Assembly (NCBI GenBank): GCA_035710515.1
Contig: DASTDE010000001.1
Span: 1,159,087-1,223,086, forward strand
Reading direction: 5' to 3'
Origin: Candidatus Rubrimentiphilum sp.
GTDB lineage: Bacteria; Vulcanimicrobiota; Vulcanimicrobiia; Vulcanimicrobiales; Vulcanimicrobiaceae
Length of the DNA: 64,000 nucleotides
Shown: piece by piece, positions 1 through 64,000 of the stretch
Layout: every line of letters starts with the position of its first letter
Position numbering within the stretch: the first letter of the stretch is position 1
Made by a program: the position numbers and the translations under genes
Notes under the pieces: model-generated
What the model was told of the DNA's origin: nothing
The model's database searches: none
The model's input: only the letters and a program-made list of their open reading frames with translations

Positions 1-196
1 TAATGGTGATGCCGCGCTCTTGCTCTTGGACCATCCAGTCCATCGTCGCGGCGCCGTCGTGCACTTCACCAATCTTGTGCGTACGCCCGGTGTAAAACAA
101 AATACGCTCGGTGCAGGTCGTTTTGCCTGCGTCGATGTGGGCTGCAATGCCGATGTTACGCGTCCGCTCCAGCGGATATTCACGATTGAGTGCCAT
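1..196 (-). CDS. fusA: Elongation factor G, N-terminal part (runs off left edge)
   Basis: Reading the minus strand from the ATG at 196 gives [20 protein letters not shown] and then the P-loop AHIDAGKTT (G1, about residues 17-25), continuing through the switch region to RGITI, where the window ends. This is the GTPase domain of the ribosomal translocase EF-G, which drives tRNA-mRNA movement in the cytoplasm. Only about 65 residues of the roughly 700 are present, so everything after domain I is unseen. It is the third gene of the str operon: only 5 nt separate the rpsG stop from this ATG. No internal stop or frameshift is seen. Confidence 0.96.
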
Positions 197-201
197 GGAA
201 A

Positions 202-672
202 TTACCAGCGATAATGCGCGAAGGCTTTATTGGCCTCAGCCATCTTGTGCGTGTCCTCGCGCTTCTTGATGGTCGCGCCCTGATTGTTGGCGGCATCCAT
301 CAACTCGCCCGCGAGCTTCTCTTCCATGGAATGACCGGGACGCGTGCGCGCGAAGCCGATGAGCCAGCGCATCGCCATCGCCTGACGGCGATCCGGACGC
401 ACTTCCATCGGAACCTGGTAGGTGGCGCCGCCCACGCGGCGCGGACGCACTTCAACCAGCGGCATCGCGTTGCTGAGCGCTGCCGAGAAAATGTCCATCG
501 GATCGCGGCCGGTCTTCTCGGCGACGATGTCGAGGGCGCGATAGGCGATCCGCTCGGCCAAAGACTTTTTGCCGCGCAGCATGATCTTATTAATGAAGCG
601 CGCGAGCACTTTGGAATTATGGCGCGGGTCGGGCAGAATCTGACGCTTGGGCGCCGGACCTTTACGTGGCAC
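202..672 (-). CDS. rpsG: 30S ribosomal protein S7
   Basis: A 156-residue protein beginning [20 protein letters not shown], the usual bacterial S7 length. Family signatures are visible: the early MPRKG segment, [29 protein letters not shown] and [10 protein letters not shown]7 binds the 3' major domain of 16S rRNA, nucleates assembly of the small-subunit head and lies near the E site; in E. coli it also represses its own operon. The start is GTG at 670-672. The rpsL stop lies 6 nt upstream and fusA starts 5 nt downstream, so the three genes form one transcription unit. Confidence 0.97.
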
Positions 673-678
673 GGCTAC

Positions 679-1119
679 CTACTTCTTCGCGGTGCGCTTG
701 GCGCCGTATTTCGAGCGGCCTTGCTTGCGGTTCGCGGCGCCGGATGTATCCAGCGTCCCGCGGATGATGTGATAACGAACGCCCGGCAGATCTTTTACGC
801 GGCCGCCGCGCACGAGCACAACGGAGTGCTCTTGCAGGTTGTGGCCGATGCCCGGAATGTACGCCGTGACTTCTTCGCCGTTGGTTAGCCGCACGCGCGC
901 GACTTTGCGCAGCGCGGAATTCGGCTTCTTCGGCGTGACGGTTTTGACTTGCGTGCAGACGCCGCGACGCTGCGGATTGCCGGTCACCTCGAAGGCGCGC
1001 AAGGGCAAATCGGGGTGGCCCGGTTTCGGTCCTGTCTGAATGACGCGGAACGCCGGGGTTTTCACCTTTTTCTCCGCCTTCTTACGGCCCTTACGGACCA
1101 ACTGGCTAATCGTCGGCAA
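679..1119 (-). CDS. rpsL: 30S ribosomal protein S12
   Basis: A 146-residue protein with the S12 core [39 protein letters not shown] and [11 protein letters not shown], the streptomycin-site and decoding-centre protein. It is longer than the usual 124 residues (E. coli) to 135 (Thermus). The extra length is mainly an insertion of about 20 residues between the N-terminal [14 protein letters not shown] and the RRGVCTQV strand, around residues 24-48. The lysines of PKKPNS and PGVRYH are in place, so the decoding surface looks intact. The start is TTG at 1117-1119, behind GAGGAAG; no in-frame ATG is closer to the conserved N-terminus. Confidence 0.97.
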
Positions 1120-1190
1120 GACTTACAACTTCCTCAAAACTACGGGCAAGATAAAGAGTCGGACCCACCGCCGGTGGACCGAACTTTGGG

Positions 1191-1219
1191 AGTATAACAG
1201 GGCGGAGTAAGGCCGTCAA
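1191..1219 (-). promoter_or_regulatory. Sigma70-type promoter of the rpsL-rpsG-fusA operon
   Basis: On the minus strand a -35 hexamer TTGACG (1214-1219) is followed after exactly 17 nt by a -10 hexamer TATACT (1191-1196). Transcription would start near 1184, leaving a leader of about 65 nt before the TTG start of rpsL. The -35 box overlaps the stop codon of the gene at 1216. A strong promoter here means the str operon does not depend on read-through from rpoBC. Confidence 0.8.
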
Positions 1220-1887
1220 ACGACCGCGGGGGTGCGGATCAACCGGATCGAGACGATTATGATCCATATTCCAAAGAGAGCCGGGCCGAGAACGATCGTC
1301 GCCGCCCCGCTGGGCCCCAGCGAGCCGCTCGTGTAGAACAGCGAGAGCGATCCGAGGGCCGAACCCAAGGCTGTCAGGTAGCCGTAGTAAGCCAACCAGG
1401 CCGGGGCCGACCCATGGCGGCGCACCGAGTGCGCGCAAGCGAAGACGAAGATCGCCGTGCCCATCGAGAGGATGGGTCCCATGAGCACCCACGCTGTAGC
1501 CCAAAACGTTCCGACGTCGTCCGCGCCGGCGGGCGCCAAGGCGAGCGCGGCCATGACCGCGTTGCTCATCAGCGAAATCGTCGCGGCTACAATGGCGGCC
1601 GTTATTGCATAGAGGGGAAGTCCGTCAGGCGAGCCGGCGGCCTGCCTTAAGCTCGCGCGCAGTCCGGCCGCAAACCACAAGAAAAAAGCAGTCTCCGGGA
1701 AACCAAGCCAAGCCCAACCCAGAATCCCGCGCGCGTGCGCCCCGACGAACGCGTTGATAGCGTTTGCGCCGGCGGTGACGGCAGGCGGTTGCGCGCCCCC
1801 GGCCATGACGATAGTGCCGAGGATAGTGACCGCGAGGAAGGCAAGGCCCGACCAGCCGGCTGAGCGTTCGGCGCTGGGATTGTACAT
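1216..1887 (-). CDS. Hypothetical six-helix membrane protein
   Basis: A 223-residue protein with about six hydrophobic helices (near residues 13-30, 52-75, 92-118, 125-150, 160-182 and 193-216) and no obvious catalytic motif. The general organisation resembles DUF4386-type small membrane proteins, but I cannot assign it. The start is well supported: AAGGAG lies 8 nt upstream of the ATG at 1887. It is divergent from the propeller membrane protein at 1967, and its 3' end overlaps the rpsL promoter. Confidence 0.75.
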   Translation of the reverse strand: MYNPSAERSAGWSGLAFLAVTILGTIVMAGGAQPPAVTAGANAINAFVGAHARGILGWAWLGFPETAFFLWFAAGLRASLRQAAGSPDGLPLYAITAAIVAATISLMSNAVMAALALAPAGADDVGTFWATAWVLMGPILSMGTAIFVFACAHSVRRHGSAPAWLAYYGYLTALGSALGSLSLFYTSGSLGPSGAATIVLGPALFGIWIIIVSIRLIRTPAVV

Positions 1888-1966
1888 TTAATAAGCTCCT
1901 TTTGAACCGCTGGAATCGTTTCCGCGGTCCGCAAGCGAGCCCCCGCCAGGGCCCCTACCGTGAATA

Positions 1967-3811
1967 GTGCAACCCATTCGCGTGCAGCGCGCCCAGACGT
2001 ACCCTTCGTCGTCGCTCGCGTTCGACTGGATCATGGCCGTACTCGCAGTCATCCTGATGAGCGGCGTTATTCAGGACGGATGGGCGCACAGCCACGGCTT
2101 GGTGGACCAGAACTTTTTCACACCGTGGCACGCGATTCTTTATGCGACAATGGCGCTGAACGGAATCGTGCTCGGAACGGTCGCCGTGGTCAATCTTCGG
2201 CGCGGTCACACCGCACGTTATGCGCTTCCGTTCGGATACTGGATGTCGCTCGCGGGCGTCATCGTGTTCGCAACGGGCGGAGCGTTCGATCTTCTGTGGC
2301 ACTTCCGTTACGGAGTCGAAACGGACATCAATGCACTGATCAGTCCATCGCACTTGTGGCTGGCGACGGGCGGAGCGCTGATCTTCGCCGGACCGCTCCG
2401 ATCGATCGCGGCACGGTACGGCCCGAGCGAGGGCGGCTGGAGAATAACCGGGCCGGCGATTCTTAGCGCGCTTGCCATATTAACGCTGATTGGATTCTTC
2501 ACGCAGTACGCGCAACCGATCGCTTCGCCGGACGAAGCCGACATCATCGGCCAACATGAAGCGCAGAACGGCGGCGCGTTGTACTCGGTGCGCAGCAACG
2601 GTGCGCAGGAATCGCGCCTACTCGCCATTCCCGGCGCCGACATTTGGGGGACGGCCGTATCGCCGGATGGTAAGCATGTCGCATACCGCGTTGCCCTCGC
2701 TCGCGATCCGCGTTCAGACATCTATGTGGCGAACGTTGACGGAACGGGTGCGCGGCGCATCACGCACAGTGGACGCCACGACACGCAACCGGCCTGGTCA
2801 CCCGACGGCGCGCGCATTGCGTTCATATCGATCCCCGCCGGGACATCCGGAAATTATCTCCTGCAAACGATCCGGCCCGACGGCGAAGGCCTTCACACTA
2901 TTCTGAGCAGCGTAACAGAGATGCAGTTCCCCACGTGGTCTCCGCTCGGCGATCTGATCGCGTATCAATCGCGAAACGGTTTGCACCAGCAGCTGGCGAT
3001 AGTGCCCGTGCACGGCGGGCCGCCGAAGTGGCTCGATGGTACTGTCGACGGCACGCAGCCGGCTTGGTCGCCTAAGAATCAGATCGCATTCGTGAATGCC
3101 GACGACAACATCGTTACCGGAGTCACTCAAATACTCGTGCGCGGCGGCCAATGGCCGGCCTGGTCACGAGACGCTAAACGCCTTGCGTTTGTGCGCCAAG
3201 CCGGGGGCGCCGCTCAGGTCTTCGTCCGAGATACCCGAGGACACGAGACGAACGTTTCACAGCTCGCCGGCTTGAACGCATCGCGGCCTTCCTGGACGCC
3301 TAGCGGTCTGCTTTTCACCGCAACCGGCCGCCCCGATCCCGCAACCACATTCATCGGATTCGCTTACAGCGAAGACGCGAACCTGATCGAATCGATCGCC
3401 GTCACCGGGATTTGCCTATTATTGATTCGCCGCTGGCGCATGCCAATCGGCGCGATGACCTTTTTGCTTGGCCTGTTTGCGATTGCGATGGCCTTCCAAA
3501 GCAATCTGTTTTGGGAGATCCTCGCCGCGATCGCAGCCGGCATGCTCGCGGACGTCGCAATTCAGCTTCTCGGCGAGCGCGCTCGCAGCGGCTTTGGCTT
3601 CTATGCCCTCGGATTCGCTGTCCCGGCCGTGCTCTTTACACTCTATCTGATTGTCGCGAAGCTTACGCTTCCGGGCGGCCTTGGTTGGCCGCCGAACATG
3701 ATTTTCGGATCGCCGATTATCGCCGGGTTCGTGGGGATGCTGGTCGCGTTTTGCTTCGCGCCGCCCCTGCGCTCTCCGGAAGATCATGCGAGAAACACGT
3801 CCATTTTCTAA
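1967..3811 (+). CDS. Polytopic membrane protein with inserted six-blade TolB/PD40-like propeller
   Basis: A 614-residue protein in three parts. Residues 18-180 form about five membrane helices. Residues 195-455 hold six WD40-like (PD40) blades, each with a motif such as VSPDGKHVAY, AWSPDGARIAFI, TWSPLGDLIAY or AWSRDAKRLAFV. Residues 470-610 form about five more helices. The membrane parts align end to end with the 340-residue protein at 9357-10379, which lacks the propeller. Residues shared by both include D37, H55, D108-x3-H112 and H129 in SPSH. The start is GTG at 1967; an ATG at 2033 would cut into the conserved FDW segment. The blades resemble the TolB propeller, suggesting a periplasmic binding module. 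Function is unknown. The 3' end overlaps the convergent gene ending at 3717. Confidence 0.82.
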   Translation: MQPIRVQRAQTYPSSSLAFDWIMAVLAVILMSGVIQDGWAHSHGLVDQNFFTPWHAILYATMALNGIVLGTVAVVNLRRGHTARYALPFGYWMSLAGVIVFATGGAFDLLWHFRYGVETDINALISPSHLWLATGGALIFAGPLRSIAARYGPSEGGWRITGPAILSALAILTLIGFFTQYAQPIASPDEADIIGQHEAQNGGALYSVRSNGAQESRLLAIPGADIWGTAVSPDGKHVAYRVALARDPRSDIYVANVDGTGARRITHSGRHDTQPAWSPDGARIAFISIPAGTSGNYLLQTIRPDGEGLHTILSSVTEMQFPTWSPLGDLIAYQSRNGLHQQLAIVPVHGGPPKWLDGTVDGTQPAWSPKNQIAFVNADDNIVTGVTQILVRGGQWPAWSRDAKRLAFVRQAGGAAQVFVRDTRGHETNVSQLAGLNASRPSWTPSGLLFTATGRPDPATTFIGFAYSEDANLIESIAVTGICLLLIRRWRMPIGAMTFLLGLFAIAMAFQSNLFWEILAAIAAGMLADVAIQLLGERARSGFGFYALGFAVPAVLFTLYLIVAKLTLPGGLGWPPNMIFGSPIIAGFVGMLVAFCFAPPLRSPEDHARNTSIF

Positions 3812-4241
3812 TCCCCGCCGGCTTGAGCCTGAGGACCAGAGCTTTTAGCTCTTGCGACGTTAATTGTTTCGGCATGATGTGAAAGTGAAGATCGCCCGGC
3901 GGATCAATCTGCTGTATCGGCGCCTCCGTAGCGACGCTGGATAGAAGTGACTCTTCACCTTCGTAGGTGATAAACCAAAGTGCACCTTCCCGCGTTTTTG
4001 TTACGATAGCCACCGGTTGCGGTCTCGCAACATCTGTCACGAACGCCGTGATATTAACAACGGTCGTGCCGACCTCGCTGTTCGGCGGAGTGTTCGAGGT
4101 TCCAAGCGCCATATACGGGTCGAAACACTGAGCGCCCACGACTGGGGGTCTGTACTCGACCAACCCGTAGGTTCTGTTGAGCTTCGCCTCCGACGAGCAG
4201 CCGCTCAGCATGAATGCGACAGCTGCAAAAGCAGCGCGCAT
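3717..4241 (-). CDS. Putative lipoprotein, third of three tandem secreted proteins
   Basis: A 174-residue protein starting MRAAFAAVAFMLSGCSSEAK, a short type II signal peptide with lipobox LSGC. The longer upstream extension of this frame has no signal logic, so I start at 4241. The mature part has a cysteine near its start (AQCFDPY) and another near KWTC, and a segment AIVTKTREGALWFITYEG that resembles the VAVVxxxDGxxVGxxY stretch of the two genes upstream (4253 and 4648); it may be a divergent third copy. The last 30 residues overlap the end of the convergent membrane-protein gene and look low-quality (basic, Ser/Pro-rich). Function is unknown. Confidence 0.65.
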   Translation of the reverse strand: MRAAFAAVAFMLSGCSSEAKLNRTYGLVEYRPPVVGAQCFDPYMALGTSNTPPNSEVGTTVVNITAFVTDVARPQPVAIVTKTREGALWFITYEGEESLLSSVATEAPIQQIDPPGDLHFHIMPKQLTSQELKALVLRLKPAGIRKWTCFSHDLPESAGAARSKTRPASPRTRR

Positions 4242-4252
4242 CGTACTCGTTT

Positions 4253-4654
4253 TCAGGTGCTGCACGGAGCAACTTTGAAGCCGCTGGGAAGGCCCTTCAT
4301 GACAAAGAATGGTCCGGCGTTCCATCTTCCGCCGATCTTGCTTTGGCCGAAAGCTTTGAAGACGTCCGTGCCATCGCTCCGGCTGAGCATGGCGCTAGCA
4401 AATCCGCCGTCGTCGAGGTAAAGCCAGCCGACCGACGTTCCATCCGTTTTCTGGAGTTGCGTGACAGCAACGACGGAACGCGTGCTGCGTTTCCCATGCA
4501 AGATGGTTTCACCGATATTGTCCCACACTGCCAGGGGACTCCCTCCGCAAATGGCCCGCGCACTAGCCAGAGCTGGTTGCCAAATGGCAACGCCGGCTAG
4601 TAATGATGCGACCGCCAGGACAGCGGCGAAACGTGCAGCGATTGCGACTAACAT
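4253..4654 (-). CDS. Small secreted protein, second of three tandem paralogs
   Basis: A 133-residue protein with an N-terminal signal segment (MLVAIAARFAAVLAVASLLA to about residue 30), then a domain of about 100 residues beginning ICGGSPLAV and ending FKVAPC. It aligns with the preceding gene product: C-x-G-x-PL, SVVAVxxxxDGTSVGWLY, then a closing Cys. One Cys at each end suggests a single disulfide. The ATG at 4654 overlaps the stop of the upstream gene by 7 nt, which implies translational coupling. The long in-frame extension above 4654 is antisense-like and was discarded. No known family recognised. Confidence 0.65.
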   Translation of the reverse strand: MLVAIAARFAAVLAVASLLAGVAIWQPALASARAICGGSPLAVWDNIGETILHGKRSTRSVVAVTQLQKTDGTSVGWLYLDDGGFASAMLSRSDGTDVFKAFGQSKIGGRWNAGPFFVMKGLPSGFKVAPCST

Positions 4655-5013
4655 ACAATAACGAGTAAGTCGCGCCACGGATTGGCTCGAATAGGCACAA
4701 CCGCCGAATAGCGGTAGCTTTCGCCGGTCTTGTGATCCGGCAAGGCTTGGGTTACGCCGGCCGCGCGCTGATCCGTAAGTGGCATGCCGGAACGCGCCTG
4801 AGCGTACAACCTGTTCGTCTTTGACCGATAGATGAAGCCAACCGTGTCCGGGCCGTCTTTTGCCGCAACAACTGCTTTCACGCGTTCGATTCTGCCGCCC
4901 CTTGGGATAAAAGGGTCGCCAATCGATAATGGAGCTCCGACGCAATTCGACGGCGGTCTCGACGTAGCGGTTGGGGTTAGTGCCAAGAAAAGAAAAAGCG
5001 AACTAATCATCAT
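4648..5013 (-). CDS. Small secreted protein, first of three tandem paralogs
   Basis: A 121-residue protein with a signal peptide (MMISSLFLFLALTPTATS) and a mature domain running from NCVGAPLSIGD to LLVIVC. It is similar to the next gene product in the same order of elements: Cys-Gly-x-Pro-Leu, an RVKAVVAAKDGPDTVGFIY strand pair, a basic Gly/Trp loop and a terminal Cys. Together with 4253-4654 and 3717-4241 it forms a probable operon of envelope or secreted proteins. Start ATG at 5013; the prepilin gene is divergent. Confidence 0.65.
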   Translation of the reverse strand: MMISSLFLFLALTPTATSRPPSNCVGAPLSIGDPFIPRGGRIERVKAVVAAKDGPDTVGFIYRSKTNRLYAQARSGMPLTDQRAAGVTQALPDHKTGESYRYSAVVPIRANPWRDLLVIVC

Positions 5014-5070
5014 CGACGCCCTTAGTCGTTGCGGCGGACCGGACCTATCCTAGGCACGCGATCCTTCAAC

Positions 5071-5568
5071 ATGGGCACTTGGCCATTCATGAAATCCCAG
5101 GCGGGATTCGCCTTACTTGAGGTTTTGGCCGTGATCGGCATCTTCGCGGTCTGCGCCGGGACGTTAATTCTTGCGATTTCCGGTTTCGCGAAGTTCGGAT
5201 CGCACGCGGTCGGACGAAATCACGCGGCAGCTCTGGTGTTTGCGGAACAAACCTTGCGCGTCGCCGAGAACGCGTGGAAGTATGGAACGCCGGGAGCCGC
5301 GCCTAGCGGTAGCGCGCAAGTGGCCATCCCGGTTGCCGTTCCCAGTTCGGCTCCGACCACAATTCCCGTAACCGTTACGAGCACGTTGTCGAATGCAAGC
5401 TCGACCGGCGCGACGATCGCCGTGACGGTCCTGTACACACCCGACCCCGAGCATCCCGGCGATTCGGGAATCGTTACGCTCAACGGAACACTCAATGTGA
5501 AAGCACCGCTTCCGGGCGCGCAAGTCCAGCGGCCCGGGTTTGTAGCTCAGCCTCAAGGCGGGCCATAG
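5071..5568 (+). CDS. Type IV prepilin-like protein
   Basis: A class III (prepilin peptidase) leader is present: MGTWPFMKSQAG followed by FALLEVLAVIGIFAVCAGTL, that is a Gly before the cleavage point, Phe+1 and Glu+5, then one hydrophobic helix. The rest is Ser/Thr/Pro-rich beta-type sequence with no recognised domain; about 166 residues in total. The product would be processed by PilD/GspO and join a pilus or pseudopilus. The ATG at 5071 is preferred over an in-frame TTG at 5029; ATG at 5089 would give a shorter leader and is equally possible. It abuts the next gene without spacing. Confidence 0.75.
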   Translation: MGTWPFMKSQAGFALLEVLAVIGIFAVCAGTLILAISGFAKFGSHAVGRNHAAALVFAEQTLRVAENAWKYGTPGAAPSGSAQVAIPVAVPSSAPTTIPVTVTSTLSNASSTGATIAVTVLYTPDPEHPGDSGIVTLNGTLNVKAPLPGAQVQRPGFVAQPQGGP

Positions 5569-6213
5569 ATGCTGGTCAACGCGCTGGTCTGCGTCGCGCT
5601 CATCGCGTTGGCCGCGACCACAATACTCAGCGCAGGCCTGGTTACAACGCGCGTTTCCGTTCATCGTTTGGCGCAGACCTACTTAAGCCAAGGGTATCAA
5701 CGCGCTGTCGACACCTTGGAGACAAACATCGCGGCCTACGCGCAAGCCGGATCGATTCCGAGCCCATTGCCTACGTTTACGCCTCTCCCACCGCTGTGCG
5801 CCGATGCGAATCCACCCTGCGCGTTTACGAGCACGGCCACGATCACACTCTCTCGCGGCAATGCTACCGCAAGCAACCAAGAAGCGAACGCCTACGTCGC
5901 CGAAGACCGCCTCGCCGCACATATTTCGGTGGCAGTGCGAGCCCCGGATGGAACGCTTTTAGCGACGCGCGATAACGATCTGACGCTTCGCACGATGCTC
6001 TCACCTCCATATGTCGCGATCGCCGGAGCGCGAGACGCGACGTTCGACGACGTCGCATTCGGCAATCTTGTCGGCGATGACGGCGGCAAGCCGCCGGCCA
6101 CGGCGAATCCGTGCGCAGCGGGAGCGGCGGGAAGCTCAGACGATACCGTCGTGCGCGTCGCCTACAAGAACGCGCAAACCGGTGCTTGCACCGACGGGAG
6201 CAGTTGGCGCTAG
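5569..6213 (+). CDS. Minor pilin/pilus-assembly-like membrane-anchored protein
   Basis: The ATG at 5569 immediately follows the stop of the prepilin gene. The 214-residue product has one N-terminal helix (MLVNALVCVALIALAATTIL) and a large, probably extracytoplasmic domain with paired cysteines (LCADANPPCAF; NPCAAG and TGACTDG). The single-anchor architecture and position next to a prepilin suggest a PilX/PilV-like or minor pseudopilin partner, but the leader lacks a clear G|FxxxE site, so it may not be processed. Function is inferred from context. Confidence 0.6.
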   Translation: MLVNALVCVALIALAATTILSAGLVTTRVSVHRLAQTYLSQGYQRAVDTLETNIAAYAQAGSIPSPLPTFTPLPPLCADANPPCAFTSTATITLSRGNATASNQEANAYVAEDRLAAHISVAVRAPDGTLLATRDNDLTLRTMLSPPYVAIAGARDATFDDVAFGNLVGDDGGKPPATANPCAAGAAGSSDDTVVRVAYKNAQTGACTDGSSWR

Positions 6214-6246
6214 GAGCTTTTACGCGCATCCGGTAGAGGTCGAACG

Positions 6247-7164
6247 GTGTCCACCCGCCGTCTGCTCTATCCGGGCCTGATTTTTGTCGCTTTTTCTTGG
6301 GCGCTCAATACCGTGCTCATGAAGTATGCGATAAAGACGGTGGACCCGCTCGCGTTTACGGGCCTGCGCTTTCTGGCAATGACGCCGCTGGCGTTCTTGC
6401 TGGCGGCAGCGATGCACCAAACGGTTCGCATTCGTCTAAAAGATCTGCCGCTGCTCATCGCGTGCGGCGCGTGCGGTTACGGCATCTACCAATACCTGTG
6501 GGTGCTCGGCTTGGCGAACACGAGCGCGTTCGCGTCGTCGCTGTTTGCAAGCCTGTCGCCCGTCCTGACGCTGGCCATCGTGGCGTTCAGCGGACAGGAG
6601 CGCGTTCACACCGGCCGCTGGCTGGGCGCCGCGATCGCGCTCTTCGGTGTAGCGGTATTCGAAGGCGCCTTTGCCGGCCACTTGACGTTTCATCTGGGCG
6701 ACCTGCTAACGTTCGGAGCGTCGCTCGTCTTCGCGGTTTTCAACGTTCTCAGCGCGAAATTGCTGGGCCGTTACACGCCGCTCGGGCTCGTCGTGATCAC
6801 GATGACGATCGGAACGCTCATCATTTTGCCGGGAGCCCTACCGCATATTCTCCATCAGAATTTCCGTGGACTACCCGCGGCCGATTATGCGGTCTTCGCG
6901 TACTCCATTATCTTTCCAATCGTTTTGACGTTCCCGGTCTGGAGCTGGGGCATTTCTGTCTTGGGAGCCGGCCGGGCGTCGCTCTTTCAGTTCGGTGCAC
7001 CGGTTCTGGCCGGATTGCTCTCCGTGGCGATTCTGCGCAATCACATCGAGGTGCATCAGATTGTCGGAACCGCGATCACCATCGGCGGCATGGCCTTCTC
7101 ACAACTGCTCGGAAAGTTTTCGATCACGGACATCTGGGCCGAACGGACCGTCTCCCTGAAATAG
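6247..7164 (+). CDS. EamA-family (DMT superfamily) transporter
   Basis: A 305-residue protein with ten predicted helices arranged as two EamA repeats (about residues 8-140 and 150-290). Family features are visible: ALNTVLMKYAIK in the first helix, GLRFLAMTPLAF, a helix-helix repeat ending HIEVHQIVGTAITIGGM, and an alanine/glycine-rich core. DMT members export amino acids, nucleotides or other metabolites; the substrate cannot be read from the sequence. The start is GTG at 6247. Confidence 0.85.
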   Translation: MSTRRLLYPGLIFVAFSWALNTVLMKYAIKTVDPLAFTGLRFLAMTPLAFLLAAAMHQTVRIRLKDLPLLIACGACGYGIYQYLWVLGLANTSAFASSLFASLSPVLTLAIVAFSGQERVHTGRWLGAAIALFGVAVFEGAFAGHLTFHLGDLLTFGASLVFAVFNVLSAKLLGRYTPLGLVVITMTIGTLIILPGALPHILHQNFRGLPAADYAVFAYSIIFPIVLTFPVWSWGISVLGAGRASLFQFGAPVLAGLLSVAILRNHIEVHQIVGTAITIGGMAFSQLLGKFSITDIWAERTVSLK

Positions 7165-7197
7165 GGCCGCGGACATGCCTCTCGAAGGTGCACGGTC

Positions 7198-7392
7198 GTG
7201 AAGCGTAGCCTCTGGTATTGGCTTCTCCTGGTGCCGTTCGTCGCCACACTCGTGCCGCCGCTCTACGCGCACGCCGCCCCGGCACTCTTCGGCTTTCCGT
7301 TCTTCTACTGGTACCAGATGCTGTGGATCGTGCTCTCGGCGTTGATCGTCTGGATCGTGTACGCCGCCACGCGAGAGCCCGGCAATGACTAG
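7198..7392 (+). CDS. DUF3311 small two-helix membrane protein
   Basis: A 64-residue protein with two hydrophobic helices (residues 5-20 and 38-57) and the DUF3311 pattern VPxxxxxxPP, then FGFPFFYWYQMLW. Such proteins sit upstream of SSS-family symporters and are thought to be an accessory subunit, like YhdT beside PanF. Here its 3' end overlaps the symporter start by 8 nt. A paralogous module lies at 14767-16415. The start is GTG at 7198. Confidence 0.85.
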   Translation: MKRSLWYWLLLVPFVATLVPPLYAHAAPALFGFPFFYWYQMLWIVLSALIVWIVYAATREPGND

Positions 7393-8893
7393 CGGCACCA
7401 TTATCTTCGTCGTGCTGGTGCTCGGCGTCGCGGTGCTGGGATTCTTGGCGGCGCGCTGGGGACGCGCCAATCTCTCGTCACTCGACGAGTGGGCGCTGGG
7501 CGGACGCCGCTTCGGTACGATTGTGTCGTGGTTCTTGCTCGGCGGCGATCTGTATACAGCCTACACGTTTATCGCTGTCCCGGCACTCGCGTTTGGCGCA
7601 GGCGCGCTCGCATTCTTCGCTGTGCCGTACACGACAATTGCCTATCCGCTCGCATTTTTGATCATGGCGCGCTTTTGGACGATCGCAAAGCGGCGCGGCT
7701 ACGTTACGACCGCAGACTTCGTGCACGACCGTTTCGGTAGCCGTCCGTTGGAACTAGCAGTCGCGGTAACCGGCGTGCTGGCGACCATGCCATACATCGC
7801 GCTGCAGCTGATCGGCGTGCAAGTAATTCTCGAACGTTCCGGTATTGCGCCAACCCACGGCTCGGCCGTGCTGATGCTCGTCATTGCGTTCGTGCTGCTC
7901 GCCGCCTATACGTTTACCAGCGGCCTGCGCGCGCCGGCGATGATCGCCTTTGTCAAAGACACACTGATTTATCTAACGGTCATTGTCGCCATCATCGTAA
8001 TTCCTCGAAGCCTGGGCGGCTGGGGCCATGTCTTCGCGTTGGCGCAAGCCGCGCTCGCCGCCAATCCCAAACCCGGCTCGACGATCCTTTCGCCAAATCT
8101 GTACTTCGCGTACTCATCGCTGGCGCTAGGATCGGCGCTGGCGCTCTTCATCTATCCGCATTCAATCACCAGCGTGCTCAGCGCGCGCAGCGCAAACGTC
8201 ATCCGGCGCAACTGCGCGCTGCTGCCGCTCTACAGCATACTTCTTACGCTGATTGCGCTGCTCGGCTACTGCGCGCTGGCAGCGCAGATCCGCCTGACCA
8301 ATGCAAATTTTGCCATCCCGGACTTGTTCGCGCGCTTCTTCCCGAATTGGTTCGCCGGCGTCGCCTTTGCGGCGATTGTCATCGGTGCCCTGGTGCCCGC
8401 GGCGATTATGGCGATCGGCGCCGCGAATCTTTTCGCGAGCAACATCCTGCAGACGTTCCAAACGCGCCAGACGCGGCCGCCAATCGAAACTAATATCGCA
8501 CGCATCCTTGCGCTGTTCGTGCTGGCCGGCGGCTTGGCGATCGCGCTGTTAATCAAGCCGCTCAATGCGATCGAATTCCAACTGTTGGGCGGAGCTTGGA
8601 TCGTGCAGATCTTTCCCGCGGTTATCCTAGCGCTCTACACGCGCTGGTTCCACCGGAACGCATTGCTGGTCGGCTGGGCTGTCGGGCTGGCGGCGGCGGC
8701 GTGGATGGCCTATGCTACAGGCTTCGCGACCACAATCTTCCCGCTGCACATCGGCACGTTCACGCTGCCGGGATACATCGCGTTTTATGCGCTACTGCTG
8801 AACCTTGCAGTTACGGCCGCGTTTACCGCGCTCTTCAATGCGCTCAAGACCGATCGCGGAGCCGATTTGACGACCGCGGCCGATTACGCTTAG
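7385..8893 (+). CDS. Sodium:solute symporter (SSS family)
   Basis: A 502-residue polytopic protein with about 13 helices. SSS hallmarks visible: an early DEWALGGRRFGTIVSWFLLG (substrate and Na+ site region), KRRGYVTTADFVHDRFGSRP, ALQLIGVQVILE, and the FxYPHSITSVLSARSANVIRRN segment. It should couple import of an organic solute to Na+ entry across the inner membrane. The closest architecture is the pantothenate/monocarboxylate-type branch that is paired with DUF3311 proteins, but the substrate is unknown. The start overlaps the DUF3311 gene by 8 nt, implying coupled translation. It ends 4 nt inside the convergent lipoprotein gene. Confidence 0.9.
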   Translation: MTSGTIIFVVLVLGVAVLGFLAARWGRANLSSLDEWALGGRRFGTIVSWFLLGGDLYTAYTFIAVPALAFGAGALAFFAVPYTTIAYPLAFLIMARFWTIAKRRGYVTTADFVHDRFGSRPLELAVAVTGVLATMPYIALQLIGVQVILERSGIAPTHGSAVLMLVIAFVLLAAYTFTSGLRAPAMIAFVKDTLIYLTVIVAIIVIPRSLGGWGHVFALAQAALAANPKPGSTILSPNLYFAYSSLALGSALALFIYPHSITSVLSARSANVIRRNCALLPLYSILLTLIALLGYCALAAQIRLTNANFAIPDLFARFFPNWFAGVAFAAIVIGALVPAAIMAIGAANLFASNILQTFQTRQTRPPIETNIARILALFVLAGGLAIALLIKPLNAIEFQLLGGAWIVQIFPAVILALYTRWFHRNALLVGWAVGLAAAAWMAYATGFATTIFPLHIGTFTLPGYIAFYALLLNLAVTAAFTALFNALKTDRGADLTTAADYA

Positions 8894-9312
8894 CGAAAGA
8901 TCAGCTGCACCGTACGAGTGTCGGTGCTGTCATTTGCGGTGCGCGCGACGATAGATGCTTCAAAACCGCGGCGGTAGATCGATGGAATGGCCAGAACGTG
9001 CGTACGAAAAGCGAACTGACCGTACGACGAACGATGCAGGATGAACGAAAACGACGGCGAGCGCATCTCGACGACCGCGACGTTCGTTGTAGTCGCGACC
9101 TTGCCGGACCACCAGCTATCCGGATGAATAACGTCAGAAGAAATTTCCGCGGCCAGGATGCGCGGCGGATCGTTCGGCGCTGCGACTGCGGCCTGCGGCC
9201 ATGGGGTCACGGCGCCAATCACAACGCCTTGCGACGAGCCGTTTTCCTGCGCCGGCTCGCACGCCGCCAAGAGCGCGCAGAGCGGCACAATAGTTAAAGC
9301 AAAAGCACGCAT
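8890..9312 (-). CDS. Putative lipoprotein
   Basis: Starts MRAFALTIVPLCALLAACEP, with lipobox LAAC at residues 16-19, then about 120 residues of mostly beta-type sequence containing PDSWWSGKV and a C-terminal FEASIVARTAND strand. It looks like a single small immunoglobulin-like or beta-sandwich domain, but no family is recognised. The upstream in-frame extension is highly basic and was excluded. It is divergent from the membrane protein at 9357, 44 bp away. Confidence 0.65.
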   Translation of the reverse strand: MRAFALTIVPLCALLAACEPAQENGSSQGVVIGAVTPWPQAAVAAPNDPPRILAAEISSDVIHPDSWWSGKVATTTNVAVVEMRSPSFSFILHRSSYGQFAFRTHVLAIPSIYRRGFEASIVARTANDSTDTRTVQLIFR

Positions 9313-9356
9313 CGAGCTGCGCAGGTTCGAACCGCGGCGATGAGAACCCTGGACTC

Positions 9357-10379
9357 TTGAGACGGTTCGACTGGGCGATGGCGATCGCCGGATTCTGGAG
9401 CGTCGCGGGGCTTTATGTCGACGCCGGCTGGCACATACGCCACGACGTCGATACATTCTTTACGTGGGCGCACGCGCTGCTGTATTCAGGGCTGCTGCTG
9501 CTGCTTGGTCTGCTGGCTACGAAATATTTTATCGCGCGTCGCGCCGGCGACCGCGATTTTCGATCGGCCTTCGGCCCGGCGTACGCGTGGTCTGCGATTG
9601 GTGCCATCGTGTTTCTGCTGGGCGGTATCGCCGACATGATCAACCATCTGTTTTTTGGCTTCGAAGCCGGCTTTAACGCGCTGCTAAGCCCGACGCACCA
9701 GATCATCGGAGCGGGCGTGTTGTTGATTATCTCCGGTCCGATTCGCTCGGCGGCTGCGCGGCCGGTGCGGCCCCAATCGCTGGTGACGCAGGTTCCGTTG
9801 ATTATCTCCGCAGCCGCCGTCCTCGAATTAATGCACTGGGGAACGCAGGTTTTCTTCCGGTTCGATGCGGCCCGTGCGCTGGGCGTCACCGTTCCGCACG
9901 AGCTGGGCGAAAACACCTTCACGCTCATGACGCTCCACTTCTATCAGCAAGGCGGGTCGCTGATTGCCGTCATCTTACAGAGCCTACTGATGATGGGCAC
10001 CGCGTTCTATCTCGTACGTACCTTCGCGCTGCGCCCTGGCGCGCTGACTACGCTTTTTGTGCTGGGCAACGGATTGATCGCCATTACGCACTCCCTTTCG
10101 TGGGTTGATGCAGCCTCCGCACTCTTTGCCAGCGTCGCGGCAGGCGCGGCGGGCGATGCGTTTTTGATGGGAGCGCCTCTTACGGCATCGCGCGTTCGGT
10201 TTCGCGCATTCGCATTTGCGGTGCCGGCCGTTTACACGGCGGCCGCGCTGCTCTTTACGATCGTTCTTATGGGCGGCACGTGGTGGGATCCGATTTTTGC
10301 GACGGGCGCGGTTTTTTACTCCGGACTGTTTTCGGTGCTCTTGAGTTTTGTCGCCACGGCGTCACCGCCGAGTGGATAA
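9357..10379 (+). CDS. Polytopic multi-histidine membrane protein, paralog of 1967-3811
   Basis: A 340-residue protein with about ten helices and no soluble domain. It aligns throughout with the membrane parts of the 614-residue protein at 1967-3811: RFDWAMA / AFDWIMA, FFTWAHALLY / FFTPWHAILY, D93-x3-H97 / D108-x3-H112, NALLSPTH / NALISPSH, SGPIRSAAAR / AGPLRSIAAR, and FAFAVPAV / LGFAVPAV near the end. The point where the propeller is inserted corresponds to about residues 168-190 here. Shared acidic and histidine residues on helices suggest a metal, heme or proton site. The start is TTG at 9357, supported by conservation of FDW; ATG at 9378 would lose it. It overlaps the downstream glycosyltransferase gene. 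Confidence 0.8.
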   Translation: MRRFDWAMAIAGFWSVAGLYVDAGWHIRHDVDTFFTWAHALLYSGLLLLLGLLATKYFIARRAGDRDFRSAFGPAYAWSAIGAIVFLLGGIADMINHLFFGFEAGFNALLSPTHQIIGAGVLLIISGPIRSAAARPVRPQSLVTQVPLIISAAAVLELMHWGTQVFFRFDAARALGVTVPHELGENTFTLMTLHFYQQGGSLIAVILQSLLMMGTAFYLVRTFALRPGALTTLFVLGNGLIAITHSLSWVDAASALFASVAAGAAGDAFLMGAPLTASRVRFRAFAFAVPAVYTAAALLFTIVLMGGTWWDPIFATGAVFYSGLFSVLLSFVATASPPSG

Positions 10380-11856
10380 GCGCTTCGCAACGACTCTGGG
10401 CGCGCTGACCGCGCTCGCGCACGTCGCGGTTTCGTGGCGCTACGGCTACTATCGCGACGAACTGTACTTTATCGCCGCAGCCAAACGGCTGGCATGGGGC
10501 TATGTTGACATGCCGCCGCTGACCGCGTTTGTCTCGTGGCTGGCGGCGCCTGCACACTACAACCTGGTCGCGCTTCGCCTCACCGTTGCGATCGCCGCGG
10601 GGCTCACGGTCTATCTGGCGTGCGCGATTGCTGCGGAACTTGGCGGAGGCGCCCTCGCGCAACGGCTCTCGGGGTTTACCGTCGCGCTGACGCCCGCCTA
10701 TTTATTTCTCGGCAGTACGCTGACAACAACGTCCTACGAGCCGCTGACGTGGGCGCTGACGATCTACGGAACAATTCGGCTCGTTTGCTCGCGCGATTCG
10801 CGGTGGTGGACTGTGATCGCTGCGGCGGTTACGTTCGGTTTGTACGGGAAATACTCGATGCTGTTGCTCGTGGCTGCCTTGCTCTTCGGGCTACTGCTTA
10901 CGCCCGAGCGCGCGATTCTTCGAACGCGCGGTCTTGCGTTTGCGGCGCTCGCCGTCACCGTTCTTCTTCTGCCGAACATCGTGTGGCAGGCCGTGCACGG
11001 ATGGCCGATGCTTGAGGTCTTGCGCGGCGACGTCCTAGGCCGACATGCATTCAACTCGGGCCTGCAGTTCGAGTTTCGCGCACCGCTTGTGAATGCCGGC
11101 GCGTTTCTCGTCGAACAGGTGCTCTTCACCAACCCATTCGCGGCTCCAGTATGGATCTTAGGGGTTATTGCCTTGTTGCGCAGCCGCGAATTCCGAAGCA
11201 TGCGATTAATCGGCATCGCCTTTGTTGCGATGCTCATCGCCGCCGCGCTGCTCAATGCGAAGGGCTATTACATCGCGGGAATCTACACGCCGTTGATCTG
11301 CGCGGGATGGGTCGCGCTCGAACGCGTCTGGGCCGCGCGGCCGGCGTGGCGGTCAGCGGCCGCTGCGTTGGTAGTCGCATCCGGCGTAGCCCTCGCGCCC
11401 TTTACGTTTCCAATCCTACCGCCGGTCGGATTAATCGCTTACCAGCCGCTTTTCGCGGACGAATTCGGGTGGGACGGCTTAACCCAGCACGTCGCGGAGA
11501 TTTATCTGCAGCTTCCCACGGCTCAGCGGGAACGCACGGCGATTTTCTCCGACACGTACGCGGGCGCCGCAGCGATGGAGTTTTACGGACCGCAATACGG
11601 ATTACCGCAGCCGATCAGCGCGCAAAACAGCTATTATCTGTGGGGGACGGGCGGTTACGACGGAAGTTCGATGCTGGCGATCGGCGCGTCACAAGCCGAT
11701 CTCCTCCGCGCGAATTTTCGCCACGTCGTCTTGCTCACGACGTTTCAGGATCCGCACCGCTGGGCAATCGAAGGGCCGACGCCGATCTTCCTCTGCACGG
11801 ATCCCATCGCGCCGCTATCGCGCTTATGGCCGCGGTTTAAATGGTATGGGGCTTAG
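10372..11856 (+). CDS. Glycosyltransferase family 39-type membrane protein (ArnT/PMT fold)
   Basis: About 494 residues with some 11 helices. The first periplasmic loop carries YGYYRDELYFIAAAKRLAWG, the acidic Asp-Glu motif of the GT-C fold (PMT/ArnT, Pfam PMT_2 type), followed by DMPPLT. Such enzymes transfer a sugar from a polyprenyl-phosphate donor to protein or lipid on the outer face of the inner membrane; the acceptor cannot be inferred. The GTG at 10372 overlaps the upstream stop by 8 nt; TTG at 10348 is an alternative. The 3' end overlaps the convergent TMEM175-type gene by 20 nt. Confidence 0.8.
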   Translation: MDKRFATTLGALTALAHVAVSWRYGYYRDELYFIAAAKRLAWGYVDMPPLTAFVSWLAAPAHYNLVALRLTVAIAAGLTVYLACAIAAELGGGALAQRLSGFTVALTPAYLFLGSTLTTTSYEPLTWALTIYGTIRLVCSRDSRWWTVIAAAVTFGLYGKYSMLLLVAALLFGLLLTPERAILRTRGLAFAALAVTVLLLPNIVWQAVHGWPMLEVLRGDVLGRHAFNSGLQFEFRAPLVNAGAFLVEQVLFTNPFAAPVWILGVIALLRSREFRSMRLIGIAFVAMLIAAALLNAKGYYIAGIYTPLICAGWVALERVWAARPAWRSAAAALVVASGVALAPFTFPILPPVGLIAYQPLFADEFGWDGLTQHVAEIYLQLPTAQRERTAIFSDTYAGAAAMEFYGPQYGLPQPISAQNSYYLWGTGGYDGSSMLAIGASQADLLRANFRHVVLLTTFQDPHRWAIEGPTPIFLCTDPIAPLSRLWPRFKWYGA

Positions 11857-12487
11857 ACTCGCTGACCGCAATCATAATGCGCTTCTCCAACTGCGCAATC
11901 GCCACAAACCCGGCAATCACCAGCAGCGTCGCCACCGCGATCCCCAGGAGCGGAATCACAAACGCGAGCGCCGTTGCCACTAACTCCCCTACCAGCGAGA
12001 GCCATGCGTTCAGCGACAGCGTATCCAGCAGCTTCTTATCCACGTCGGCGGGCACGAGCTTCCGCCGGACGTGCGCCCAATTGAGGACGTAGAGGAAACA
12101 GATCACCGCCGCGTTGAGCGTGAAGATCGCGACGGCCCATGCCGAGTACGGGTAGTTCCCCATTGCCGAAGCCGTAAACGGCACCAACGAGACCAGCAAC
12201 AGCGGCGCGAGATTGAGCATCACGTGCGTAAAGTCGGTTCCGGTGACGAGCGTCGAGTAATAATGGTGGCACACCCAGAGCAGTGCCACGGTTGAGAAGG
12301 CAATCACGTAGACGCCGATCTTGGGCATCATGTGTTCGAGGTGTTTTTCGACATCGCCATTGGTCTTCAGGGTGTCCGGGATTTTGAGATCCAGCACGAG
12401 CAGCGTCAACGCAATTGCATACACCGCGTCAATTAACGTATCGAGGCGGCCTTTATCCAGACTGCCGCGAGTGAATCTCGAACTCAT
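11837..12487 (-). CDS. TMEM175-family potassium channel-like protein (DUF1211)
   Basis: A 216-residue protein with six helices. The first helix carries RLDTLIDAVYAIALTLLVL, matching the RxxxFxDAVxAIAxTLL signature of TMEM175/DUF1211 proteins, in which the hydrophobic Ile/Leu residues gate a K+-permeable pore. Here the FSD segment is LID, a mild deviation. The family forms tetramers in bacteria. It lies 10 nt downstream of the O-methyltransferase gene, same strand. Confidence 0.82.
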   Translation of the reverse strand: MSSRFTRGSLDKGRLDTLIDAVYAIALTLLVLDLKIPDTLKTNGDVEKHLEHMMPKIGVYVIAFSTVALLWVCHHYYSTLVTGTDFTHVMLNLAPLLLVSLVPFTASAMGNYPYSAWAVAIFTLNAAVICFLYVLNWAHVRRKLVPADVDKKLLDTLSLNAWLSLVGELVATALAFVIPLLGIAVATLLVIAGFVAIAQLEKRIMIAVSESKPHTI

Positions 12488-12497
12488 AACGTCACCT

Positions 12498-13157
12498 TCA
12501 TCTCTTGCGGGCGACGGTCAGCCCGTCGCCGATGGTCAACAAACTTGCGTCAACGCGTTCGTCGCGCCCGATCTTTGCGTTGAGATTGCGCAGCGCTACC
12601 GTGTCGGCATCGTTCTCCTTCGGGTCCGCCACATCTCCACCCCACAGCACGTTATCAATGCAAATCAGGCCGCCGGTTCGCAGCAGTCGCAAGATGCGCT
12701 CGTAATACGCCTCGTAGTTCGCTTTATCGGCGTCGATATACGCGAAGTCGTACTCGCCGTCACCGGCGGCAATCAGCTTATCCAGCGTTTCGGTCGCGGG
12801 CGCTAGGCGCAAGTCGATTTTCTGTGCGACGCCCGCGCGTTCCCAAAACGATCTGCCGATTGCCGTATATTCGTCATTCACGTCGCAGGCGATTATTTTT
12901 CCGTCGGCCGGCAGCACCAATGCGACGGCTAGTGCACTGGCGCCCGTGAAGACGCCCACCTCGATGCAGCGCCGCGCGCCAATCGTCTTGGCCAACAGTT
13001 GCAGGAACTGCAGTTGATCGGCTCCGGTCCGCATGCGCGCCATTTCCATTTTGGAAGTGACGTCGCGCAGCTCGCGCTGGATCGGCGTCTCCCGCAGCGA
13101 CGTCTTTAGAATGTAGTCATAGACATTCTCCGGGACCATAAACGAGCGCGTGCTCAC
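12498..13157 (-). CDS. SAM-dependent O-methyltransferase (caffeoyl-CoA type)
   Basis: A 219-residue protein close to the usual length of this family. Motifs in order: EVGVFTGASALAVAL (SAM-binding motif I), ACDVNDEY (acidic loop holding the ribose), YDFAYIDADKANYEAYYE (metal-binding Asp and helix) and GGLICIDNVLWGGDV. These match class I, divalent-cation-dependent O-methyltransferases acting on catechol-like hydroxyls. The ATG overlaps the stop of the upstream FAD oxidoreductase by 4 nt, so the two may act on one small-molecule substrate. The natural substrate is unknown. Confidence 0.9.
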   Translation of the reverse strand: MSTRSFMVPENVYDYILKTSLRETPIQRELRDVTSKMEMARMRTGADQLQFLQLLAKTIGARRCIEVGVFTGASALAVALVLPADGKIIACDVNDEYTAIGRSFWERAGVAQKIDLRLAPATETLDKLIAAGDGEYDFAYIDADKANYEAYYERILRLLRTGGLICIDNVLWGGDVADPKENDADTVALRNLNAKIGRDERVDASLLTIGDGLTVARKR

Positions 13158-14737
13158 GATCGCAACATCTCCTTCGCCGCGTTCAGGCCGGCGGCGCCCA
13201 TCACGCCTCCGCCCGGATGCGCGGCCGAACCGCAGAGGTACAAACCCTTGACCGGCATGCTGTATCCCGCGTATCCCGGCGCCGGCCGGAACATGAACAG
13301 GTTATCCAACGACATGGCGCCTTGGAAAATGTTTCCGCCGGTCAATGCGAAGGTCTCCTCCAAGTCCGGCGGCGTCAAGACCTGCCGGTCGATCACGCTG
13401 TTCTTGAAACCGGGCGCGTAACGCTCTACCACTTCGAAACAACTGTCGGCAAAGGCGTTTCTTGCGTTGGCGTCCCACGGAGCGTCCTTACGTGTGTACG
13501 GCGCGTATTGCACGAACATCGACATCAAGTGCTTGCCGGGCGGCGCCACGGTGTCGTCTACCGACGATGGAATCGTACACTCCACCACCGGCTCACGCGA
13601 CGGCACGCCGTACTTCGCCTCATCGTAGGCACGTTCGATGAAATCCTGGTCCGGGCACAGATGCACCGTGCCGCGATGCTGCGGGCCCGCTTGCGTACCG
13701 GGCAGCGCGGTGAAGTTCGGCAGCGATTCGAGCGCGACGTTGATCTTCGCCGACGCACTGTCATAACTTATGCGATCGATGGCCGCGGCGAACTCTTCCG
13801 GCAAGAGGTTCCGGCCAAGCAATTTGTTGAAGGTCACGTTGCAATCGGCGTTGCTGGCAACGGCGCGCGCGTTGTATTCGTCGCCGTTCGTGAGCGCGAC
13901 GCCGCTCACCGCGCCGTCCTTTACGATGATTTTCGCAACCTCGGCTTCCGTGAGAATGTCCACGCCGAGGTCGCCGGCAGCCTTTGCGAGCGCCTGCGTG
14001 AGCCCGCCCATTCCGCCGCGCACGTATGCCCACACGCCACGCTTGCCGTTGGTCTCGCCCATCACGTGATGAAACAGAACGTATGCTGTTCCCGGCATGG
14101 ACGGCGGCGCAAACGCGCCGATGATTGCGTCCGTCGCCAGCGTCGCCTTCAATTCTTCGGATTCAAACCAGCGATCCAAAATCGGTCGCGCCGCACCGGT
14201 CAGCACCTCAATGGCTTCGCCCATCTCCGTGCCGAGCTTCTGCATACCGCGACCGAGCTTCGCCATGCCCAGCAGATCGAACACCGTCGGGCGCGCGACA
14301 TTCGGCGGCTTTTGCATCAATGTCGGTTCAATAACCGCGGCAACGCGCGCGAGCATGCTCTCGTAGAGCGGATACCGCTCGGCGTCGCGGCGGCTGAACT
14401 TTGCGATCTCGTTCAGTTCGCTCGTCTTGTCGGAGCCCAACATAAGGTAACGGCCGTCCAAGAATGGCGAGAACGACGCCGGGTTGCGTTCCAAGAGTTC
14501 GAATCCGTAGTCGCGCAGACGCAGATCGCGGATGATCTCCGGGCGAAAGAGGCTATTCACGTACGCCGCCGTGGAGACTTTGAATCCGGGAAACGTGCGC
14601 TCTTCAGTGACGCACGCGCCGCCCACGATGTAGCGGCGCTCGAGCACCAGCACCTTACGCTTCGCCCCCGCCAAGTAGCACGCGGTGACTAGGCCATTAT
14701 GCCCGGCGCCGATAACGATCGCGTCGTAGGTTTTCAT
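13154..14737 (-). CDS. FAD-dependent oxidoreductase (phytoene desaturase/PYROXD2-like)
   Basis: A 527-residue protein. It opens with the dinucleotide-binding fold YDAIVIGAGHNGLVTACYLA, then LVLERRYIVGGAC, and closes with the FAD-contacting GLYLCGSAAHPGGGVMGAAG. The overall plan (NAD(P)-binding Rossmann N-terminus, amine-oxidase-like middle, GG-rich end) fits the CrtI-related group that includes PYROXD2. True phytoene desaturases usually sit beside crtB, which is absent here, so carotenoid synthesis is not supported. Overlap with the O-methyltransferase gene suggests a two-step modification. Confidence 0.87.
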   Translation of the reverse strand: MKTYDAIVIGAGHNGLVTACYLAGAKRKVLVLERRYIVGGACVTEERTFPGFKVSTAAYVNSLFRPEIIRDLRLRDYGFELLERNPASFSPFLDGRYLMLGSDKTSELNEIAKFSRRDAERYPLYESMLARVAAVIEPTLMQKPPNVARPTVFDLLGMAKLGRGMQKLGTEMGEAIEVLTGAARPILDRWFESEELKATLATDAIIGAFAPPSMPGTAYVLFHHVMGETNGKRGVWAYVRGGMGGLTQALAKAAGDLGVDILTEAEVAKIIVKDGAVSGVALTNGDEYNARAVASNADCNVTFNKLLGRNLLPEEFAAAIDRISYDSASAKINVALESLPNFTALPGTQAGPQHRGTVHLCPDQDFIERAYDEAKYGVPSREPVVECTIPSSVDDTVAPPGKHLMSMFVQYAPYTRKDAPWDANARNAFADSCFEVVERYAPGFKNSVIDRQVLTPPDLEETFALTGGNIFQGAMSLDNLFMFRPAPGYAGYSMPVKGLYLCGSAAHPGGGVMGAAGLNAAKEMLRS

Positions 14738-14742
14738 GAGCC

Positions 14743-14761
14743 GCCTATACTACTAGTAGGC
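14743..14761. promoter_or_regulatory. Palindrome between divergent genes
   Basis: The 29-bp gap between the oxidoreductase gene (start 14737) and the DUF3311 gene (start 14767) contains the perfect 10-bp palindrome CTACTAGTAG (14750-14759), inside outer arms GCCTA/TAGGC (14743-14747 and 14757-14761). It could be an operator serving both directions; no regulator is adjacent. Confidence 0.3.
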
Positions 14762-14766
14762 GCAAG

Positions 14767-14964
14767 ATGACACCCGCTATACGCTGGGGCCAAGTCCTAC
14801 TGGCGGCAATTCCGCCGGTCATGCTGACGCTGGCGATTCCGTTCGTGAATCGCGACGAACCGCGTTTTCTCGGCTTTCCGTTCTTGCTCGCGTGGATGGT
14901 AATCTGGGTCGCTGTTACGCCGCTCTTCCTCTTCGCGGCCGATCGCCTGGGACGCAAACCGTGA
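14767..14964 (+). CDS. DUF3311 small two-helix membrane protein (second copy)
   Basis: A 65-residue protein of the same type as 7198-7392: a first helix with the AAIPPVMLTLAIPFVN pattern, the diagnostic FLGFPFLLAWMVIWV segment and a second helix. It overlaps the following symporter start by 4 nt (GTGA), the same arrangement as the first copy, which supports an accessory-subunit role. Start ATG at 14767. Confidence 0.85.
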   Translation: MTPAIRWGQVLLAAIPPVMLTLAIPFVNRDEPRFLGFPFLLAWMVIWVAVTPLFLFAADRLGRKP

Positions 14965-16415
14965 AACCCGAAGCGATAGCACTTTCCATTATTGCGGTCA
15001 TCATCGTCGGCACGATTGCTTTTGCGTTGACGAGCGTGCGGCGCTTAAAAATGGATCCGCACGAATACATCGTGGGCAGCCGTTCGTTCGGCGCGCTGCT
15101 GTTATGGATTCTGCTCGCGGGCGAAATTTACACGAGTTTCACCTTCCTCGGTGCCGCCGGCTGGGCGTATGGCAAAGGCGCGGCCGCGTTCTACATCTTG
15201 GGTTACGGTACGGTCGCGTATTGCATCGGGTTCTTTCTGCTGCCGGCTATTTGGAAGATCGGTACCGAACGGCGCCTGCTCACGATGCCGGACTTCTTCA
15301 TCGATCAATATGGAAGCAAGACGCTCGGCGTGGCCATTGCGCTTCTGCAGTTTTTCCTGGTCGTTCCGTATGTGACGCTGCAACTCACCGGCCTGCAGAT
15401 TCTGCTGACCATTGCAGGCTACGGCCAATACAACGCGAGCATCGCGGTGGGCGTGGCCTTCATTTTAATGGCGCTGTTTGTGTTCACCGCCGGTTTGCGC
15501 GGCACGGCCTGGGCAAGCATCGTCAAGGACACTTTGGTGCTCGGCGCCGTGCTCTTCGCGGGCATCGCAATTCCGATCCACTTCTTCGGCTCGCCCGCGG
15601 CCATGATGACGCAGGTACTGCAATCTCATCCCGGATGGATGACGCTGCCGCCGCCGGGTGTCGCGAATGCGACGTACACCGTGCCGTGGTTCGTTACCAC
15701 GATCTTACTCTCAGGAATCGGCTTCTTTATGGGTCCGGCCAACGCGCCGGCGATTTACTCGGCGCGCAGTGCGCAGACGCTGCGGCGCAACATGATCTTC
15801 ATGCCGCTCTACCAGCTTATTCTACTTTTCGTGTTCTTCGCCGGCTTTACGGCCTTGGCGGTCACTCCCGGGCTAAAAGGACTGGCCGCGGATCAGTCGT
15901 TCATGCTGGTGATGCAGCATTATTACTCGGCACCGCTGCTCGGTCTCGTTGCGGGCGCCGGCTGTCTTGCGGCATTGTTGCCGGCTTCGACGCTATTGCT
16001 CGGCGCGGCCAGCGTCTTTTCGAAGAACGTGCTCGGCGACTGGCTGAATATTGCCACGGGCGATCTCGAGCGCACGTTTGCTACGCGCGTCTTGGTCCTG
16101 ATCATTGCCGTACTTGCGTTGATACTGTGGGTCTTCTACAAGACGTCGCTCGTCGATCTGCTTCTCTTCTATTATATAGGCATCACGCAGATGGCGCCCG
16201 GCGTTATCTTTGCACTGGTTTGGCGCCGAGTCAATGCTTGGGCAGTCGGCGCGGGTCTGCTCGTCGGTGAGTTTCTAGCCTTCTACTCGCTGCACCACAC
16301 GTTCGTGCCGTGGGGATGGAACGCCGGCTTCTTCGCATTGGTCATAAACACGATTGTCTGCGCGCTCGTCGCGATCGCGTTGCCTGCAAAGAAATATGCG
16401 GCGGATCGAGGTTAA
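14961..16415 (+). CDS. Sodium:solute symporter (SSS family, second copy)
   Basis: A 484-residue symporter with about 13 helices: DPHEYIVGSRSFGALLLWIL, GEIYTSFTFLG, RRLLTMPDFFIDQYGSKTLG and NAPAIYSARSAQTLRRN match the SSS pattern and the copy at 7385-8893. I start at GTG 14961, which overlaps the DUF3311 stop; the earlier ATG at 14892 would read through that gene in another frame and adds 23 hydrophilic residues. Substrate unknown; sequence divergence from the first copy suggests a different one. Confidence 0.88.
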   Translation: MKPEAIALSIIAVIIVGTIAFALTSVRRLKMDPHEYIVGSRSFGALLLWILLAGEIYTSFTFLGAAGWAYGKGAAAFYILGYGTVAYCIGFFLLPAIWKIGTERRLLTMPDFFIDQYGSKTLGVAIALLQFFLVVPYVTLQLTGLQILLTIAGYGQYNASIAVGVAFILMALFVFTAGLRGTAWASIVKDTLVLGAVLFAGIAIPIHFFGSPAAMMTQVLQSHPGWMTLPPPGVANATYTVPWFVTTILLSGIGFFMGPANAPAIYSARSAQTLRRNMIFMPLYQLILLFVFFAGFTALAVTPGLKGLAADQSFMLVMQHYYSAPLLGLVAGAGCLAALLPASTLLLGAASVFSKNVLGDWLNIATGDLERTFATRVLVLIIAVLALILWVFYKTSLVDLLLFYYIGITQMAPGVIFALVWRRVNAWAVGAGLLVGEFLAFYSLHHTFVPWGWNAGFFALVINTIVCALVAIALPAKKYAADRG

Positions 16416-16965
16416 TGGAGGGCGGATAACCCTTCCACCCTTTCCACCGCGCTGGCCGCAGCCAATTGTATACAACTTTGGCGATCATCTTTTGTCCTGC
16501 ACGCAGCTTGATGACGGCTTCATTATCGAGCTGAACGTAGTGTCTTGGCCTGGAGTTTTTACCCGAAAGCTTTCATACGAGGGGGGGCAGGTTATCTGGG
16601 AACTGATAACGCCCACACGGAGCGAGCTACTGGTAAGTGAAGATGATCGCACCCTGACAACAAAGGCCGGATTCCACGCTCGTTTTGACGCCCCATTATT
16701 ATTTGCCAGATCGTTGTCTTCTGGTATCGCTGTCTTGTTACGCCCCACCGATGCGATCGGCGCAAGGAACCTCTTTTACTACGATCTCCAGGGCAACTGT
16801 AAGTGGCGCGTGGGACCGTGGCCACGCTTCCAACACTTTTTCATCCAAGATGCGAATCAAGTGGATGACGGAAACTTACGCGCCGTCTTGCAGCACGGCG
16901 GGCAAGCCCTAATCGTGGATAGCGCCACCGGTTCGGTGCTTCAGCAAATAGACTGGAAAGCTTAG
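16396..16965 (+). CDS. Hypothetical protein, beta-rich
   Basis: A 189-residue protein (MRRIEVNGGRITLPPFPPRW...) with no signal peptide or membrane helix. The pattern of repeated short strands with aromatic residues (VIWELITP, LFYYDLQGNCKWRVGPWPRF, GSVLQQIDWKA) suggests a small beta-propeller or beta-sandwich, possibly a PQQ/WD-like fragment. The ATG at 16396 overlaps the symporter gene by 20 nt; the true start is uncertain. No known family recognised. Confidence 0.55.
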   Translation: MRRIEVNGGRITLPPFPPRWPQPIVYNFGDHLLSCTQLDDGFIIELNVVSWPGVFTRKLSYEGGQVIWELITPTRSELLVSEDDRTLTTKAGFHARFDAPLLFARSLSSGIAVLLRPTDAIGARNLFYYDLQGNCKWRVGPWPRFQHFFIQDANQVDDGNLRAVLQHGGQALIVDSATGSVLQQIDWKA

Positions 16966-16970
16966 CTCAG

Positions 16971-17002
16971 AAAAGAAAAAGCCCGCTGGTATTCCAGCGG
17001 GC
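16971..17002 (-). terminator. Rho-independent terminator of the zinc-ribbon gene
   Basis: GCCCGCTGG-TATT-CCAGCGGGC at 16981-17002 is a perfect 9-bp stem. On the plus strand it is preceded by AAAAGAAAAA (16971-16980), which on the minus strand becomes a U-rich tail after the hairpin. It therefore terminates minus-strand transcription coming from the gene that ends at 17028. Confidence 0.88.
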
Positions 17003-17027
17003 TAGCACCCACGGGTTTCGGCTCGCC

Positions 17028-17327
17028 TTAGTGGGCTCGCGTTGCGAAACAGTCGCGGCAATAAACCGGCTTGTCCCCGCGCGGTTGAAATGGCACTTCG
17101 GCTACGCCGCCGCACTGGCTGCACGTAGCTTGGAACATTTCACGGACGCGCTGACCGCCGCCCGCGCCGCCGCTCTGCGAACGCATGGCTTTGCGCGCTT
17201 GGCGACAATCCGGACAACGGTTGGGCTTATTTTGAAAACCTTTGGTGGCGTAGAACTGCTGTTCACCGGCCGTAAACGCAAATTCACGTCCACAGTCAAC
17301 ACAATTCAAACTTTCATCGGCGTACAC
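17028..17327 (-). CDS. Small zinc-ribbon protein (probable zf_Tbcl type)
   Basis: A 99-residue protein starting VYADESLNCVDCGREFAFTA. It has two CxxC pairs, C-VD-C and C-PD-C, around an FTAGEQQFYATKGFQN core, then a second ribbon C-SQ-C ... C-RD-C before the end. This matches the bacterial probable zinc-ribbon proteins seen singly or with cold-shock proteins; the role is likely nucleic-acid or protein contact, not catalysis. The GTG at 17327 is chosen because GGAG lies 9 nt upstream and the conserved motif begins at once. The frame continues open to 18071, but that part is antisense to the M20 gene. Confidence 0.85.
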   Translation of the reverse strand: MYADESLNCVDCGREFAFTAGEQQFYATKGFQNKPNRCPDCRQARKAMRSQSGGAGGGQRVREMFQATCSQCGGVAEVPFQPRGDKPVYCRDCFATRAH

Positions 17328-17364
17328 TAAACGAGACTCCTTACCTACTAGGCGGACTTCGAAA

Positions 17365-17381
17365 CCGGGATTAATTCCCGG
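17365..17381. promoter_or_regulatory. Inverted repeat in the divergent promoter region
   Basis: CCGGGA-TTAAT-TCCCGG (arms 17365-17370 and 17376-17381) lies about 40 bp upstream of the zinc-ribbon start and 80 bp upstream of the amidohydrolase start. It has no T-tract, so an operator is more likely than a terminator. Confidence 0.3.
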
Positions 17382-17462
17382 GCAAATCCTACCATGGGGT
17401 CCAGAGAAAGGGAAGTCCCCCGCCGTGGGGTCCGCGCCACCTCGAAGGCGAAACCGTCTTCC

Positions 17463-18641
17463 ATGACCGCCACCATCGAGGTCCCCGCCAAGCTCGCCGC
17501 CGAGGTCGTGGCCACGCGCCGCGACCTGCATATGCACCCCGAACTGGGCTTTCAAGAGGAGCGCACAGCCGGAATCGTCGCCGAACGCCTGCGCGCGCTG
17601 GGCTTCGACGTGCATACGGGCATCGCCGGAACGGGCGTGGTCGGCGTCATGCGCGGCACCAAACCGGGCCGCACGATCATGCTGCGCGCCGATATGGACG
17701 CGCTGCCGATCCTGGAAGAAAACACACAATCTTATCGTTCGAAAAACGACGGCGTGATGCACGCGTGCGGGCACGACGGCCACGTCGCCATCCTGCTCGG
17801 CGCCGCCGAGCTCATTGCCGCGGGGCGCAGCGAGCTGCCCGGCACGGTGTGCTTGGTCTTTCAACCCGCCGAGGAAGGTCACGGCGGCGCCCAAGCGATG
17901 GTCAAGGAAGGCCTCATCGAACGGTTTTCCATCGAGCGCGCGTACGGATTGCATCTGAGCTCGAAGCACGCGACCGGCACACTCGGTTTTCGCAGCGGCC
18001 CGTTTTATGCGTCCAGCGACTCGATCGAGATCGAAGTCTTGGGTCGCGGCGGGCATGGCGCTGCGCCGCACGACACGATCGATCCGATTCTCACCGCCGC
18101 CGGCTTCGTGACCTCACTTCAGCAAATCGTCAGCCGCAATATCGATCCGCTCGAACCTGCGGTCGTTACCATCGGCTCGATTCACGGCGGAACGATTCAC
18201 AACGTGATCCCGCGCACCGTGCGCATGCTCGGAACCGTGCGCGCGTTTTCCGAAGACGTGCGCGACGCCATGCCCGGGCGCATCGAGCGCATTCTCAAAG
18301 CCAGCTGCGATGCGGCCGGCGCCTCGTACGAGTACGAGTACCTGCGGCGCTATCCGGTGACCGTGAACGATCCCGATCAAACCAAGTATGCGGAGGCGCT
18401 TGCAAAGCGTGTCTTCGGCGACGAGCGCGTCATTGTGGCAGAGAAACTCATGGGTGCCGAAGATTTTTCGTTCTTTGCGCAACGCGTGCCGGCCAGCTTC
18501 TATATGTTGGGAGCGAGCGGCGGAAAGCAGTCCTCCAACCCGCACCACTCCAGCACCTTCGACATCGACGACGCCGCATTACCGACGGGCGTGGCGATGA
18601 TGACCGCGCTGGCCTTTGACGCTCCCACGAACGCACCATAG
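17463..18641 (+). CDS. M20-family metal-dependent amidohydrolase
   Basis: A 392-residue protein with the M20D (hippurate hydrolase/N-acyl-L-amino-acid amidohydrolase) signatures: RRDLHMHPELGFQE, LRADMDALPI, HACGHDGHVAILLGAA, VFQPAEEGHGGAQAMV and LMGAEDFSFFAQRVP. His/Asp/Glu ligands of the two-metal site are in place. A dimerisation insert lies around residues 185-290. It hydrolyses amide bonds of N-acylated amino acids in the cytoplasm; the exact substrate is open. The ATG at 17463 is preferred to the one at 17394, whose extra 23 residues are basic and unlike the family. The stop overlaps the next start by 1 nt. Confidence 0.9.
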   Translation: MTATIEVPAKLAAEVVATRRDLHMHPELGFQEERTAGIVAERLRALGFDVHTGIAGTGVVGVMRGTKPGRTIMLRADMDALPILEENTQSYRSKNDGVMHACGHDGHVAILLGAAELIAAGRSELPGTVCLVFQPAEEGHGGAQAMVKEGLIERFSIERAYGLHLSSKHATGTLGFRSGPFYASSDSIEIEVLGRGGHGAAPHDTIDPILTAAGFVTSLQQIVSRNIDPLEPAVVTIGSIHGGTIHNVIPRTVRMLGTVRAFSEDVRDAMPGRIERILKASCDAAGASYEYEYLRRYPVTVNDPDQTKYAEALAKRVFGDERVIVAEKLMGAEDFSFFAQRVPASFYMLGASGGKQSSNPHHSSTFDIDDAALPTGVAMMTALAFDAPTNAP

Positions 18642-19159
18642 TGCCGCACTCGACCATCCCCGATCAGATCGAGGCGCCGAAGTTAAACGATTACCTCGAG
18701 GTCATGACCCGCGCGGTCTTTCAAGCCGGGTTGAGCTGGGCGTCGATCGCGCAGCGTTGGGAGGCATTTCGCGCGGCCTTTGACGGCTTCGATGCGCATC
18801 GCGTCGCCGCATATACTGAGGGCGACGTCGATCGGCTGCTGCACGCCGACGGCATTCTGCATAGCGCGCGCAAGATTCGCGCCACGATTCACAACGCGCA
18901 AGCGCTGCTGGAAGTGGAAAAAGCGCACGGAACGATCGAGGCCTACCTGCGCTCGTTTCCGAGCTACGCCGCGCTCAGCGCCGATATCAAGCGCCGCTTC
19001 AAATTCATGGGCGAAATGAACGTCTGGTACTTCTTATTTCGCGTCCGCGAGCCCGTGCCGAAATTCGAAAAATGGGTCACGACGATCCCCGGCGATCATC
19101 CGCGCATGAAAGAGATGGTCGAGCGCGCCCGCACCGCGGGCACGTCAACCGAACGCTAA
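18641..19159 (+). CDS. DNA-3-methyladenine glycosylase I-like protein
   Basis: A 172-residue HhH-superfamily protein. VFQAGLSWASIAQRWEAFRAAF, DVDRLLHADGILHSARKIRA and the following helices match the Tag family, which removes N3-methyladenine from DNA for base excision repair. It is a little shorter than E. coli Tag (187 residues), and the N-terminal zinc-binding Cys/His residues of that enzyme are not evident, so it belongs to the divergent Tag-like branch. The GTG at 18641 shares one base with the upstream stop. Confidence 0.78.
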   Translation: MPHSTIPDQIEAPKLNDYLEVMTRAVFQAGLSWASIAQRWEAFRAAFDGFDAHRVAAYTEGDVDRLLHADGILHSARKIRATIHNAQALLEVEKAHGTIEAYLRSFPSYAALSADIKRRFKFMGEMNVWYFLFRVREPVPKFEKWVTTIPGDHPRMKEMVERARTAGTSTER

Positions 19160-19163
19160 CGCG

Positions 19164-19955
19164 TTAATCGTAGCGCAGCAGGAGCTGAATCGCGTCGTAC
19201 TGCGCGGGCGTGATGCCCGGCATCGTGGATGGATCCCAGCCCTCCAGCACTGCCAGCCATTCGTGTCGAGCGGTGACGTAGTCGTGTTCCATCGCCGCTA
19301 TAACGCCCAGTGCTAAATGCGGGACCTGGAACATGCTGTCGCACTCGAGGGCGTAACCAAGAAATGTTTTCGCTCCTGGTATATTGCCTTTCGCGGCCTC
19401 GTTGAGTCCCCGTTGCAGGTTGTAAGCGGATCCGTCGTCGCCAAACGTGACTGTATTAAACGGCGGTGGCGACATCGCATATTTTACCAATGCATCGTTG
19501 AAACGCCCCCTCAACACCGCTGCTGTCGCCGAATCTGAGCTCCCAGACGAGGGATGCGCGAGGATAGTTCGCCATTGTAATTTCGCTTCAGGGATCCGAT
19601 GCGCGCGATAAAGCACATCGCTGAGTGGGAGCCTAAAGATAGCGTCTGCTGCGTACGTTCGTTCCTTCGTTTCGCCGAGCGCGCGTCGGTACGCGGCTAT
19701 TGCCTGACTGTACTGCCGGTGCTGCCGAGCGTACTGCGCCACGTAATGATCGTACGAGTCGGGGTGATCGGCAAAGTCGCGCTTGATACGTGGATCCGTG
19801 GGCGGTACGGGCGTCGGAAGTACCCTCTGGATATCAGAGACGATGCAGCCGTGCGGAGTCCCGTGGTAGCCAGGCGCGAGGTGCGAAGTATCAGGTGGCA
19901 CCGGCTTTGGGAGCGCGACAATTACAGCTAAAATTAGCGACGCGTTCGGCGTCAT
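19164..19955 (-). CDS. Hypothetical secreted TPR-type protein
   Basis: A 263-residue protein with a short hydrophobic start (MTPNASLILAVIVALPKPVP) that may act as a signal, then helical pairs resembling TPR units (YSQAIAAYRRALGETKE, FRLPLSDVLYRAHRIPEAKLQWR, NLQRGLNEAAKGNIPGAKTFLGYALECD, ALGVIAAMEHDYVTARHEWLAVLEGW). It probably forms a protein-binding solenoid in the envelope. Export is uncertain because the signal is weak. Its start lies 30 bp from the end of the TonB-dependent receptor gene. Confidence 0.65.
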   Translation of the reverse strand: MTPNASLILAVIVALPKPVPPDTSHLAPGYHGTPHGCIVSDIQRVLPTPVPPTDPRIKRDFADHPDSYDHYVAQYARQHRQYSQAIAAYRRALGETKERTYAADAIFRLPLSDVLYRAHRIPEAKLQWRTILAHPSSGSSDSATAAVLRGRFNDALVKYAMSPPPFNTVTFGDDGSAYNLQRGLNEAAKGNIPGAKTFLGYALECDSMFQVPHLALGVIAAMEHDYVTARHEWLAVLEGWDPSTMPGITPAQYDAIQLLLRYD

Positions 19956-19985
19956 TCTCCGCTTATTATACCGCGGAACGAGACG

Positions 19986-22900
19986 CTAGTGCGGAGTTGC
20001 CGCCGGGGCCGGTGATGCGCTGGCTGCGGGTGACGGTGCCGGACTCGGGGACGCTTGCCCTTGCCGCCCTCCGTCTAACGTCTGGAAGATAAAGCCGCCG
20101 CCGAAACCGCCGCCGCCATCGCGGCCGCCAGGACGACGCGTGGCGTTGGGGTTGGGCGTTCCGCCGTTACCGTTTTGGCGGAACTGGAAGCCGCCGGTGA
20201 CGATGTACAACCCGAGGTCCGGCGTGTAGCTCAGCGAGGGCGGCGGTCCGCCATCCCAGCCGAGCTTTGTCAGATCGTCGCGTACGCCCGAACTTACATG
20301 ACCGCAGCCGACCAACGCGGCCGCCGACGTTAAGTCTTCCGGCTGCAATGAGTACCACGTGCCGTTCTTGGCCGTGTGCGCGGTGATGGTCCAATCCGGC
20401 GTCGCGGTGCCCTTGGTAAAGTGCGCCTGCAATTCACTCAGCGCGCTTTGCGCTGCGCTGCGCAGATCCGCCGTGCACGTCGGGCTCTTCGGATTGTACG
20501 CGAACGGAGTCTTCGGCGCGGCCGTCGGCAGTTTGTACGTGCGAATCGTTTCCTGTCCCGCCGCCGGAGGTCTCGGCGAAACGTACAGACCGACAGCCGG
20601 CATGAAGGTCAGCGTCGGCCGCGCGAACATGCTGCCAGCGCCCGGATCGACATAGAGATTGCGTTGTTGCGCAGCTTCCTGATTCGCAATATGGAAGGTC
20701 AGGCAGCCGAAGACCGGGCGCATAAGCGCCGTCTTGGTCGTTGAAACCGTAACCGCATACGTCGATCCCAGGCCGTGATATTGCACGGTAACACCGGGGA
20801 GTGCGGGTGCTGCCGGTCCGCTCACCGGATAACCTGCGGACGTTTTTGACGCTTCGATTTGCGCGGTGTACGTTTTGAGCGCGTCCAGCACCGGCTGAAT
20901 AACTTTCGCCGAATCCGGATTGCACGCTCCCAATGTGTTCAGCGCAAACGGATTGCTCGGCGGACTCGTCGGCAACTGCAGCATCTGGCGGAATGCCGCT
21001 GCCTGCTGCGAATTGCCGCCTACGATCCGCAGGCCGCCTCCGCCGCCTTCTCCCTCGCCGCCGATCTGCTGGGCGAGGCTCGGCGTGTTACTGGTGGTTT
21101 GCGGAACGTTCTGTCCGAAGCGCACGGCATAGCTGACCGAGTATTGCCGCGGCGTATTGGGCCGCGCAACCGTCGGAATAATGTTGCCGTTGGCGGTCAC
21201 GTACGGCACGGCGCCTTGCGACGTCGCGAAGATGCCGCCGTACGTGTTAAAGATGTTGCTCGCTGCGAAGGTCACGGCGCCGCGTGACGTCAGCCAATTC
21301 AGGCCTGCGTCCACCGTCGTATAGGCCGGCAAGTTCTGCGAGTTGTTGCTCCCGGTGTAATTCGCGTTGACCAGGTACTCAAAGACCGAGCGCGGCGGCT
21401 TGTAATCGAGCAGGAGCCCGGCCCGGTGCAGCGGTACGTTCGGCAGTTGCGCGCCGGAGATCGTGATCGCATATGGATTGGTGAAGCGCGGATCGTTGCT
21501 GTTGGCCGTCGCGACTTGCGTGTCGTAGAACGGCTGCACGACCAGACTTCCGAACGTGAAGTAGCCGTTGAGGTGGAAGCCTTCGTAGACGCGCTGCACG
21601 CCGGCGATCGGCGTCGAGAAATACGTGTTCTGCGGACCGAACGGAGTGCCGACCGGCACGCCGCACGAGTTCACGTACGTATTTTGCGCAATCGTGAAAT
21701 AATTCGGCGGGAAAATTCCGCTGTTCGTCAGCGCGGTCCCGTTGACGTCGACCGGGAACAGCACGCCGTTTTGCACCTGGCGGTACACTTGCGCGCTGAT
21801 TTGGCCGCCGTTCATTTTGTGCGTGTAGCTCAGGCGCGCCGATGTGGACGAGCTGGACGAACTCTGGTCGCCGGGTGCGCCGCCGTAGGCGACCGCGCCG
21901 TTGCAGTCGATGCGCAGCTGCGCCGGATCCGTCAAGATGCCTTGCCGCCCGAAGCGCGCGCCTTGGCCGCCGATGTTGTAGTTAAAAGCGTACGTATCGC
22001 TGGTCGTCGGCTGCCAGGTGGTGCTGAGACCCAAGAGCAGCGAGGACGGCGCGTTGCTCGAGTGGCTGATGCCGATTGAATCGTTGAAACGCAGCTTCGT
22101 ATTCGAACGGATCGAATCGTTGATCGAAAACTGCCAATAGCTCGTGGGCGGCGCCGAAAAGATGAATTGCGCGGCCTGCGGGACCAGCGGCGTGAAGGTG
22201 CTTCTGCTGCTGTACGCGTTGCCGCTGAACGAGATGGTGTGGCGCTCTTTGGCCGGCAGCGTCGCGCTCAGCGAGAATCCGTTCGAAAAGTTGGTGGACG
22301 TCGTTCCGGTCGGTGAAGCAACGCCGTTCACGAAGCGGTTCAGCAGGTCGTTGATCGAGGTCGAGCGGTTGCCGAAGAATGACGCCGAGACTTGCGTATC
22401 GCCGATCAGCGCCGCGTCCGTCAGCGAATACAGGTCGAACGTCGTGTTGTTGGTGTTATCGGGGCCGTAGCCGCACGGCACGGGTCCCGTGAACTGCGTG
22501 CAGACCATGTTGGCGAAATTGGACGAGTGCAGCCAGAGGGCGCTGAGCGTCTGCGCGTCGGTGAGTTGATAACGTAGGTTCGCCAGGTTGCCAATCGAGT
22601 TGCGGTCGCCGTTGTGACTGTAGAATAGGCCGCTCGCGTCCAGATACGACATGCCGTCGAGCAGGCTCGGCGTCGCGCGGAACGTATGCGTGACCGCGAT
22701 GCCCAGTTTGCCGAGCGAACCGCTCTCCGAGGCGGAATAGTTGTTCTTGCCGTTGCTGCCGGCCGAAAGCGAAAACGCGCTTTGCCAGGAGAGCGAAGGC
22801 TGCAACGTGCTGAAGCCGACGCCGCCGCCGCCGAAACCGCCGGCTTGCGGACCGAACGACACGTTCGCGCCGGTGAAAAGATCCGAGTTGATGCCGCGCA

Positions 22901-23498
22901 CGTTGCCGGCCATGCCGGGCGAGTTCAGCGGAATACCGTTGACCGAAAGCGCGGTCTGGCTGGCGTCTTGACCCTCCAGCGAGACGGTCTGCGTCGCGTC
23001 GCTGTCGTTGCTGGACGTGTTAACGTTCACGCCCGAAAGTTTGCCGAGCGCATCCGCCAAGTCGTTGGAGAGTTTACGCTGTCCGCTGCTGCTGGTGATC
23101 GACGTCGAAGAAATCGTGGCCGTGGACTTGGAGGTTACCGACGCGATCGTCTTGAGCGGCGCCGCGGCTTGTGCTAAGTCCACCGCGACAGTTACCGAGC
23201 GGCCGTTGGTGACTTCAAAATTTGCCGATGTGACTGCTTGGAAGCCGCGCGCAAAGACGCGCGCCCGGTAGATGCCGTCCGGAACGGCGATGAAGTGGAC
23301 CTTGCCGTCAGCGCCCGTGAATTCGCTCGTGACCACCGGCCCGTCCAGCAGCACGCGCGCCAGAATAATCGGCGCCTTCGAATTGGCGTCCTGAACGTTA
23401 ATCCAAATCTCGCCCGTGTCGGACTGCGCCAGCGCAACCGGGGTCATGCCGGCGACAAACGCCAGCGATACAAGAAAGGCCACAATGCGTCGCATCAC
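19986..23498 (-). CDS. TonB-dependent receptor with duplicated C-terminal domain
   Basis: A 1170-residue protein. Residues 1-24 form a signal peptide; 28-110 a carboxypeptidase-regulatory-like (SusC-type) beta domain; 130-235 the plug, with NDLADALGKLSGVNV and NGIPLNSPG; 240 to about 795 the outer-membrane barrel, ending RQYSVSYAVRFG. A 375-residue extension follows. It has two related units, each with an opening Cys, a helix, a second Cys (FGC / VGC) and a closing strand FMPAVGLYV / YTPDLGLYI, then a Gly/Ala/Pro-rich tail. TonB-dependent receptors normally end at the last barrel strand. It likely imports a siderophore, oligosaccharide or vitamin. Starts at GTG 23498 (or ATG 23495), overlapping the kinase stop, so it is the third gene of a regulator-kinase-receptor operon. 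Confidence 0.88.
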   Translation of the reverse strand: MMRRIVAFLVSLAFVAGMTPVALAQSDTGEIWINVQDANSKAPIILARVLLDGPVVTSEFTGADGKVHFIAVPDGIYRARVFARGFQAVTSANFEVTNGRSVTVAVDLAQAAAPLKTIASVTSKSTATISSTSITSSSGQRKLSNDLADALGKLSGVNVNTSSNDSDATQTVSLEGQDASQTALSVNGIPLNSPGMAGNVRGINSDLFTGANVSFGPQAGGFGGGGVGFSTLQPSLSWQSAFSLSAGSNGKNNYSASESGSLGKLGIAVTHTFRATPSLLDGMSYLDASGLFYSHNGDRNSIGNLANLRYQLTDAQTLSALWLHSSNFANMVCTQFTGPVPCGYGPDNTNNTTFDLYSLTDAALIGDTQVSASFFGNRSTSINDLLNRFVNGVASPTGTTSTNFSNGFSLSATLPAKERHTISFSGNAYSSRSTFTPLVPQAAQFIFSAPPTSYWQFSINDSIRSNTKLRFNDSIGISHSSNAPSSLLLGLSTTWQPTTSDTYAFNYNIGGQGARFGRQGILTDPAQLRIDCNGAVAYGGAPGDQSSSSSSTSARLSYTHKMNGGQISAQVYRQVQNGVLFPVDVNGTALTNSGIFPPNYFTIAQNTYVNSCGVPVGTPFGPQNTYFSTPIAGVQRVYEGFHLNGYFTFGSLVVQPFYDTQVATANSNDPRFTNPYAITISGAQLPNVPLHRAGLLLDYKPPRSVFEYLVNANYTGSNNSQNLPAYTTVDAGLNWLTSRGAVTFAASNIFNTYGGIFATSQGAVPYVTANGNIIPTVARPNTPRQYSVSYAVRFGQNVPQTTSNTPSLAQQIGGEGEGGGGGLRIVGGNSQQAAAFRQMLQLPTSPPSNPFALNTLGACNPDSAKVIQPVLDALKTYTAQIEASKTSAGYPVSGPAAPALPGVTVQYHGLGSTYAVTVSTTKTALMRPVFGCLTFHIANQEAAQQRNLYVDPGAGSMFARPTLTFMPAVGLYVSPRPPAAGQETIRTYKLPTAAPKTPFAYNPKSPTCTADLRSAAQSALSELQAHFTKGTATPDWTITAHTAKNGTWYSLQPEDLTSAAALVGCGHVSSGVRDDLTKLGWDGGPPPSLSYTPDLGLYIVTGGFQFRQNGNGGTPNPNATRRPGGRDGGGGFGGGFIFQTLDGGRQGQASPSPAPSPAASASPAPAATPH

Positions 23499-25015
23499 GA
23501 TTCTTTTACCATACCTGGCTTGGGAAACACCTGAGGAAGACGGATGGTTACCGTGGTGCCGTGCCCGGGCGCGCTATCAATAGTAATGGTGCCCCCGGCG
23601 CGATCGACGGCCCGCTTGGCAATCGCCAGCCCCAAGCCCGTGCCCGGCATCGAGCCGCGCGCGTCGCCGCGGTAGAACCGCTCGAAGGCGTGCAGCCGCT
23701 CGCCCTCGGTCATGCCCGGTCCCTCGTCGCGTACGGTGATCAACACGTGATCTTCTTCTCCGACGGCGCGCAGATGGATCGGCGCGTCGGGCGCATACTT
23801 CAGCGCGTTTTCGATGATGTTCCAGAGCGCTTCGCCCAGCTCGGCGCGGTCGGCGAAGATTTCGTCCACGCCCTCCACGCTATAGTCGATCTGGCGCGAC
23901 TCGTCCAGGCGGCGCGTCGCCTCGCACTGATCGCGCAGCAACTCGCGCACGTTAATCGGCATCGGCTGCGGGGGCGCTTCGGCGTCCATGCGCGCCAGGC
24001 GCATCAGGCGGTCGATTAGGCCGCGCATGTGCTCCTTCTCGAGCACCATCGTGCCGAGAATTTGCCGGGCCACCTTCGGCTCTTCGATCGCGCCGCGGCG
24101 CAGCACGTCGATGTAGCCCGCGATAACCGTCAGCGGCGTGCGCAGCTCGTGACCCGCGTCGGCAACGAATTGGCGCATGCGCGCTTCGGTGTTCTTGCGT
24201 TCGTCCATGGCCGAGGCGACGTTGGCGGCCGCGTCGTTGTAGGCTTCGGTGAGCTGCGCGATCTCATCGCCGCCGGCTGTTGCAAAACGGCGTTGCGTAT
24301 AGTCACCGCCCGCCAGCGCTTGCAGCGAGCCCGTAACTTCCGTGAGCGGCGCCAGCGCCTGGCGCGAAAAAACGCGCCCGATGAACCACGAGAGGAGGAT
24401 CGCCACGATGCCGATCGAGACGATGATCAGCCAGTACGGCTCCAGGTTCGCAAAGATAACCCACGGCGAAGGCATGAAGGCGATGTAGCCGCCATCCACG
24501 CCGATAAGAAACCGCGGTTCGGAGATGCCCAAACGGCGATCGCCCGAATCGGGACCGCGCGCGATGAAGGTGGTCATGGTGGTAGTGCGATTGTGACCAT
24601 GCCTACCGGTCGGGATCGGAAGCGGAAAGGGTCCGAAGATGGTGTTTCCGCGCGTTGATCCGGGCGGCTGGATGAGCTCGATGCGGCCTTGCACGACCTT
24701 GGCCAGCAGCGGCGGCCGCAGCGTTTTATCGCCGGCCAAATACTTGCCCTTCGTATTAAACACCGTGACTTGCAAACCGATGCCGCTCAACTCGCGCGCG
24801 ATGTCCGCCGCCGCTTTGTCCAACGAAACGCCTTGCAGTTTGTACTGTTCGGCCAGCGTGCGCGCTTCGTCGTGCTTGGCGATGATGATATCGCGGCTAA
24901 AGCGGTTCAGCTCGTAGACCAGCGCAATTGAGGAAGCGACAATCACCAGCACAACGGTGATGCCGAGCAACAGCGTGTAGAGCGCGGCCAGCCGCGACGA
25001 CAGCGAACGGTTCAT
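23495..25015 (-). CDS. Two-component sensor histidine kinase
   Basis: A 506-residue kinase: TM1 near residues 12-33, an extracytoplasmic sensor of about 155 residues, TM2 near 194-212, HAMP to about 265, HisKA with H289 in DAGHELRTPLTVIAGY, and an HATPase domain with the N-box ENALKYAP (N403), the D-box RDEGPGM (D430) and GTGLGLAIAKR at 458-468. It should phosphorylate the response regulator encoded just upstream (4-nt gap). The sensor has no recognised fold. Its overlap with the receptor gene implies that the receptor is a target or partner of this system. Confidence 0.93.
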   Translation of the reverse strand: MNRSLSSRLAALYTLLLGITVVLVIVASSIALVYELNRFSRDIIIAKHDEARTLAEQYKLQGVSLDKAAADIARELSGIGLQVTVFNTKGKYLAGDKTLRPPLLAKVVQGRIELIQPPGSTRGNTIFGPFPLPIPTGRHGHNRTTTMTTFIARGPDSGDRRLGISEPRFLIGVDGGYIAFMPSPWVIFANLEPYWLIIVSIGIVAILLSWFIGRVFSRQALAPLTEVTGSLQALAGGDYTQRRFATAGGDEIAQLTEAYNDAAANVASAMDERKNTEARMRQFVADAGHELRTPLTVIAGYIDVLRRGAIEEPKVARQILGTMVLEKEHMRGLIDRLMRLARMDAEAPPQPMPINVRELLRDQCEATRRLDESRQIDYSVEGVDEIFADRAELGEALWNIIENALKYAPDAPIHLRAVGEEDHVLITVRDEGPGMTEGERLHAFERFYRGDARGSMPGTGLGLAIAKRAVDRAGGTITIDSAPGHGTTVTIRLPQVFPKPGMVKES

Positions 25016-25019
25016 GCAG

Positions 25020-25703
25020 CTATTGACTCAACCCGTAGCCGACGCCGCGGACGGTTCTGAAGAACGAGCCGTCGTCGGGGCGATCGATTTTCGCGCGCAG
25101 ATACGAGATGTACGTTTCGACGATGTTCGGGCCGCCTTCGAAGTCGTGTCCCCACACCAGTTCCAACAAGTGATCTTTGCTAAAGACGCGGCGCGGCTCG
25201 CGCATGAAGACGGAGAGCAGATCGAACTCGCGTTGCGTTAAGTCCAGGCTCTCGCGTCCGCGCCAGGCTTCACGCGTGGCCGGATTGATCGCGACCTCAT
25301 GCCAGCGAACGACTTGTTCCTCAATCAGCTGCGGCCGGCGCAACTTGGCTTGCAAGCGCGCGATGAGTTCTTCAAAGATGAACGGCTTGACCAAGTAGTC
25401 GTCGGCGCCGGCGCCCAGGCTCGCCACTTTGTCAGCGGTCTCGCCTTTGGCGGTGAGCATCAGGATCGGGCACTGCGTGATCTCGCGCAACTTGGGCAAG
25501 AGCGCGAGGCCATCGATCTTCGGCATCATGACGTCGAGCACGATCGCCTCGGGATCCCATTCGCGCACGAGTTGCAGCGCCGCCGAACCGTCGGAGGCGG
25601 TCTTGACGATGAAGCCTTCGCGCGAGAGGCCGAGTTCGAGCATCTCGCGGACGAAGCGGTCGTCGTCGACCACCGCCACGCGGGAGGGTTGCATATCGGG
25701 CAT
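25020..25703 (-). CDS. OmpR/PhoB-family response regulator
   Basis: A 227-residue protein. The receiver domain has the acidic pocket VVDDD (13-15), the phosphoacceptor D57 in IVLDVMMPKIDG, a Thr/Ala switch and Lys in YLVKPF. The C-terminal winged helix has LDLTQREFDLLSVFM, VFSKDHLLELVWG and an RGVGYGL ending, as in OmpR/PhoB proteins. It is the first gene of the operon with the kinase and the TonB-dependent receptor, so it is likely to control receptor expression and its own. Confidence 0.93.
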   Translation of the reverse strand: MPDMQPSRVAVVDDDRFVREMLELGLSREGFIVKTASDGSAALQLVREWDPEAIVLDVMMPKIDGLALLPKLREITQCPILMLTAKGETADKVASLGAGADDYLVKPFIFEELIARLQAKLRRPQLIEEQVVRWHEVAINPATREAWRGRESLDLTQREFDLLSVFMREPRRVFSKDHLLELVWGHDFEGGPNIVETYISYLRAKIDRPDDGSFFRTVRGVGYGLSQ

Positions 25704-25745
25704 GATATGACTGATCGTGGGCGCTCACCCTTAGAGGGGGCTGAA

Positions 25746-26195
25746 CTAGGCGGCCCGGACCGCCTTCCAACGGGTGTGCTTCTGCCCCGCGACCAGGGCG
25801 GCCGACTCAATCGCTTCCAGCGGATGGGCGATCAACTCGATCCCCAGATCCGCCAGCTTCTTGTAAGTAGCGCCATCCGGCAGCCAGTGGGCGAACAGGT
25901 GGAATTCGGTCGCCTGAGCCGCCTGGGCCACGAGCGACAGCACGTCACCCAGCGAGCACGTATCACGTTCGATGAGCTTCTTGGTCACCGAGGATCGAAA
26001 CCGCCCGGCATTCCAGCCCGGCACCAGCACTAGCAGCCGGCGCAGAGATTTTGGCGAGTTGCCCTCGAAATCGATGGCCGCTGCACCGACCGTTTTGGCC
26101 AGAGCCGAATCGACCCGAGCGTGAAGCATGGCTGGAGTAACCTTCGCGGCCTCCCCGGTCTCCAGCACGGCCCCCGCGCCAATCATGTATTCCAT
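25746..26195 (-). CDS. Hypothetical protein
   Basis: A 149-residue soluble protein (MEYMIGAGAVLETGEAAKVT...) with an alternating helix/strand pattern and several Ala-rich helices. No signal peptide, metal motif or known family is recognised. It lies between the MalT-like regulator (upstream, 60-bp gap) and the response regulator (downstream, 43-bp gap), all on the same strand. No clear ribosome binding site precedes the ATG at 26195; a 20-bp perfect inverted repeat begins about 20 bp upstream. Confidence 0.55.
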   Translation of the reverse strand: MEYMIGAGAVLETGEAAKVTPAMLHARVDSALAKTVGAAAIDFEGNSPKSLRRLLVLVPGWNAGRFRSSVTKKLIERDTCSLGDVLSLVAQAAQATEFHLFAHWLPDGATYKKLADLGIELIAHPLEAIESAALVAGQKHTRWKAVRAA

Positions 26196-26216
26196 GGCGC
26201 CAGTATCCGGCGCTGG

Positions 26217-26236
26217 AGTGCCACCTGGGTGGCACT
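26217..26236. repeat. Perfect 9-bp inverted repeat
   Basis: AGTGCCACC-TG-GGTGGCACT at 26217-26236 has fully complementary arms and a 2-bp spacer. It sits 18 bp past the stop of the MalT-like gene and just upstream of the gene starting at 26195. With such a short spacer and no T-tract it looks more like an operator for a dimeric regulator than a terminator. Confidence 0.45.
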
Positions 26237-26254
26237 GATGGACCCAAATACGCG

Positions 26255-28900
26255 TTACGCGTCAGATTCGGACAAAAAGCCGCGGCGACGAAGCAGGGCG
26301 AGAGCCTGTTGTCGACCGCTGCAACCGAGCTTCGCGGTCGCTCTTTGAACAAGAGTCCTTACGGTATAGAAACTGCGACCCGTAGCGGCGGCAACTTCTT
26401 TTGTGCTTTGCCCCAGATCAAGCGCCCGCATCACGGCAAGTTCAGAGGCCGTTAGCGCGCAACCCGCCGGGGAGCGCTCTAGTATCCGAGCGGCGGTCAG
26501 TTTTATGCACCAACGAACGCTTTTTGCCAGCCCGCTCAAGCCGTGCTCTTCAAGCTCTCTTAACCCGAGAGCGGCCACTTGTTCCCACGCGCTGACATCA
26601 TCTACTTGAGCAATAGACTGGACGGTTTTTCCAAGTATACCTGTCGCTATATGGCACGGTCTCGCCAAGACCCTAGTCAAGGCTCGGCGGCCGGAGCTTT
26701 TGCGCTCAGATAGGACGTGCACTAAGGCAAACAGCACGTCGGCAATCTCGGCCTGACTCTTCGCATACGCATGGGCTGGTCGCACGGCCTTCAGCCTCCT
26801 TGCTCCTTCCGTCGAAATTGACCGCGCCTTTGAGGGGCTGCCGGCCGCAAGGCTGTACATTGCGTGCACTGCTCGATCGGCCGCTTGATCGAAATCATAG
26901 TAGCTGTAACCACCGCTGCCAAACAAATCCATTAGACGATCGGCGTTCTCCATGTCGCCGCCCCAGGCGAAAAGCGTTGCGCGCAGCAAATGGAGGACTC
27001 GATCGCGGCCGGAGGTAGGATGCCTGATCTCAGCAAGTCTATCAATGAGCTCCCGCAACTCTGCCTCGCCGCCAGCTTGCGTTTCTGCGCAAGCCAGCAT
27101 AAACAAAGCAGTCTCAAGGCTGAATCGATCTCCGCTTTGCATCGCGCAATCCAGGGCCTTTCGACCATAGTGAATGTACTCGGTTAGGTCGTTCTCCAAG
27201 AACAGGCACGCTGTTGCAAGTACTGCAAATGCGCGTCCAGCCACGACAATCAATCCCGCGCTTTCTGCCAACTCAGCTGCTGTGAGCGCAGAGTTGCGAA
27301 CGCGTGAAATTGGAAGCCCTATGTTCATCCCCGCCACGGCGATCCTTAGAGCAATCTTTGCAGTGATAGCGTCGTCTTCTAGATTCCGGCTCAGCAGTTC
27401 GGCCTCGTTGATAGCTACCGCCGCCTCATCCGGATGTCCCCGAAGGGCATAATCGGCCGAAAGAAGCCCCAGTATTTCAGCCCTAACTGACGTGCATTGT
27501 GTATGCATAAACGGCTCCAGGATCTCTGCAAGGGGACGGCCCTGGTTTAATACGCTTATCGCCAGACGGATAGAGAAAGTAGCCGCTGATAGCGGTTCCG
27601 GCGCGTTATGCACTGCTTTTTCAAAAAGGACCTGCGCTCGATCAAAGCGTCCAGCATCTGCCTCGCGCTGTGCCCGCAAACCGAGAACGGTCGCATCTGA
27701 CCTCCGCACATTTTCGGGTAGCCTGCGAATAGCGGCCTCCACAGTGTCGCTATGAGAGTGATCAACCAGGTCGAAACCTCGCGAGCGTAACAGACGGAGG
27801 ACATCCTCGCCCGAATGCGCTGCCGCATATAATCGGAGCGCGGCGACGACGTTGCCGATGCGCTCGAGTGCTTTTGCGGCTTCTAGTTGCAACTCGCGCG
27901 CCCGCCGCGGATCGGTAACCTCCAGCTGCCGGCATAGAAAATCACGAAAGAGCTCGTGGAACGAGTAAAGCCCCGGACGCTCGAGAGCCAGAAATGTGGC
28001 TCGCTTTCGTACTGTTTCGAGAATGGGTTCACAATTCTCACAACCGGCAGCTTCTAAGACAGACGTGTCGATCGCAGGAAGGTAGGATGCGAGGTGCAGG
28101 ATGGCGCGTTCGCTCACGGTCAGGTCATCGTAGACTTGCTCGGCTAAATACTGGAACAGCATCTCTCGAGTCGCAGTCGCGATACTCGCGGAATCGGGAA
28201 TCAGTTGCGAAGAGCGTAGAGCGAAACCCAAGGCGACCGGCCAGCCGGCAGTCGCTCGCATGATGCTCTCAAGCCGTTTCTCTGAAACACCTGCACGTGA
28301 GGCAAGTTCGCAGACTTCGTCGTCGCGAAACGCTAAATCGGACTCATCGACGATGGAATCAACATCACCGTAAGCCAGCCAGGTCGCCACCGGTAGATCC
28401 AGCGACGATCGCGTCGCAATTATCCATCGTGCGCATGATTTGGTTTGGGAAATCATGTGTGCAACAAATCGAGAGACCTCTAAGTCGTCGCTACAGCGGT
28501 GGAAATCATCGATCGCAATAACGCCGTTAAATCCTTTGAGGTGCGTGGCCATCCACACGGCCATTTCTTTACCTGGTTCGGGGGAAGACGCGCTGCTCTG
28601 GTGCGCTGACGAAACGGTGCTGATGAGCTCCGGCAACCCTGATGAAAACGCTTCTGAAAGGCCGCGGGCGAAGCCGAGCAAGGTACAGTGGTCGACCTGG
28701 ACGGTGAATTGCACACATACGCGCGATTGCGACTGCAGCCAGTGCGAAAGTGCTACTGACTTTCCGTAGCCAGCCGGAGCAATTATTAGTGTAATGGCTC
28801 GGGACGCAGCCGCATCGATGCGCTGCAAGACTCGCGGACGCATAGTCGGCGTGAAGAACGCCGGTCCGTTAGAAAGCGCAACGTCGGCTAGCCGCGTCAC
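26255..28900 (-). CDS. LuxR/MalT-family ATP-dependent transcriptional regulator
   Basis: An 881-residue protein. A Walker A motif APAGYGKS (41-48) and a Walker-B-like GVIAIDDFHRC mark a STAND/NB-ARC-type ATPase domain. A long helical region of TPR-like repeats follows, and a LuxR-type helix-turn-helix closes the protein (about 815-875: LTASELAVMRALDLGQSTKEV, then VRTLVQRATAKLG). In MalT, inducer and ATP binding drive oligomerisation and transcription activation; the inducer here is unknown. The start is GTG at 28900. It is divergent from a Myb-like DNA-binding protein. Confidence 0.9.
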   Translation of the reverse strand: MTRLADVALSNGPAFFTPTMRPRVLQRIDAAASRAITLIIAPAGYGKSVALSHWLQSQSRVCVQFTVQVDHCTLLGFARGLSEAFSSGLPELISTVSSAHQSSASSPEPGKEMAVWMATHLKGFNGVIAIDDFHRCSDDLEVSRFVAHMISQTKSCARWIIATRSSLDLPVATWLAYGDVDSIVDESDLAFRDDEVCELASRAGVSEKRLESIMRATAGWPVALGFALRSSQLIPDSASIATATREMLFQYLAEQVYDDLTVSERAILHLASYLPAIDTSVLEAAGCENCEPILETVRKRATFLALERPGLYSFHELFRDFLCRQLEVTDPRRARELQLEAAKALERIGNVVAALRLYAAAHSGEDVLRLLRSRGFDLVDHSHSDTVEAAIRRLPENVRRSDATVLGLRAQREADAGRFDRAQVLFEKAVHNAPEPLSAATFSIRLAISVLNQGRPLAEILEPFMHTQCTSVRAEILGLLSADYALRGHPDEAAVAINEAELLSRNLEDDAITAKIALRIAVAGMNIGLPISRVRNSALTAAELAESAGLIVVAGRAFAVLATACLFLENDLTEYIHYGRKALDCAMQSGDRFSLETALFMLACAETQAGGEAELRELIDRLAEIRHPTSGRDRVLHLLRATLFAWGGDMENADRLMDLFGSGGYSYYDFDQAADRAVHAMYSLAAGSPSKARSISTEGARRLKAVRPAHAYAKSQAEIADVLFALVHVLSERKSSGRRALTRVLARPCHIATGILGKTVQSIAQVDDVSAWEQVAALGLRELEEHGLSGLAKSVRWCIKLTAARILERSPAGCALTASELAVMRALDLGQSTKEVAAATGRSFYTVRTLVQRATAKLGCSGRQQALALLRRRGFLSESDA

Positions 28901-29095
28901 TCAGCGACCTACGACGAAAACCGAGGAGCCCCTCCGCGACGACGACCACACCCAGAGGAAGCTCCTACTAGAATGATATGCCTTCGCTCCCCAAGGCTCC
29001 ATACAGCATTTGCAGTACGACGTGCCGCACCGTGCCATACAGTTGTCACTGTTGGTTCGTATTCTCGGCGCACATCGCACAGAAAGGACATATAT

Positions 29096-29461
29096 ATGAA
29101 CAACGATTCCACCCTTAGAGCTATCGATGCCCTTGCACGCCGAATGATCGGTCGCATCTGGAACAATCTTCCAGAAGAACGACGGAGTAAGTCGCAGCTA
29201 CAAGAAGAGGTGCTTCAATTTGCGTCGCGTGCCGCCGCAAACTTCAGTCCGGGACAAAATCCCTACGATGCGCTTCGAGCGACCTATCCAAACGTGGGCA
29301 GGCCGTGGAAAAAGACAGACGATGAAGAATTGCGTCGCCTTTTCGCCGCAGGTAATAGCGTCGAGGATATAATGCTGCTCTTCGGCCGCACACAGAAAGG
29401 AGTACGCCTGCGCCTCGTCAGGCTCGGCCTGATCACGGACGAACCCCGAGTCGCCGCCTAG
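29096..29461 (+). CDS. Small Myb/SANT-like DNA-binding protein
   Basis: A 121-residue protein. The N-terminal half is helical and basic (RSKSQLQEEVLQFASRA). The C-terminal half has the bacterial Myb-like helix-turn-helix GRPWKKTDDEELRRLFAAGN, SVEDIMLLFGRTQKGVR and RLVRLGLI. It is probably a transcription regulator. The ATG at 29096 is chosen because AAAGGA lies about 8 nt upstream; the frame above it reads through the promoter region. The gap to the divergent regulator at 28900 is 195 bp, room for overlapping promoters. It ends 4 bp inside the convergent gene. Confidence 0.7.
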   Translation: MNNDSTLRAIDALARRMIGRIWNNLPEERRSKSQLQEEVLQFASRAAANFSPGQNPYDALRATYPNVGRPWKKTDDEELRRLFAAGNSVEDIMLLFGRTQKGVRLRLVRLGLITDEPRVAA

Positions 29462-32400
29462 TCTTCATTGGCGCCGCGCCGCCCACCCACGGCCTCATCG
29501 TAAGGTTTTGGCTGTTGGGTGAGCGTCGTGAGTGGCGACATTTTGGCGGCGCGCAGCGCTGCGTCAACCTGCTGTAGCTCGCCCTTCTCGAATGCGGCGA
29601 CGGCGCGTAGCCGATCGTTGGTTAACGCATGGAGCGTGGCATTTTCCTGGAGTTGAACGGCCGTCGGTGGTCCGGAACTCCCGCCGAAGGTCCCCATTTG
29701 GGTTTGCAAGCGCTCGCGCAGCACATCGGTCAGGAAGTCATCGTCCTGGTCGTTGACGGGGTTTTGCGTAATCGATAGCAAGAGCAGCTTCGCCTGCGAG
29801 GCAACCGCTGCTACTCGCAAGGCTAAAGCCCCGTTGTTTGCCGCGTTCAGCGCTTTCGTGCGCAGCGGCGCTTCATTTAATATAGTCGACAGGGTGTTCA
29901 GCGCTGTGTTGACTCGCCCAAAGTCGCTGAAAACCTCATGCGCGGCGACATAGTTCGCGCGCATTTGCGCGAGAGTATAGTGCGTGCGCGGATCCTGTTG
30001 CACCAGGATCGGCTGCCGTAGCGTCACGTCGCCGTGCACCACGAGCGTGTACTTTCCGGGCATCACGCCAACGCTGTCACCACTGAAGGCCGCTCCCTGA
30101 TTCCAAGTCGGCGCGAATTTCCACGTTGGCGGTGCGTTCTCGGTCGTGTCCCAGGTGAAGCGATTAAAGCCGGCCTGATTCGTTAATTCCTTCGCAGTGA
30201 AATGCCGGACCGAGTGTCCTGTGGCGTCGATTATGTCCGCGGTCGGGGCATTCGCCGCCGGGCGTTTCAAATAATAGGTGATGAGGGCGCCAAATGGCGG
30301 CCCGGCACCATCATTGCGCGTTCCAAAATAATTATGCGTGTTCCACTGCACCGCCGGGCGGATTGCAAACAGGTACGCACCGCTACGCGTCGCCTGCGCG
30401 GTGGTGAGCTGCTGCAACGGCGCCAGGTCGTCGAGAATCCAGACGCTTCTTCCATGTGTGGCCAGTAGCAGATCGTTCGCATCGGGCTGGACGGCAATGT
30501 CGCGCACCGAGGTGGCCGGCAGATTGAAATTGGTGTTGCGCCAGTGCGCGCCGCCGTCAAAGGTCGCCCACAAGCTGTTCTCGAGCCCCGCGTAGATCAG
30601 CTTGGGATTGCGAGGATCGGAACGTACGCTGCGCACTTCTTGTCCGGCCGGCAGATTGGCCGCGATGTCGCGCCAGTGCGCGCCGTAGTCGGCCGTCATA
30701 TAGACGTGCGGCGTGCGGTCGCCGATCATGTGCAGATCGTAGGCCGCGTACAGCAGGCCGGCGGATCGCGTCGAAGCCGAGAGGCTGGCGAAGCGCCCAT
30801 AGGGGCGGATGCCCGGCGGCGTGACGTTGCGCCAGGTCTTGCCGCCGTCGCGGGTCAGCTGCACGTAGCCGTCGTCGGTGCCGATCCACACCTCGCCGCG
30901 GCGCACGCGCGAAGGCTCTATATAAAGGATAGTCTCCGACGTTTCCGCCCCGGTGCCGTCCAGCGTGATGCCCCCGGTCACCGTCTCGTGCGAGCGGGTG
31001 TTGCGGGTCAAGTCGCCGCTGAGCACCCGCCAGTGCGCGCCCGCATCGCGCGTGGCGAAGAGCACGTTGCCGCCCGCATAGAGCACGTGCGGGTCGAAGG
31101 GATCGAACGCGATCGGCGTCTCCCAGTTAAAGCGGTACTTCAGGTTGCGCGGGTCGACCACGTTCTGGTCGTGCAGATAGGGCGAGACGGTGCGGTCCTC
31201 GTTGGTGCGGGTGTTGATCACATCGAGCACGCCGGCGAAGTTGCCGCCGCCGCTGGTCATCCACACGATGCGCGGATCCTTCGGGTCGGGCACCACCCAG
31301 GTGCCGTCGCCGCCGCCCATGTTCTGCCAGGCGCTCGAACTGATGCCGCCGCTCAAGCCGTTGTTGGGCGCGCACCACACGCCGTTGTCCTGCAGCGGCG
31401 CGCAGACGTGGTACGGATTCTGCCGGTCGAACCCGATGTGATAGAGCTGCGCGATCGACAGATTGTGCGGCATCGCCCAGGTCGCGCCGTTGTCGAATGA
31501 AAAGGACGGGCCGCCGTCGTTGCCTTCGATGATGCGCTTGGCGTCCTTGGAGATCCACATCGCGTGGTTGTCGCCGTGCACGCCGCGCGCGCCGATGCGC
31601 CAGGTCTTGCCGCCGTCGGTGCTCACGGTCAAGCGCACCGAGAGCGCCCAGAGGTGATCCTCATTGGTCGGGTCGACAAAGACGTGCGTGTAATAAAACG
31701 GCCGCTCGTTCACCAGCGTGTTCGAACTCATCAGCTTCCAGGTCGCGCCGCCGTCGTCGCTGCGCCAGAGTATGCCGGACTTCGATTCGATCAGCGCGTA
31801 GACGCGTTGCGGATCCGAGGGCGCCACCGCCACGCCGATGCGCCCGGTCGCGCCGCTCGGCAATCCATTGCCGGTGAGTTTCTCCCATGTTGTGCCGAAG
31901 TCGATCGACTTATAGAGTCCGCCTTGCGTGCCGCCGCTGTCCGAACTCCAGCCGGTGCGGCGGTACGGCCACATGCCGGCATACACCACGCCCGGCGCAG
32001 CGGCTGCGGTCGCCAGATCCGATACGCCCGTGCGCGCGTCAACATACAGCGTCTTCTGCCAGGTCTTGCCGGCGTCGGTGGTGCGATACATTCCGCGCGC
32101 GCTGTTGTCGGCGAACGGATCGCCGAGCACACCCACCAGCACGCTGTTCGAATCGCGCGGATCGATCAGGATGCTCGCGATTAACGCATCGGGGAGCGTC
32201 AGCACGTGCGCCCAGGTTTTGCCGCCGTCGGCGCTGCGATAGACGCCGTCGCCCGGCGCGACGTCATTGCGTGGCGCGCCTTCGCCCGTGCCCACCCAGA
32301 CGATTTTCTTATCCTTGGGATCGATCGCGATCGCGCCGATCGAACTGACCGCTTCCGAATCGAAGACCGGCGTAAACGATTGCCCCGCGTTGGTGCTGCG

Positions 32401-32634
32401 CCACACGCCGCCGCCCGCCGCGCCGACGTAGTACAGCGACGGGTCCGCATCCGTGCCCGCGACCGCGCCCAGCCGTCCGCCCGAGACCGCGGGCCCGAGG
32501 CTGCGAAAACGCATTTGGTCGAAAAAGCCCGGCGTGGGCGAAGGTTTGGGAGTTTCTTTCTGTTCGGCCGCTCCGGCCAGAGCCGGAACGCTCGCGAAAA
32601 GACCTACTATAAAGGAAAGCAGCAGTCGGCGCAT
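29458..32634 (-). CDS. Secreted BNR-repeat (VPS10/sortilin-like) beta-propeller protein
   Basis: A 1058-residue protein with a signal peptide (MRRLLLSFIVGLFASVPALA). More than ten Asp-box repeats of the S-x-DGG-x-TW type are spread over residues 80-740 (for example STDGGKTWR, SDDGGATWK, TRDGGKTWRN, TTDAGKTWQ), giving one or two large propellers as in sortilin-domain and xyloglucanase-like bacterial proteins. The last 300 residues look like an immunoglobulin-like linker and a helical tail. No catalytic site can be assigned, so 'glycosyl hydrolase' would be unsafe. The start ATG at 32634 has AAGG about 7 nt upstream. Confidence 0.85.
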   Translation of the reverse strand: MRRLLLSFIVGLFASVPALAGAAEQKETPKPSPTPGFFDQMRFRSLGPAVSGGRLGAVAGTDADPSLYYVGAAGGGVWRSTNAGQSFTPVFDSEAVSSIGAIAIDPKDKKIVWVGTGEGAPRNDVAPGDGVYRSADGGKTWAHVLTLPDALIASILIDPRDSNSVLVGVLGDPFADNSARGMYRTTDAGKTWQKTLYVDARTGVSDLATAAAAPGVVYAGMWPYRRTGWSSDSGGTQGGLYKSIDFGTTWEKLTGNGLPSGATGRIGVAVAPSDPQRVYALIESKSGILWRSDDGGATWKLMSSNTLVNERPFYYTHVFVDPTNEDHLWALSVRLTVSTDGGKTWRIGARGVHGDNHAMWISKDAKRIIEGNDGGPSFSFDNGATWAMPHNLSIAQLYHIGFDRQNPYHVCAPLQDNGVWCAPNNGLSGGISSSAWQNMGGGDGTWVVPDPKDPRIVWMTSGGGNFAGVLDVINTRTNEDRTVSPYLHDQNVVDPRNLKYRFNWETPIAFDPFDPHVLYAGGNVLFATRDAGAHWRVLSGDLTRNTRSHETVTGGITLDGTGAETSETILYIEPSRVRRGEVWIGTDDGYVQLTRDGGKTWRNVTPPGIRPYGRFASLSASTRSAGLLYAAYDLHMIGDRTPHVYMTADYGAHWRDIAANLPAGQEVRSVRSDPRNPKLIYAGLENSLWATFDGGAHWRNTNFNLPATSVRDIAVQPDANDLLLATHGRSVWILDDLAPLQQLTTAQATRSGAYLFAIRPAVQWNTHNYFGTRNDGAGPPFGALITYYLKRPAANAPTADIIDATGHSVRHFTAKELTNQAGFNRFTWDTTENAPPTWKFAPTWNQGAAFSGDSVGVMPGKYTLVVHGDVTLRQPILVQQDPRTHYTLAQMRANYVAAHEVFSDFGRVNTALNTLSTILNEAPLRTKALNAANNGALALRVAAVASQAKLLLLSITQNPVNDQDDDFLTDVLRERLQTQMGTFGGSSGPPTAVQLQENATLHALTNDRLRAVAAFEKGELQQVDAALRAAKMSPLTTLTQQPKPYDEAVGGRRGANED

Positions 32635-32650
32635 GGCGTGCCTTTAGGCG

Positions 32651-32986
32651 TCAGTGATATTCGACCTGGAGCCGGCAGTTGTCGTCGACAGCTACGGAAA
32701 TGTTGGGCTCCCAAGATCTAAGATCGAGTGGGTGACGGCTCGATTTGATACGGCAAGTGACTTCGAGTAGCGCCGCGCCGGGCGCGATTATAATCGAATG
32801 CTTTCCGGTTTCGCCCTTGCGGACCATCCATGGGTAGTGCACTGGACCTTTCGTCACCAGAACGTCGATGTTGCTGCCAAACTCATTACTGATGGAAAAG
32901 TGAAACCGGGGAACCTCCGCGTTCGCGGGCAACCCCGCAAACAAGGCCGCGGCGGCAATAGCCAGCGCGAAAACAGCTCTTTTCAT
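32651..32986 (-). CDS. Small secreted hypothetical protein
   Basis: A 111-residue protein: signal peptide MKRAVFALAIAAAALFAGLP, cleavage near ANA, then a beta-type domain with two cysteines (EVTCRIKSS and DDNCRLQVEYH) that could form one disulfide. The ATG at 32986 has GGAGGT 8 nt upstream; the frame above it, out to 33313, is antisense-like and was dropped. It is 5 nt downstream of the amidase-like gene. No family recognised. Confidence 0.7.
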   Translation of the reverse strand: MKRAVFALAIAAAALFAGLPANAEVPRFHFSISNEFGSNIDVLVTKGPVHYPWMVRKGETGKHSIIIAPGAALLEVTCRIKSSRHPLDLRSWEPNISVAVDDNCRLQVEYH

Positions 32987-32991
32987 AGCGC

Positions 32992-33696
32992 TCACCTCCG
33001 TTGGTCGTTTGCCGCACCTTTTGGCGGATTGGCGATCAGGTCCTCGATGAACTGCGCGATCAGGTCGCCTTCCCACTTCAGCCGCGACGCCAGCCAGGCG
33101 CGTTCGGACGGGCACGTCACCTCGCCCAGTTCGATCACCAGCGCGCCCGCGCTCGCGTGCACTTGCCGGAAGCCGTAATAGTTGCTCAAGTTTGTGGTGA
33201 AGTTGTCTGTCATGAAGTGATAGGGAAAGTAATGGCTGTAGAGTGCGCGCCACGCGCGCGCGGCGGGAACCGAGCCGGGATCGTGATAGCCGATCGACGC
33301 GCCGGTCGAACATGGTGTGCCACTGCCGTCGAAGTGAATGAAGACCGCCGCTTTGACATCGAATGTGCCGTCGAAATCCGCCGGCTCGCGCGCCACGGTA
33401 AAGCCTTTCGCCCGCAGGTCGCGCGCGACTTCATCCGCCACGACCGGCGTCCACTGCCGCTCGCCAGCGGCGCCGAGATTACACTTGTGCTTAAAGTGCG
33501 CGCAACTGGCGGGGCGGCCTTCGTGACCGGCCGACACTAAGGCGTCGAAATGCATTGGAGATGCGAATGGCGTGGGGGCAGCTACGATCGAGGGCATTGG
33601 TGACGGCACGGGCGAGGTCTGAGATGCAAGCTGCACCGGCGGGGTAATCGATGCGAGCGCTGCGATAAGCGGGATAAAAACAGCCGTCATCAACAT
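32992..33696 (-). CDS. Secreted amidase_3-like (N-acetylmuramoyl-L-alanine amidase fold) protein
   Basis: A 234-residue protein with an N-terminal hydrophobic segment and a Pro-rich linker (PVPSPMPSIVAAPTP), then a domain whose landmarks fit zinc amidases: SAGHEGRPAS (first His, usually DAGHGG), a Glu in GERQWTPVVADEVARDL, VFIHFDG (usually SIHANA) and ALVIELGEVTCPSE (catalytic Glu). These enzymes cleave the N-acetylmuramoyl-L-alanine bond of peptidoglycan. The motifs are modified, so substrate or activity may differ. Coupled by a 5-nt gap to the small secreted protein gene. Confidence 0.65.
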   Translation of the reverse strand: MLMTAVFIPLIAALASITPPVQLASQTSPVPSPMPSIVAAPTPFASPMHFDALVSAGHEGRPASCAHFKHKCNLGAAGERQWTPVVADEVARDLRAKGFTVAREPADFDGTFDVKAAVFIHFDGSGTPCSTGASIGYHDPGSVPAARAWRALYSHYFPYHFMTDNFTTNLSNYYGFRQVHASAGALVIELGEVTCPSERAWLASRLKWEGDLIAQFIEDLIANPPKGAANDQRR

Positions 33697-33712
33697 CAGG
33701 CTGCCCTATTCG

Positions 33713-36502
33713 TCAGGCGCGGGTTTGCGTCAGGCCGACGAGTTGCTTAATCGCTTCGGACGGCTCGCACTGCAGCTCGGCCAGCAGCGTTTCGCGATAC
33801 TGGCGGTACTGCCGCATTGCGGCGGCGCGATCGTCGCGGCGCAGGTGCGCTTTAATCGCGAGTTCGCGGCCGGCTTCATCGCACGGATCGTAACCGATCA
33901 TCTCTTCAGCTAGCTCGAGGGCGCGACGGATGTTGCCGTTGCTCAGCGCGTCGGCGGCCAATCGGTGCGCGGCCTCGAGGCGCAATCCCCGCAAGTGCCG
34001 TTCCGTCGCTTCAAACCAATCCCATGATAACATCCGCTCGGGGCGTTTATTGCGGAGCTTCTCGTAGACGCTCGAGAGCTGCGCGCGCTCGGCGTCATCC
34101 AGCGAGGTGCGCGACCGCAGCGCGGTCATCGTGCGATCGATCTCCCAGAGATCCACACGCACGTCATCGTGCAGCGCGTAGCCGTCTTTGCTGCGCACCA
34201 CGCGATCGCTGCCAAGATGCGCGCGCAACCGGTGCAAACAGACGCTGAGCGCATTGCGCGCGGAGTATTCATCCAGCTCGGGCCACAGCAAGTCGGCCAG
34301 CCGCGCGCGCGGTACGTTTTCACGCCGCAGCGACAGCGCCACCAGCAGCGCGAGTTCGCGTTCAGAGAGCGGCACCTCGCGGCCCGCACTGCGCACGACG
34401 CCCGCCGTCAACTGCACTTCGAGCGGCAGCGCGCGCTCGAAGCGATCGCGGTGCAGGCGCCCCATGTATTTGTCGAGCATGCCGAAATCGGCCAGCCCTT
34501 CGGCAATCGCGCGCACCGCGCTCTGCAGGGCGGGCGATTCGCACCGGGCCGCCGCGCGCGCGGCGATTGCGATAGTTTCTTCGAACGCCGGCTCGTCGTA
34601 TGTTGCCACCGCGACGGCCGACAGACATTCCACGAAGGGTGAGCCCAACTTCTGCGCGGCAGCCAGCGCGGCTCGCGCGTAGCGTACGGTTTCTCGTGCG
34701 TCGTTAGAATTCGCAGCTGCAATGATGCTCCCGCAGGCGATGAACTTCAACATGTCGATGTTGGTGGGTTCTTCGTGGCGCCCGCGCGCGGCGGCGGCGA
34801 AATACGCCAGCCCGCGCACAGCGTTCGTGTGCACGATTTCGTCGAGCTCGACGCCGTACTTCACAAAGGCGCCGTCGTCGCCGGCAAACCACGCGCCGAA
34901 ACACGCCTCGGCAAGATCCAGCGCGACGAAATTCATTAACCCCGAACGGCGCGAACCTTCCAGCGCCCGGTCCACGAACTGCCTCGCGACCGCGAACTCG
35001 CCGCGCGCCCGGGCGATGTCCGCGCCGAGCGAGAGCAGGGCACCCGAGCCGACGATGTCCGTCACGCCGACGTGCGGCAGCGCCGCCGTCATGTCGCGCT
35101 CGCCTTGTCCCAGTCTGCCGGCGCGCGCGCGAAGCAGACCGAGAACGTAGACGACGTAGCCTTCAACATAGTCTTTGGGCTGTGCGCCGATGTGATTCTC
35201 GCGCAGATACTCTTCGAGCATCGCTATCGCTTCTTCAATTCCGCCCGTGTAGCCGCGCATGACGGCGCGGAAAATCAGCAAGTAGCTGCGTTCGGTGGGC
35301 GTGACGGTTGGCGAAAGCGTGAGCCAGCGCGACTCCGATTCTTCGAGCAACTCTTGCATGTCCATACAGAACATGCGCAGCATGCCCGTAATGCCCCACA
35401 GGCGTGGATACTCTTCGATGAGCGCACGATCGAGCGACGCCAGCGCGCGGGCGTATTCCGGCGAAGGCGTGTGGTCGCGAATGACTTCGTATTGTCCGAG
35501 CGCGTGCGCCGCCGACTCCTGATCGCCGTGCGCCAGATGCAGCTCGGCCGCGCGCAGATAGTGTTTGGCGCGCGAGTGTGCGCCGGCGACGCGCGCCAGA
35601 ATTACTTCGCGCTGCGTCTGCCGGTGTTCGACCAGCAGCGCGCCGAGCAGCGGATGCAGCACGAACACTTCGCCCGTATGGGTGAGGAACGGTGACTGCT
35701 TGGCGAACTCAACCAGCGCGTGGACGGCGCCTTCTTCTGCAAACGCGGCTTGCAGATCCGCAATGGACGTATGCGGAATGCACGCGCACACAAACAGCGC
35801 CTCGTGCAGCTTCGGGTCGAGCGTGGCGAGCACTTCGTCCGCTAAGTAATCGTGAATCTCTTTAAAGGCGACGTCGGCCAAATTCTCGAGCAGCGTGTCG
35901 ATGCGGCCTTCGCTCGCGAAGCGGCGCAGCAGAAAAACCGCGATCGGCCAGCCCTGCGAGATCTGCATGATGCGCGCCAGGAATCCGGGCCGGTCGGCGT
36001 ACGGACCAAAGAGTGACAGCAGTTCGGAGCGATCGAAGGCCAAGTCGTCCGCGCGCAGCGTGAGAATTTCGTGTGGCGGTGCGTAGCGTGTTAAATGAAG
36101 CGGCAGCGTCTCGCGCGAGCAGATAACGACCACGCGCCGGTCGGGCCGCTGCGAGAGCACGCGGCTAAAGAATTCCAGCGCGGCCTCGTTGCGCGCGACG
36201 TGGTCGGCGTTTTCGAAGACGAAGATCGAATCGGTGACCGGGTCTTTCCAGGCTTCAAGCGCGGGACGAGCCGGCTCGGCGGCCAGCGCTGCGATCAGGC
36301 GCTGACCCAGGTCGGCTTCGTCGGCGACGTCGGCCAGGTCGCAGACGGTGGCGTTCGGCTTGGAGGCGAGCAGCTGGCGCGCCAGGGTGGACTTTCCGAA
36401 GCCGGGCGGCGCCGAGACGGCGACGATCTTCGGCTGGACCCGCTCCAGGCGGTCCAACAGAAAATTCCGCCGGATCTCAAATCCGGCCGCGTTTGCCTCC
36501 AT
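33713..36502 (-). CDS. STAND ATPase regulator with C-terminal SARP (winged helix + BTAD) module
   Basis: A 929-residue protein: a P-loop APPGFGKST (31-39) and Walker-B-like SIFVFENADHV in an ATPase domain resembling that of MalT, then a TPR-like helical region, then at about 691-790 an OmpR/SARP-type winged helix (LSERELALLVALSL, LADLLWPELDEYSARNALSV, CLHRLRAHLG) and at 790-929 a bacterial transcriptional activator (BTAD) domain. SARPs usually have the DNA-binding module at the N-terminus; here it is at the C-terminus, replacing the LuxR helix-turn-helix. It is probably a ligand- and ATP-gated activator; ligand unknown. AAGG lies 7 nt before the ATG. Confidence 0.9.
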   Translation of the reverse strand: MEANAAGFEIRRNFLLDRLERVQPKIVAVSAPPGFGKSTLARQLLASKPNATVCDLADVADEADLGQRLIAALAAEPARPALEAWKDPVTDSIFVFENADHVARNEAALEFFSRVLSQRPDRRVVVICSRETLPLHLTRYAPPHEILTLRADDLAFDRSELLSLFGPYADRPGFLARIMQISQGWPIAVFLLRRFASEGRIDTLLENLADVAFKEIHDYLADEVLATLDPKLHEALFVCACIPHTSIADLQAAFAEEGAVHALVEFAKQSPFLTHTGEVFVLHPLLGALLVEHRQTQREVILARVAGAHSRAKHYLRAAELHLAHGDQESAAHALGQYEVIRDHTPSPEYARALASLDRALIEEYPRLWGITGMLRMFCMDMQELLEESESRWLTLSPTVTPTERSYLLIFRAVMRGYTGGIEEAIAMLEEYLRENHIGAQPKDYVEGYVVYVLGLLRARAGRLGQGERDMTAALPHVGVTDIVGSGALLSLGADIARARGEFAVARQFVDRALEGSRRSGLMNFVALDLAEACFGAWFAGDDGAFVKYGVELDEIVHTNAVRGLAYFAAAARGRHEEPTNIDMLKFIACGSIIAAANSNDARETVRYARAALAAAQKLGSPFVECLSAVAVATYDEPAFEETIAIAARAAARCESPALQSAVRAIAEGLADFGMLDKYMGRLHRDRFERALPLEVQLTAGVVRSAGREVPLSERELALLVALSLRRENVPRARLADLLWPELDEYSARNALSVCLHRLRAHLGSDRVVRSKDGYALHDDVRVDLWEIDRTMTALRSRTSLDDAERAQLSSVYEKLRNKRPERMLSWDWFEATERHLRGLRLEAAHRLAADALSNGNIRRALELAEEMIGYDPCDEAGRELAIKAHLRRDDRAAAMRQYRQYRETLLAELQCEPSEAIKQLVGLTQTRA

Positions 36503-36663
36503 GGCCTTACCTTACGACGCGGGCGCCGCCTGGGGCTACGCCATTTCCCCCGATCTTGTAAGCACTTTGTAATGGAGTTGTTATGGGTCGTAAGTCCCAC
36601 GACAATAGGCCGGGATACTCTCTTTAGAACCGTTTCTACAGTCTATGGAGCTAGATTAAGAAA

Positions 36664-37065
36664 ATGGCGATTTCCACCGAGCCGGCGCACGCCTTTGCCG
36701 GCAAGGAACCCGTGGTCACCCGGACGCTGGGCCGCTTGCTTGACCTCGACGAGCAGATCGCAGTGCTCGGCAACGCCTCCGCCTTGGGAGCGATCTTGCG
36801 CGGGATGACGATCGGCGAGGCCATTGAGACGTTAAAGGGCCTGGTTCCGTTGACTCCCCGAGGGCATCTTCACTCCAATCTCTCCGAGCGCGAGTTAGAG
36901 GTCGTTCGATTGGTGGCCGAAGGGCTATCGAATAAAGAGATCTCCTCGCGGCTCAAATTAAGCGACAAAACGGTAAAGAATCATATTTCGCACATCTTGG
37001 CGAAGATGAACCTAACCGCGCGCACCCAAGTAGCCGTTTACGCCATCCGCGCCGGATTAGTATAG
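36664..37065 (+). CDS. LuxR-type helix-turn-helix regulator without receiver
   Basis: A 133-residue protein. The C-terminal 65 residues are a NarL/LuxR helix-turn-helix: LSERELEVVRLVAEGLSNKE, SDKTVKNHISHILAKMNLTA and TQVAVYAI. The N-terminal 60 residues are too short for a receiver and have no Asp pocket, so activity is not set by phosphorylation in the usual way. It is divergent from the STAND-SARP regulator across a 161-bp gap. ATG at 36664. Confidence 0.85.
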   Translation: MAISTEPAHAFAGKEPVVTRTLGRLLDLDEQIAVLGNASALGAILRGMTIGEAIETLKGLVPLTPRGHLHSNLSERELEVVRLVAEGLSNKEISSRLKLSDKTVKNHISHILAKMNLTARTQVAVYAIRAGLV

Positions 37066-37110
37066 CCGCCTGCTCGCTTGAGCAGACCCTGGATTGGGAA
37101 ACGTACCTAC

Positions 37111-37968
37111 ATGGTTGAATCGCGCCCGAACTGGCCGAACGGCATCGGCCTCTTAATAATTCATATCTGCGCGCTGGCTGTTTTTGTTCCACTCTTCTTC
37201 AATTGGCCCGCATTAATTGTCGCCGCTTGCATCGCATATGCAACCGGAGCGTGGGGCATCACGCTCTGTTATCACCGCACATTAACGCATCGCAGCGTCC
37301 GCCTGAAGAAACCGGTGGAATATGCCACCGCGATTTTAGGTCTGCTCGCCATGCAAGGCGATCCGATTTCGTGGGTCGCGACGCATCGCCGCCATCACGC
37401 GCATTCAGACCACGAAGGCGATCCGCACGACGCAGGACGCGGTTTCGGCTGGGCGCACATCGAGTGGCTCTTCAAGCCGAATCCGGACGTGCCGCGCACC
37501 GTTCCCGAGTTTCAAAAATATTGTCCGGATCTCTGGAACGACAAGTTTTACCGGGCGCTGTATCAACTGAACTTTCCGATCCAAGTCGCGTTCGCCGGCA
37601 TGCTGCTGGCCATCGGTGGCTGGCCGTTCGTCGTGTGGGGCATCTTCGGACGGTTGGTGTTCGCCTATCATACGACGTGGCTGGTGAACAGCGCGACGCA
37701 TATGTTCGGCTATCGCACCTATAAAACGACGGACCAGTCAACCAACTCGTGGTGGGTCGCGCTGCTCTCGTTCGGCGAGGGCTGGCACAACAACCATCAC
37801 GCGTTTCCGTACTCGGCGCGTCACGGAATGGCGTGGTACGAATTCGACATGACGTGGCTCACGATTCGGTTCTTGTGGCTCCTGCGGCTCGCCGATCGCG
37901 TTCGGGTGCCGAGCGCGGCACTACAGGCCCGTCTGCGCGTTACGCCGCGTAAACCTCACCCCGTCTAG
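37111..37968 (+). CDS. Membrane-bound fatty acid desaturase (acyl-CoA/lipid delta-9 type)
   Basis: About 285 residues with four helices and the three histidine boxes of diiron desaturases: HRTLTH, HRRHHAHSD and HNNHHAF. It also has GAWGITLCYHR and the WVNSATHMFG-type segment of the delta-9 group. It introduces a cis double bond into acyl chains at the inner membrane using O2, with an electron donor not encoded here. The ATG at 37111 is preferred over TTG at 37078, though neither has a strong ribosome binding site. It lies 45 nt after the LuxR-type gene and may be co-transcribed with it. Confidence 0.88.
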   Translation: MVESRPNWPNGIGLLIIHICALAVFVPLFFNWPALIVAACIAYATGAWGITLCYHRTLTHRSVRLKKPVEYATAILGLLAMQGDPISWVATHRRHHAHSDHEGDPHDAGRGFGWAHIEWLFKPNPDVPRTVPEFQKYCPDLWNDKFYRALYQLNFPIQVAFAGMLLAIGGWPFVVWGIFGRLVFAYHTTWLVNSATHMFGYRTYKTTDQSTNSWWVALLSFGEGWHNNHHAFPYSARHGMAWYEFDMTWLTIRFLWLLRLADRVRVPSAALQARLRVTPRKPHPV

Positions 37969-38165
37969 CGCACCTCGGTTAAGTGCCAGCCGCCGCACGA
38001 TCCGTGCGGGCATTGGTACACGCGTAGTTGCAAATACTCGCCGTTCTCTTCGGCGCGTTTCATTTGATGCTCGGCTGTCTCGAGGGCGGCGCGCTCGTGG
38101 GGATAGCGCTTCTTGCCGCAGCTGGAGACGAGCTCGACAAGACTCCGTAGTTTATTGCGCCGCAT
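37965..38165 (-). CDS. Small conserved Cys/His protein
   Basis: A 66-residue protein (MRRNKLRSLVELVSSCGKKR...) with the pattern CGKKRYPHERAALETA, then LQLRVYQCPHGSCGGWHLTE. Cys, Cys, Cys and His near the two ends resemble a small zinc-binding fold found in bacterial and phage proteins of similar size; the function is not known. The ATG at 38165 begins the conserved part. It ends 4 bp inside the convergent desaturase gene. Confidence 0.65.
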   Translation of the reverse strand: MRRNKLRSLVELVSSCGKKRYPHERAALETAEHQMKRAEENGEYLQLRVYQCPHGSCGGWHLTEVR

Positions 38166-38240
38166 GCCGGGCGGCTTCTCCAATTGTAACGATCTGCCCC
38201 GCTCGGAGCACACGCCTCAGTTTCGCTGTATACTTACGGC

Positions 38241-39212
38241 ATGATTCGAACCCTGGTCGCGGCGGCGCTTCTTGCCGGACTTGCTCTTCCGGCGTCCGCG
38301 AAGACTGTGGATGTCTCAGCTTATGCGGCAACTCTCCAGCATTCGTCGAACTCACAGCAATTGATCGACGCGTGCAGAAACTTGACGTCAGCGCTATACG
38401 TCACGGTGCCGATCGGTACGTCCGGCCAATCGTCACCGAACGGTGATGCGGCGCTTGCTGCGATGACCAAGTTCGTCCAATCGGGGCACAATACGCAAGC
38501 CCGCGTTCGCTGCGCGCGTTACTTGGGCAACATTTCCCTAGTCGGCATGGAGCCGCCAAATTTAAAAACGTATAGCCCTTATGCCGACCAGGCAATTGCA
38601 GTGCTTTTCGCGCTATTCAAGGATCGGGATCCGTTGATCCGTGCTGGGGCGGCCAACGCTCTTTGGGGGATAAGGTCGCCCGCGGTCGGGCAGGCCCTAC
38701 TGCACCTGGCGAATACCGATCCATCTCCGATTGTTGTGGGAGCGGCATTTCAAACTATGTTCTGGGCCATGAAAGCAGATATCGCTGCTAATCATGACGC
38801 ACAGGCGTACGATGATTCCATTGCGCGGGGCCTGCGTTCGATTGATTCGGATGTTGTCGTGGGCGCGCTCTCGGCCTACGGCGCTCTCCACGGATTCCAA
38901 GCCAATTCGGTGCTTCGCACGTACGCGGCATCAGACAAACGGCCGGCGGTCCGCGAGGGGGCCATCGCGGCGTTCGAGTCAATGATGGAGTGGAACAAGA
39001 GTATAACGGACTTTCTTGAGTCGAGGCTCAGCGATCCCGACATAAATGTTCGCGACAGGGTGATGCTGGAATTGATGCGCTTCGGCGACTACCACGCTTT
39101 GCCGGCAATCCAAAGACTGGCAAAAACTGCGCCCACCGCACAAGAACGCGCCTCAGCCGCTGCCTATGCAAAGGCGATGATGGCGTACGAGATACGGAAC
39201 CGCCCGCACTAA
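38241..39212 (+). CDS. Secreted HEAT-repeat protein
   Basis: A 323-residue protein with a signal peptide (MIRTLVAAALLAGLALPASA). The rest is a series of paired helices in HEAT style: DQAIAVLFALFKDRDPLIRA, GAANALWGIRSPAVGQALLH, VVVGALSAYGALHGFQ, KRPAVREGAIAAFESM and SDPDINVRDRVMLELM, the Asp-x-Val-Arg turns being typical. It probably acts as a periplasmic protein-protein scaffold. No partner can be named. Confidence 0.75.
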   Translation: MIRTLVAAALLAGLALPASAKTVDVSAYAATLQHSSNSQQLIDACRNLTSALYVTVPIGTSGQSSPNGDAALAAMTKFVQSGHNTQARVRCARYLGNISLVGMEPPNLKTYSPYADQAIAVLFALFKDRDPLIRAGAANALWGIRSPAVGQALLHLANTDPSPIVVGAAFQTMFWAMKADIAANHDAQAYDDSIARGLRSIDSDVVVGALSAYGALHGFQANSVLRTYAASDKRPAVREGAIAAFESMMEWNKSITDFLESRLSDPDINVRDRVMLELMRFGDYHALPAIQRLAKTAPTAQERASAAAYAKAMMAYEIRNRPH

Positions 39213-39247
39213 CGCAAGGATTAACTTCCTCGGGCGCGGGCTTTTTT
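39202..39247 (+). terminator. Possible Rho-independent terminator
   Basis: GCCCGC (39202-39207) pairs with GCGGGC (39236-39241), with a nested AGGA/TCCT pair, and the second arm is followed directly by TTTTTT (39242-39247). The loop is long (about 28 nt), so this is a moderate candidate. It would end the HEAT-repeat transcript and overlaps its last codons. Confidence 0.5.
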
Positions 39248-39300
39248 CAGGGTCATGATCTGCTCTGCCTGAACGTTTGGAGTCGCGGAGGAACATTCTT

Positions 39301-39543
39301 ATGGTGATGGCTCTGCTTTTCACCGGGGCGCTGGCGACGCCGCAACCGCCGCCCCGATTCCCATGTCGAATCAAGCCGCCGGCCTGCTACGCGTTCGCTA
39401 TGATGTGTGACTACGGGAACAAAAGGCCGGCCGCGCATTTTGTTAGTATTTCTAGCGGTATCGCGCCGACGCCGATGGTGCGCGAACCCGGGAAATGCTT
39501 CGTCAACGTGAAACCCAATGTTGTGCCTTCGCGCAAACGATAG
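39301..39543 (+). CDS. Small secreted cysteine-containing protein
   Basis: An 80-residue protein with a hydrophobic start (MVMALLFTGALATPQ) that looks like a signal peptide, then four cysteines (PCRIKPPACYAF, MCDYGNK, KCFVNV) and a basic C-terminus. GGAGG lies 9 nt upstream of the ATG at 39301, which decides the start against a TTG at 39277. It ends 11 nt before the next gene. Function unknown. Confidence 0.5.
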   Translation: MVMALLFTGALATPQPPPRFPCRIKPPACYAFAMMCDYGNKRPAAHFVSISSGIAPTPMVREPGKCFVNVKPNVVPSRKR

Positions 39544-39554
39544 GAGATTCTGAA

Positions 39555-40199
39555 GTGTTGAAACGCGCCGGTTTGTATTTTTTCGCTGCCCTATTTGCGT
39601 TTTCCGCAGTCGCCCTTGCCGATCAGGGCCCCACCTACAAGGGGCCGTTGAGTCCGGTTGAGACAGCGTTCGTAAAAAGCATACAAACCGACCTGATGCA
39701 GCGCTTTCCGACCGCGGCGGACGCCGAAAAGGCGGGCTATGTCCGGTACACCAACGCCGATGAAACCGGCGCGATCAGTTACGCCAACCTTCAGTGGGTG
39801 TCGCCCGATAGCCGCCACCCCAGTCAACTCTGGTACGACAAGAACGGCAACTTGTTGGGTGCGGACTTTTCGGTCCTAAAAACGAGCGATGTCCGCCCAT
39901 CAATCTTCGGCACGAACCCGGGGCGCCTTTATGAATTTGACGACCACGTGCACTATATGCTGAAAAACGCGGACGGCACGATGACCTATGACAAGTGGGT
40001 GATGGCGCCCAAATACGTTGCGGCGGGCGGCGAGCCGGCGCACCCGACTGCGGCGAAACTGGTCGAAATGGGTCGCGCCAAGAACGTCGCGCAGATCGTC
40101 ACCGTTTTTGACATGCCGTCCATTTGGGATCTGATCGTGTGGGTCAAACCCAATCCTAACGGGGCCTTTGCCGAGAAGAACCCGCTCGTCACGCCGTAA
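39555..40199 (+). CDS. Secreted hypothetical protein
   Basis: A 214-residue protein: GTG start at 39555 with AGGAG 8 nt upstream, signal peptide (LKRAGLYFFAALFAFSAVALA), and a mature domain rich in Tyr/Trp/Asp with the motif LYEFDDHVHYML and a closing VWVKPNPNGAFAEKNP. The closely spaced His residues in DDHVHY could bind metal. No known family is recognised. It is followed after 1 nt by the GNAT gene, so the two are probably one transcript. Confidence 0.7.
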   Translation: MLKRAGLYFFAALFAFSAVALADQGPTYKGPLSPVETAFVKSIQTDLMQRFPTAADAEKAGYVRYTNADETGAISYANLQWVSPDSRHPSQLWYDKNGNLLGADFSVLKTSDVRPSIFGTNPGRLYEFDDHVHYMLKNADGTMTYDKWVMAPKYVAAGGEPAHPTAAKLVEMGRAKNVAQIVTVFDMPSIWDLIVWVKPNPNGAFAEKNPLVTP

Positions 40200-40200
40200 G

Positions 40201-40803
40201 GTGCCGTGGATCGAGCCGGTCGCGCTGGACGGGACGCACGTTAGACTGGAACTGCTATCAAGGGCGCATCACGACCATCTGGTGGCAGCCGCCAGCGACG
40301 GCGAGCTCTGGAACCTCCACTATACGACTGTTCCCGAGCCGGCCGGGATGATGGCGGAGATCGACCGGCGCTTAGCGCTGTTCGAAAGCGGGTCGATGCT
40401 GCCGTTTGCGGTGATCGACCGCGCGACGGGCGAAGCCGTCGGCATGACGACGTACATGAATATCGACGCCGAGAACCGGCGCTTGGAAATCGGTTCGACG
40501 TGGTATCGCAAGCGCGTGCAGCGCACCGCGCTCAATACCGAGTGTAAGCTTCTGCTTCTCTCGCACGCGTTCGACACGCTCGGATGCATCGCCGTCGAAT
40601 TCCGAACCTCGTCTTTAAACCTGCAAAGCCGGCGCGCGATCGAGCGCCTCGGAGCCAAGCTCGATGGCGTATTGCGCAGCCATTCCTTTCATAAGGATGG
40701 CTCGCTGCGCGATACCGTTGTTTACAGCGTAACGGCGCCGGAGTGGCCGGCGGTGCGGGCCGACCTTCTGGGGAATCTAAGATGCGACCAAAGCTCGCGA
40801 TAG
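40201..40803 (+). CDS. GNAT-family N-acetyltransferase (RimJ/RimL-like)
   Basis: A 200-residue protein with the layout of RimJ/RimL acetyltransferases: WIEPVALDGTHVRLELLSRA at the start, AVIDRATGEAVGMTTYMNID in the middle, IGSTWYRKRVQRTALNTE (acetyl-CoA pyrophosphate-binding region) and AIERLGAKLDG at the last helix-strand. It would transfer acetyl from acetyl-CoA to an amine of a protein N-terminus, antibiotic or metabolite. The GTG at 40201 directly follows the previous stop. Confidence 0.85.
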   Translation: MPWIEPVALDGTHVRLELLSRAHHDHLVAAASDGELWNLHYTTVPEPAGMMAEIDRRLALFESGSMLPFAVIDRATGEAVGMTTYMNIDAENRRLEIGSTWYRKRVQRTALNTECKLLLLSHAFDTLGCIAVEFRTSSLNLQSRRAIERLGAKLDGVLRSHSFHKDGSLRDTVVYSVTAPEWPAVRADLLGNLRCDQSSR

Positions 40804-41120
40804 CTGCTTTACTAGCTCTCGGGTCAGCTGCCTGCGCAGCGGCTGGCGGGGGGTTCGGATATTCTGCCAGGGCCTGCGGTGGAATCCCCGACCCAATGTC
40901 TCTTTTGGTTGACTATCCCACGGAGCTCCGCATGGTTGGTCTCCCCACCGCGATTATTGCATTTGTGATCCTTGCCGTCCTTATAGCATTTCCCGGGCGC
41001 CAAAGCGTCATACTCACAAGCCGCAAGGGCACTGTGATTATTCTTTTGTTGAGTTTTCTTGTCGCCGCCATAGCATCTGCAGCAGCCGCCCCACATGGCG
41101 GTGGGCCGTGTGATATTTGA
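40782..41120 (+). CDS. Small membrane protein
   Basis: A 112-residue protein starting MRPKLAIAALLALGSAACAA, a signal-like segment with a lipobox-like SAAC, then two further hydrophobic helices (about residues 55-76 and 82-100) and a C-terminal GGGPCDI. It may be a lipoprotein or a three-helix membrane protein. The ATG at 40782 lies inside the end of the GNAT gene (22-bp overlap), suggesting coupled expression. No function assigned. Confidence 0.55.
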   Translation: MRPKLAIAALLALGSAACAAAGGGFGYSARACGGIPDPMSLLVDYPTELRMVGLPTAIIAFVILAVLIAFPGRQSVILTSRKGTVIILLLSFLVAAIASAAAAPHGGGPCDI

Positions 41121-41130
41121 TTTCGGAGGA

Positions 41131-43620
41131 TCACCTCGGCCTCTGCGTCGTAGCCGCTGACGTTCGCGACACGACGCTCACTGGAATAGGAATAACTGAG
41201 GACGTCCCATCGCTCTTGCTAGCGGTCAGCGTCAGCTGGATGGTTGCATTAGGCACCGGCAATCCGACCAGCGTAAATGGGAACGTCGCAGCCCATTGGC
41301 CCGCACCGCTCTGCGCGATCGAGGTTTGCACTCCATTGTAGCTCAGCGTCACGTTATTCACATTACTCGTCGTAATCGCGTTGAGGGTGACCGGCGTTCC
41401 ATACGAGACGACCGTCGGCGAGAGCGACACGTAAAAAATCTGAACCGCATCCCCGGGCGCGGCGAAATTATTGGGCGGCGGCGACCCGAAGATAAACGTG
41501 TTCGCTTGCGCAAAGGCCGACGGCATCGGCGCCGGTATGGGTGTCAGCAGCGGCGCTGGCGTAAAGAGTCTCGACACGACAACGGGCATACGTCGCGTGA
41601 GCGGCCGGAACGGAGCCGGCGGCGTCGGCAGACTCCTAGCAAAACTTAGGTTCGGCGGCAGCGCTGCGGCCGAAGGTAGCACCGCGCTGGGCGGTAAGGT
41701 CGGCAACGGGTTCGGCGTGGGAACGGTTTGCAACGGCGCTCCGGGATAGAGTCCGTCCGGTGTACCCGGTACCACCACGTGCGGCGTTACCGTGATAATC
41801 AGCTCATTGCTCACGCCGTTTAGCGTCTCGTTGCGGAAAACGTGCCCAACTAATGGCAGGTCGCCCAGCACCGGAATCTTTGACTCCGTGCGCTGGGTGT
41901 TGTCCTGAATGAGACCGCCGATAACCAGCGTCTGATTCTCGCGCAAGGCGACGGTGGTTTGCGTGTCGCGCGTGGAGATCTGCGGAATGCCGTTCAGTAT
42001 CCCGGTCAGGCTGTTGACCACCGGATGCAGCGCCACGGTAATCAAACCGTCGTCGTTGACGATCGGAGTGATGTCGAGAGTTACGCCGGTTTGAAACGTC
42101 TGGATTTGCGTGGTCGCAACGGTTCCCGCACCCCCGCCGGCTTGCAGCTGAATCGAGAGATTGTCGCCCGCTCGGATGGTCGCTGTGTGGCCGGAGAGCG
42201 TCGTGATGCGTGGATCGGCGAGCACGCGCGCGGAGCCGTGTTGGATTGCGAGGTTGAGCTGGAAGCCAAACGCAATCGGCGTGCGAATAAGTTTTGTCGG
42301 GCGCATCAGGCCGGGCGTTATGCCAGTGATCGGGTCCGGAGCCGGCGTCGACTCACCGATAAGGGTGCCGATGCTGAAGTCACCGCCGAAAATCGACGAA
42401 AGCGAGATGCCCAGATTTTTCGCTGTGTTTTCGTCGACCTCGAGGATCTCGGTATCGAGCACCACCAGCTTCTCCGAGACGTCCAGTTTGGCGATCAGAT
42501 CTTTGGCCAGCTTGATCGAATAGGGGTTTCCCGTGAGGATCAGCTTAGGCGAATCAGGCGATACCGTAATATGTAGGTCCGGCGCCTGCGATGAAAGCGA
42601 CTGTGTGACGAGGGTTGCAAGATCGCTGGCCGTCGTGGAATTATTGCCGTTGCTTGCCGGCAGTGCGGCCTTCAAGGTGTAGATTTCCGCGGTCCCGCCC
42701 CCGCCGCCACCACCAATCGCACCGGGGGCCGGGCTTGGAACCGCGTCGAGTTGCGCAATCCCATCGGCGATCCGCCGCTGATCAGCCGCATTCGCTGAGA
42801 CGCTCAAAGAGTTTATCTCGGCGTCGACTGTGACTTTAGAGTTGGGGTACGAACGGGCAATGAGGTCGCCTACCGATTGCGCATCGAGCGTCCGGATGCG
42901 ATAGACGGCCGTATACTTCGCCCCGGCAGACGGCGCGTCGAGCACGGCAATTACGTCTTTGGCACGAGAGACAAGATCCGGCGCGCCCGCCAAGACGACT
43001 GTCTGTCCAGCCACGCCCACGCGCAATCCGTGAACCGCACCCGCGACTTCACGCGCAATCGCCCTGGGGTTTGCTTGCAGGATACGAACAGCTTCTGTAG
43101 CGGGCGCGCTAGGCGCGGGTCGCGGCGTCGGCGTCTGCGGAGGCTGATCGATCGCGGAGACTAGCGCTTGCATCTGCTGCAAGTCGGAACTGATCGCGCT
43201 GACTAGCAACGTGTGTCGATTCACGACCGACAGCTTTGCGTTCGGATAGAGTGGATGGAGACGCGCGGCAATCTGCTGAGCGTCCATGCGATGCAAAATA
43301 AATGATGCCGTAACCGGAGTCAGTGGGTTTCTCGTGTCGATTGCCGCCCCGACTTGGCGCAATGCCGCCGCGTCGTCCGGCCCCGCCAGCACGACAACGG
43401 CATTCGCCGCCCCATCGATCGTAAATGAAAGATGGGGATAGAGCCGACGGAGCACGCGCGCTGCGTCTTGTGCGCGTACCGTTGTGAAAGTAAGAACAAT
43501 GGGCGTCGGCGGCGGCCGCGCGGGTCGGCGTTGCGCGGCCGAAAGTCCGCCGCAGAGCGAAATCACTAACGACACGGCACAGAGGAGAGAAAACCAATAA
43601 GGCCTGTTCACGAAAAACAC
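41131..43620 (-). CDS. Secretin (PilQ/GspD-type) with extra C-terminal Pro-rich linker and Ig-like domain
   Basis: An 829-residue outer-membrane secretin. A signal segment is followed by about five N1/NolW-like domains (for example RAQDAARVLRRLYPHLSFTI, RMDAQQIAARLHPLYPN, TLDAQSVGDLIARSYPN), then the secretin domain to about residue 618 with the beta-lip VPVLGDLPLVGHVF and VSNELIITVTPHVV. After it come a Pro-rich stretch (620-720) and a domain of about 95 residues with strands such as PTVVSYGTPVTLNAITT and GQWAATFPFTL, resembling an Ig-like fold. It would form the gate of a type IV pilus, type II or competence machine; prepilins are at 5071 and 60480. Confidence 0.88.
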   Translation of the reverse strand: MFFVNRPYWFSLLCAVSLVISLCGGLSAAQRRPARPPPTPIVLTFTTVRAQDAARVLRRLYPHLSFTIDGAANAVVVLAGPDDAAALRQVGAAIDTRNPLTPVTASFILHRMDAQQIAARLHPLYPNAKLSVVNRHTLLVSAISSDLQQMQALVSAIDQPPQTPTPRPAPSAPATEAVRILQANPRAIAREVAGAVHGLRVGVAGQTVVLAGAPDLVSRAKDVIAVLDAPSAGAKYTAVYRIRTLDAQSVGDLIARSYPNSKVTVDAEINSLSVSANAADQRRIADGIAQLDAVPSPAPGAIGGGGGGGTAEIYTLKAALPASNGNNSTTASDLATLVTQSLSSQAPDLHITVSPDSPKLILTGNPYSIKLAKDLIAKLDVSEKLVVLDTEILEVDENTAKNLGISLSSIFGGDFSIGTLIGESTPAPDPITGITPGLMRPTKLIRTPIAFGFQLNLAIQHGSARVLADPRITTLSGHTATIRAGDNLSIQLQAGGGAGTVATTQIQTFQTGVTLDITPIVNDDGLITVALHPVVNSLTGILNGIPQISTRDTQTTVALRENQTLVIGGLIQDNTQRTESKIPVLGDLPLVGHVFRNETLNGVSNELIITVTPHVVVPGTPDGLYPGAPLQTVPTPNPLPTLPPSAVLPSAAALPPNLSFARSLPTPPAPFRPLTRRMPVVVSRLFTPAPLLTPIPAPMPSAFAQANTFIFGSPPPNNFAAPGDAVQIFYVSLSPTVVSYGTPVTLNAITTSNVNNVTLSYNGVQTSIAQSGAGQWAATFPFTLVGLPVPNATIQLTLTASKSDGTSSVIPIPVSVVSRTSAATTQRPR

Positions 43621-43632
43621 TCCGGCTGCGCG

Positions 43633-44085
43633 TTAGAGCGCAATTACATGAGCAGGCTCAACGTCCTGAACTAATTCGTGGCTTGCGAGGACGCGCTTCC
43701 TGAAGGCCGACGGCGTAGATCCTGTGGCTTTCTTGAAGTTTCTGACGAACGCGGACACGCTGCCGTATCCCACTTCTGCGGAAACGGTGATAATGCTTCG
43801 ATCGCTCGCCGAAAGGAGCTGTTGGGCTACCGTTATCTTGACGATGTGAACGAATTCTGAAAACCCCATGCCTGTTTTTCGTCGGAAATACCTACAAAAT
43901 GACGTGCGCTCCATGCAGACTGCTCTTGCGACTACCTCAAGGCAAATGGGTGAGTTCGCATGGCTGGCGATGTACTGCGTCGCGACCCGTAGGGGTTGGT
44001 GGAAGAGAATCCTTTGCCGTATGGCGTTGGAGAGCGGCAACGCTGTTGTGAGAGCTTCCGAAGTCTGTAACAATCCGATATCCAT
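43633..44085 (-). CDS. AraC-family transcriptional regulator (short)
   Basis: A 150-residue protein: a short N-terminal region, then the two helix-turn-helix units of AraC/XylS proteins at about residues 50-140 (LEVVARAVCMERTSFCRYFR and SIITVSAEVGYGSVSAFVRN, then FKKATGSTPSAFRKRVL). It has no ligand-binding cupin. I start at ATG 44085 because GGGAG lies 6 nt upstream; the upstream frame is basic and unlike the family. It is divergent from the RHS gene (260-bp gap), which makes that gene a natural target. Confidence 0.82.
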   Translation of the reverse strand: MDIGLLQTSEALTTALPLSNAIRQRILFHQPLRVATQYIASHANSPICLEVVARAVCMERTSFCRYFRRKTGMGFSEFVHIVKITVAQQLLSASDRSIITVSAEVGYGSVSAFVRNFKKATGSTPSAFRKRVLASHELVQDVEPAHVIAL

Positions 44086-44345
44086 TGCAATCTCCCGTAC
44101 TGCAGACAATAACGATCGTGTGCGTCTTTTCGCAAGACGCAGGGCAACGCTATTTCGTGACCGGGGTATTTTGCTACTCTGTGATCGCCGGGCAATTATT
44201 GGCCTATAGCGCGCAAAAATTGGCCGACAGGGCGCACGACTTGGCTTCAGCGCGTCAAGTATTGGCAAAGCCAGCGCAATTGTTGACTTTGCGTAAACAC
44301 GAGCCGGCGGGATAGGCTTCTGTTAACTGACTTTGGGAGGTCGCC

Positions 44346-47300
44346 ATGCCGCGCTTTGTTATTCTTGCCTTTGCGATTCTTTTCACAACTCAAAGCACAG
44401 GGGCTTCGGCGCTGGCTGCGACCGCCCAGGGCGGGCAGGTTTCGCTTTTCGCCCAGGTTCGAATGGACCTCGGGCACATTGTAGCTGCGGCGGCCGCTAC
44501 ACACATCGGCGCGCTACTTACGGGCAATGCGGACCGATGGAATGCCATGCACGCCCCGCCGCCGGTGTTTCCCAGAACGATCCCCAAACCCGCAAACCCT
44601 GAGATTCACGCGATGCATCCGCTGCCACCCGTTCGTACGGGCATCAAAGTGGAGCCGCCATTTCCGCGGATGCGTCCCATTGCACCCAAAGACGCGCCTC
44701 CGGACCCGCTGGCGATGAAGCGTACGGTCGCGACCTTCGGTAGCGCGCGCGGCGGCATCATGAGAAAGGCTCAGGCAGTACCAACCCTTCTCAAGCCAAT
44801 GAGCATCAATAGCGCCAACTCCGCCGGGACAGGCATCAACCCTTGGTGGACCTATGAAGAGGGCGCGATTCCGGGCGTTGGCAAGTATATGGTCAACGTC
44901 GCCAGTGGTAACTTAATCGTCCAGGAGGACGATGTCGACATTCCCGAGCGCGGCATAGACCTCGCCTTCAGACGAACGTACAATTCCCAAAGCCTTCACG
45001 ATTCCGCCGGCAGCGACGGTGGAGTGCCTTCAAACTACGGTGACGGGTGGACCAACAATTTTGACGTGCACCTAGCGTACAACGGCTCAAACGTTGTGAC
45101 CGTCTATGATTTGGACGGCGCGCGCTACGATTATACAAGTGACGGACAAGGTAACTGGGTCGCCCCCGCCGGCCAACATGCCGTTCTGATCTACACCGGC
45201 AATTGTCAGTACCAGTGGCAAAAAAAGAACGGCACGGTTTACGTCTTTTGGAGCCCCGCAATCACCAGCTGTCCCGGCGGTTCCGGATACGCCGGCTACG
45301 CCGGTCGCACTATGGGAATATATGCGCGCAACCATAACAACAACATCACGTTTGGCTTTGGCTGGGATAACGGGGACCCCAGCTCCGCCGCGCACCTAGT
45401 CGTAATCTATGCAACGCACAGTGACGGGCAGACACTAAGTCTTCATTTTACGGATTTTTCGGGCCACCGCGAGCTGGCGTGGCTGACTCGCCCGGACAGC
45501 GTGATGATCACCTATTCCTATGACAGCAGCGGCGATCTGAGCGGGGTCACCGAGGCGACAAACAACAGTGCCTATGGGTATCATCAATACAATTGGTGGC
45601 CCGGCCAAGCCCATCAATTGATTGACGTCCTCCCTCCGCGTTGGGCACAAAGCGGGGCTGCGGATGGAGCCGATACGTGGTTCTATTTCGACGGTAGTAA
45701 CCGTGTCGTCGGCATTCAATTGTACGGCTACCCCAACTTTACGCCCGACGACGGCACCGGAACGGCGCTCCAGCCGAGCTACTCTACGGGCGCTCGGACT
45801 ATGGCCTACACGACCTTTAGCTACCCATCGACAGGCGAGACGGACCTCACTGATGTTGACGGACACGCGACGAACTGGTTTTACGATACAGTTGGCCGGA
45901 ACTCGCAAACAAGGGACTGGACTGGCTCTCAGTGGCTCGTCACATATGCCAGTTGGGACAGCAACAACAATCTAACCGAGTCGATCGACGTTCGCAACCA
46001 AGCAACCGACTATGCGTACGATTCCAATGGAAATACGGTTGCCGTTGGCCTCCCGAGCGTCTCGACAAACCAGGGTACCTTCAGGCCTACGACACTGTAT
46101 TCATATGACCGCACGAACAATGCCGACAACATTGTCGCAGTTTGCGACCCCATTTTCGCGCACTCCCATGGCCAAGACTGGACTTCCAATCCCGGAACGA
46201 GTGATTCGCTCTGCCCCAGCCAATCCGGCACGACCCGATATACCTGGGACTATAGCGACGCTAGCGAGCCATTTGGCAGGCTGAGCAACAGCTACACGCC
46301 GCTCGGCTATCATCGGGCATACTCCTACGACTCAGGCGCGCAAGGAGGCGATTTTGGGCTTCCGACATCCGTTGTCGGCGATACGTTCACACAAAACGAT
46401 GGGACGTCGCGATCACCCACGCAGCAATTCATCTATGACGGGTACGGTAATCTTGTCTGCTTCTCGAAGCTACAGGACGGCAGCGGAACGCACTGGTCGA
46501 GGCTGACCTATGATTCGCTTAACCGCCAAACCGCAGTTGCCGACCCCGACGATGCGACGCTCACCGTCTCGCAATGCTCAAACAGCCCCGGGATCAGCGG
46601 GTCATACATTGTCTCGTCGACCACCTACTACCAGAACGGCCAGGTGGCTTCAACGCAATCGCCGTCTGAGCACGCCTCCTATGGCGTTTCAACGACGTTC
46701 ACCTACGATTCGAACGGTAATCAGATTGGCCAGGCCGGCGGTTACGGCCCGACTCAAAAGTGGTATGACGGTGCGGACCGCCTGGTCGAGGTTGTCGAGC
46801 CGACAAGCGGCTCCGTCTATGGAAGTCTGAGTGCGGACTTGTTTCCGTGGCTAACGCGCTATATCTATGATATGAGCCAAAATAACCAGGTCAGCATGCA
46901 GTACGGGGGCGGGTACTATGCTCACGGCAACCTGTTCAAGACGCAGAGATATGTGCCAGCAAAGCTGATAACGGTTCAGAGCAGCTACGGAACGATCACG
47001 ACCATGAGCGCATCTCGAAAGCAAGCCGCCGCTAAGACGGCCGAATCAACCCCAGCTCCGAGTTCGCTGAAGCCCTCCGCCCCGATTCTCCCGCGTGGCT
47101 CAATGCGTCTACCGAAGGCGCTTACGCCTCTGACGTTGGCGCCGCGCGCGTCACTGCAGACATCTCCTTCGGCAATCGCGCCAAGAGCGATCGTTAGAAT
47201 GAGCCAACCGTCGGGGACCGGCGGTCAATGGATGGATGTTTCAGGGACTGCCTTTGACTCGCTCGACCGAAAAAGTGCCGAATATCATTACATCCCGGGC

Positions 47301-49433
47301 AGCGACAGCATTGGGACGCACTCCTATACCTACGATTCTGGCGCCGCAGGCCTGCTCGTTTCTGAGACGATGCCCGTCGGAGATTCCAAGACTTACACGT
47401 ACGACAATGCGGGCCGCCTTGGAGCCGTGTCATTCGCCGTTTCTAGTTCGAGCACGTACACCGCGGGGCGCAGCTACACATACGATCCTGACGGGCGCGT
47501 CGCAAGTGTCGGGAACTCCGAATTTGGTACTTGGAATTATAACTATGATGCCGACGGCCGGTTATCGAGTTTGGCCGAGCCAGCCGGCGGCGGCAGCGGC
47601 ATTCCAGGCTCGCCATATAGCAATTCGGGAACGTTAACATCCCCTTCCACTTACCTATACAGCTATTACGGGAACGGTTGGGCATCGCAAGTCCAAGTCC
47701 AAGGCAGCAACGCCGCGACGCAGCAAGAAAGCTACCGAAGCGACGGCCTGCCGCAAACCGACTACTATTCCACGATTCCAGGGTCGATCACGCGTCAGTA
47801 TACACCGGCGGGGCGAATCACGAACCGGACCGACCCGAGCGGGAGCGACTCGACGACCTACGACGGTTATGGGCGGTTGGCAACGCAATCGGTTCCGTCG
47901 GGGACATACGCCAACTTCACATACAATGATCAAGGCTTGCCAACGGATTATCGGATTTATCCGGTTTCAGGCAGCTACAGTGAAGTTCAGTCAGACTACA
48001 CGGCGACAGGGCAGCTCGCATGTAAGCACACGATAGATGGCCCGTGTAATTGGTATTTCGACGGCACTCCAATCCCAAATGCGCCGTCCTATTACGCACC
48101 AGATGGCAACCAGTACTCAAATAATGCCATCGTCGACACTCGCAATTTGCTTGCTGTCGGGACCGCAGTGGAGGATGGCTCGGGGAACGTGGTCGTGTCT
48201 GGCTCCAACGCCTATGATGCAAATACGCGAATCACCCAGACCGTATCGATGACAACGTACGATGACGGCCGTGGCGACTGGCAGTGGGTCTGGCAAACCC
48301 AGCACACCTATCAGTACGACGGAGAGGATCACACTACGTCGGTTTCAGATGTGGCCGCGGTTACCAGCACAATTACTGCCTCTCATTCCTACGCCTGGGG
48401 CCCCAATGGGCATCCCGTTACCGTGGGGATGTCCTGTAACTCCGGCCTTCCGATCTGCGGCCAGATGGGTGGCTGGCACTACAACGGACTGCATTGGAAC
48501 GGCGACGCCCTAGCCTTTGAAACGCGCGCTGATTCGTCCGTAAGTGACTACAAGCTGGGCCTCGACGGGGATGTACTGTCGGGGACTCTTTATAACGGTA
48601 ATGCGTCGGGCTATTCCGGCGCGACCTACTACGATCGCGACGCCTCGGGTGCAACCTTCGCGGACCACAACGCGAGCGGCCACAGCTTATTTGCAAGCTG
48701 CAACGGCGGACCGATTGCAAACACTCCCGGGCCTAACAACTTAGGGTGCGGGGGCGGCACAGCGCAGCAGCCCGGATATTATGACGCCTCCTCGGGCATT
48801 ATCTTGTCCTATCAGCGGCGGGACGGCATAACTGACGGTTCAGCGAACATTCAAGGTGTCCGAAACTACAGCTCCGAGACATCACAATGGACCACGCCCG
48901 ACGCATATGCTGGCGAGATTCACGATCCGATGTCCCAGGCAAAATACATGTGGAATAGAAACAATCCGCTAGCCTACCATGATCCCAGTGGTTATGATGT
49001 CCTGATAGACCTCGTTCCTGGGGGAGCTGGCGGCCTCGGGCACATTGAGCTGATCACCTACGATCCTAAAACTGGAAAGGGATGGCTCTTGTCAGCCGAA
49101 AGTAGCACCGGGGCGCCCTTTGGCAGTACGATAGGTATCCACGAAACGCGTGTTTCAAACGTCAACTCTCTACCAACCGAAGGGCATCACTACTATCACG
49201 TAAGTACTTCAACTGCACAAGATAATGCAATTAAGTCGGTCTACGACCAGCACGACAAAGCGTCGAAACAAGGAGAGCACTACAACCTCTTGACGAATAA
49301 CTGCGAAACGACAGCCCAACAGGCTCTTGATAAAGGACGGGTGGACGTTGGTTTGAGTGGGATCCCAAACGTAAATCGGCTCCTTCCGGCAGTGGGCGTC
49401 CCCGAAGTCCTGCCGAATAAGATAAGATTGTAG
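44346..49433 (+). CDS. Secreted RHS/YD-repeat protein with C-terminal papain-like effector domain (putative)
   Basis: A 1695-residue protein starting MPRFVILAFAILFTTQSTGA (signal peptide; GGGAGG 5 nt upstream). The DUF6531-type entry segment GNLIVQEDDVDIPERGIDLAFRRTYNSQ is followed by many YD repeats (TYDSxGxL, YTYDNAGRL), which build a hollow cocoon. A Pro/Ala-rich linker near residues 868-960 breaks the repeat array. The RHS core ends at NNPLAYHDPSGYD. The 144 residues after it (1552-1695) form a separate module with LGHIELITYD (His 1566) and LTNNCETTAQQALD (Cys 1653), the His-then-Cys order of permuted NlpC/P60 or LRAT-like enzymes. This layout is that of a polymorphic toxin. The next gene starts 1 nt after the stop. 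Confidence 0.8.
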   Translation: MPRFVILAFAILFTTQSTGASALAATAQGGQVSLFAQVRMDLGHIVAAAAATHIGALLTGNADRWNAMHAPPPVFPRTIPKPANPEIHAMHPLPPVRTGIKVEPPFPRMRPIAPKDAPPDPLAMKRTVATFGSARGGIMRKAQAVPTLLKPMSINSANSAGTGINPWWTYEEGAIPGVGKYMVNVASGNLIVQEDDVDIPERGIDLAFRRTYNSQSLHDSAGSDGGVPSNYGDGWTNNFDVHLAYNGSNVVTVYDLDGARYDYTSDGQGNWVAPAGQHAVLIYTGNCQYQWQKKNGTVYVFWSPAITSCPGGSGYAGYAGRTMGIYARNHNNNITFGFGWDNGDPSSAAHLVVIYATHSDGQTLSLHFTDFSGHRELAWLTRPDSVMITYSYDSSGDLSGVTEATNNSAYGYHQYNWWPGQAHQLIDVLPPRWAQSGAADGADTWFYFDGSNRVVGIQLYGYPNFTPDDGTGTALQPSYSTGARTMAYTTFSYPSTGETDLTDVDGHATNWFYDTVGRNSQTRDWTGSQWLVTYASWDSNNNLTESIDVRNQATDYAYDSNGNTVAVGLPSVSTNQGTFRPTTLYSYDRTNNADNIVAVCDPIFAHSHGQDWTSNPGTSDSLCPSQSGTTRYTWDYSDASEPFGRLSNSYTPLGYHRAYSYDSGAQGGDFGLPTSVVGDTFTQNDGTSRSPTQQFIYDGYGNLVCFSKLQDGSGTHWSRLTYDSLNRQTAVADPDDATLTVSQCSNSPGISGSYIVSSTTYYQNGQVASTQSPSEHASYGVSTTFTYDSNGNQIGQAGGYGPTQKWYDGADRLVEVVEPTSGSVYGSLSADLFPWLTRYIYDMSQNNQVSMQYGGGYYAHGNLFKTQRYVPAKLITVQSSYGTITTMSASRKQAAAKTAESTPAPSSLKPSAPILPRGSMRLPKALTPLTLAPRASLQTSPSAIAPRAIVRMSQPSGTGGQWMDVSGTAFDSLDRKSAEYHYIPGSDSIGTHSYTYDSGAAGLLVSETMPVGDSKTYTYDNAGRLGAVSFAVSSSSTYTAGRSYTYDPDGRVASVGNSEFGTWNYNYDADGRLSSLAEPAGGGSGIPGSPYSNSGTLTSPSTYLYSYYGNGWASQVQVQGSNAATQQESYRSDGLPQTDYYSTIPGSITRQYTPAGRITNRTDPSGSDSTTYDGYGRLATQSVPSGTYANFTYNDQGLPTDYRIYPVSGSYSEVQSDYTATGQLACKHTIDGPCNWYFDGTPIPNAPSYYAPDGNQYSNNAIVDTRNLLAVGTAVEDGSGNVVVSGSNAYDANTRITQTVSMTTYDDGRGDWQWVWQTQHTYQYDGEDHTTSVSDVAAVTSTITASHSYAWGPNGHPVTVGMSCNSGLPICGQMGGWHYNGLHWNGDALAFETRADSSVSDYKLGLDGDVLSGTLYNGNASGYSGATYYDRDASGATFADHNASGHSLFASCNGGPIANTPGPNNLGCGGGTAQQPGYYDASSGIILSYQRRDGITDGSANIQGVRNYSSETSQWTTPDAYAGEIHDPMSQAKYMWNRNNPLAYHDPSGYDVLIDLVPGGAGGLGHIELITYDPKTGKGWLLSAESSTGAPFGSTIGIHETRVSNVNSLPTEGHHYYHVSTSTAQDNAIKSVYDQHDKASKQGEHYNLLTNNCETTAQQALDKGRVDVGLSGIPNVNRLLPAVGVPEVLPNKIRL

Positions 49434-49434
49434 A

Positions 49435-49779
49435 ATGAAGACATTAGTACTCTTGATCGTATGTGCTATCTACGGGTTTGCTGGTGGAGCTGGATTCGCT
49501 AACTCCGCAGATTTCTTGCGTGCTGCGGCTCCATTTTGGTCCACTTTGGTGGCGGTCCCGCTGCTAGTCGCGTTCGAGATATTTCAAACTGACGTCGCCT
49601 TGAGAACAACGGGCATCATCATTGCCTTGCTTGCAGCTTACGCCGGTTATTTGCATTTCTCCAACAGCCCGCAAAACTTAAATTATCTTGGAGTAGCGTT
49701 AGGGTCGCTTCTTGTAAATGCGATTCCGATATTCGTGATCGCGCTAATCACTTGGTCAATAGCGGCAAAAGTGCGTTAG
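49435..49779 (+). CDS. Small four-helix membrane protein, candidate immunity protein
   Basis: A 114-residue protein with four hydrophobic helices (about residues 3-23, 32-50, 58-76 and 86-110) and few charged residues. It starts 1 nt after the RHS stop, so it is almost certainly co-translated with it. Genes directly after RHS toxins often encode immunity; a membrane immunity protein could guard against an effector that acts on lipid or on the envelope. There is no motif to test this, so the role is inferred from position. Confidence 0.6.
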   Translation: MKTLVLLIVCAIYGFAGGAGFANSADFLRAAAPFWSTLVAVPLLVAFEIFQTDVALRTTGIIIALLAAYAGYLHFSNSPQNLNYLGVALGSLLVNAIPIFVIALITWSIAAKVR

Positions 49780-50167
49780 AGCTTGTTCTTAGGACGACGC
49801 TTATTTGGGCATCAGTTAGCCTAGAGGTCGAGATGGGAGCTTCTCTATGGCCGGAGACGTCGCGACAGCCCAAAAAAATGTTTCTTATATGCATGTATGG
49901 CGCGCAGGAAGCCGGATGGTTTGTACACGCAAAATTGGTATGAATCTTCCGATAACCTCTAGGGTTTTCCGCGTAGATGCTAAAGCTCGGCCAAAGCGTT
50001 GAGGTGATGGCCTAGGACTGACCCTTGGGCTGTTTCCTATGTGGTAGGAAGCCCACGCCAGCACCAAGGTGGAGTCCACGCTGATGGCTCCTTGCGGAAG
50101 AATCAATTCAGGTTGACGATCCACAGCGTGCCAGGCGTATGGCACTCGCCCTAGGTATTCTCTACCC
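49780..50167. other. 388-bp intergenic stretch without an intact gene
   Basis: This gap between the RHS/immunity genes and the nuclease-helicase has no convincing complete gene. A plus-strand frame at 49752-49943 has no ribosome binding site and no family likeness. Minus-strand residues resembling a transposase core are present (see the pseudogene at 49885-50169). The composition and the many short frames suggest decayed mobile DNA, which fits its place behind a toxin cassette. No tRNA or terminator is evident. Confidence 0.5.
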
Positions 50168-50169
50168 AT
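49885..50169 (-). pseudogene. Possible transposase fragment
   Basis: A 94-residue minus-strand frame contains GAISVDSTLVLAWASY, which resembles the catalytic DDE strand of IS5/IS1182-type transposases (SVDGTLxxAWASxKSF), preceded by EYLGRVPYAWHAVDR. After it the likeness stops, and the frame becomes Arg/Pro-rich. Its apparent start overlaps the ATG of the helicase gene, so it is not expressed as an intact gene. The assignment rests on one short motif and is tentative. Confidence 0.28.
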
Positions 50170-53100
50170 GCAGACGACAGACGGCCGGTTCGTCTACTCA
50201 GCCTCGGACCTGAACAACTACCTGGAGTGCCGGCACCTCACGCAGCTGGACAGGCGAGTCGCTCTTAAAGAGCTGACGCGCCCGTCCGAAGAGGACCCCA
50301 TGACGGCCCTCATCGCGCGCAAGGGCTTAGAACACGAGCGCCTCTACCTTGAGCGCCTTCTCGAATTGGATGGCGGCGTTGAAGTCTTCGAAGCCTCAGG
50401 CGATAACGCGATCGCCGCGCTGCACGAGGCCGAGGCGCGGACGATTCGCGCGATGGAGCAAGGCGTCCAGCATATTTATCAGGCCACGTTTTTCGACGGC
50501 AGGTTCCTCGGGCACGCGGACTTCCTACGCCGGGTTCCCGTGCCATGCGCGCGCTGGGCGTGGAGTTACGAGGTCATCGATACCAAACTTGCGCTTCATC
50601 CCAAGCCTTATTTCCTGATTCAGCTCTGCAACTACAGCGAACATCTGCAGCGCATTCAAGGCACCGCGCCGGAGTTCGGATACATCATCCTCGGCAGCGG
50701 CGAGCAGGCGCGATTCCGACTCAACGACTACGCCGCCTACTATCGCCACGTGAAGAGCTCGTTTCTCGAAAGCATGGAGAGTGGGCTCGACGTCTATCCG
50801 ACCGAGTGCGCGCATTGCTCGATCTGCCCGTGGAACGCGCAATGCGCCAAGCGGCGCGATGACGACGACCACTTGAGCCTGGTAGCCGGCATGCGGAGCG
50901 ACCAGGTCGCAAAATTTCACGCCAGCGGCATCACGACGCTGGCGGGCCTGGCGGCTGGAAACGCGCAGCGGCCTCATAAAATGACCGAAACGACCTTCGA
51001 GCGGCTGCAAGCACAGGCGCAACAACAGCATCTGCATCGCCAGTCGCGACGCAACGGCGACGGCGCCAAGCATTTCTATCGCTTTCGTCCGTTGTCGGAC
51101 GAGCTCGGCGGCTTTGCAAAATTGCCTCCGCCCGCGAAGGGCGACATCTTCTTCGATATCGAGGGCGACCCGCTTTACCGCCCCGATCGCGGACTCGAAT
51201 ACTTGTGGGGTTTTTACCTGCCCGACGAGGACGAATACCGCGCGCTATGGGCAACCGATTCGTCCAAAGAGCAAACCGCCTTCGAGCAGTTCGTGGACTT
51301 CGTCGTGCAGCGGCGCGAGCAGTATCCGGACGCGCATGTCTATCATTACGCGTCGTATGAGATCACCGCGCTGAAGCACCTGATGGGCCGGTTCGGCTCG
51401 CGCGAGCGCGAGGTCGACGATTTCTTGCGCAAAGGCGTCTTCATCGATCTCTTCCCGGTCGTCCGCCAAGGCCTGTGGATCTCGCAGCCGTCGTATTCCA
51501 TCAAGAGGGTCGAGGCGTTTTACGGGCTGGAACGCGAGACGCAAGTCAAAGGCGGCGACGAATCGATCGTCATGTTCGAGGCGTGGCTGACCGATCGCAA
51601 AGACAACGCCATCCTCGAAGACATCCGCGCATACAACGAAGACGACTGCCGCTCGACCTACCGCTTGCGTGAATGGCTGCTCCTATTACGCGACGAGCTC
51701 AACGCGACGTTGCCGGAGCCGCTTCCCTGGCGGCCCGAGCCGGAGGTCAAGGCAGACGACGAGCCGGCGCGCACCGAACTCGAGGCGCGCTTGCTCGACA
51801 ACCTGCCCCCGCCCGACTCGCTCACCGAACTGCGCGGCTGGAACGAATCGTTGCGCGCGCACTGGCTGCTGGGCAATCTCGTGCAGTATCACCGGCGCGA
51901 GACCAAGCCCGAGTGGTGGAAGTATTTCGACCGCTGCAGTAACCCCCAGGATCTGCTGGAGTACGACGACGAGGCGATCGGCGGACTCACACTGTGCGCC
52001 GAGATCGCGCCGTACAAACTCGGGCCGAAAGATCGCAACTCGGTCTACACCTACACGTTTCCGCCGCAGGAGCACCGGCTTCCGCTCAAAGGCAGCCACG
52101 ATCCGTTCACGGGCAAGAGCGCGGGCGAAATCGTCGCCATCGATAAAGTCGCGCGCATTTTGCAGATTAAACTCTCCCAAGCGATCGAACCACAGAACTT
52201 ACGCGCGCTCATTCCGGGCACGCCGATTCCGCAGAACAAGAAACGCGCCGCTTTGGAGCGCATCGCGCGCAGTTATCTGGACGGCACGTTGCAATCGCAG
52301 TTCCCGGCGACCCTCGAAATGCTGCTCGGCAATAAGCCCCGCCTAAAGAGTACCGGCCCGATTCAACCTGCTGAAGTCAGCAAAGAATCCGTCTCGAGCG
52401 TCATCCAGAGCCTCGACAACAGCTATCTCTTCGCGCAAGGTCCGCCCGGCTCGGGCAAGACGACCGTCGGCGCGTGGACCATCGTGGATTTGCTCCAAGC
52501 AGGCAAACGAGTCGGCATCGTCGCGCAAAGCCATAAGGCGGTGCATAATCTGCTGCGCAAAGTTGAGGAAACGGCCAGGGAGCGCGACTTCCGCTTTCAC
52601 GGCTGCCACAAGGAAAGCGGAACGACCGAAGGCTCAGCCTACGAGGCGCTTCCAGAATGGCCGATGGTCGAGAGTCACGACGATATCAAAACGCTAACCG
52701 CGGAAACGTGCGTGCTCGCGGCCGGAACGACGTATGCCTGGGCCGATGAGAGCCTCATGAAAGAGTTTGATTACATATTTATTGATGAAGGTGGGCAGAT
52801 CTCACTGGCCGACGCGTTGGTCGCGTCGATCGCCGCGAAGAACGTCGTGCTGTTAGGGGATCCGCTTCAACTGCCGCAGGTCACGAAGGGCTCACATCCG
52901 ACCGGAACCGATCTCTCCATTCTAGAGCATCTGCTTGGGAATGACGAAACGATTCCTCCGGATCGCGGCCTGTTCTTGGATACGACATACCGCATGCAGC
53001 CGGCCATCTGCAATTTTATCTCCGAGGCCATTTACGAAGGGCGCCTGCATAACCAGCCGCTGACCGCGAATAACGCGATCGAATCCCCGGGCTTACGCGG

Positions 53101-53635
53101 CGGCGGCCCGATCTACATGCCGGTTGAGCATGAGGGGAACGGGCGGCGTTCGGATGAGGAAGCGGAGCGCGTCGTCGAGGAAGTCGGATTACTGTTGCGG
53201 GGCACCGTCACGATTAAAGACCAGCCGAACCGGCCGATGACGCAAGGCGACATCCTTATCGTCGCTCCCTACAACTTGCAGCGCATTCGCATCGAAGAAC
53301 TCTTGGCGGCGGCCGGATTTCCGGACGTACGCGTCGGTACGGTGGATAAGTTCCAGGGGCAAGAAGCACCGGTGGTGCTGTATAGCATGGCAACGTCGAG
53401 TTCTGAGACGCTGCCGCGCGATGCCGCATTCTTATTCGACAAGAACCGTTTTAACGTCGCCATCTCGCGGGCGCAGTGCATGAGCGTGATCGTTTGTAGT
53501 CCGCGTCTGCTGGACGCCCCGTGCAAGACGCCCGAGCAGATGTCGATGGTGAATCTGCTCTGCGCTTATCGGGAAGCGGCTCTAGCCGCGGCGCCGGCGG
53601 CGATGCATCAGGCCGCGGAAAAAGTCGCGAAATAG
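50168..53635 (+). CDS. TM0106-type fusion: Cas4/RecB-like nuclease, RNase H-like exonuclease and Dna2-like helicase
   Basis: A 1155-residue protein with three parts. The first is a Cas4/RecB-like nuclease: D118 in GHADFL, E135-x-x-D138-x-K140 (EVIDTK), and the Fe-S cysteine pattern C21 with C217-x2-C220-x5-C226. The second is a DEDD/RNase H-like exonuclease with FFDIEGDP (about 329) and YNEDDCRSTYRL (about 490). The third is a superfamily 1B helicase with GPPGSGKTT (about 757-765), FDYIFIDEGGQ (about 867) and TVDKFQGQEAPVVLYS (about 1057). Such proteins are annotated as TM0106 family RecB-like putative nucleases; a role in DNA repair or defence is inferred. The 3' end overlaps a convergent gene by 54 bp. 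Confidence 0.88.
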   Translation: MQTTDGRFVYSASDLNNYLECRHLTQLDRRVALKELTRPSEEDPMTALIARKGLEHERLYLERLLELDGGVEVFEASGDNAIAALHEAEARTIRAMEQGVQHIYQATFFDGRFLGHADFLRRVPVPCARWAWSYEVIDTKLALHPKPYFLIQLCNYSEHLQRIQGTAPEFGYIILGSGEQARFRLNDYAAYYRHVKSSFLESMESGLDVYPTECAHCSICPWNAQCAKRRDDDDHLSLVAGMRSDQVAKFHASGITTLAGLAAGNAQRPHKMTETTFERLQAQAQQQHLHRQSRRNGDGAKHFYRFRPLSDELGGFAKLPPPAKGDIFFDIEGDPLYRPDRGLEYLWGFYLPDEDEYRALWATDSSKEQTAFEQFVDFVVQRREQYPDAHVYHYASYEITALKHLMGRFGSREREVDDFLRKGVFIDLFPVVRQGLWISQPSYSIKRVEAFYGLERETQVKGGDESIVMFEAWLTDRKDNAILEDIRAYNEDDCRSTYRLREWLLLLRDELNATLPEPLPWRPEPEVKADDEPARTELEARLLDNLPPPDSLTELRGWNESLRAHWLLGNLVQYHRRETKPEWWKYFDRCSNPQDLLEYDDEAIGGLTLCAEIAPYKLGPKDRNSVYTYTFPPQEHRLPLKGSHDPFTGKSAGEIVAIDKVARILQIKLSQAIEPQNLRALIPGTPIPQNKKRAALERIARSYLDGTLQSQFPATLEMLLGNKPRLKSTGPIQPAEVSKESVSSVIQSLDNSYLFAQGPPGSGKTTVGAWTIVDLLQAGKRVGIVAQSHKAVHNLLRKVEETARERDFRFHGCHKESGTTEGSAYEALPEWPMVESHDDIKTLTAETCVLAAGTTYAWADESLMKEFDYIFIDEGGQISLADALVASIAAKNVVLLGDPLQLPQVTKGSHPTGTDLSILEHLLGNDETIPPDRGLFLDTTYRMQPAICNFISEAIYEGRLHNQPLTANNAIESPGLRGGGPIYMPVEHEGNGRRSDEEAERVVEEVGLLLRGTVTIKDQPNRPMTQGDILIVAPYNLQRIRIEELLAAAGFPDVRVGTVDKFQGQEAPVVLYSMATSSSETLPRDAAFLFDKNRFNVAISRAQCMSVIVCSPRLLDAPCKTPEQMSMVNLLCAYREAALAAAPAAMHQAAEKVAK

Positions 53636-54199
53636 CGCGAGCCGGAATAGTCCGAAGGCGGAGCGGAACGGATTACGCCATTCCGGCGGCTTGGGTTCGA
53701 GCGATTTAGGATCCGGGACATCTTTTGAGCCGCGCTCGGATTCTTGCCGACCCTCGTTCCAATCGAACTCCGAAACTTTGCGCTGCGTGCCCTGAAAGTG
53801 CGCGAACCAGTTCTTGGGAAACCAGTCGTGCGAGGGCCATTCAATGTCTTCCAGGCCGTAGGCGCGCAGAACGTCATAGGCGTCGTCCAGGCAGTTGCGC
53901 AGTATCGCCATGTACGCGTGCTTCTCGATCCAGAGCACGGTTTCGTAGGCGCGAACCGGGTCCGCGTCCGGCACGTCGATGAATTTAACGTCGTCGTATT
54001 GCAGCTTGCGCATGCAGGCTACCGGGTCGGAGCTGAGCTCGTTCCAGAAGCCCATGTCCTTGGCATCCGTGTGGATGCCGCCGCTATGGTTTTCGACCGA
54101 GCCGGCATCAATGCGCTTGGGCGGATCGTACTCAAACGCCCAGCCCACGTGGCCCGCGCCGTCCCCGCCACGGTAACGGACGAAGATCGCCGCCCTCAT
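53582..54199 (-). CDS. Hypothetical protein with possible papain-like H...NC core
   Basis: A 205-residue protein (MRAAIFVRYRGGDGAGHVGW...). Its His (GHVGWAFEY) followed about 80 residues later by an Asn-Cys on a helix (LRNCLDDAYDVLRAYG) gives the order seen in permuted NlpC/P60 and LRAT-like enzymes, and the same order as in the C-terminus of the RHS protein. The last 40 residues are basic and overlap the helicase gene, so the natural end may be looser than the frame. No signal peptide. Annotated as hypothetical; the fold is inferred. Confidence 0.65.
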   Translation of the reverse strand: MRAAIFVRYRGGDGAGHVGWAFEYDPPKRIDAGSVENHSGGIHTDAKDMGFWNELSSDPVACMRKLQYDDVKFIDVPDADPVRAYETVLWIEKHAYMAILRNCLDDAYDVLRAYGLEDIEWPSHDWFPKNWFAHFQGTQRKVSEFDWNEGRQESERGSKDVPDPKSLEPKPPEWRNPFRSAFGLFRLALFRDFFRGLMHRRRRRG

Positions 54200-54202
54200 T
54201 TC

Positions 54203-54246
54203 GTCATCCCCTCGTTACCTCGGGGTCCTTCGATACCTCAGGATGA

Positions 54247-54247
<1 letters not shown>
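54203..54247. repeat. Palindromic intergenic repeat element
   Basis: GTCATCC (54203-54209) and GGATGAC (54241-54247) form inverted ends around two degenerate copies of a TTxxxxTACCTCxGG unit. The exact 20-mer CTTCGATACCTCAGGATGAC (54228-54247) recurs at 62254-62273. It lies between the convergent-side gene at 53582-54199 and the rpoC stop, reaching into the stop codon. It is a dispersed REP-like element. Confidence 0.75.
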
Positions 54248-58065
<3,818 letters not shown>

Positions 58066-58179
58066 GAACGGGTCTCCACCGCGCATCAGCCGGGCTTACG
58101 CAGGGAACGCATCTCACGTGGTCACGTAAGGCTTCCCACCGTCGCCGCTGGCCGCTCGAGGGCGCGGGCACAGACGGCT

Positions 58180-58209
58180 ATTATACGGCTGTCGACCCTA
58201 GAGGGTCAA
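58180..58209 (-). promoter_or_regulatory. Sigma70-type promoter of rpoC
   Basis: On the minus strand TTGACC (58204-58209), an 18-nt spacer and a perfect TATAAT (58180-58185) form a near-consensus promoter. The start would be near 58173, giving a leader of roughly 85-110 nt. Within the leader, CTTACG (58095-58100) can pair with CGTAAG (58125-58130) and ACGTG/CACGT (58116-58127) forms an inner stem. The promoter means rpoC is transcribed without rpoB. Confidence 0.88.
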
Positions 58210-58237
58210 GGGCGAGGCGAGGAGGCGGGGACGGCCG

Positions 58238-58561
58238 CTATTCGGCCGAGGCGGCGGCCTGGGCGTCAGGGACGGAGTCGTACGTCGGAAAGGCCTGGTC
58301 CAGGCCGGAGATGCTGAACAAGCGGCGCACTTGGGGCGAGCCGATGACCAGCCGCGGGAGGGGCAGGTTCTTGGTCCGCCGCCGGTTCCGTAGCACTACC
58401 AGCTCCGCCAGGATGGTGCTGTCGGCATAGTTCACGCTCGCCAGGTCCAGAATGACCTCGCTCGGCGCGTCGCTTACCGGCCCGAGCAGACGCTCCAGTT
58501 CGTCGCGGCGGGCGATGTCCCAATCGCCCTCGAGCCTAACGACTCTGGGTTTCTCCACCAT
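58238..58561 (-). CDS. STAS-domain protein (anti-sigma factor antagonist-like)
   Basis: A 107-residue single STAS domain: RVVRLEGDWDIARRDELERL, EVILDLASVNYADSTILAELVV and PRLVIGSPQVRRLFSISGLD. The Ser of ADST is the position phosphorylated in SpoIIAA-type proteins. It could belong to a partner-switching system controlling a sigma factor, or to an Mla/sulfate-type STAS role; no kinase or sigma factor is in the window. 16 nt lie between it and the MFS gene upstream. ATG at 58561. Confidence 0.82.
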   Translation of the reverse strand: MVEKPRVVRLEGDWDIARRDELERLLGPVSDAPSEVILDLASVNYADSTILAELVVLRNRRRTKNLPLPRLVIGSPQVRRLFSISGLDQAFPTYDSVPDAQAAASAE

Positions 58562-58577
58562 ACTAAAAAGATATCAC

Positions 58578-60149
58578 TCACGCGCTTGCTTGGCTGCTCC
58601 GAAACACAAATTTTGCAATTCCCGCGGCGGCCAGCGCCAGGCCGGCCGAGCTGAACATCACCCAGGCGAACGCATTGACGAAGGACGCATCCACGATACT
58701 GCGGACCACGGGCTGGTCGGACGCGGCGATATTGGCCGGCACGTAGCCGGTCAACAGGCGCGTGCGGTCGGCGGCCAGTTTCGCGCGGGTCGCCGGCGCC
58801 ACCGTCGCGCGGGCTATCCGCGCATCGTAGCTTCTATAGAAGGCGGCGCTCAACACAAGGCCCAACGCGGCGACGGCGATCAAGCCGGCAGCGCGCGCTA
58901 TGGCGTTATTTACCCCCGACGCGACGCCGGCGTGCTTGGTCTCCAGCGAGTTCATCACCGTGGCCGTCAGCGGCGCCACGAAGGTGACCGCGCCGATTCC
59001 GAGCACCACCGAAGCCGGGAAAAAGGACAGCCAATAGCTCCGTCCTTGCCCAGCGAGCGCGAAGAGCGCAAAACCCAAGGCCGCGATGATCGCCCCGCCG
59101 ACCAGCATCGGCCCGGCGCCGAGTTTGGCTTGCAGCGCGCCGCTGTAGCGGGAAAAGAAAAACATAATCAGCGTCATCGGAAGCATCGCAGCGCCGGCTT
59201 CCGTCGGCGTGTAATGCTGGACGTTGATCAGATCGAACGGCACGAAGAACAAACTTCCGCCCAGCCCGGCGTACAGCAAAAACGTGTAAACGTTGGCGCC
59301 GGCAAAGCCGGGATACGTGAAGAACTTCAGCGGCATCATCGGCGAAGGCGAGCGCTTCTCGTAGACCACAAAGAGCACCAGCACGATTACGCCGGCGACT
59401 CCGATCGCAAGGTTTATCGTTTGATTCGTGCCGCTCTGCAGCTCGATCAGCGAATAGACGAGCGCGCCCAGCCCAAGCGTTGCCAGCGCGGCGCCGACAA
59501 AGTCAATGTGCTGCCCGGCGTCCTCGTCCCGGCTTTCGTGAATGTAGCGCAACGAGATGTAGATGACGAGCGCGGCGATCGGAACGTTCACCAGAAACAC
59601 CCAACGCCAGGAAAAATGCTGCGCTATGACGCCGCCCAGCACGGGCCCGATCGCGCCGCTAATTGCGGAGAAGGCGGCCCACGTCCCGATCGCTTTGCCG
59701 CGCTGCGCCGGTTCGAACTGCGCGCTGATCAGCGCCAAGCTTTCAGGAACGAGCAACGCTGCGCCGACCCCTTGAATGCACCGCGCGATGACGAGCTGTT
59801 CCATAGTCCGCGCCAGCGCGCAAGCGATTGATGCGCCCGCAAACACGATAGTGCCCGCCACGAACATTTTCCGGCGGCCGTAGACGTCGCCGAGCGCGCC
59901 GCCAACCAAAATAAGCGCCGACAAAAACAGCGCGTAGCCTTCCACCACCCATTGCACGAATTGCGCATTCGCATGCAGCTCACGCTGCAGCACCGGCAAA
60001 ATAACGTTGACGGCAGTGCCGTCCAGCAGCGCCATTCCCGAGCCGAGGATCGAGGCGGCGAGCACTAGCGTGCCCTTTGTGGGGCGAACCGCAGGCGGCG
60101 GACAATCTATGCCGATTCGCTCGCACGGGTTCTCAATGAACATTGACAT
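58578..60149 (-). CDS. MFS drug:H+ antiporter, DHA2 (EmrB/QacA) type
   Basis: About 523 residues with 14 helices. TM1 has SGMALLDGTAVNVILPVLQR, the loop 2-3 motif is GALGDVYGRRKMF, TM4-5 has the antiporter motif C region AISGAIGPVLGGV and SWRWVFLVNVPIA. This is the DHA2 pattern of proton-driven multidrug exporters. The window has no adjacent EmrA-like adaptor. The ATG at 60149 is chosen over the far upstream frame (which is basic and overlaps the next gene); no strong ribosome binding site is present. Confidence 0.88.
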   Translation of the reverse strand: MSMFIENPCERIGIDCPPPAVRPTKGTLVLAASILGSGMALLDGTAVNVILPVLQRELHANAQFVQWVVEGYALFLSALILVGGALGDVYGRRKMFVAGTIVFAGASIACALARTMEQLVIARCIQGVGAALLVPESLALISAQFEPAQRGKAIGTWAAFSAISGAIGPVLGGVIAQHFSWRWVFLVNVPIAALVIYISLRYIHESRDEDAGQHIDFVGAALATLGLGALVYSLIELQSGTNQTINLAIGVAGVIVLVLFVVYEKRSPSPMMPLKFFTYPGFAGANVYTFLLYAGLGGSLFFVPFDLINVQHYTPTEAGAAMLPMTLIMFFFSRYSGALQAKLGAGPMLVGGAIIAALGFALFALAGQGRSYWLSFFPASVVLGIGAVTFVAPLTATVMNSLETKHAGVASGVNNAIARAAGLIAVAALGLVLSAAFYRSYDARIARATVAPATRAKLAADRTRLLTGYVPANIAASDQPVVRSIVDASFVNAFAWVMFSSAGLALAAAGIAKFVFRSSQASA

Positions 60150-60162
60150 ACTTAGGGCATCT

Positions 60163-60423
60163 TCAACTCGCGCCGGAGCGCTTGCCATTCGGCGTTTCGA
60201 AGTCTTGCGCGCGAACCGCCAGGTACTCCAAGTTCTCATACATCGAATTGCTGGCGGAGGCGGCGCGGCGCAACAAAACGACCTCTTTCAGATGCAGCAA
60301 GCCGGCGAGCTGATTGGCGCCGTGGATGTGACGGAGTTGAATGAACGCCGCGGTCGCGGTCGCCGCGATCACCAGAAACGTGGCGATGGTAGCATAGGCG
60401 GTTAGATATTCCGCGCTCGGCAT
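60163..60423 (-). CDS. Small single-helix membrane protein
   Basis: An 86-residue protein (MPSAEYLTAYATIATFLVIA...) with one N-terminal helix followed by AFIQLRHIHGANQLAGLL. The helix-then-QLRH-x(4)-NQLAGLL pattern resembles many small bacterial proteins of the DUF4760 sort, which are usually longer, so this may be a shortened member. It lies just upstream of the exporter gene (13-bp gap), on the same strand, and is divergent from the prepilin gene at 60480. Confidence 0.5.
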   Translation of the reverse strand: MPSAEYLTAYATIATFLVIAATATAAFIQLRHIHGANQLAGLLHLKEVVLLRRAASASNSMYENLEYLAVRAQDFETPNGKRSGAS

Positions 60424-60479
60424 GGGCAACGCGTTCGCTCCGCGCCTTGCCGGGGCCCTCGCCGGGCACTTCCGCTTCC

Positions 60480-61487
60480 GTGAGCCGTAGCCAGCGCGGA
60501 TTTACGCTGCTCGAAGTGATGGTGGCCCTCGCCGCGATGACGGCGCTCGCGTTCTTCTTACTGAACGCGACGGGCGGCGTGTTGCGCTGGAATGCCGCGC
60601 TCTCCGCCAGAGAACGCGCCGAGGCTGCCGGGGCCGCGCTGTCGGACCGGCTCGAAGCCGAGGAAGATTCGGCCTGGGCGATCTTCACGCCGCCGACCGA
60701 CGTACTCGGTCAAAGCAATGCCGATCGCCACGAACTCGACTTCTTCACGCGCGACGCGCAAAGCCGCCCGTATTTTTGGGCGTACCGGTACGACGCGGCG
60801 GCACATGCGCTGCAACGGTATCTCTATGCGTCGCCGGGCGCGCAGCCGATCGCGGACGATCCGCCCATTACCGAAATAACGAGCTTCGCTGCGCAGACCT
60901 ATCCGGTGACGGCGCTGCAAGACTCGACTTCGCCGCTGTACTCGGATCTCTATAAGAACGCGACGCTGCAGGCGGCGACTGTGCGCTTCGGCTATAGCGA
61001 TCGGCCTTGGATCGCCGGCGGCAACCAAATCACCTACGTGCGCGTCGAGACACTGCAATCCGCGCGCGTTCTCGAACTCTCGACACAGACTGCGCCCAGT
61101 GGTTTTACGGTCGTGCTGCTCTACACACCGGCGCCGTCGCCAAGTCCAATCGTCATCGCCACGCTAAGCGCCCTCATCCAAACCGTAAAGGTCACAGGGT
61201 TTTGGCAAAATTGTCCTGGGCAGATCAGAGATTGTTCGAACGCGGAGTGGCCGCAGTATCACTGGACACAAACGACGACCCTTAACTCCTACCAAAGTAC
61301 CGACGGCGGTTATACGTGGACGCTCGCGAACTCGAGCAGCCAAATTGATACCGGCATCAGCACGCCCACGGGCGGGGATCTTCCGTCGGTGAACTGTCCG
61401 CCCGATTCGAATGCGGATTACGTCTACGCTTGTGCGGACGGCTGGAAACCGTCGGCGCCGCCCGGAACGGCGGGCATGACCTTCTAG
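60480..61487 (+). CDS. Prepilin-type minor pilin (PilW/PulJ-like)
   Basis: A GTG start at 60480 gives a short leader SRSQRG followed by FTLLEVMVALAAMTALAFFLL: Gly before the cut, Phe+1, Glu+5 and a hydrophobic helix, a textbook prepilin peptidase site. About 335 residues in all, with a large globular C-terminal domain holding cysteines (NCPGQIRDC; NCPPD ... YACADG). Size and layout fit PilW/GspJ minor pilins. A TTG at 60447 is an alternative start. It ends 4 bp inside the convergent hydrolase gene. Confidence 0.85.
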   Translation: MSRSQRGFTLLEVMVALAAMTALAFFLLNATGGVLRWNAALSARERAEAAGAALSDRLEAEEDSAWAIFTPPTDVLGQSNADRHELDFFTRDAQSRPYFWAYRYDAAAHALQRYLYASPGAQPIADDPPITEITSFAAQTYPVTALQDSTSPLYSDLYKNATLQAATVRFGYSDRPWIAGGNQITYVRVETLQSARVLELSTQTAPSGFTVVLLYTPAPSPSPIVIATLSALIQTVKVTGFWQNCPGQIRDCSNAEWPQYHWTQTTTLNSYQSTDGGYTWTLANSSSQIDTGISTPTGGDLPSVNCPPDSNADYVYACADGWKPSAPPGTAGMTF

Positions 61488-62191
61488 CGCGCTTCCGTTC
61501 GCTCCAGAAACGTGTCGAGCGCGCGCGTGAAGCGTTCGAAATCCGTGCGATGCGGGCTGTGGCCGTGCCCCTCGAAGACGCGCAACGCGACGTTGGGGCC
61601 GCCGCGTTCCTGAATGTATTTGAGATCTTCCAGCGCGACCAAACTCTCCGAACCCTCGCCGACTGCCAGAAACAGCGGCTTCGGATAGCTCTCGAGATCG
61701 CCGCGCAAGTCCCACTTCTGCGGCGGGTTCTCGTCGCGCAAGCGTTTGATGGCCGACTGCAGCGTCTTCTGCTTTTTTACCTCGCGCAAAATCGGGTTGT
61801 AGAATCCGTTGCCCATTTGCCGGATCATCGGATCGATCGCCACCACGCGCCGCACGTCGAAGCGCCGCCCGCCTAAGATCGAAATTGCGCCGCCCCACGA
61901 GTGTCCGATCACCGTGTCCACTTCATCGGGAATCGCGGCGATCACGTTGTGCAGATCCAAGAGCGACCGGTGCAGCGTCATCGAACCGCTGACGTCCGAA
62001 TCTCCGTGACCTCGCTGATCGTACGCGTAGACTCGAGCTCGCGCGCCATAGTGCTCGGCGAGCGGCTCCCAGGCTTTGCGCGATCCGGTCATCCCGTGAA
62101 TGGCTAACATGACGGGCCCTCGCTCTCCCCAGCGTTCAAGCGTCGTCTGCGCGCCGTCGTCGAGCGTCAAGCGTTCTTCGGTGTGAACCAC
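61484..62191 (-). CDS. Alpha/beta-hydrolase
   Basis: A 235-residue protein with the alpha/beta-hydrolase order: oxyanion loop AIHGMTGSRKAWEPLA, YAYDQRGHGDSD, nucleophile elbow GHSWGG (Ser), an acid in DPMIRQMG or later, and catalytic His in FEGHGHSPHR. Similar to epoxide hydrolase/carboxylesterase-like enzymes; the substrate is not evident. No signal peptide, so cytoplasmic. ATG at 62191. Confidence 0.87.
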   Translation of the reverse strand: MVHTEERLTLDDGAQTTLERWGERGPVMLAIHGMTGSRKAWEPLAEHYGARARVYAYDQRGHGDSDVSGSMTLHRSLLDLHNVIAAIPDEVDTVIGHSWGGAISILGGRRFDVRRVVAIDPMIRQMGNGFYNPILREVKKQKTLQSAIKRLRDENPPQKWDLRGDLESYPKPLFLAVGEGSESLVALEDLKYIQERGGPNVALRVFEGHGHSPHRTDFERFTRALDTFLERTEAR

Positions 62192-62235
62192 GAGGGCCTG
62201 GAATTTGCGCTCAGCAGGCGAGCGCCTTCCTGTCC

Positions 62236-62294
62236 CTTCGATACCTCAGGGTCCTTCGATACCTCAGGATGACATCCCGATACCTCAGGATGAC
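62236..62294. repeat. Three tandem copies of the CTTCGATACCTCAGG-type repeat
   Basis: Copies at 62236-62250, 62254-62273 and 62278-62294 read CTTCGATACCTCAGG, CTTCGATACCTCAGGATGAC and CGATACCTCAGGATGAC. The middle copy is identical to 54228-54247. They occupy the gap between divergent genes at 62191 and 62315, so they may affect the promoters there. Confidence 0.8.
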
Positions 62295-62314
62295 AAGTGG
62301 GAATAAGCAGCATT

Positions 62315-62761
62315 ATGATGTTATGGAAGCGAGCAGTCGCCGGCACGACGATGGCGGCAATGTTGGCACTGGCAGTGCCGTCTCCCACGATGGCGGACGG
62401 TGCGGCCAGCACGCGCAACATTCTGTTAGGCGCCGGACTGGCAACCTATCTGATCATTCAGCACAACCGTAAGGTGCACGAACGGTACGCGGAAGACGCA
62501 CGCCGTCAGGCCGAGTTGCAGTCCGAAAACTCGAACATGCAAGCGGCATACAACAGCGAGCGCTCCGCCTACAAGAACGCCCTGGCGGAGATCGTCGATC
62601 TCAAACGTGAAGTGGCGTATCAGCACTCGGTGATCGTCGGGCAGCGGCACCAGGTCGCTTCGCAAGCCTTTGTAACGCAGCCGCGCACCCGCGTGGAGGC
62701 GGCAAGCATGGGCCCGAGCCGTCAGGTAGCCATGACGTACTACGGATGGGGCACGATCTAG
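62315..62761 (+). CDS. Small exported/membrane-anchored coiled-coil protein
   Basis: A 148-residue protein: an N-terminal signal-like segment (MMLWKRAVAGTTMAAMLALA), a second hydrophobic stretch (NILLGAGLATYLIIQ), then a charged coiled coil (HERYAEDARRQAELQSENSN, SERSAYKNALAEIVDLKREV) and a tail ending YYGWGTI. It may be a periplasmic or membrane-tethered structural protein. Start ATG at 62315 is provisional; GTG at 62297 is upstream. It is followed after 2 nt by the lipoprotein gene. Confidence 0.6.
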   Translation: MMLWKRAVAGTTMAAMLALAVPSPTMADGAASTRNILLGAGLATYLIIQHNRKVHERYAEDARRQAELQSENSNMQAAYNSERSAYKNALAEIVDLKREVAYQHSVIVGQRHQVASQAFVTQPRTRVEAASMGPSRQVAMTYYGWGTI

Positions 62762-62763
62762 GC

Positions 62764-63126
62764 ATGACGCGCACGCTTGCGTGCCTTGCTTTGGGCGCGG
62801 TCCTGGCGAGCTGCGGGGGCTCGCCGGCCGGCCAAGCGCAAAGCCAGGCCGATACGGTGACCAAGGCCGTCTACAACAACGACGCCGACGGCGCCCAACA
62901 GAACTTCGAGCCGGCCCTCAAGTCGAGCATCACGCGCGCTCAAGTGGGCATGCTCTCCGACAAGCTCCACAAGCTGGGGGACTACAAGGGACTCACCTAC
63001 GTCAGCAACGACGCCCTCAAGAACGAATACACCTACCGCGCCGACTTCACCAACGGGTCTGCGCCCGTCGTCCTGCGCCTCGATGCGGAGGGGAAGATAG
63101 CCGCCTATCGTATCGGGCTGCAGTGA
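62764..63126 (+). CDS. Small lipoprotein
   Basis: A 120-residue protein: MTRTLACLALGAVLASCGGS is a type II signal peptide with lipobox LASC. The mature domain has repeated short helices and strands (TKAVYNNDADGAQQNFEPAL, RAQVGMLSDKLHKLGDYKGL) and a C-terminal RADFTNGSAPVVLRLDAEGK. The fold resembles the small NTF2/DUF3887-like domains found in lipoproteins. It shares its last 4 bases (GTGA) with the next start. Confidence 0.7.
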   Translation: MTRTLACLALGAVLASCGGSPAGQAQSQADTVTKAVYNNDADGAQQNFEPALKSSITRAQVGMLSDKLHKLGDYKGLTYVSNDALKNEYTYRADFTNGSAPVVLRLDAEGKIAAYRIGLQ

Positions 63127-63221
63127 ACCCAACCATCGTTTGGCTCATCTCCGCCGCGGGTATCGTGGTTACCATTCTCATGTACGCCGGGGGCATCGCC
63201 GAGTCGAACCGCCTCTCGTAG
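63123..63221 (+). CDS. Very small single-helix membrane protein (32 residues)
   Basis: GTG at 63123 overlaps the previous stop as GTGA, the arrangement used by translationally coupled genes. The product (MNPTIVWLISAAGIVVTILM...) is one helix followed by a short polar tail NRLS. It is too short for routine gene calling. It could modify the lipoprotein or a nearby exporter, but nothing beyond coupling supports that. Confidence 0.45.
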   Translation: MNPTIVWLISAAGIVVTILMYAGGIAESNRLS

Positions 63222-63257
63222 GTTTTGGTGTGCCCAATACTGGGCAAAGGCATCCGG

Positions 63258-63527
63258 ATGGATGTCCCGGGCGGTCCTGATAGGGTCTGGCGGAGTATTA
63301 AAGAGCTCGCCAATAGCTATGCCCGTTTGCCGGCGCCGCCGACGCACGAGCAGATGGAGCACGATCTCCAGCGTATTATCCACGAGAATCTCGGGCGCGA
63401 CATCGATCGGCGTCTCATTGCGTTTTACGTGCGCGAGCTGCAGCAGCTAAGCTCGGACGCCCGAGCCGAGCGATATACGCGTGGCGAGGTTGAGCCCGAG
63501 GGCAACGGCGCGACTCAGCGCAGATGA
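63258..63527 (+). CDS. Small hypothetical protein
   Basis: An 89-residue protein (MDVPGGPDRVWRSIKELANS...) with helical, charged sequence, for example HEQMEHDLQRIIHENLGRDI and RRLIAFYVRELQQLSS. AAAGG lies about 7 nt upstream of the ATG at 63258. No membrane segment, no known family. It ends 13 bp inside the convergent small membrane-protein gene. Confidence 0.5.
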   Translation: MDVPGGPDRVWRSIKELANSYARLPAPPTHEQMEHDLQRIIHENLGRDIDRRLIAFYVRELQQLSSDARAERYTRGEVEPEGNGATQRR

Positions 63528-63706
63528 TGGCTCTGGATAAAAAACCGTAGACTAAAGACCAGCACCCAAAACAGCCCCATAAACGCCAGCAAGAACACCG
63601 AAGGTAGAAAATCGCGCGGCCGCTCGCTAAAGCGAATGACGGGGCGCATGATGCGGCGTTCTTCTTCCTCTATTGTGGTAACGATGGCCGAGAGCGTCTC
63701 TTGCAT
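63515..63706 (-). CDS. Small single-helix membrane protein
   Basis: A 63-residue protein: a charged amphipathic start (MQETLSAIVTTIEEEERRIM), a juxtamembrane RFSERPRD, and one helix (FLPSVFLLAFMGLFWVLVFS) near the C-terminus. AGAGG lies 6 nt before the ATG at 63706. The frame above 63706 is shared with a terminator and is not part of the gene. Function unknown. Confidence 0.6.
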   Translation of the reverse strand: MQETLSAIVTTIEEEERRIMRPVIRFSERPRDFLPSVFLLAFMGLFWVLVFSLRFFIQSHHLR

Positions 63707-63746
63707 TGGAAACCTCTTACCCCAATCGCGGCCATAAAAAAAGAAA

Positions 63747-63770
63747 GGGCCCGGGATTTCTCCCGGGCCC
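63747..63770 (-). terminator. Rho-independent terminator of the right-edge gene
   Basis: GGGCCCGGGA-TTTC-TCCCGGGCCC (63747-63770) is a perfect 10-bp stem. The plus-strand A-run just 5' of it (AAAAAAAAGAAA, 63735-63746) gives a U-rich tail on the minus strand. It ends the transcript of the partial gene that stops at 63796. Confidence 0.92.
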
Positions 63771-63795
63771 TGGTTACCAAGCAGCCGTCGTCTTG

Positions 63796-64000
63796 TTAGT
63801 AGATGAACTGCGTGGAGGGCGACGTCGCGATGTCCGCTTGTCCGCCGGCGCCGACAATGGTCGGCGTTTGCGACGTGTTGCCCGGAGGCGAAGCTTCGAA
63901 CATCGGATAGTCGAAGGTGGCTGCGTAGATCCGGTACGTGTTGCCCGTGGCAATCGTCCGAGTCTGCGTCGCCGCATTGTTTTGACAACCCGTTCCAGCC
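63796..64000 (-). CDS. C-terminal fragment of a hypothetical, probably exported protein (runs off right edge)
   Basis: The minus strand from the window edge encodes 67 residues ending QADIATSPSTQFIY before a TAA at 63796-63798. The sequence is Thr/Ser/Ala/Gly-rich with TYRIYAATFDYPMFEASPPG and one Cys, typical of a surface or pilin-like beta domain. The frame is open at the edge, so the N-terminus and identity are unknown. A strong terminator follows, 26 bp past the stop. Confidence 0.6.
   Translation of the reverse strand, partial: AGTGCQNNAATQTRTIATGNTYRIYAATFDYPMFEASPPGNTSQTPTIVGAGGQADIATSPSTQFIY

Follow-up and report, generated by a model that had tools for sequence, protein, structure and literature searches.

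The roles of the copper sites in PmoC and the origin of the copper membrane monooxygenases are old questions that are difficult to test, as these enzymes are large complexes that lose their activity once isolated. Subunit C of the complexes, known as PmoC, AmoC or HmoC, binds copper; the ligands of the CuC and CuD sites have been identified in PmoC (PMC11194816; PMC12576850), and current work places methane hydroxylation at the CuD site (PMC11194816). Distant relatives of PmoC are not reported in the open-access literature we searched, with reports outside that scope being possible. Here we analyzed a stretch of 64,000 nucleotides from Candidatus Rubrimentiphilum sp. (the window), which encodes two proteins, P0001 and P0002, whose membrane part is, judged by profile comparison, a distant relative of this copper-binding subunit. 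The family they belong to is undescribed, and their host is an uncultivated member of the Eremiobacterota from soil.

The P0001 gene (1967..3811, + strand, GTG start) is an ORF for 614 amino acids, both halves of which are matched by the family profile, and the P0002 gene (9357..10379, + strand, TTG start) is an ORF for 340 amino acids; the two proteins are the sole family members detected in the host genome. An earlier sequence-only reading of the window regarded them as paralogs across their membrane parts, which is borne out by BLASTP for the N-terminal membrane halves (7e-17) as well as for the C-terminal halves (3e-8), and the FDW, FFTxxHAxLY, D-x3-H, SP(S/T)H, GPxRS and FAVPAV motifs are seen in both proteins in the alignment. 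Beyond about residue 182 the N-terminal BLASTP alignment enters the propeller of P0001, and this stretch is meaningless. The predicted models agree in a common layout of ten helices and thus give no indication of different helix topologies; their confidence is moderate (pLDDT 79.5 and 72.6) and poor for helices 6-10 of P0001. In P0001, helices 1-5 are located at 2015..2509 (+ strand; AF2 helices 17-181, family profile E 5e-56), with helices 1-4 as the PmoC-like core, and helices 6-10 at 3350..3754 (+ strand; low AF2 confidence, profile E 2e-23, and the C-terminal BLASTP match to P0002). The PmoC-like core of P0002, again helices 1-4 in the AF2 model, lies at 9360..9758 (+ strand). The inner loops contain 14 lysine and arginine residues versus three in the outer loops, and from this positive-inside count and the model the conserved sites and the propeller would face the outside.

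Between helices 5 and 6, P0001 carries a TolB-like beta-propeller (2576..3328, + strand; AF2 strands 204-454) that is predicted to lie outside; in P0002 the insertion point corresponds to the outer loop connecting these two helices (9855..9959, + strand), according to the AF2 model and the alignment. The inserted domain is matched by PD40 (5e-17) and by the TolB model TIGR02800 (1.5e-30), the latter with 106.5 bits far under the cut-off of 343 bits, which sets it apart from TolB proper. Its model resembles TolB structures (Foldseek, E 1e-11) and the bare TolB-like propeller 2ojh (Foldseek, TM 0.71 by target length). With its PD40 repeats and the predicted fold it can be classified as a TolB-like PD40 propeller, which in contrast to TolB itself sits inside a membrane protein and lacks the TolB N-terminal domain. 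The earlier description of a PD40/TolB-like domain at the corresponding loop therefore stands, with a size of about 250 residues; the loop of P0002, which had been called short, comprises about 35 residues and is not very short.

Single-protein scans against Pfam and NCBIfam yielded no model that covers the membrane part, and single-protein searches of PHROGs and the PDB with this part gave nothing useful. Weak Pfam matches to cytochrome b561, steroid dehydrogenase, presenilin and DUF3413 were scattered and below threshold and were rejected. The statement that the family is unrecognized holds for such Pfam and NCBIfam scans, but not for profile searches, which place the family as a distant relative of the very well-studied PmoC. 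A profile of 38 relatives (A7), searched against 177,635 distinct PDB sequences at E<=10, returned 14 matches, every one of them PmoC or AmoC (best E 0.0041), and a PmoC profile retrieved the identical 14 chains. Direct comparison of the family and PmoC profiles gave a probability of 91% and a P value of 1.3e-6 (hhalign), and a near-equivalent profile comparison scored 43.8 versus a maximum of 34.7 among 150 block-shuffles. Furthermore, A7 picked up PmoC, HmoC or AmoC in all 11 records that carry one, the sole other match there being a family member. With ORFs from the collected loci as decoys, an earlier profile (A1) gave 60 weak matches among 12,251 ORFs, of which 57 were PmoC, two were family members or pieces of them and one was a chance match; for the PmoC profile, the weak matches outside PmoC in 12,251 ORFs comprised four members of the family and a fragment of PmoC. 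The Pfam AmoC model (PF04896) matched none of 32 members and nothing in the host genome at E<=10. A Foldseek search with the whole 340-residue model against the PDB and BFVD did not retrieve PmoC, and none of its matches reached E<0.3. As its alignments cover the full length of the chain, a match confined to the four-helix core may have escaped it.

The relationship centers on six conserved residues. In P0001, D37, H41 and H55 (2075..2131, + strand) occupy invariant columns and align with the CuC ligands D156/H160/H173 of PmoC, and D108, H112 and H129 (2288..2353, + strand), likewise invariant, align with N227/H231/H245 of CuD. The counterparts in P0002 are D22, H26 and H39 (9420..9473, + strand) and D93, H97 and H114 (9633..9698, + strand); among the 87 ORF rows examined, D22 is present in 87 and each of the other five in 84, and the non-conserved rows belong to one protein. 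With the exception of a single kinase fusion, in which five are lost, each member examined keeps all six residues. The sequence-only reading had noticed a D-x3-H motif and overlooked the first one (D22/H26 in P0002, D37/H41 in P0001), so that the shared set consists of two D-x3-H...H motifs with four histidines and two aspartates, all invariant. The patterns in P0002, D22-x3-H26-x12-H39 and D93-x3-H97-x16-H114, correspond one-for-one to the CuC and CuD ligands, and the offset of 71 residues between D22 and D93 equals that in PmoC. The CuC spacing of P0002 (D-x3-H-x12-H) is that of PmoC, with x13 in P0001; the CuD pattern N-x3-H-x13-H is not found, being D-x3-H-x16-H in most members and D-x3-H-x13-H in the actinobacterial ones, with Asp throughout.

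Like PmoC, AmoC and HmoC, the family has a core of four helices in which two D/N-x3-H...H motifs are separated by about 71 residues, as well as TP-x-H, P-x-H and an intervening Glu, and the actinobacterial members combine identical x12 and x13 spacings with an RD(S/T) motif similar to the RDT of PmoC. In contrast to PmoC, the family lacks the N-terminal helices, has six additional C-terminal helices and replaces the Asn of the CuD site with Asp. Within the family, the first two helices resemble helices 3 and 4 as an internal duplication (P 2.7e-7); a comparison of the two halves of PmoC itself revealed no significant repeat.

Relatives of P0002 occur in Eremiobacterota and in addition in Actinomycetota, Deinococcota and Bacillota plasmids, and searches of a phage collection and, with the alignment, of viral contigs found none. 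A gene for a small lipoprotein (8890..9312, - strand; internal ATG and lipobox LLAAC in the ORF 8890-9456) is located divergently to the P0002 gene. It adjoins a family member in seven loci, and in a related genome (locus L236) its domain is fused to the copper chaperone SCO1/SenC (PF02630), to which the membrane proteins themselves are not related. In two Eremiobacterota loci CopC-CopD and YcnI/DUF1775 are found near the family member, together with SCO1 in L236 and a multicopper oxidase in L237, and three genomes from a single genus have CopC close by. Members from Rhodococcus and Arthrobacter have a multicopper oxidase nearby, that of Deinococcus aetherius a heavy-metal ATPase and an HMA protein, and those of Leifsonia and Streptomyces a heavy-metal ATPase, a cupredoxin or a multicopper oxidase; outside Eremiobacterota this copper context is raw proximity on plasmids, where metal islands are frequent. 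YcnJ and YcnI act in extracytoplasmic copper handling or uptake (PMC13344008), a process that the family likely shares with these neighbors, although it has no CopC or CopD match of its own (PF04234 and PF05425, 0 of 32 members). No classical copper gene adjoins P0001 or P0002 in the window, and elsewhere in the Eremiobacterota the propeller-type copies share no conserved neighborhood. The host genome contains two SCO1 and two COX1 genes.

Taking the sequence evidence together, we consider it fairly probable that the family consists of stand-alone proteins having a PmoC-like core, with putative copper binding at the outer membrane face, serving copper trafficking or the assembly of cuproenzymes. 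By the sequence profiles, the first four of the ten helices share their ancestry with the copper-binding core of PmoC/AmoC; they consist of a duplicated helix hairpin with D-x3-H-xn-P-x-H, and this duplication would provide two sites on the outward side of the cytoplasmic membrane, of which one is CuC-like and the other CuD-like. Copper held there may be passed on in extracytoplasmic trafficking or used to build cuproenzymes, for example heme-copper oxidases, and the propeller, where present on that side between helices 5 and 6, or the neighboring lipoprotein could act as docking or partner domain. Against this reading stand the Foldseek result, the silent AmoC model, the Asp and mostly x16 spacing at CuD, the two genes of the window without a classical copper gene beside them, the variable surroundings of other propeller-type copies, the plasmid setting of the copper context outside Eremiobacterota and the moderate confidence of the models.

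A different role would be that of stand-alone copper oxygenases or oxidases, in which the PmoC-like sites activate O2 and oxidize a substrate without PmoA and PmoB. The conserved CuD ligand positions are in line with this, and the propeller-type copies are not part of copper gene clusters, which gives no indication of a purely homeostatic role for these copies. We nevertheless regard it as rather unlikely, as PmoA and PmoB (PF02461, PF04744) were not found in the host genome, with positive controls that were weak and PF04744 silent in every control genome, the CuD Asn is replaced by Asp, the known contexts are copper homeostasis and not a catabolic operon, and no conserved gene for a donor or a substrate pathway was seen beside the family. 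In a broader form, PmoC would be part of a superfamily, much older and broader than itself, of stand-alone membrane proteins that bind copper and arose by duplication of one D-x3-H...P-x-H hairpin. Some of these, including P0001 and P0002, would be complete copper oxygenases or oxidases that require no PmoA or PmoB, and the propeller would serve them as the domain for a substrate or a partner; taken as a whole, this is decidedly unlikely.

It is also conceivable that both proteins are membrane sensors, with the core or the propeller detecting copper or another ligand and signaling to a partner. Candidatus Chlorohelix has a membrane core with propeller fused to a histidine kinase, and the Rhodococcus members adjoin a two-component system and a cyclase-YHS protein; but the kinase fusion is the one lacking five of the six conserved residues, and the remaining members have neither an output domain nor a conserved regulator alongside, which makes a sensor very unlikely. 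Zn or Fe can also occupy D/H2 sites, copper is the putative metal here and the CuD Asn is replaced by Asp; the residues might bind another metal, or serve proton or heme chemistry, with a purely structural relation to PmoC. The homology to PmoC is centered on the ligand motifs, however, the neighbors in several lineages are copper-specific (CopC, YcnI, SCO1, multicopper oxidase) and no heme-binding motif was seen in the family, so that this explanation has very little probability; of the metal, heme or proton chemistry with an exchangeable domain suggested earlier, metal chemistry is well supported by the residues matching the CuC and CuD ligands, and the exchangeable domain by its variation among members, but a specific sign of heme or proton chemistry did not appear. 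That short D-x3-H motifs came to resemble those of PmoC by chance or by convergent evolution is extremely improbable: the comparison started from a known motif and the best single PDB E value is only 0.004, but the later searches were open and found PmoC/AmoC in 14 of 14 PDB matches and no other family, PmoC was recovered in 11 of 11 records, shuffled profiles scored lower, and the spacings match, exactly so in one subfamily.

PmoC and AmoC have long been known; what is new are stand-alone relatives, often near copper-handling genes. As both PmoC copper-site motifs are present on one polypeptide without other subunits, the sites could be studied alone. The family suggests that the PmoC core came from an internal duplication, which is undetectable from PmoC alone, and that the copper site may be older than the oxygenase. 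For many proteins of Eremiobacterota, Actinomycetota, Deinococcota and Bacillota that lack an annotation, it also offers an initial clue to their function.

The extra domain varies within the family: a TolB-like propeller is found in Eremiobacterota and Chlorohelix, the latter with the histidine kinase in addition, and the actinobacterial members have a C-terminal soluble domain instead. Propeller forms were assigned by measured insertion length, and the net insertion is 251 amino acids in P0001 and 251-270 in relatives at a constant position. A tree built on the first 165 profile positions revealed one propeller clade in Eremiobacterota (support 0.97) with one short member inside; the placement of the Chlorohelix kinase is unreliable, and the tree is therefore compatible with a single gain of the propeller as well as with two.

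The sequence-only reading had described a 614-residue protein with an inserted propeller (P0001; 1967-3811, +) and a 340-residue protein without it (P0002; 9357-10379, +) as paralogues. Both open reading frames were found as claimed, and the paralogy was confirmed by BLASTP (7e-17 for the N-terminal and 3e-8 for the C-terminal membrane half). They are the sole members of this family detected in the source genome (2.5 Mb). AlphaFold2 models from 14 sequences (P0002: pLDDT 79.5, pTM 0.83; P0001: pLDDT 72.6, pTM 0.50) contain ten transmembrane helices each in the same layout; in P0001 the strands (residues 204-454) separate helix 5 from helix 6, and Foldseek identified this insert as a TolB-like propeller. 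Propeller-type relatives carry 251-270 additional residues, all at the same point between helices 5 and 6. Members near the propeller clade (L225:3847-5274; L234) have an insertion of 31 residues or none and are possibly remnants or sister forms.

Conserved in the family (P0002 numbering) are D22, H26 and H39, D93, H97 and H114, as well as Y43, E103 and P112. All six Asp/His residues are kept in 84 of 87 ORF rows, some of which overlap or come from the same genome, and the other three are overlapping copies of a single protein from Candidatus Chlorohelix, in which the membrane-plus-propeller part is fused to a histidine kinase as its N terminus (L044:5956-10077). Of the six, only the first Asp remains in this kinase, where the positions read D, R, L, E, Y, R; such a joint loss would be expected of residues forming a shared site. 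Because the loops hold 14 Lys and Arg on the inner versus 3 on the outer side (one sequence and its model), we infer that both conserved sites and the propeller insertion would lie on the outer face.

Among named records the nearest relatives belong to Candidatus Eremiobacterota, which makes this phylum the most likely origin of the window. Of 149 genomes of the phylum scanned with the family profile, 83 contain members, with a maximum of four per genome. Plasmid-borne relatives occur in Rhodococcus, Deinococcus, Arthrobacter, Paenibacillus and Nonomuraea, and a more divergent subfamily, first met on a Mycolicibacterium chubuense plasmid, in Mycolicibacterium, Streptomyces and Leifsonia. This actinobacterial subfamily (L331:6590-8059; L332-L335) is without a Pfam match; it has a C-terminal soluble domain and the spacings of PmoC, the copper-binding subunit C of copper membrane monooxygenases, and is found in plasmid copper islands.

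As the comparison with PmoC had started from a likeness of motifs, unrestricted tests were run afterwards. A profile of 38 diverse members (A7) gave 14 matches at E<=10 (best E 0.0041) among 177,635 distinct PDB sequences, all of them PmoC/AmoC and none from other families. The earlier profile A1, made before the actinobacterial subfamily was added, had zero PDB matches at E<=10; the outcome therefore hinges on how broadly the family is sampled. Viral contigs and plasmids supplied the PmoC/AmoC/HmoC reference set, whose identity was confirmed with PDB chains; hhalign of the family against PmoC gave 54% with A1, 87% with enlarged sets and 91% (P 1.3e-6) with A7, and 150 block-shuffles reached at most 27.2 versus the real 40.1 (34.7 versus 43.8 in a second comparison). 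In HMMER searches of PmoC-bearing records, A7 recovered PmoC in 11/11, the sole other match being a family member, and A1 recovered PmoC in 5/15 and also in the Mycolicibacterium plasmid. Among 12,251 ORFs, 60 weak A1 matches comprised 57 PmoC, two from the family and one by chance. Outside PmoC, the weak matches of the reciprocal PmoC profile were a fragment of PmoC and four proteins of the family (best of these E 0.011). As the decoy set was enriched in PmoC, neither set of counts is independent. Genes resembling pmoC/amoC are present on at least 80 IMG/VR contigs (L048-L127, L244-L323).

In PmoC, the copper ligands are Asp156, His160 and His173 (CuC) and Asn227, His231 and His245 (CuD; PMC11194816, PMC12576850). 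D-x3-H-x12-H and the 71-residue offset are common to P0002 and most PmoC, and in the actinobacterial subfamily the second site, too, has the PmoC spacing (x13), alongside an RD(S/T) motif. We regard homology of the four-helix core to PmoC as provisionally established, at the level of sequence. Since helices 1-2 of the family align with helices 3-4 (93%, P 2.7e-7) and family repeat 1 aligns with PmoC repeat 1 (90%), the comparison suggests that CuC and CuD derive from one duplicated hairpin; the PmoC halves compared with each other gave no alignment (P 0.1). The family is nevertheless not to be classed as PmoC, because Pfam AmoC has no match in the family or the source genome, PmoA and PmoB were not found in this genome (a weakly controlled absence, as PF04744 had no match in any of the control genomes either), and the family has six extra C-terminal helices, lacks the N-terminal helix pair of PmoC, carries Asp instead of Asn at the CuD position and, in most members, x16 at the second site.

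Most likely, the family proteins would bind copper at the outer membrane face and pass it on for the benefit of copper enzymes. Copper binding is a strong inference from the homology; the further step from binding to trafficking, which rests on neighbour genes, is the weakest. Catalysis and sensing are less likely but possible roles. The source genome encodes two COX1 and two SCO1 genes, and a parallel for such copper supply is YcnJ (CopC, CopD and YtkA domains), which provides copper for respiratory oxidases (PMC13344008).

In one Eremiobacterota locus (L237) two members lie directly upstream of genes for CopC-CopD and a multicopper oxidase, and YcnI (DUF1775) is encoded upstream; in another (L236) a member is surrounded by CopC-CopD, YcnI, Nramp and SCO1 genes. 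CopC is near members in three genomes, and as all are of one genus this probably reflects one ancestral linkage. On plasmids, we observed multicopper oxidases near members in Rhodococcus, Arthrobacter, Leifsonia and Streptomyces, heavy-metal ATPases in D. aetherius, Leifsonia and Streptomyces, and cupredoxins or HMA proteins near some members. No classical copper gene lies beside the members of D. deserti, D. taeanensis, Paenibacillus or Nonomuraea, and propeller-type genes have no conserved neighbours. In Paenibacillus and Nonomuraea the next gene is from a family also present in L236, there weakly YtkA-like. A secreted protein in L236 (L236:5322-6215) has an FLHVHP motif and a weak YtkA resemblance, and similar stretches occur on 202 plasmids, 90 of them of Staphylococcus. 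In the window, a gene for a small lipoprotein (8890-9312, -) is oriented divergently to the 340-residue gene; this lipoprotein adjoins members in seven loci, and its domain is fused to SCO1/SenC in L236 (L236:347-1402). Downstream of the 340-residue gene lies a PMT_2 glycosyltransferase gene (10348-11856), a position that it occupies in eight loci, and directly downstream of the Rhodococcus member is a nucleotide cyclase-YHS domain fusion (L039:9158-9808).
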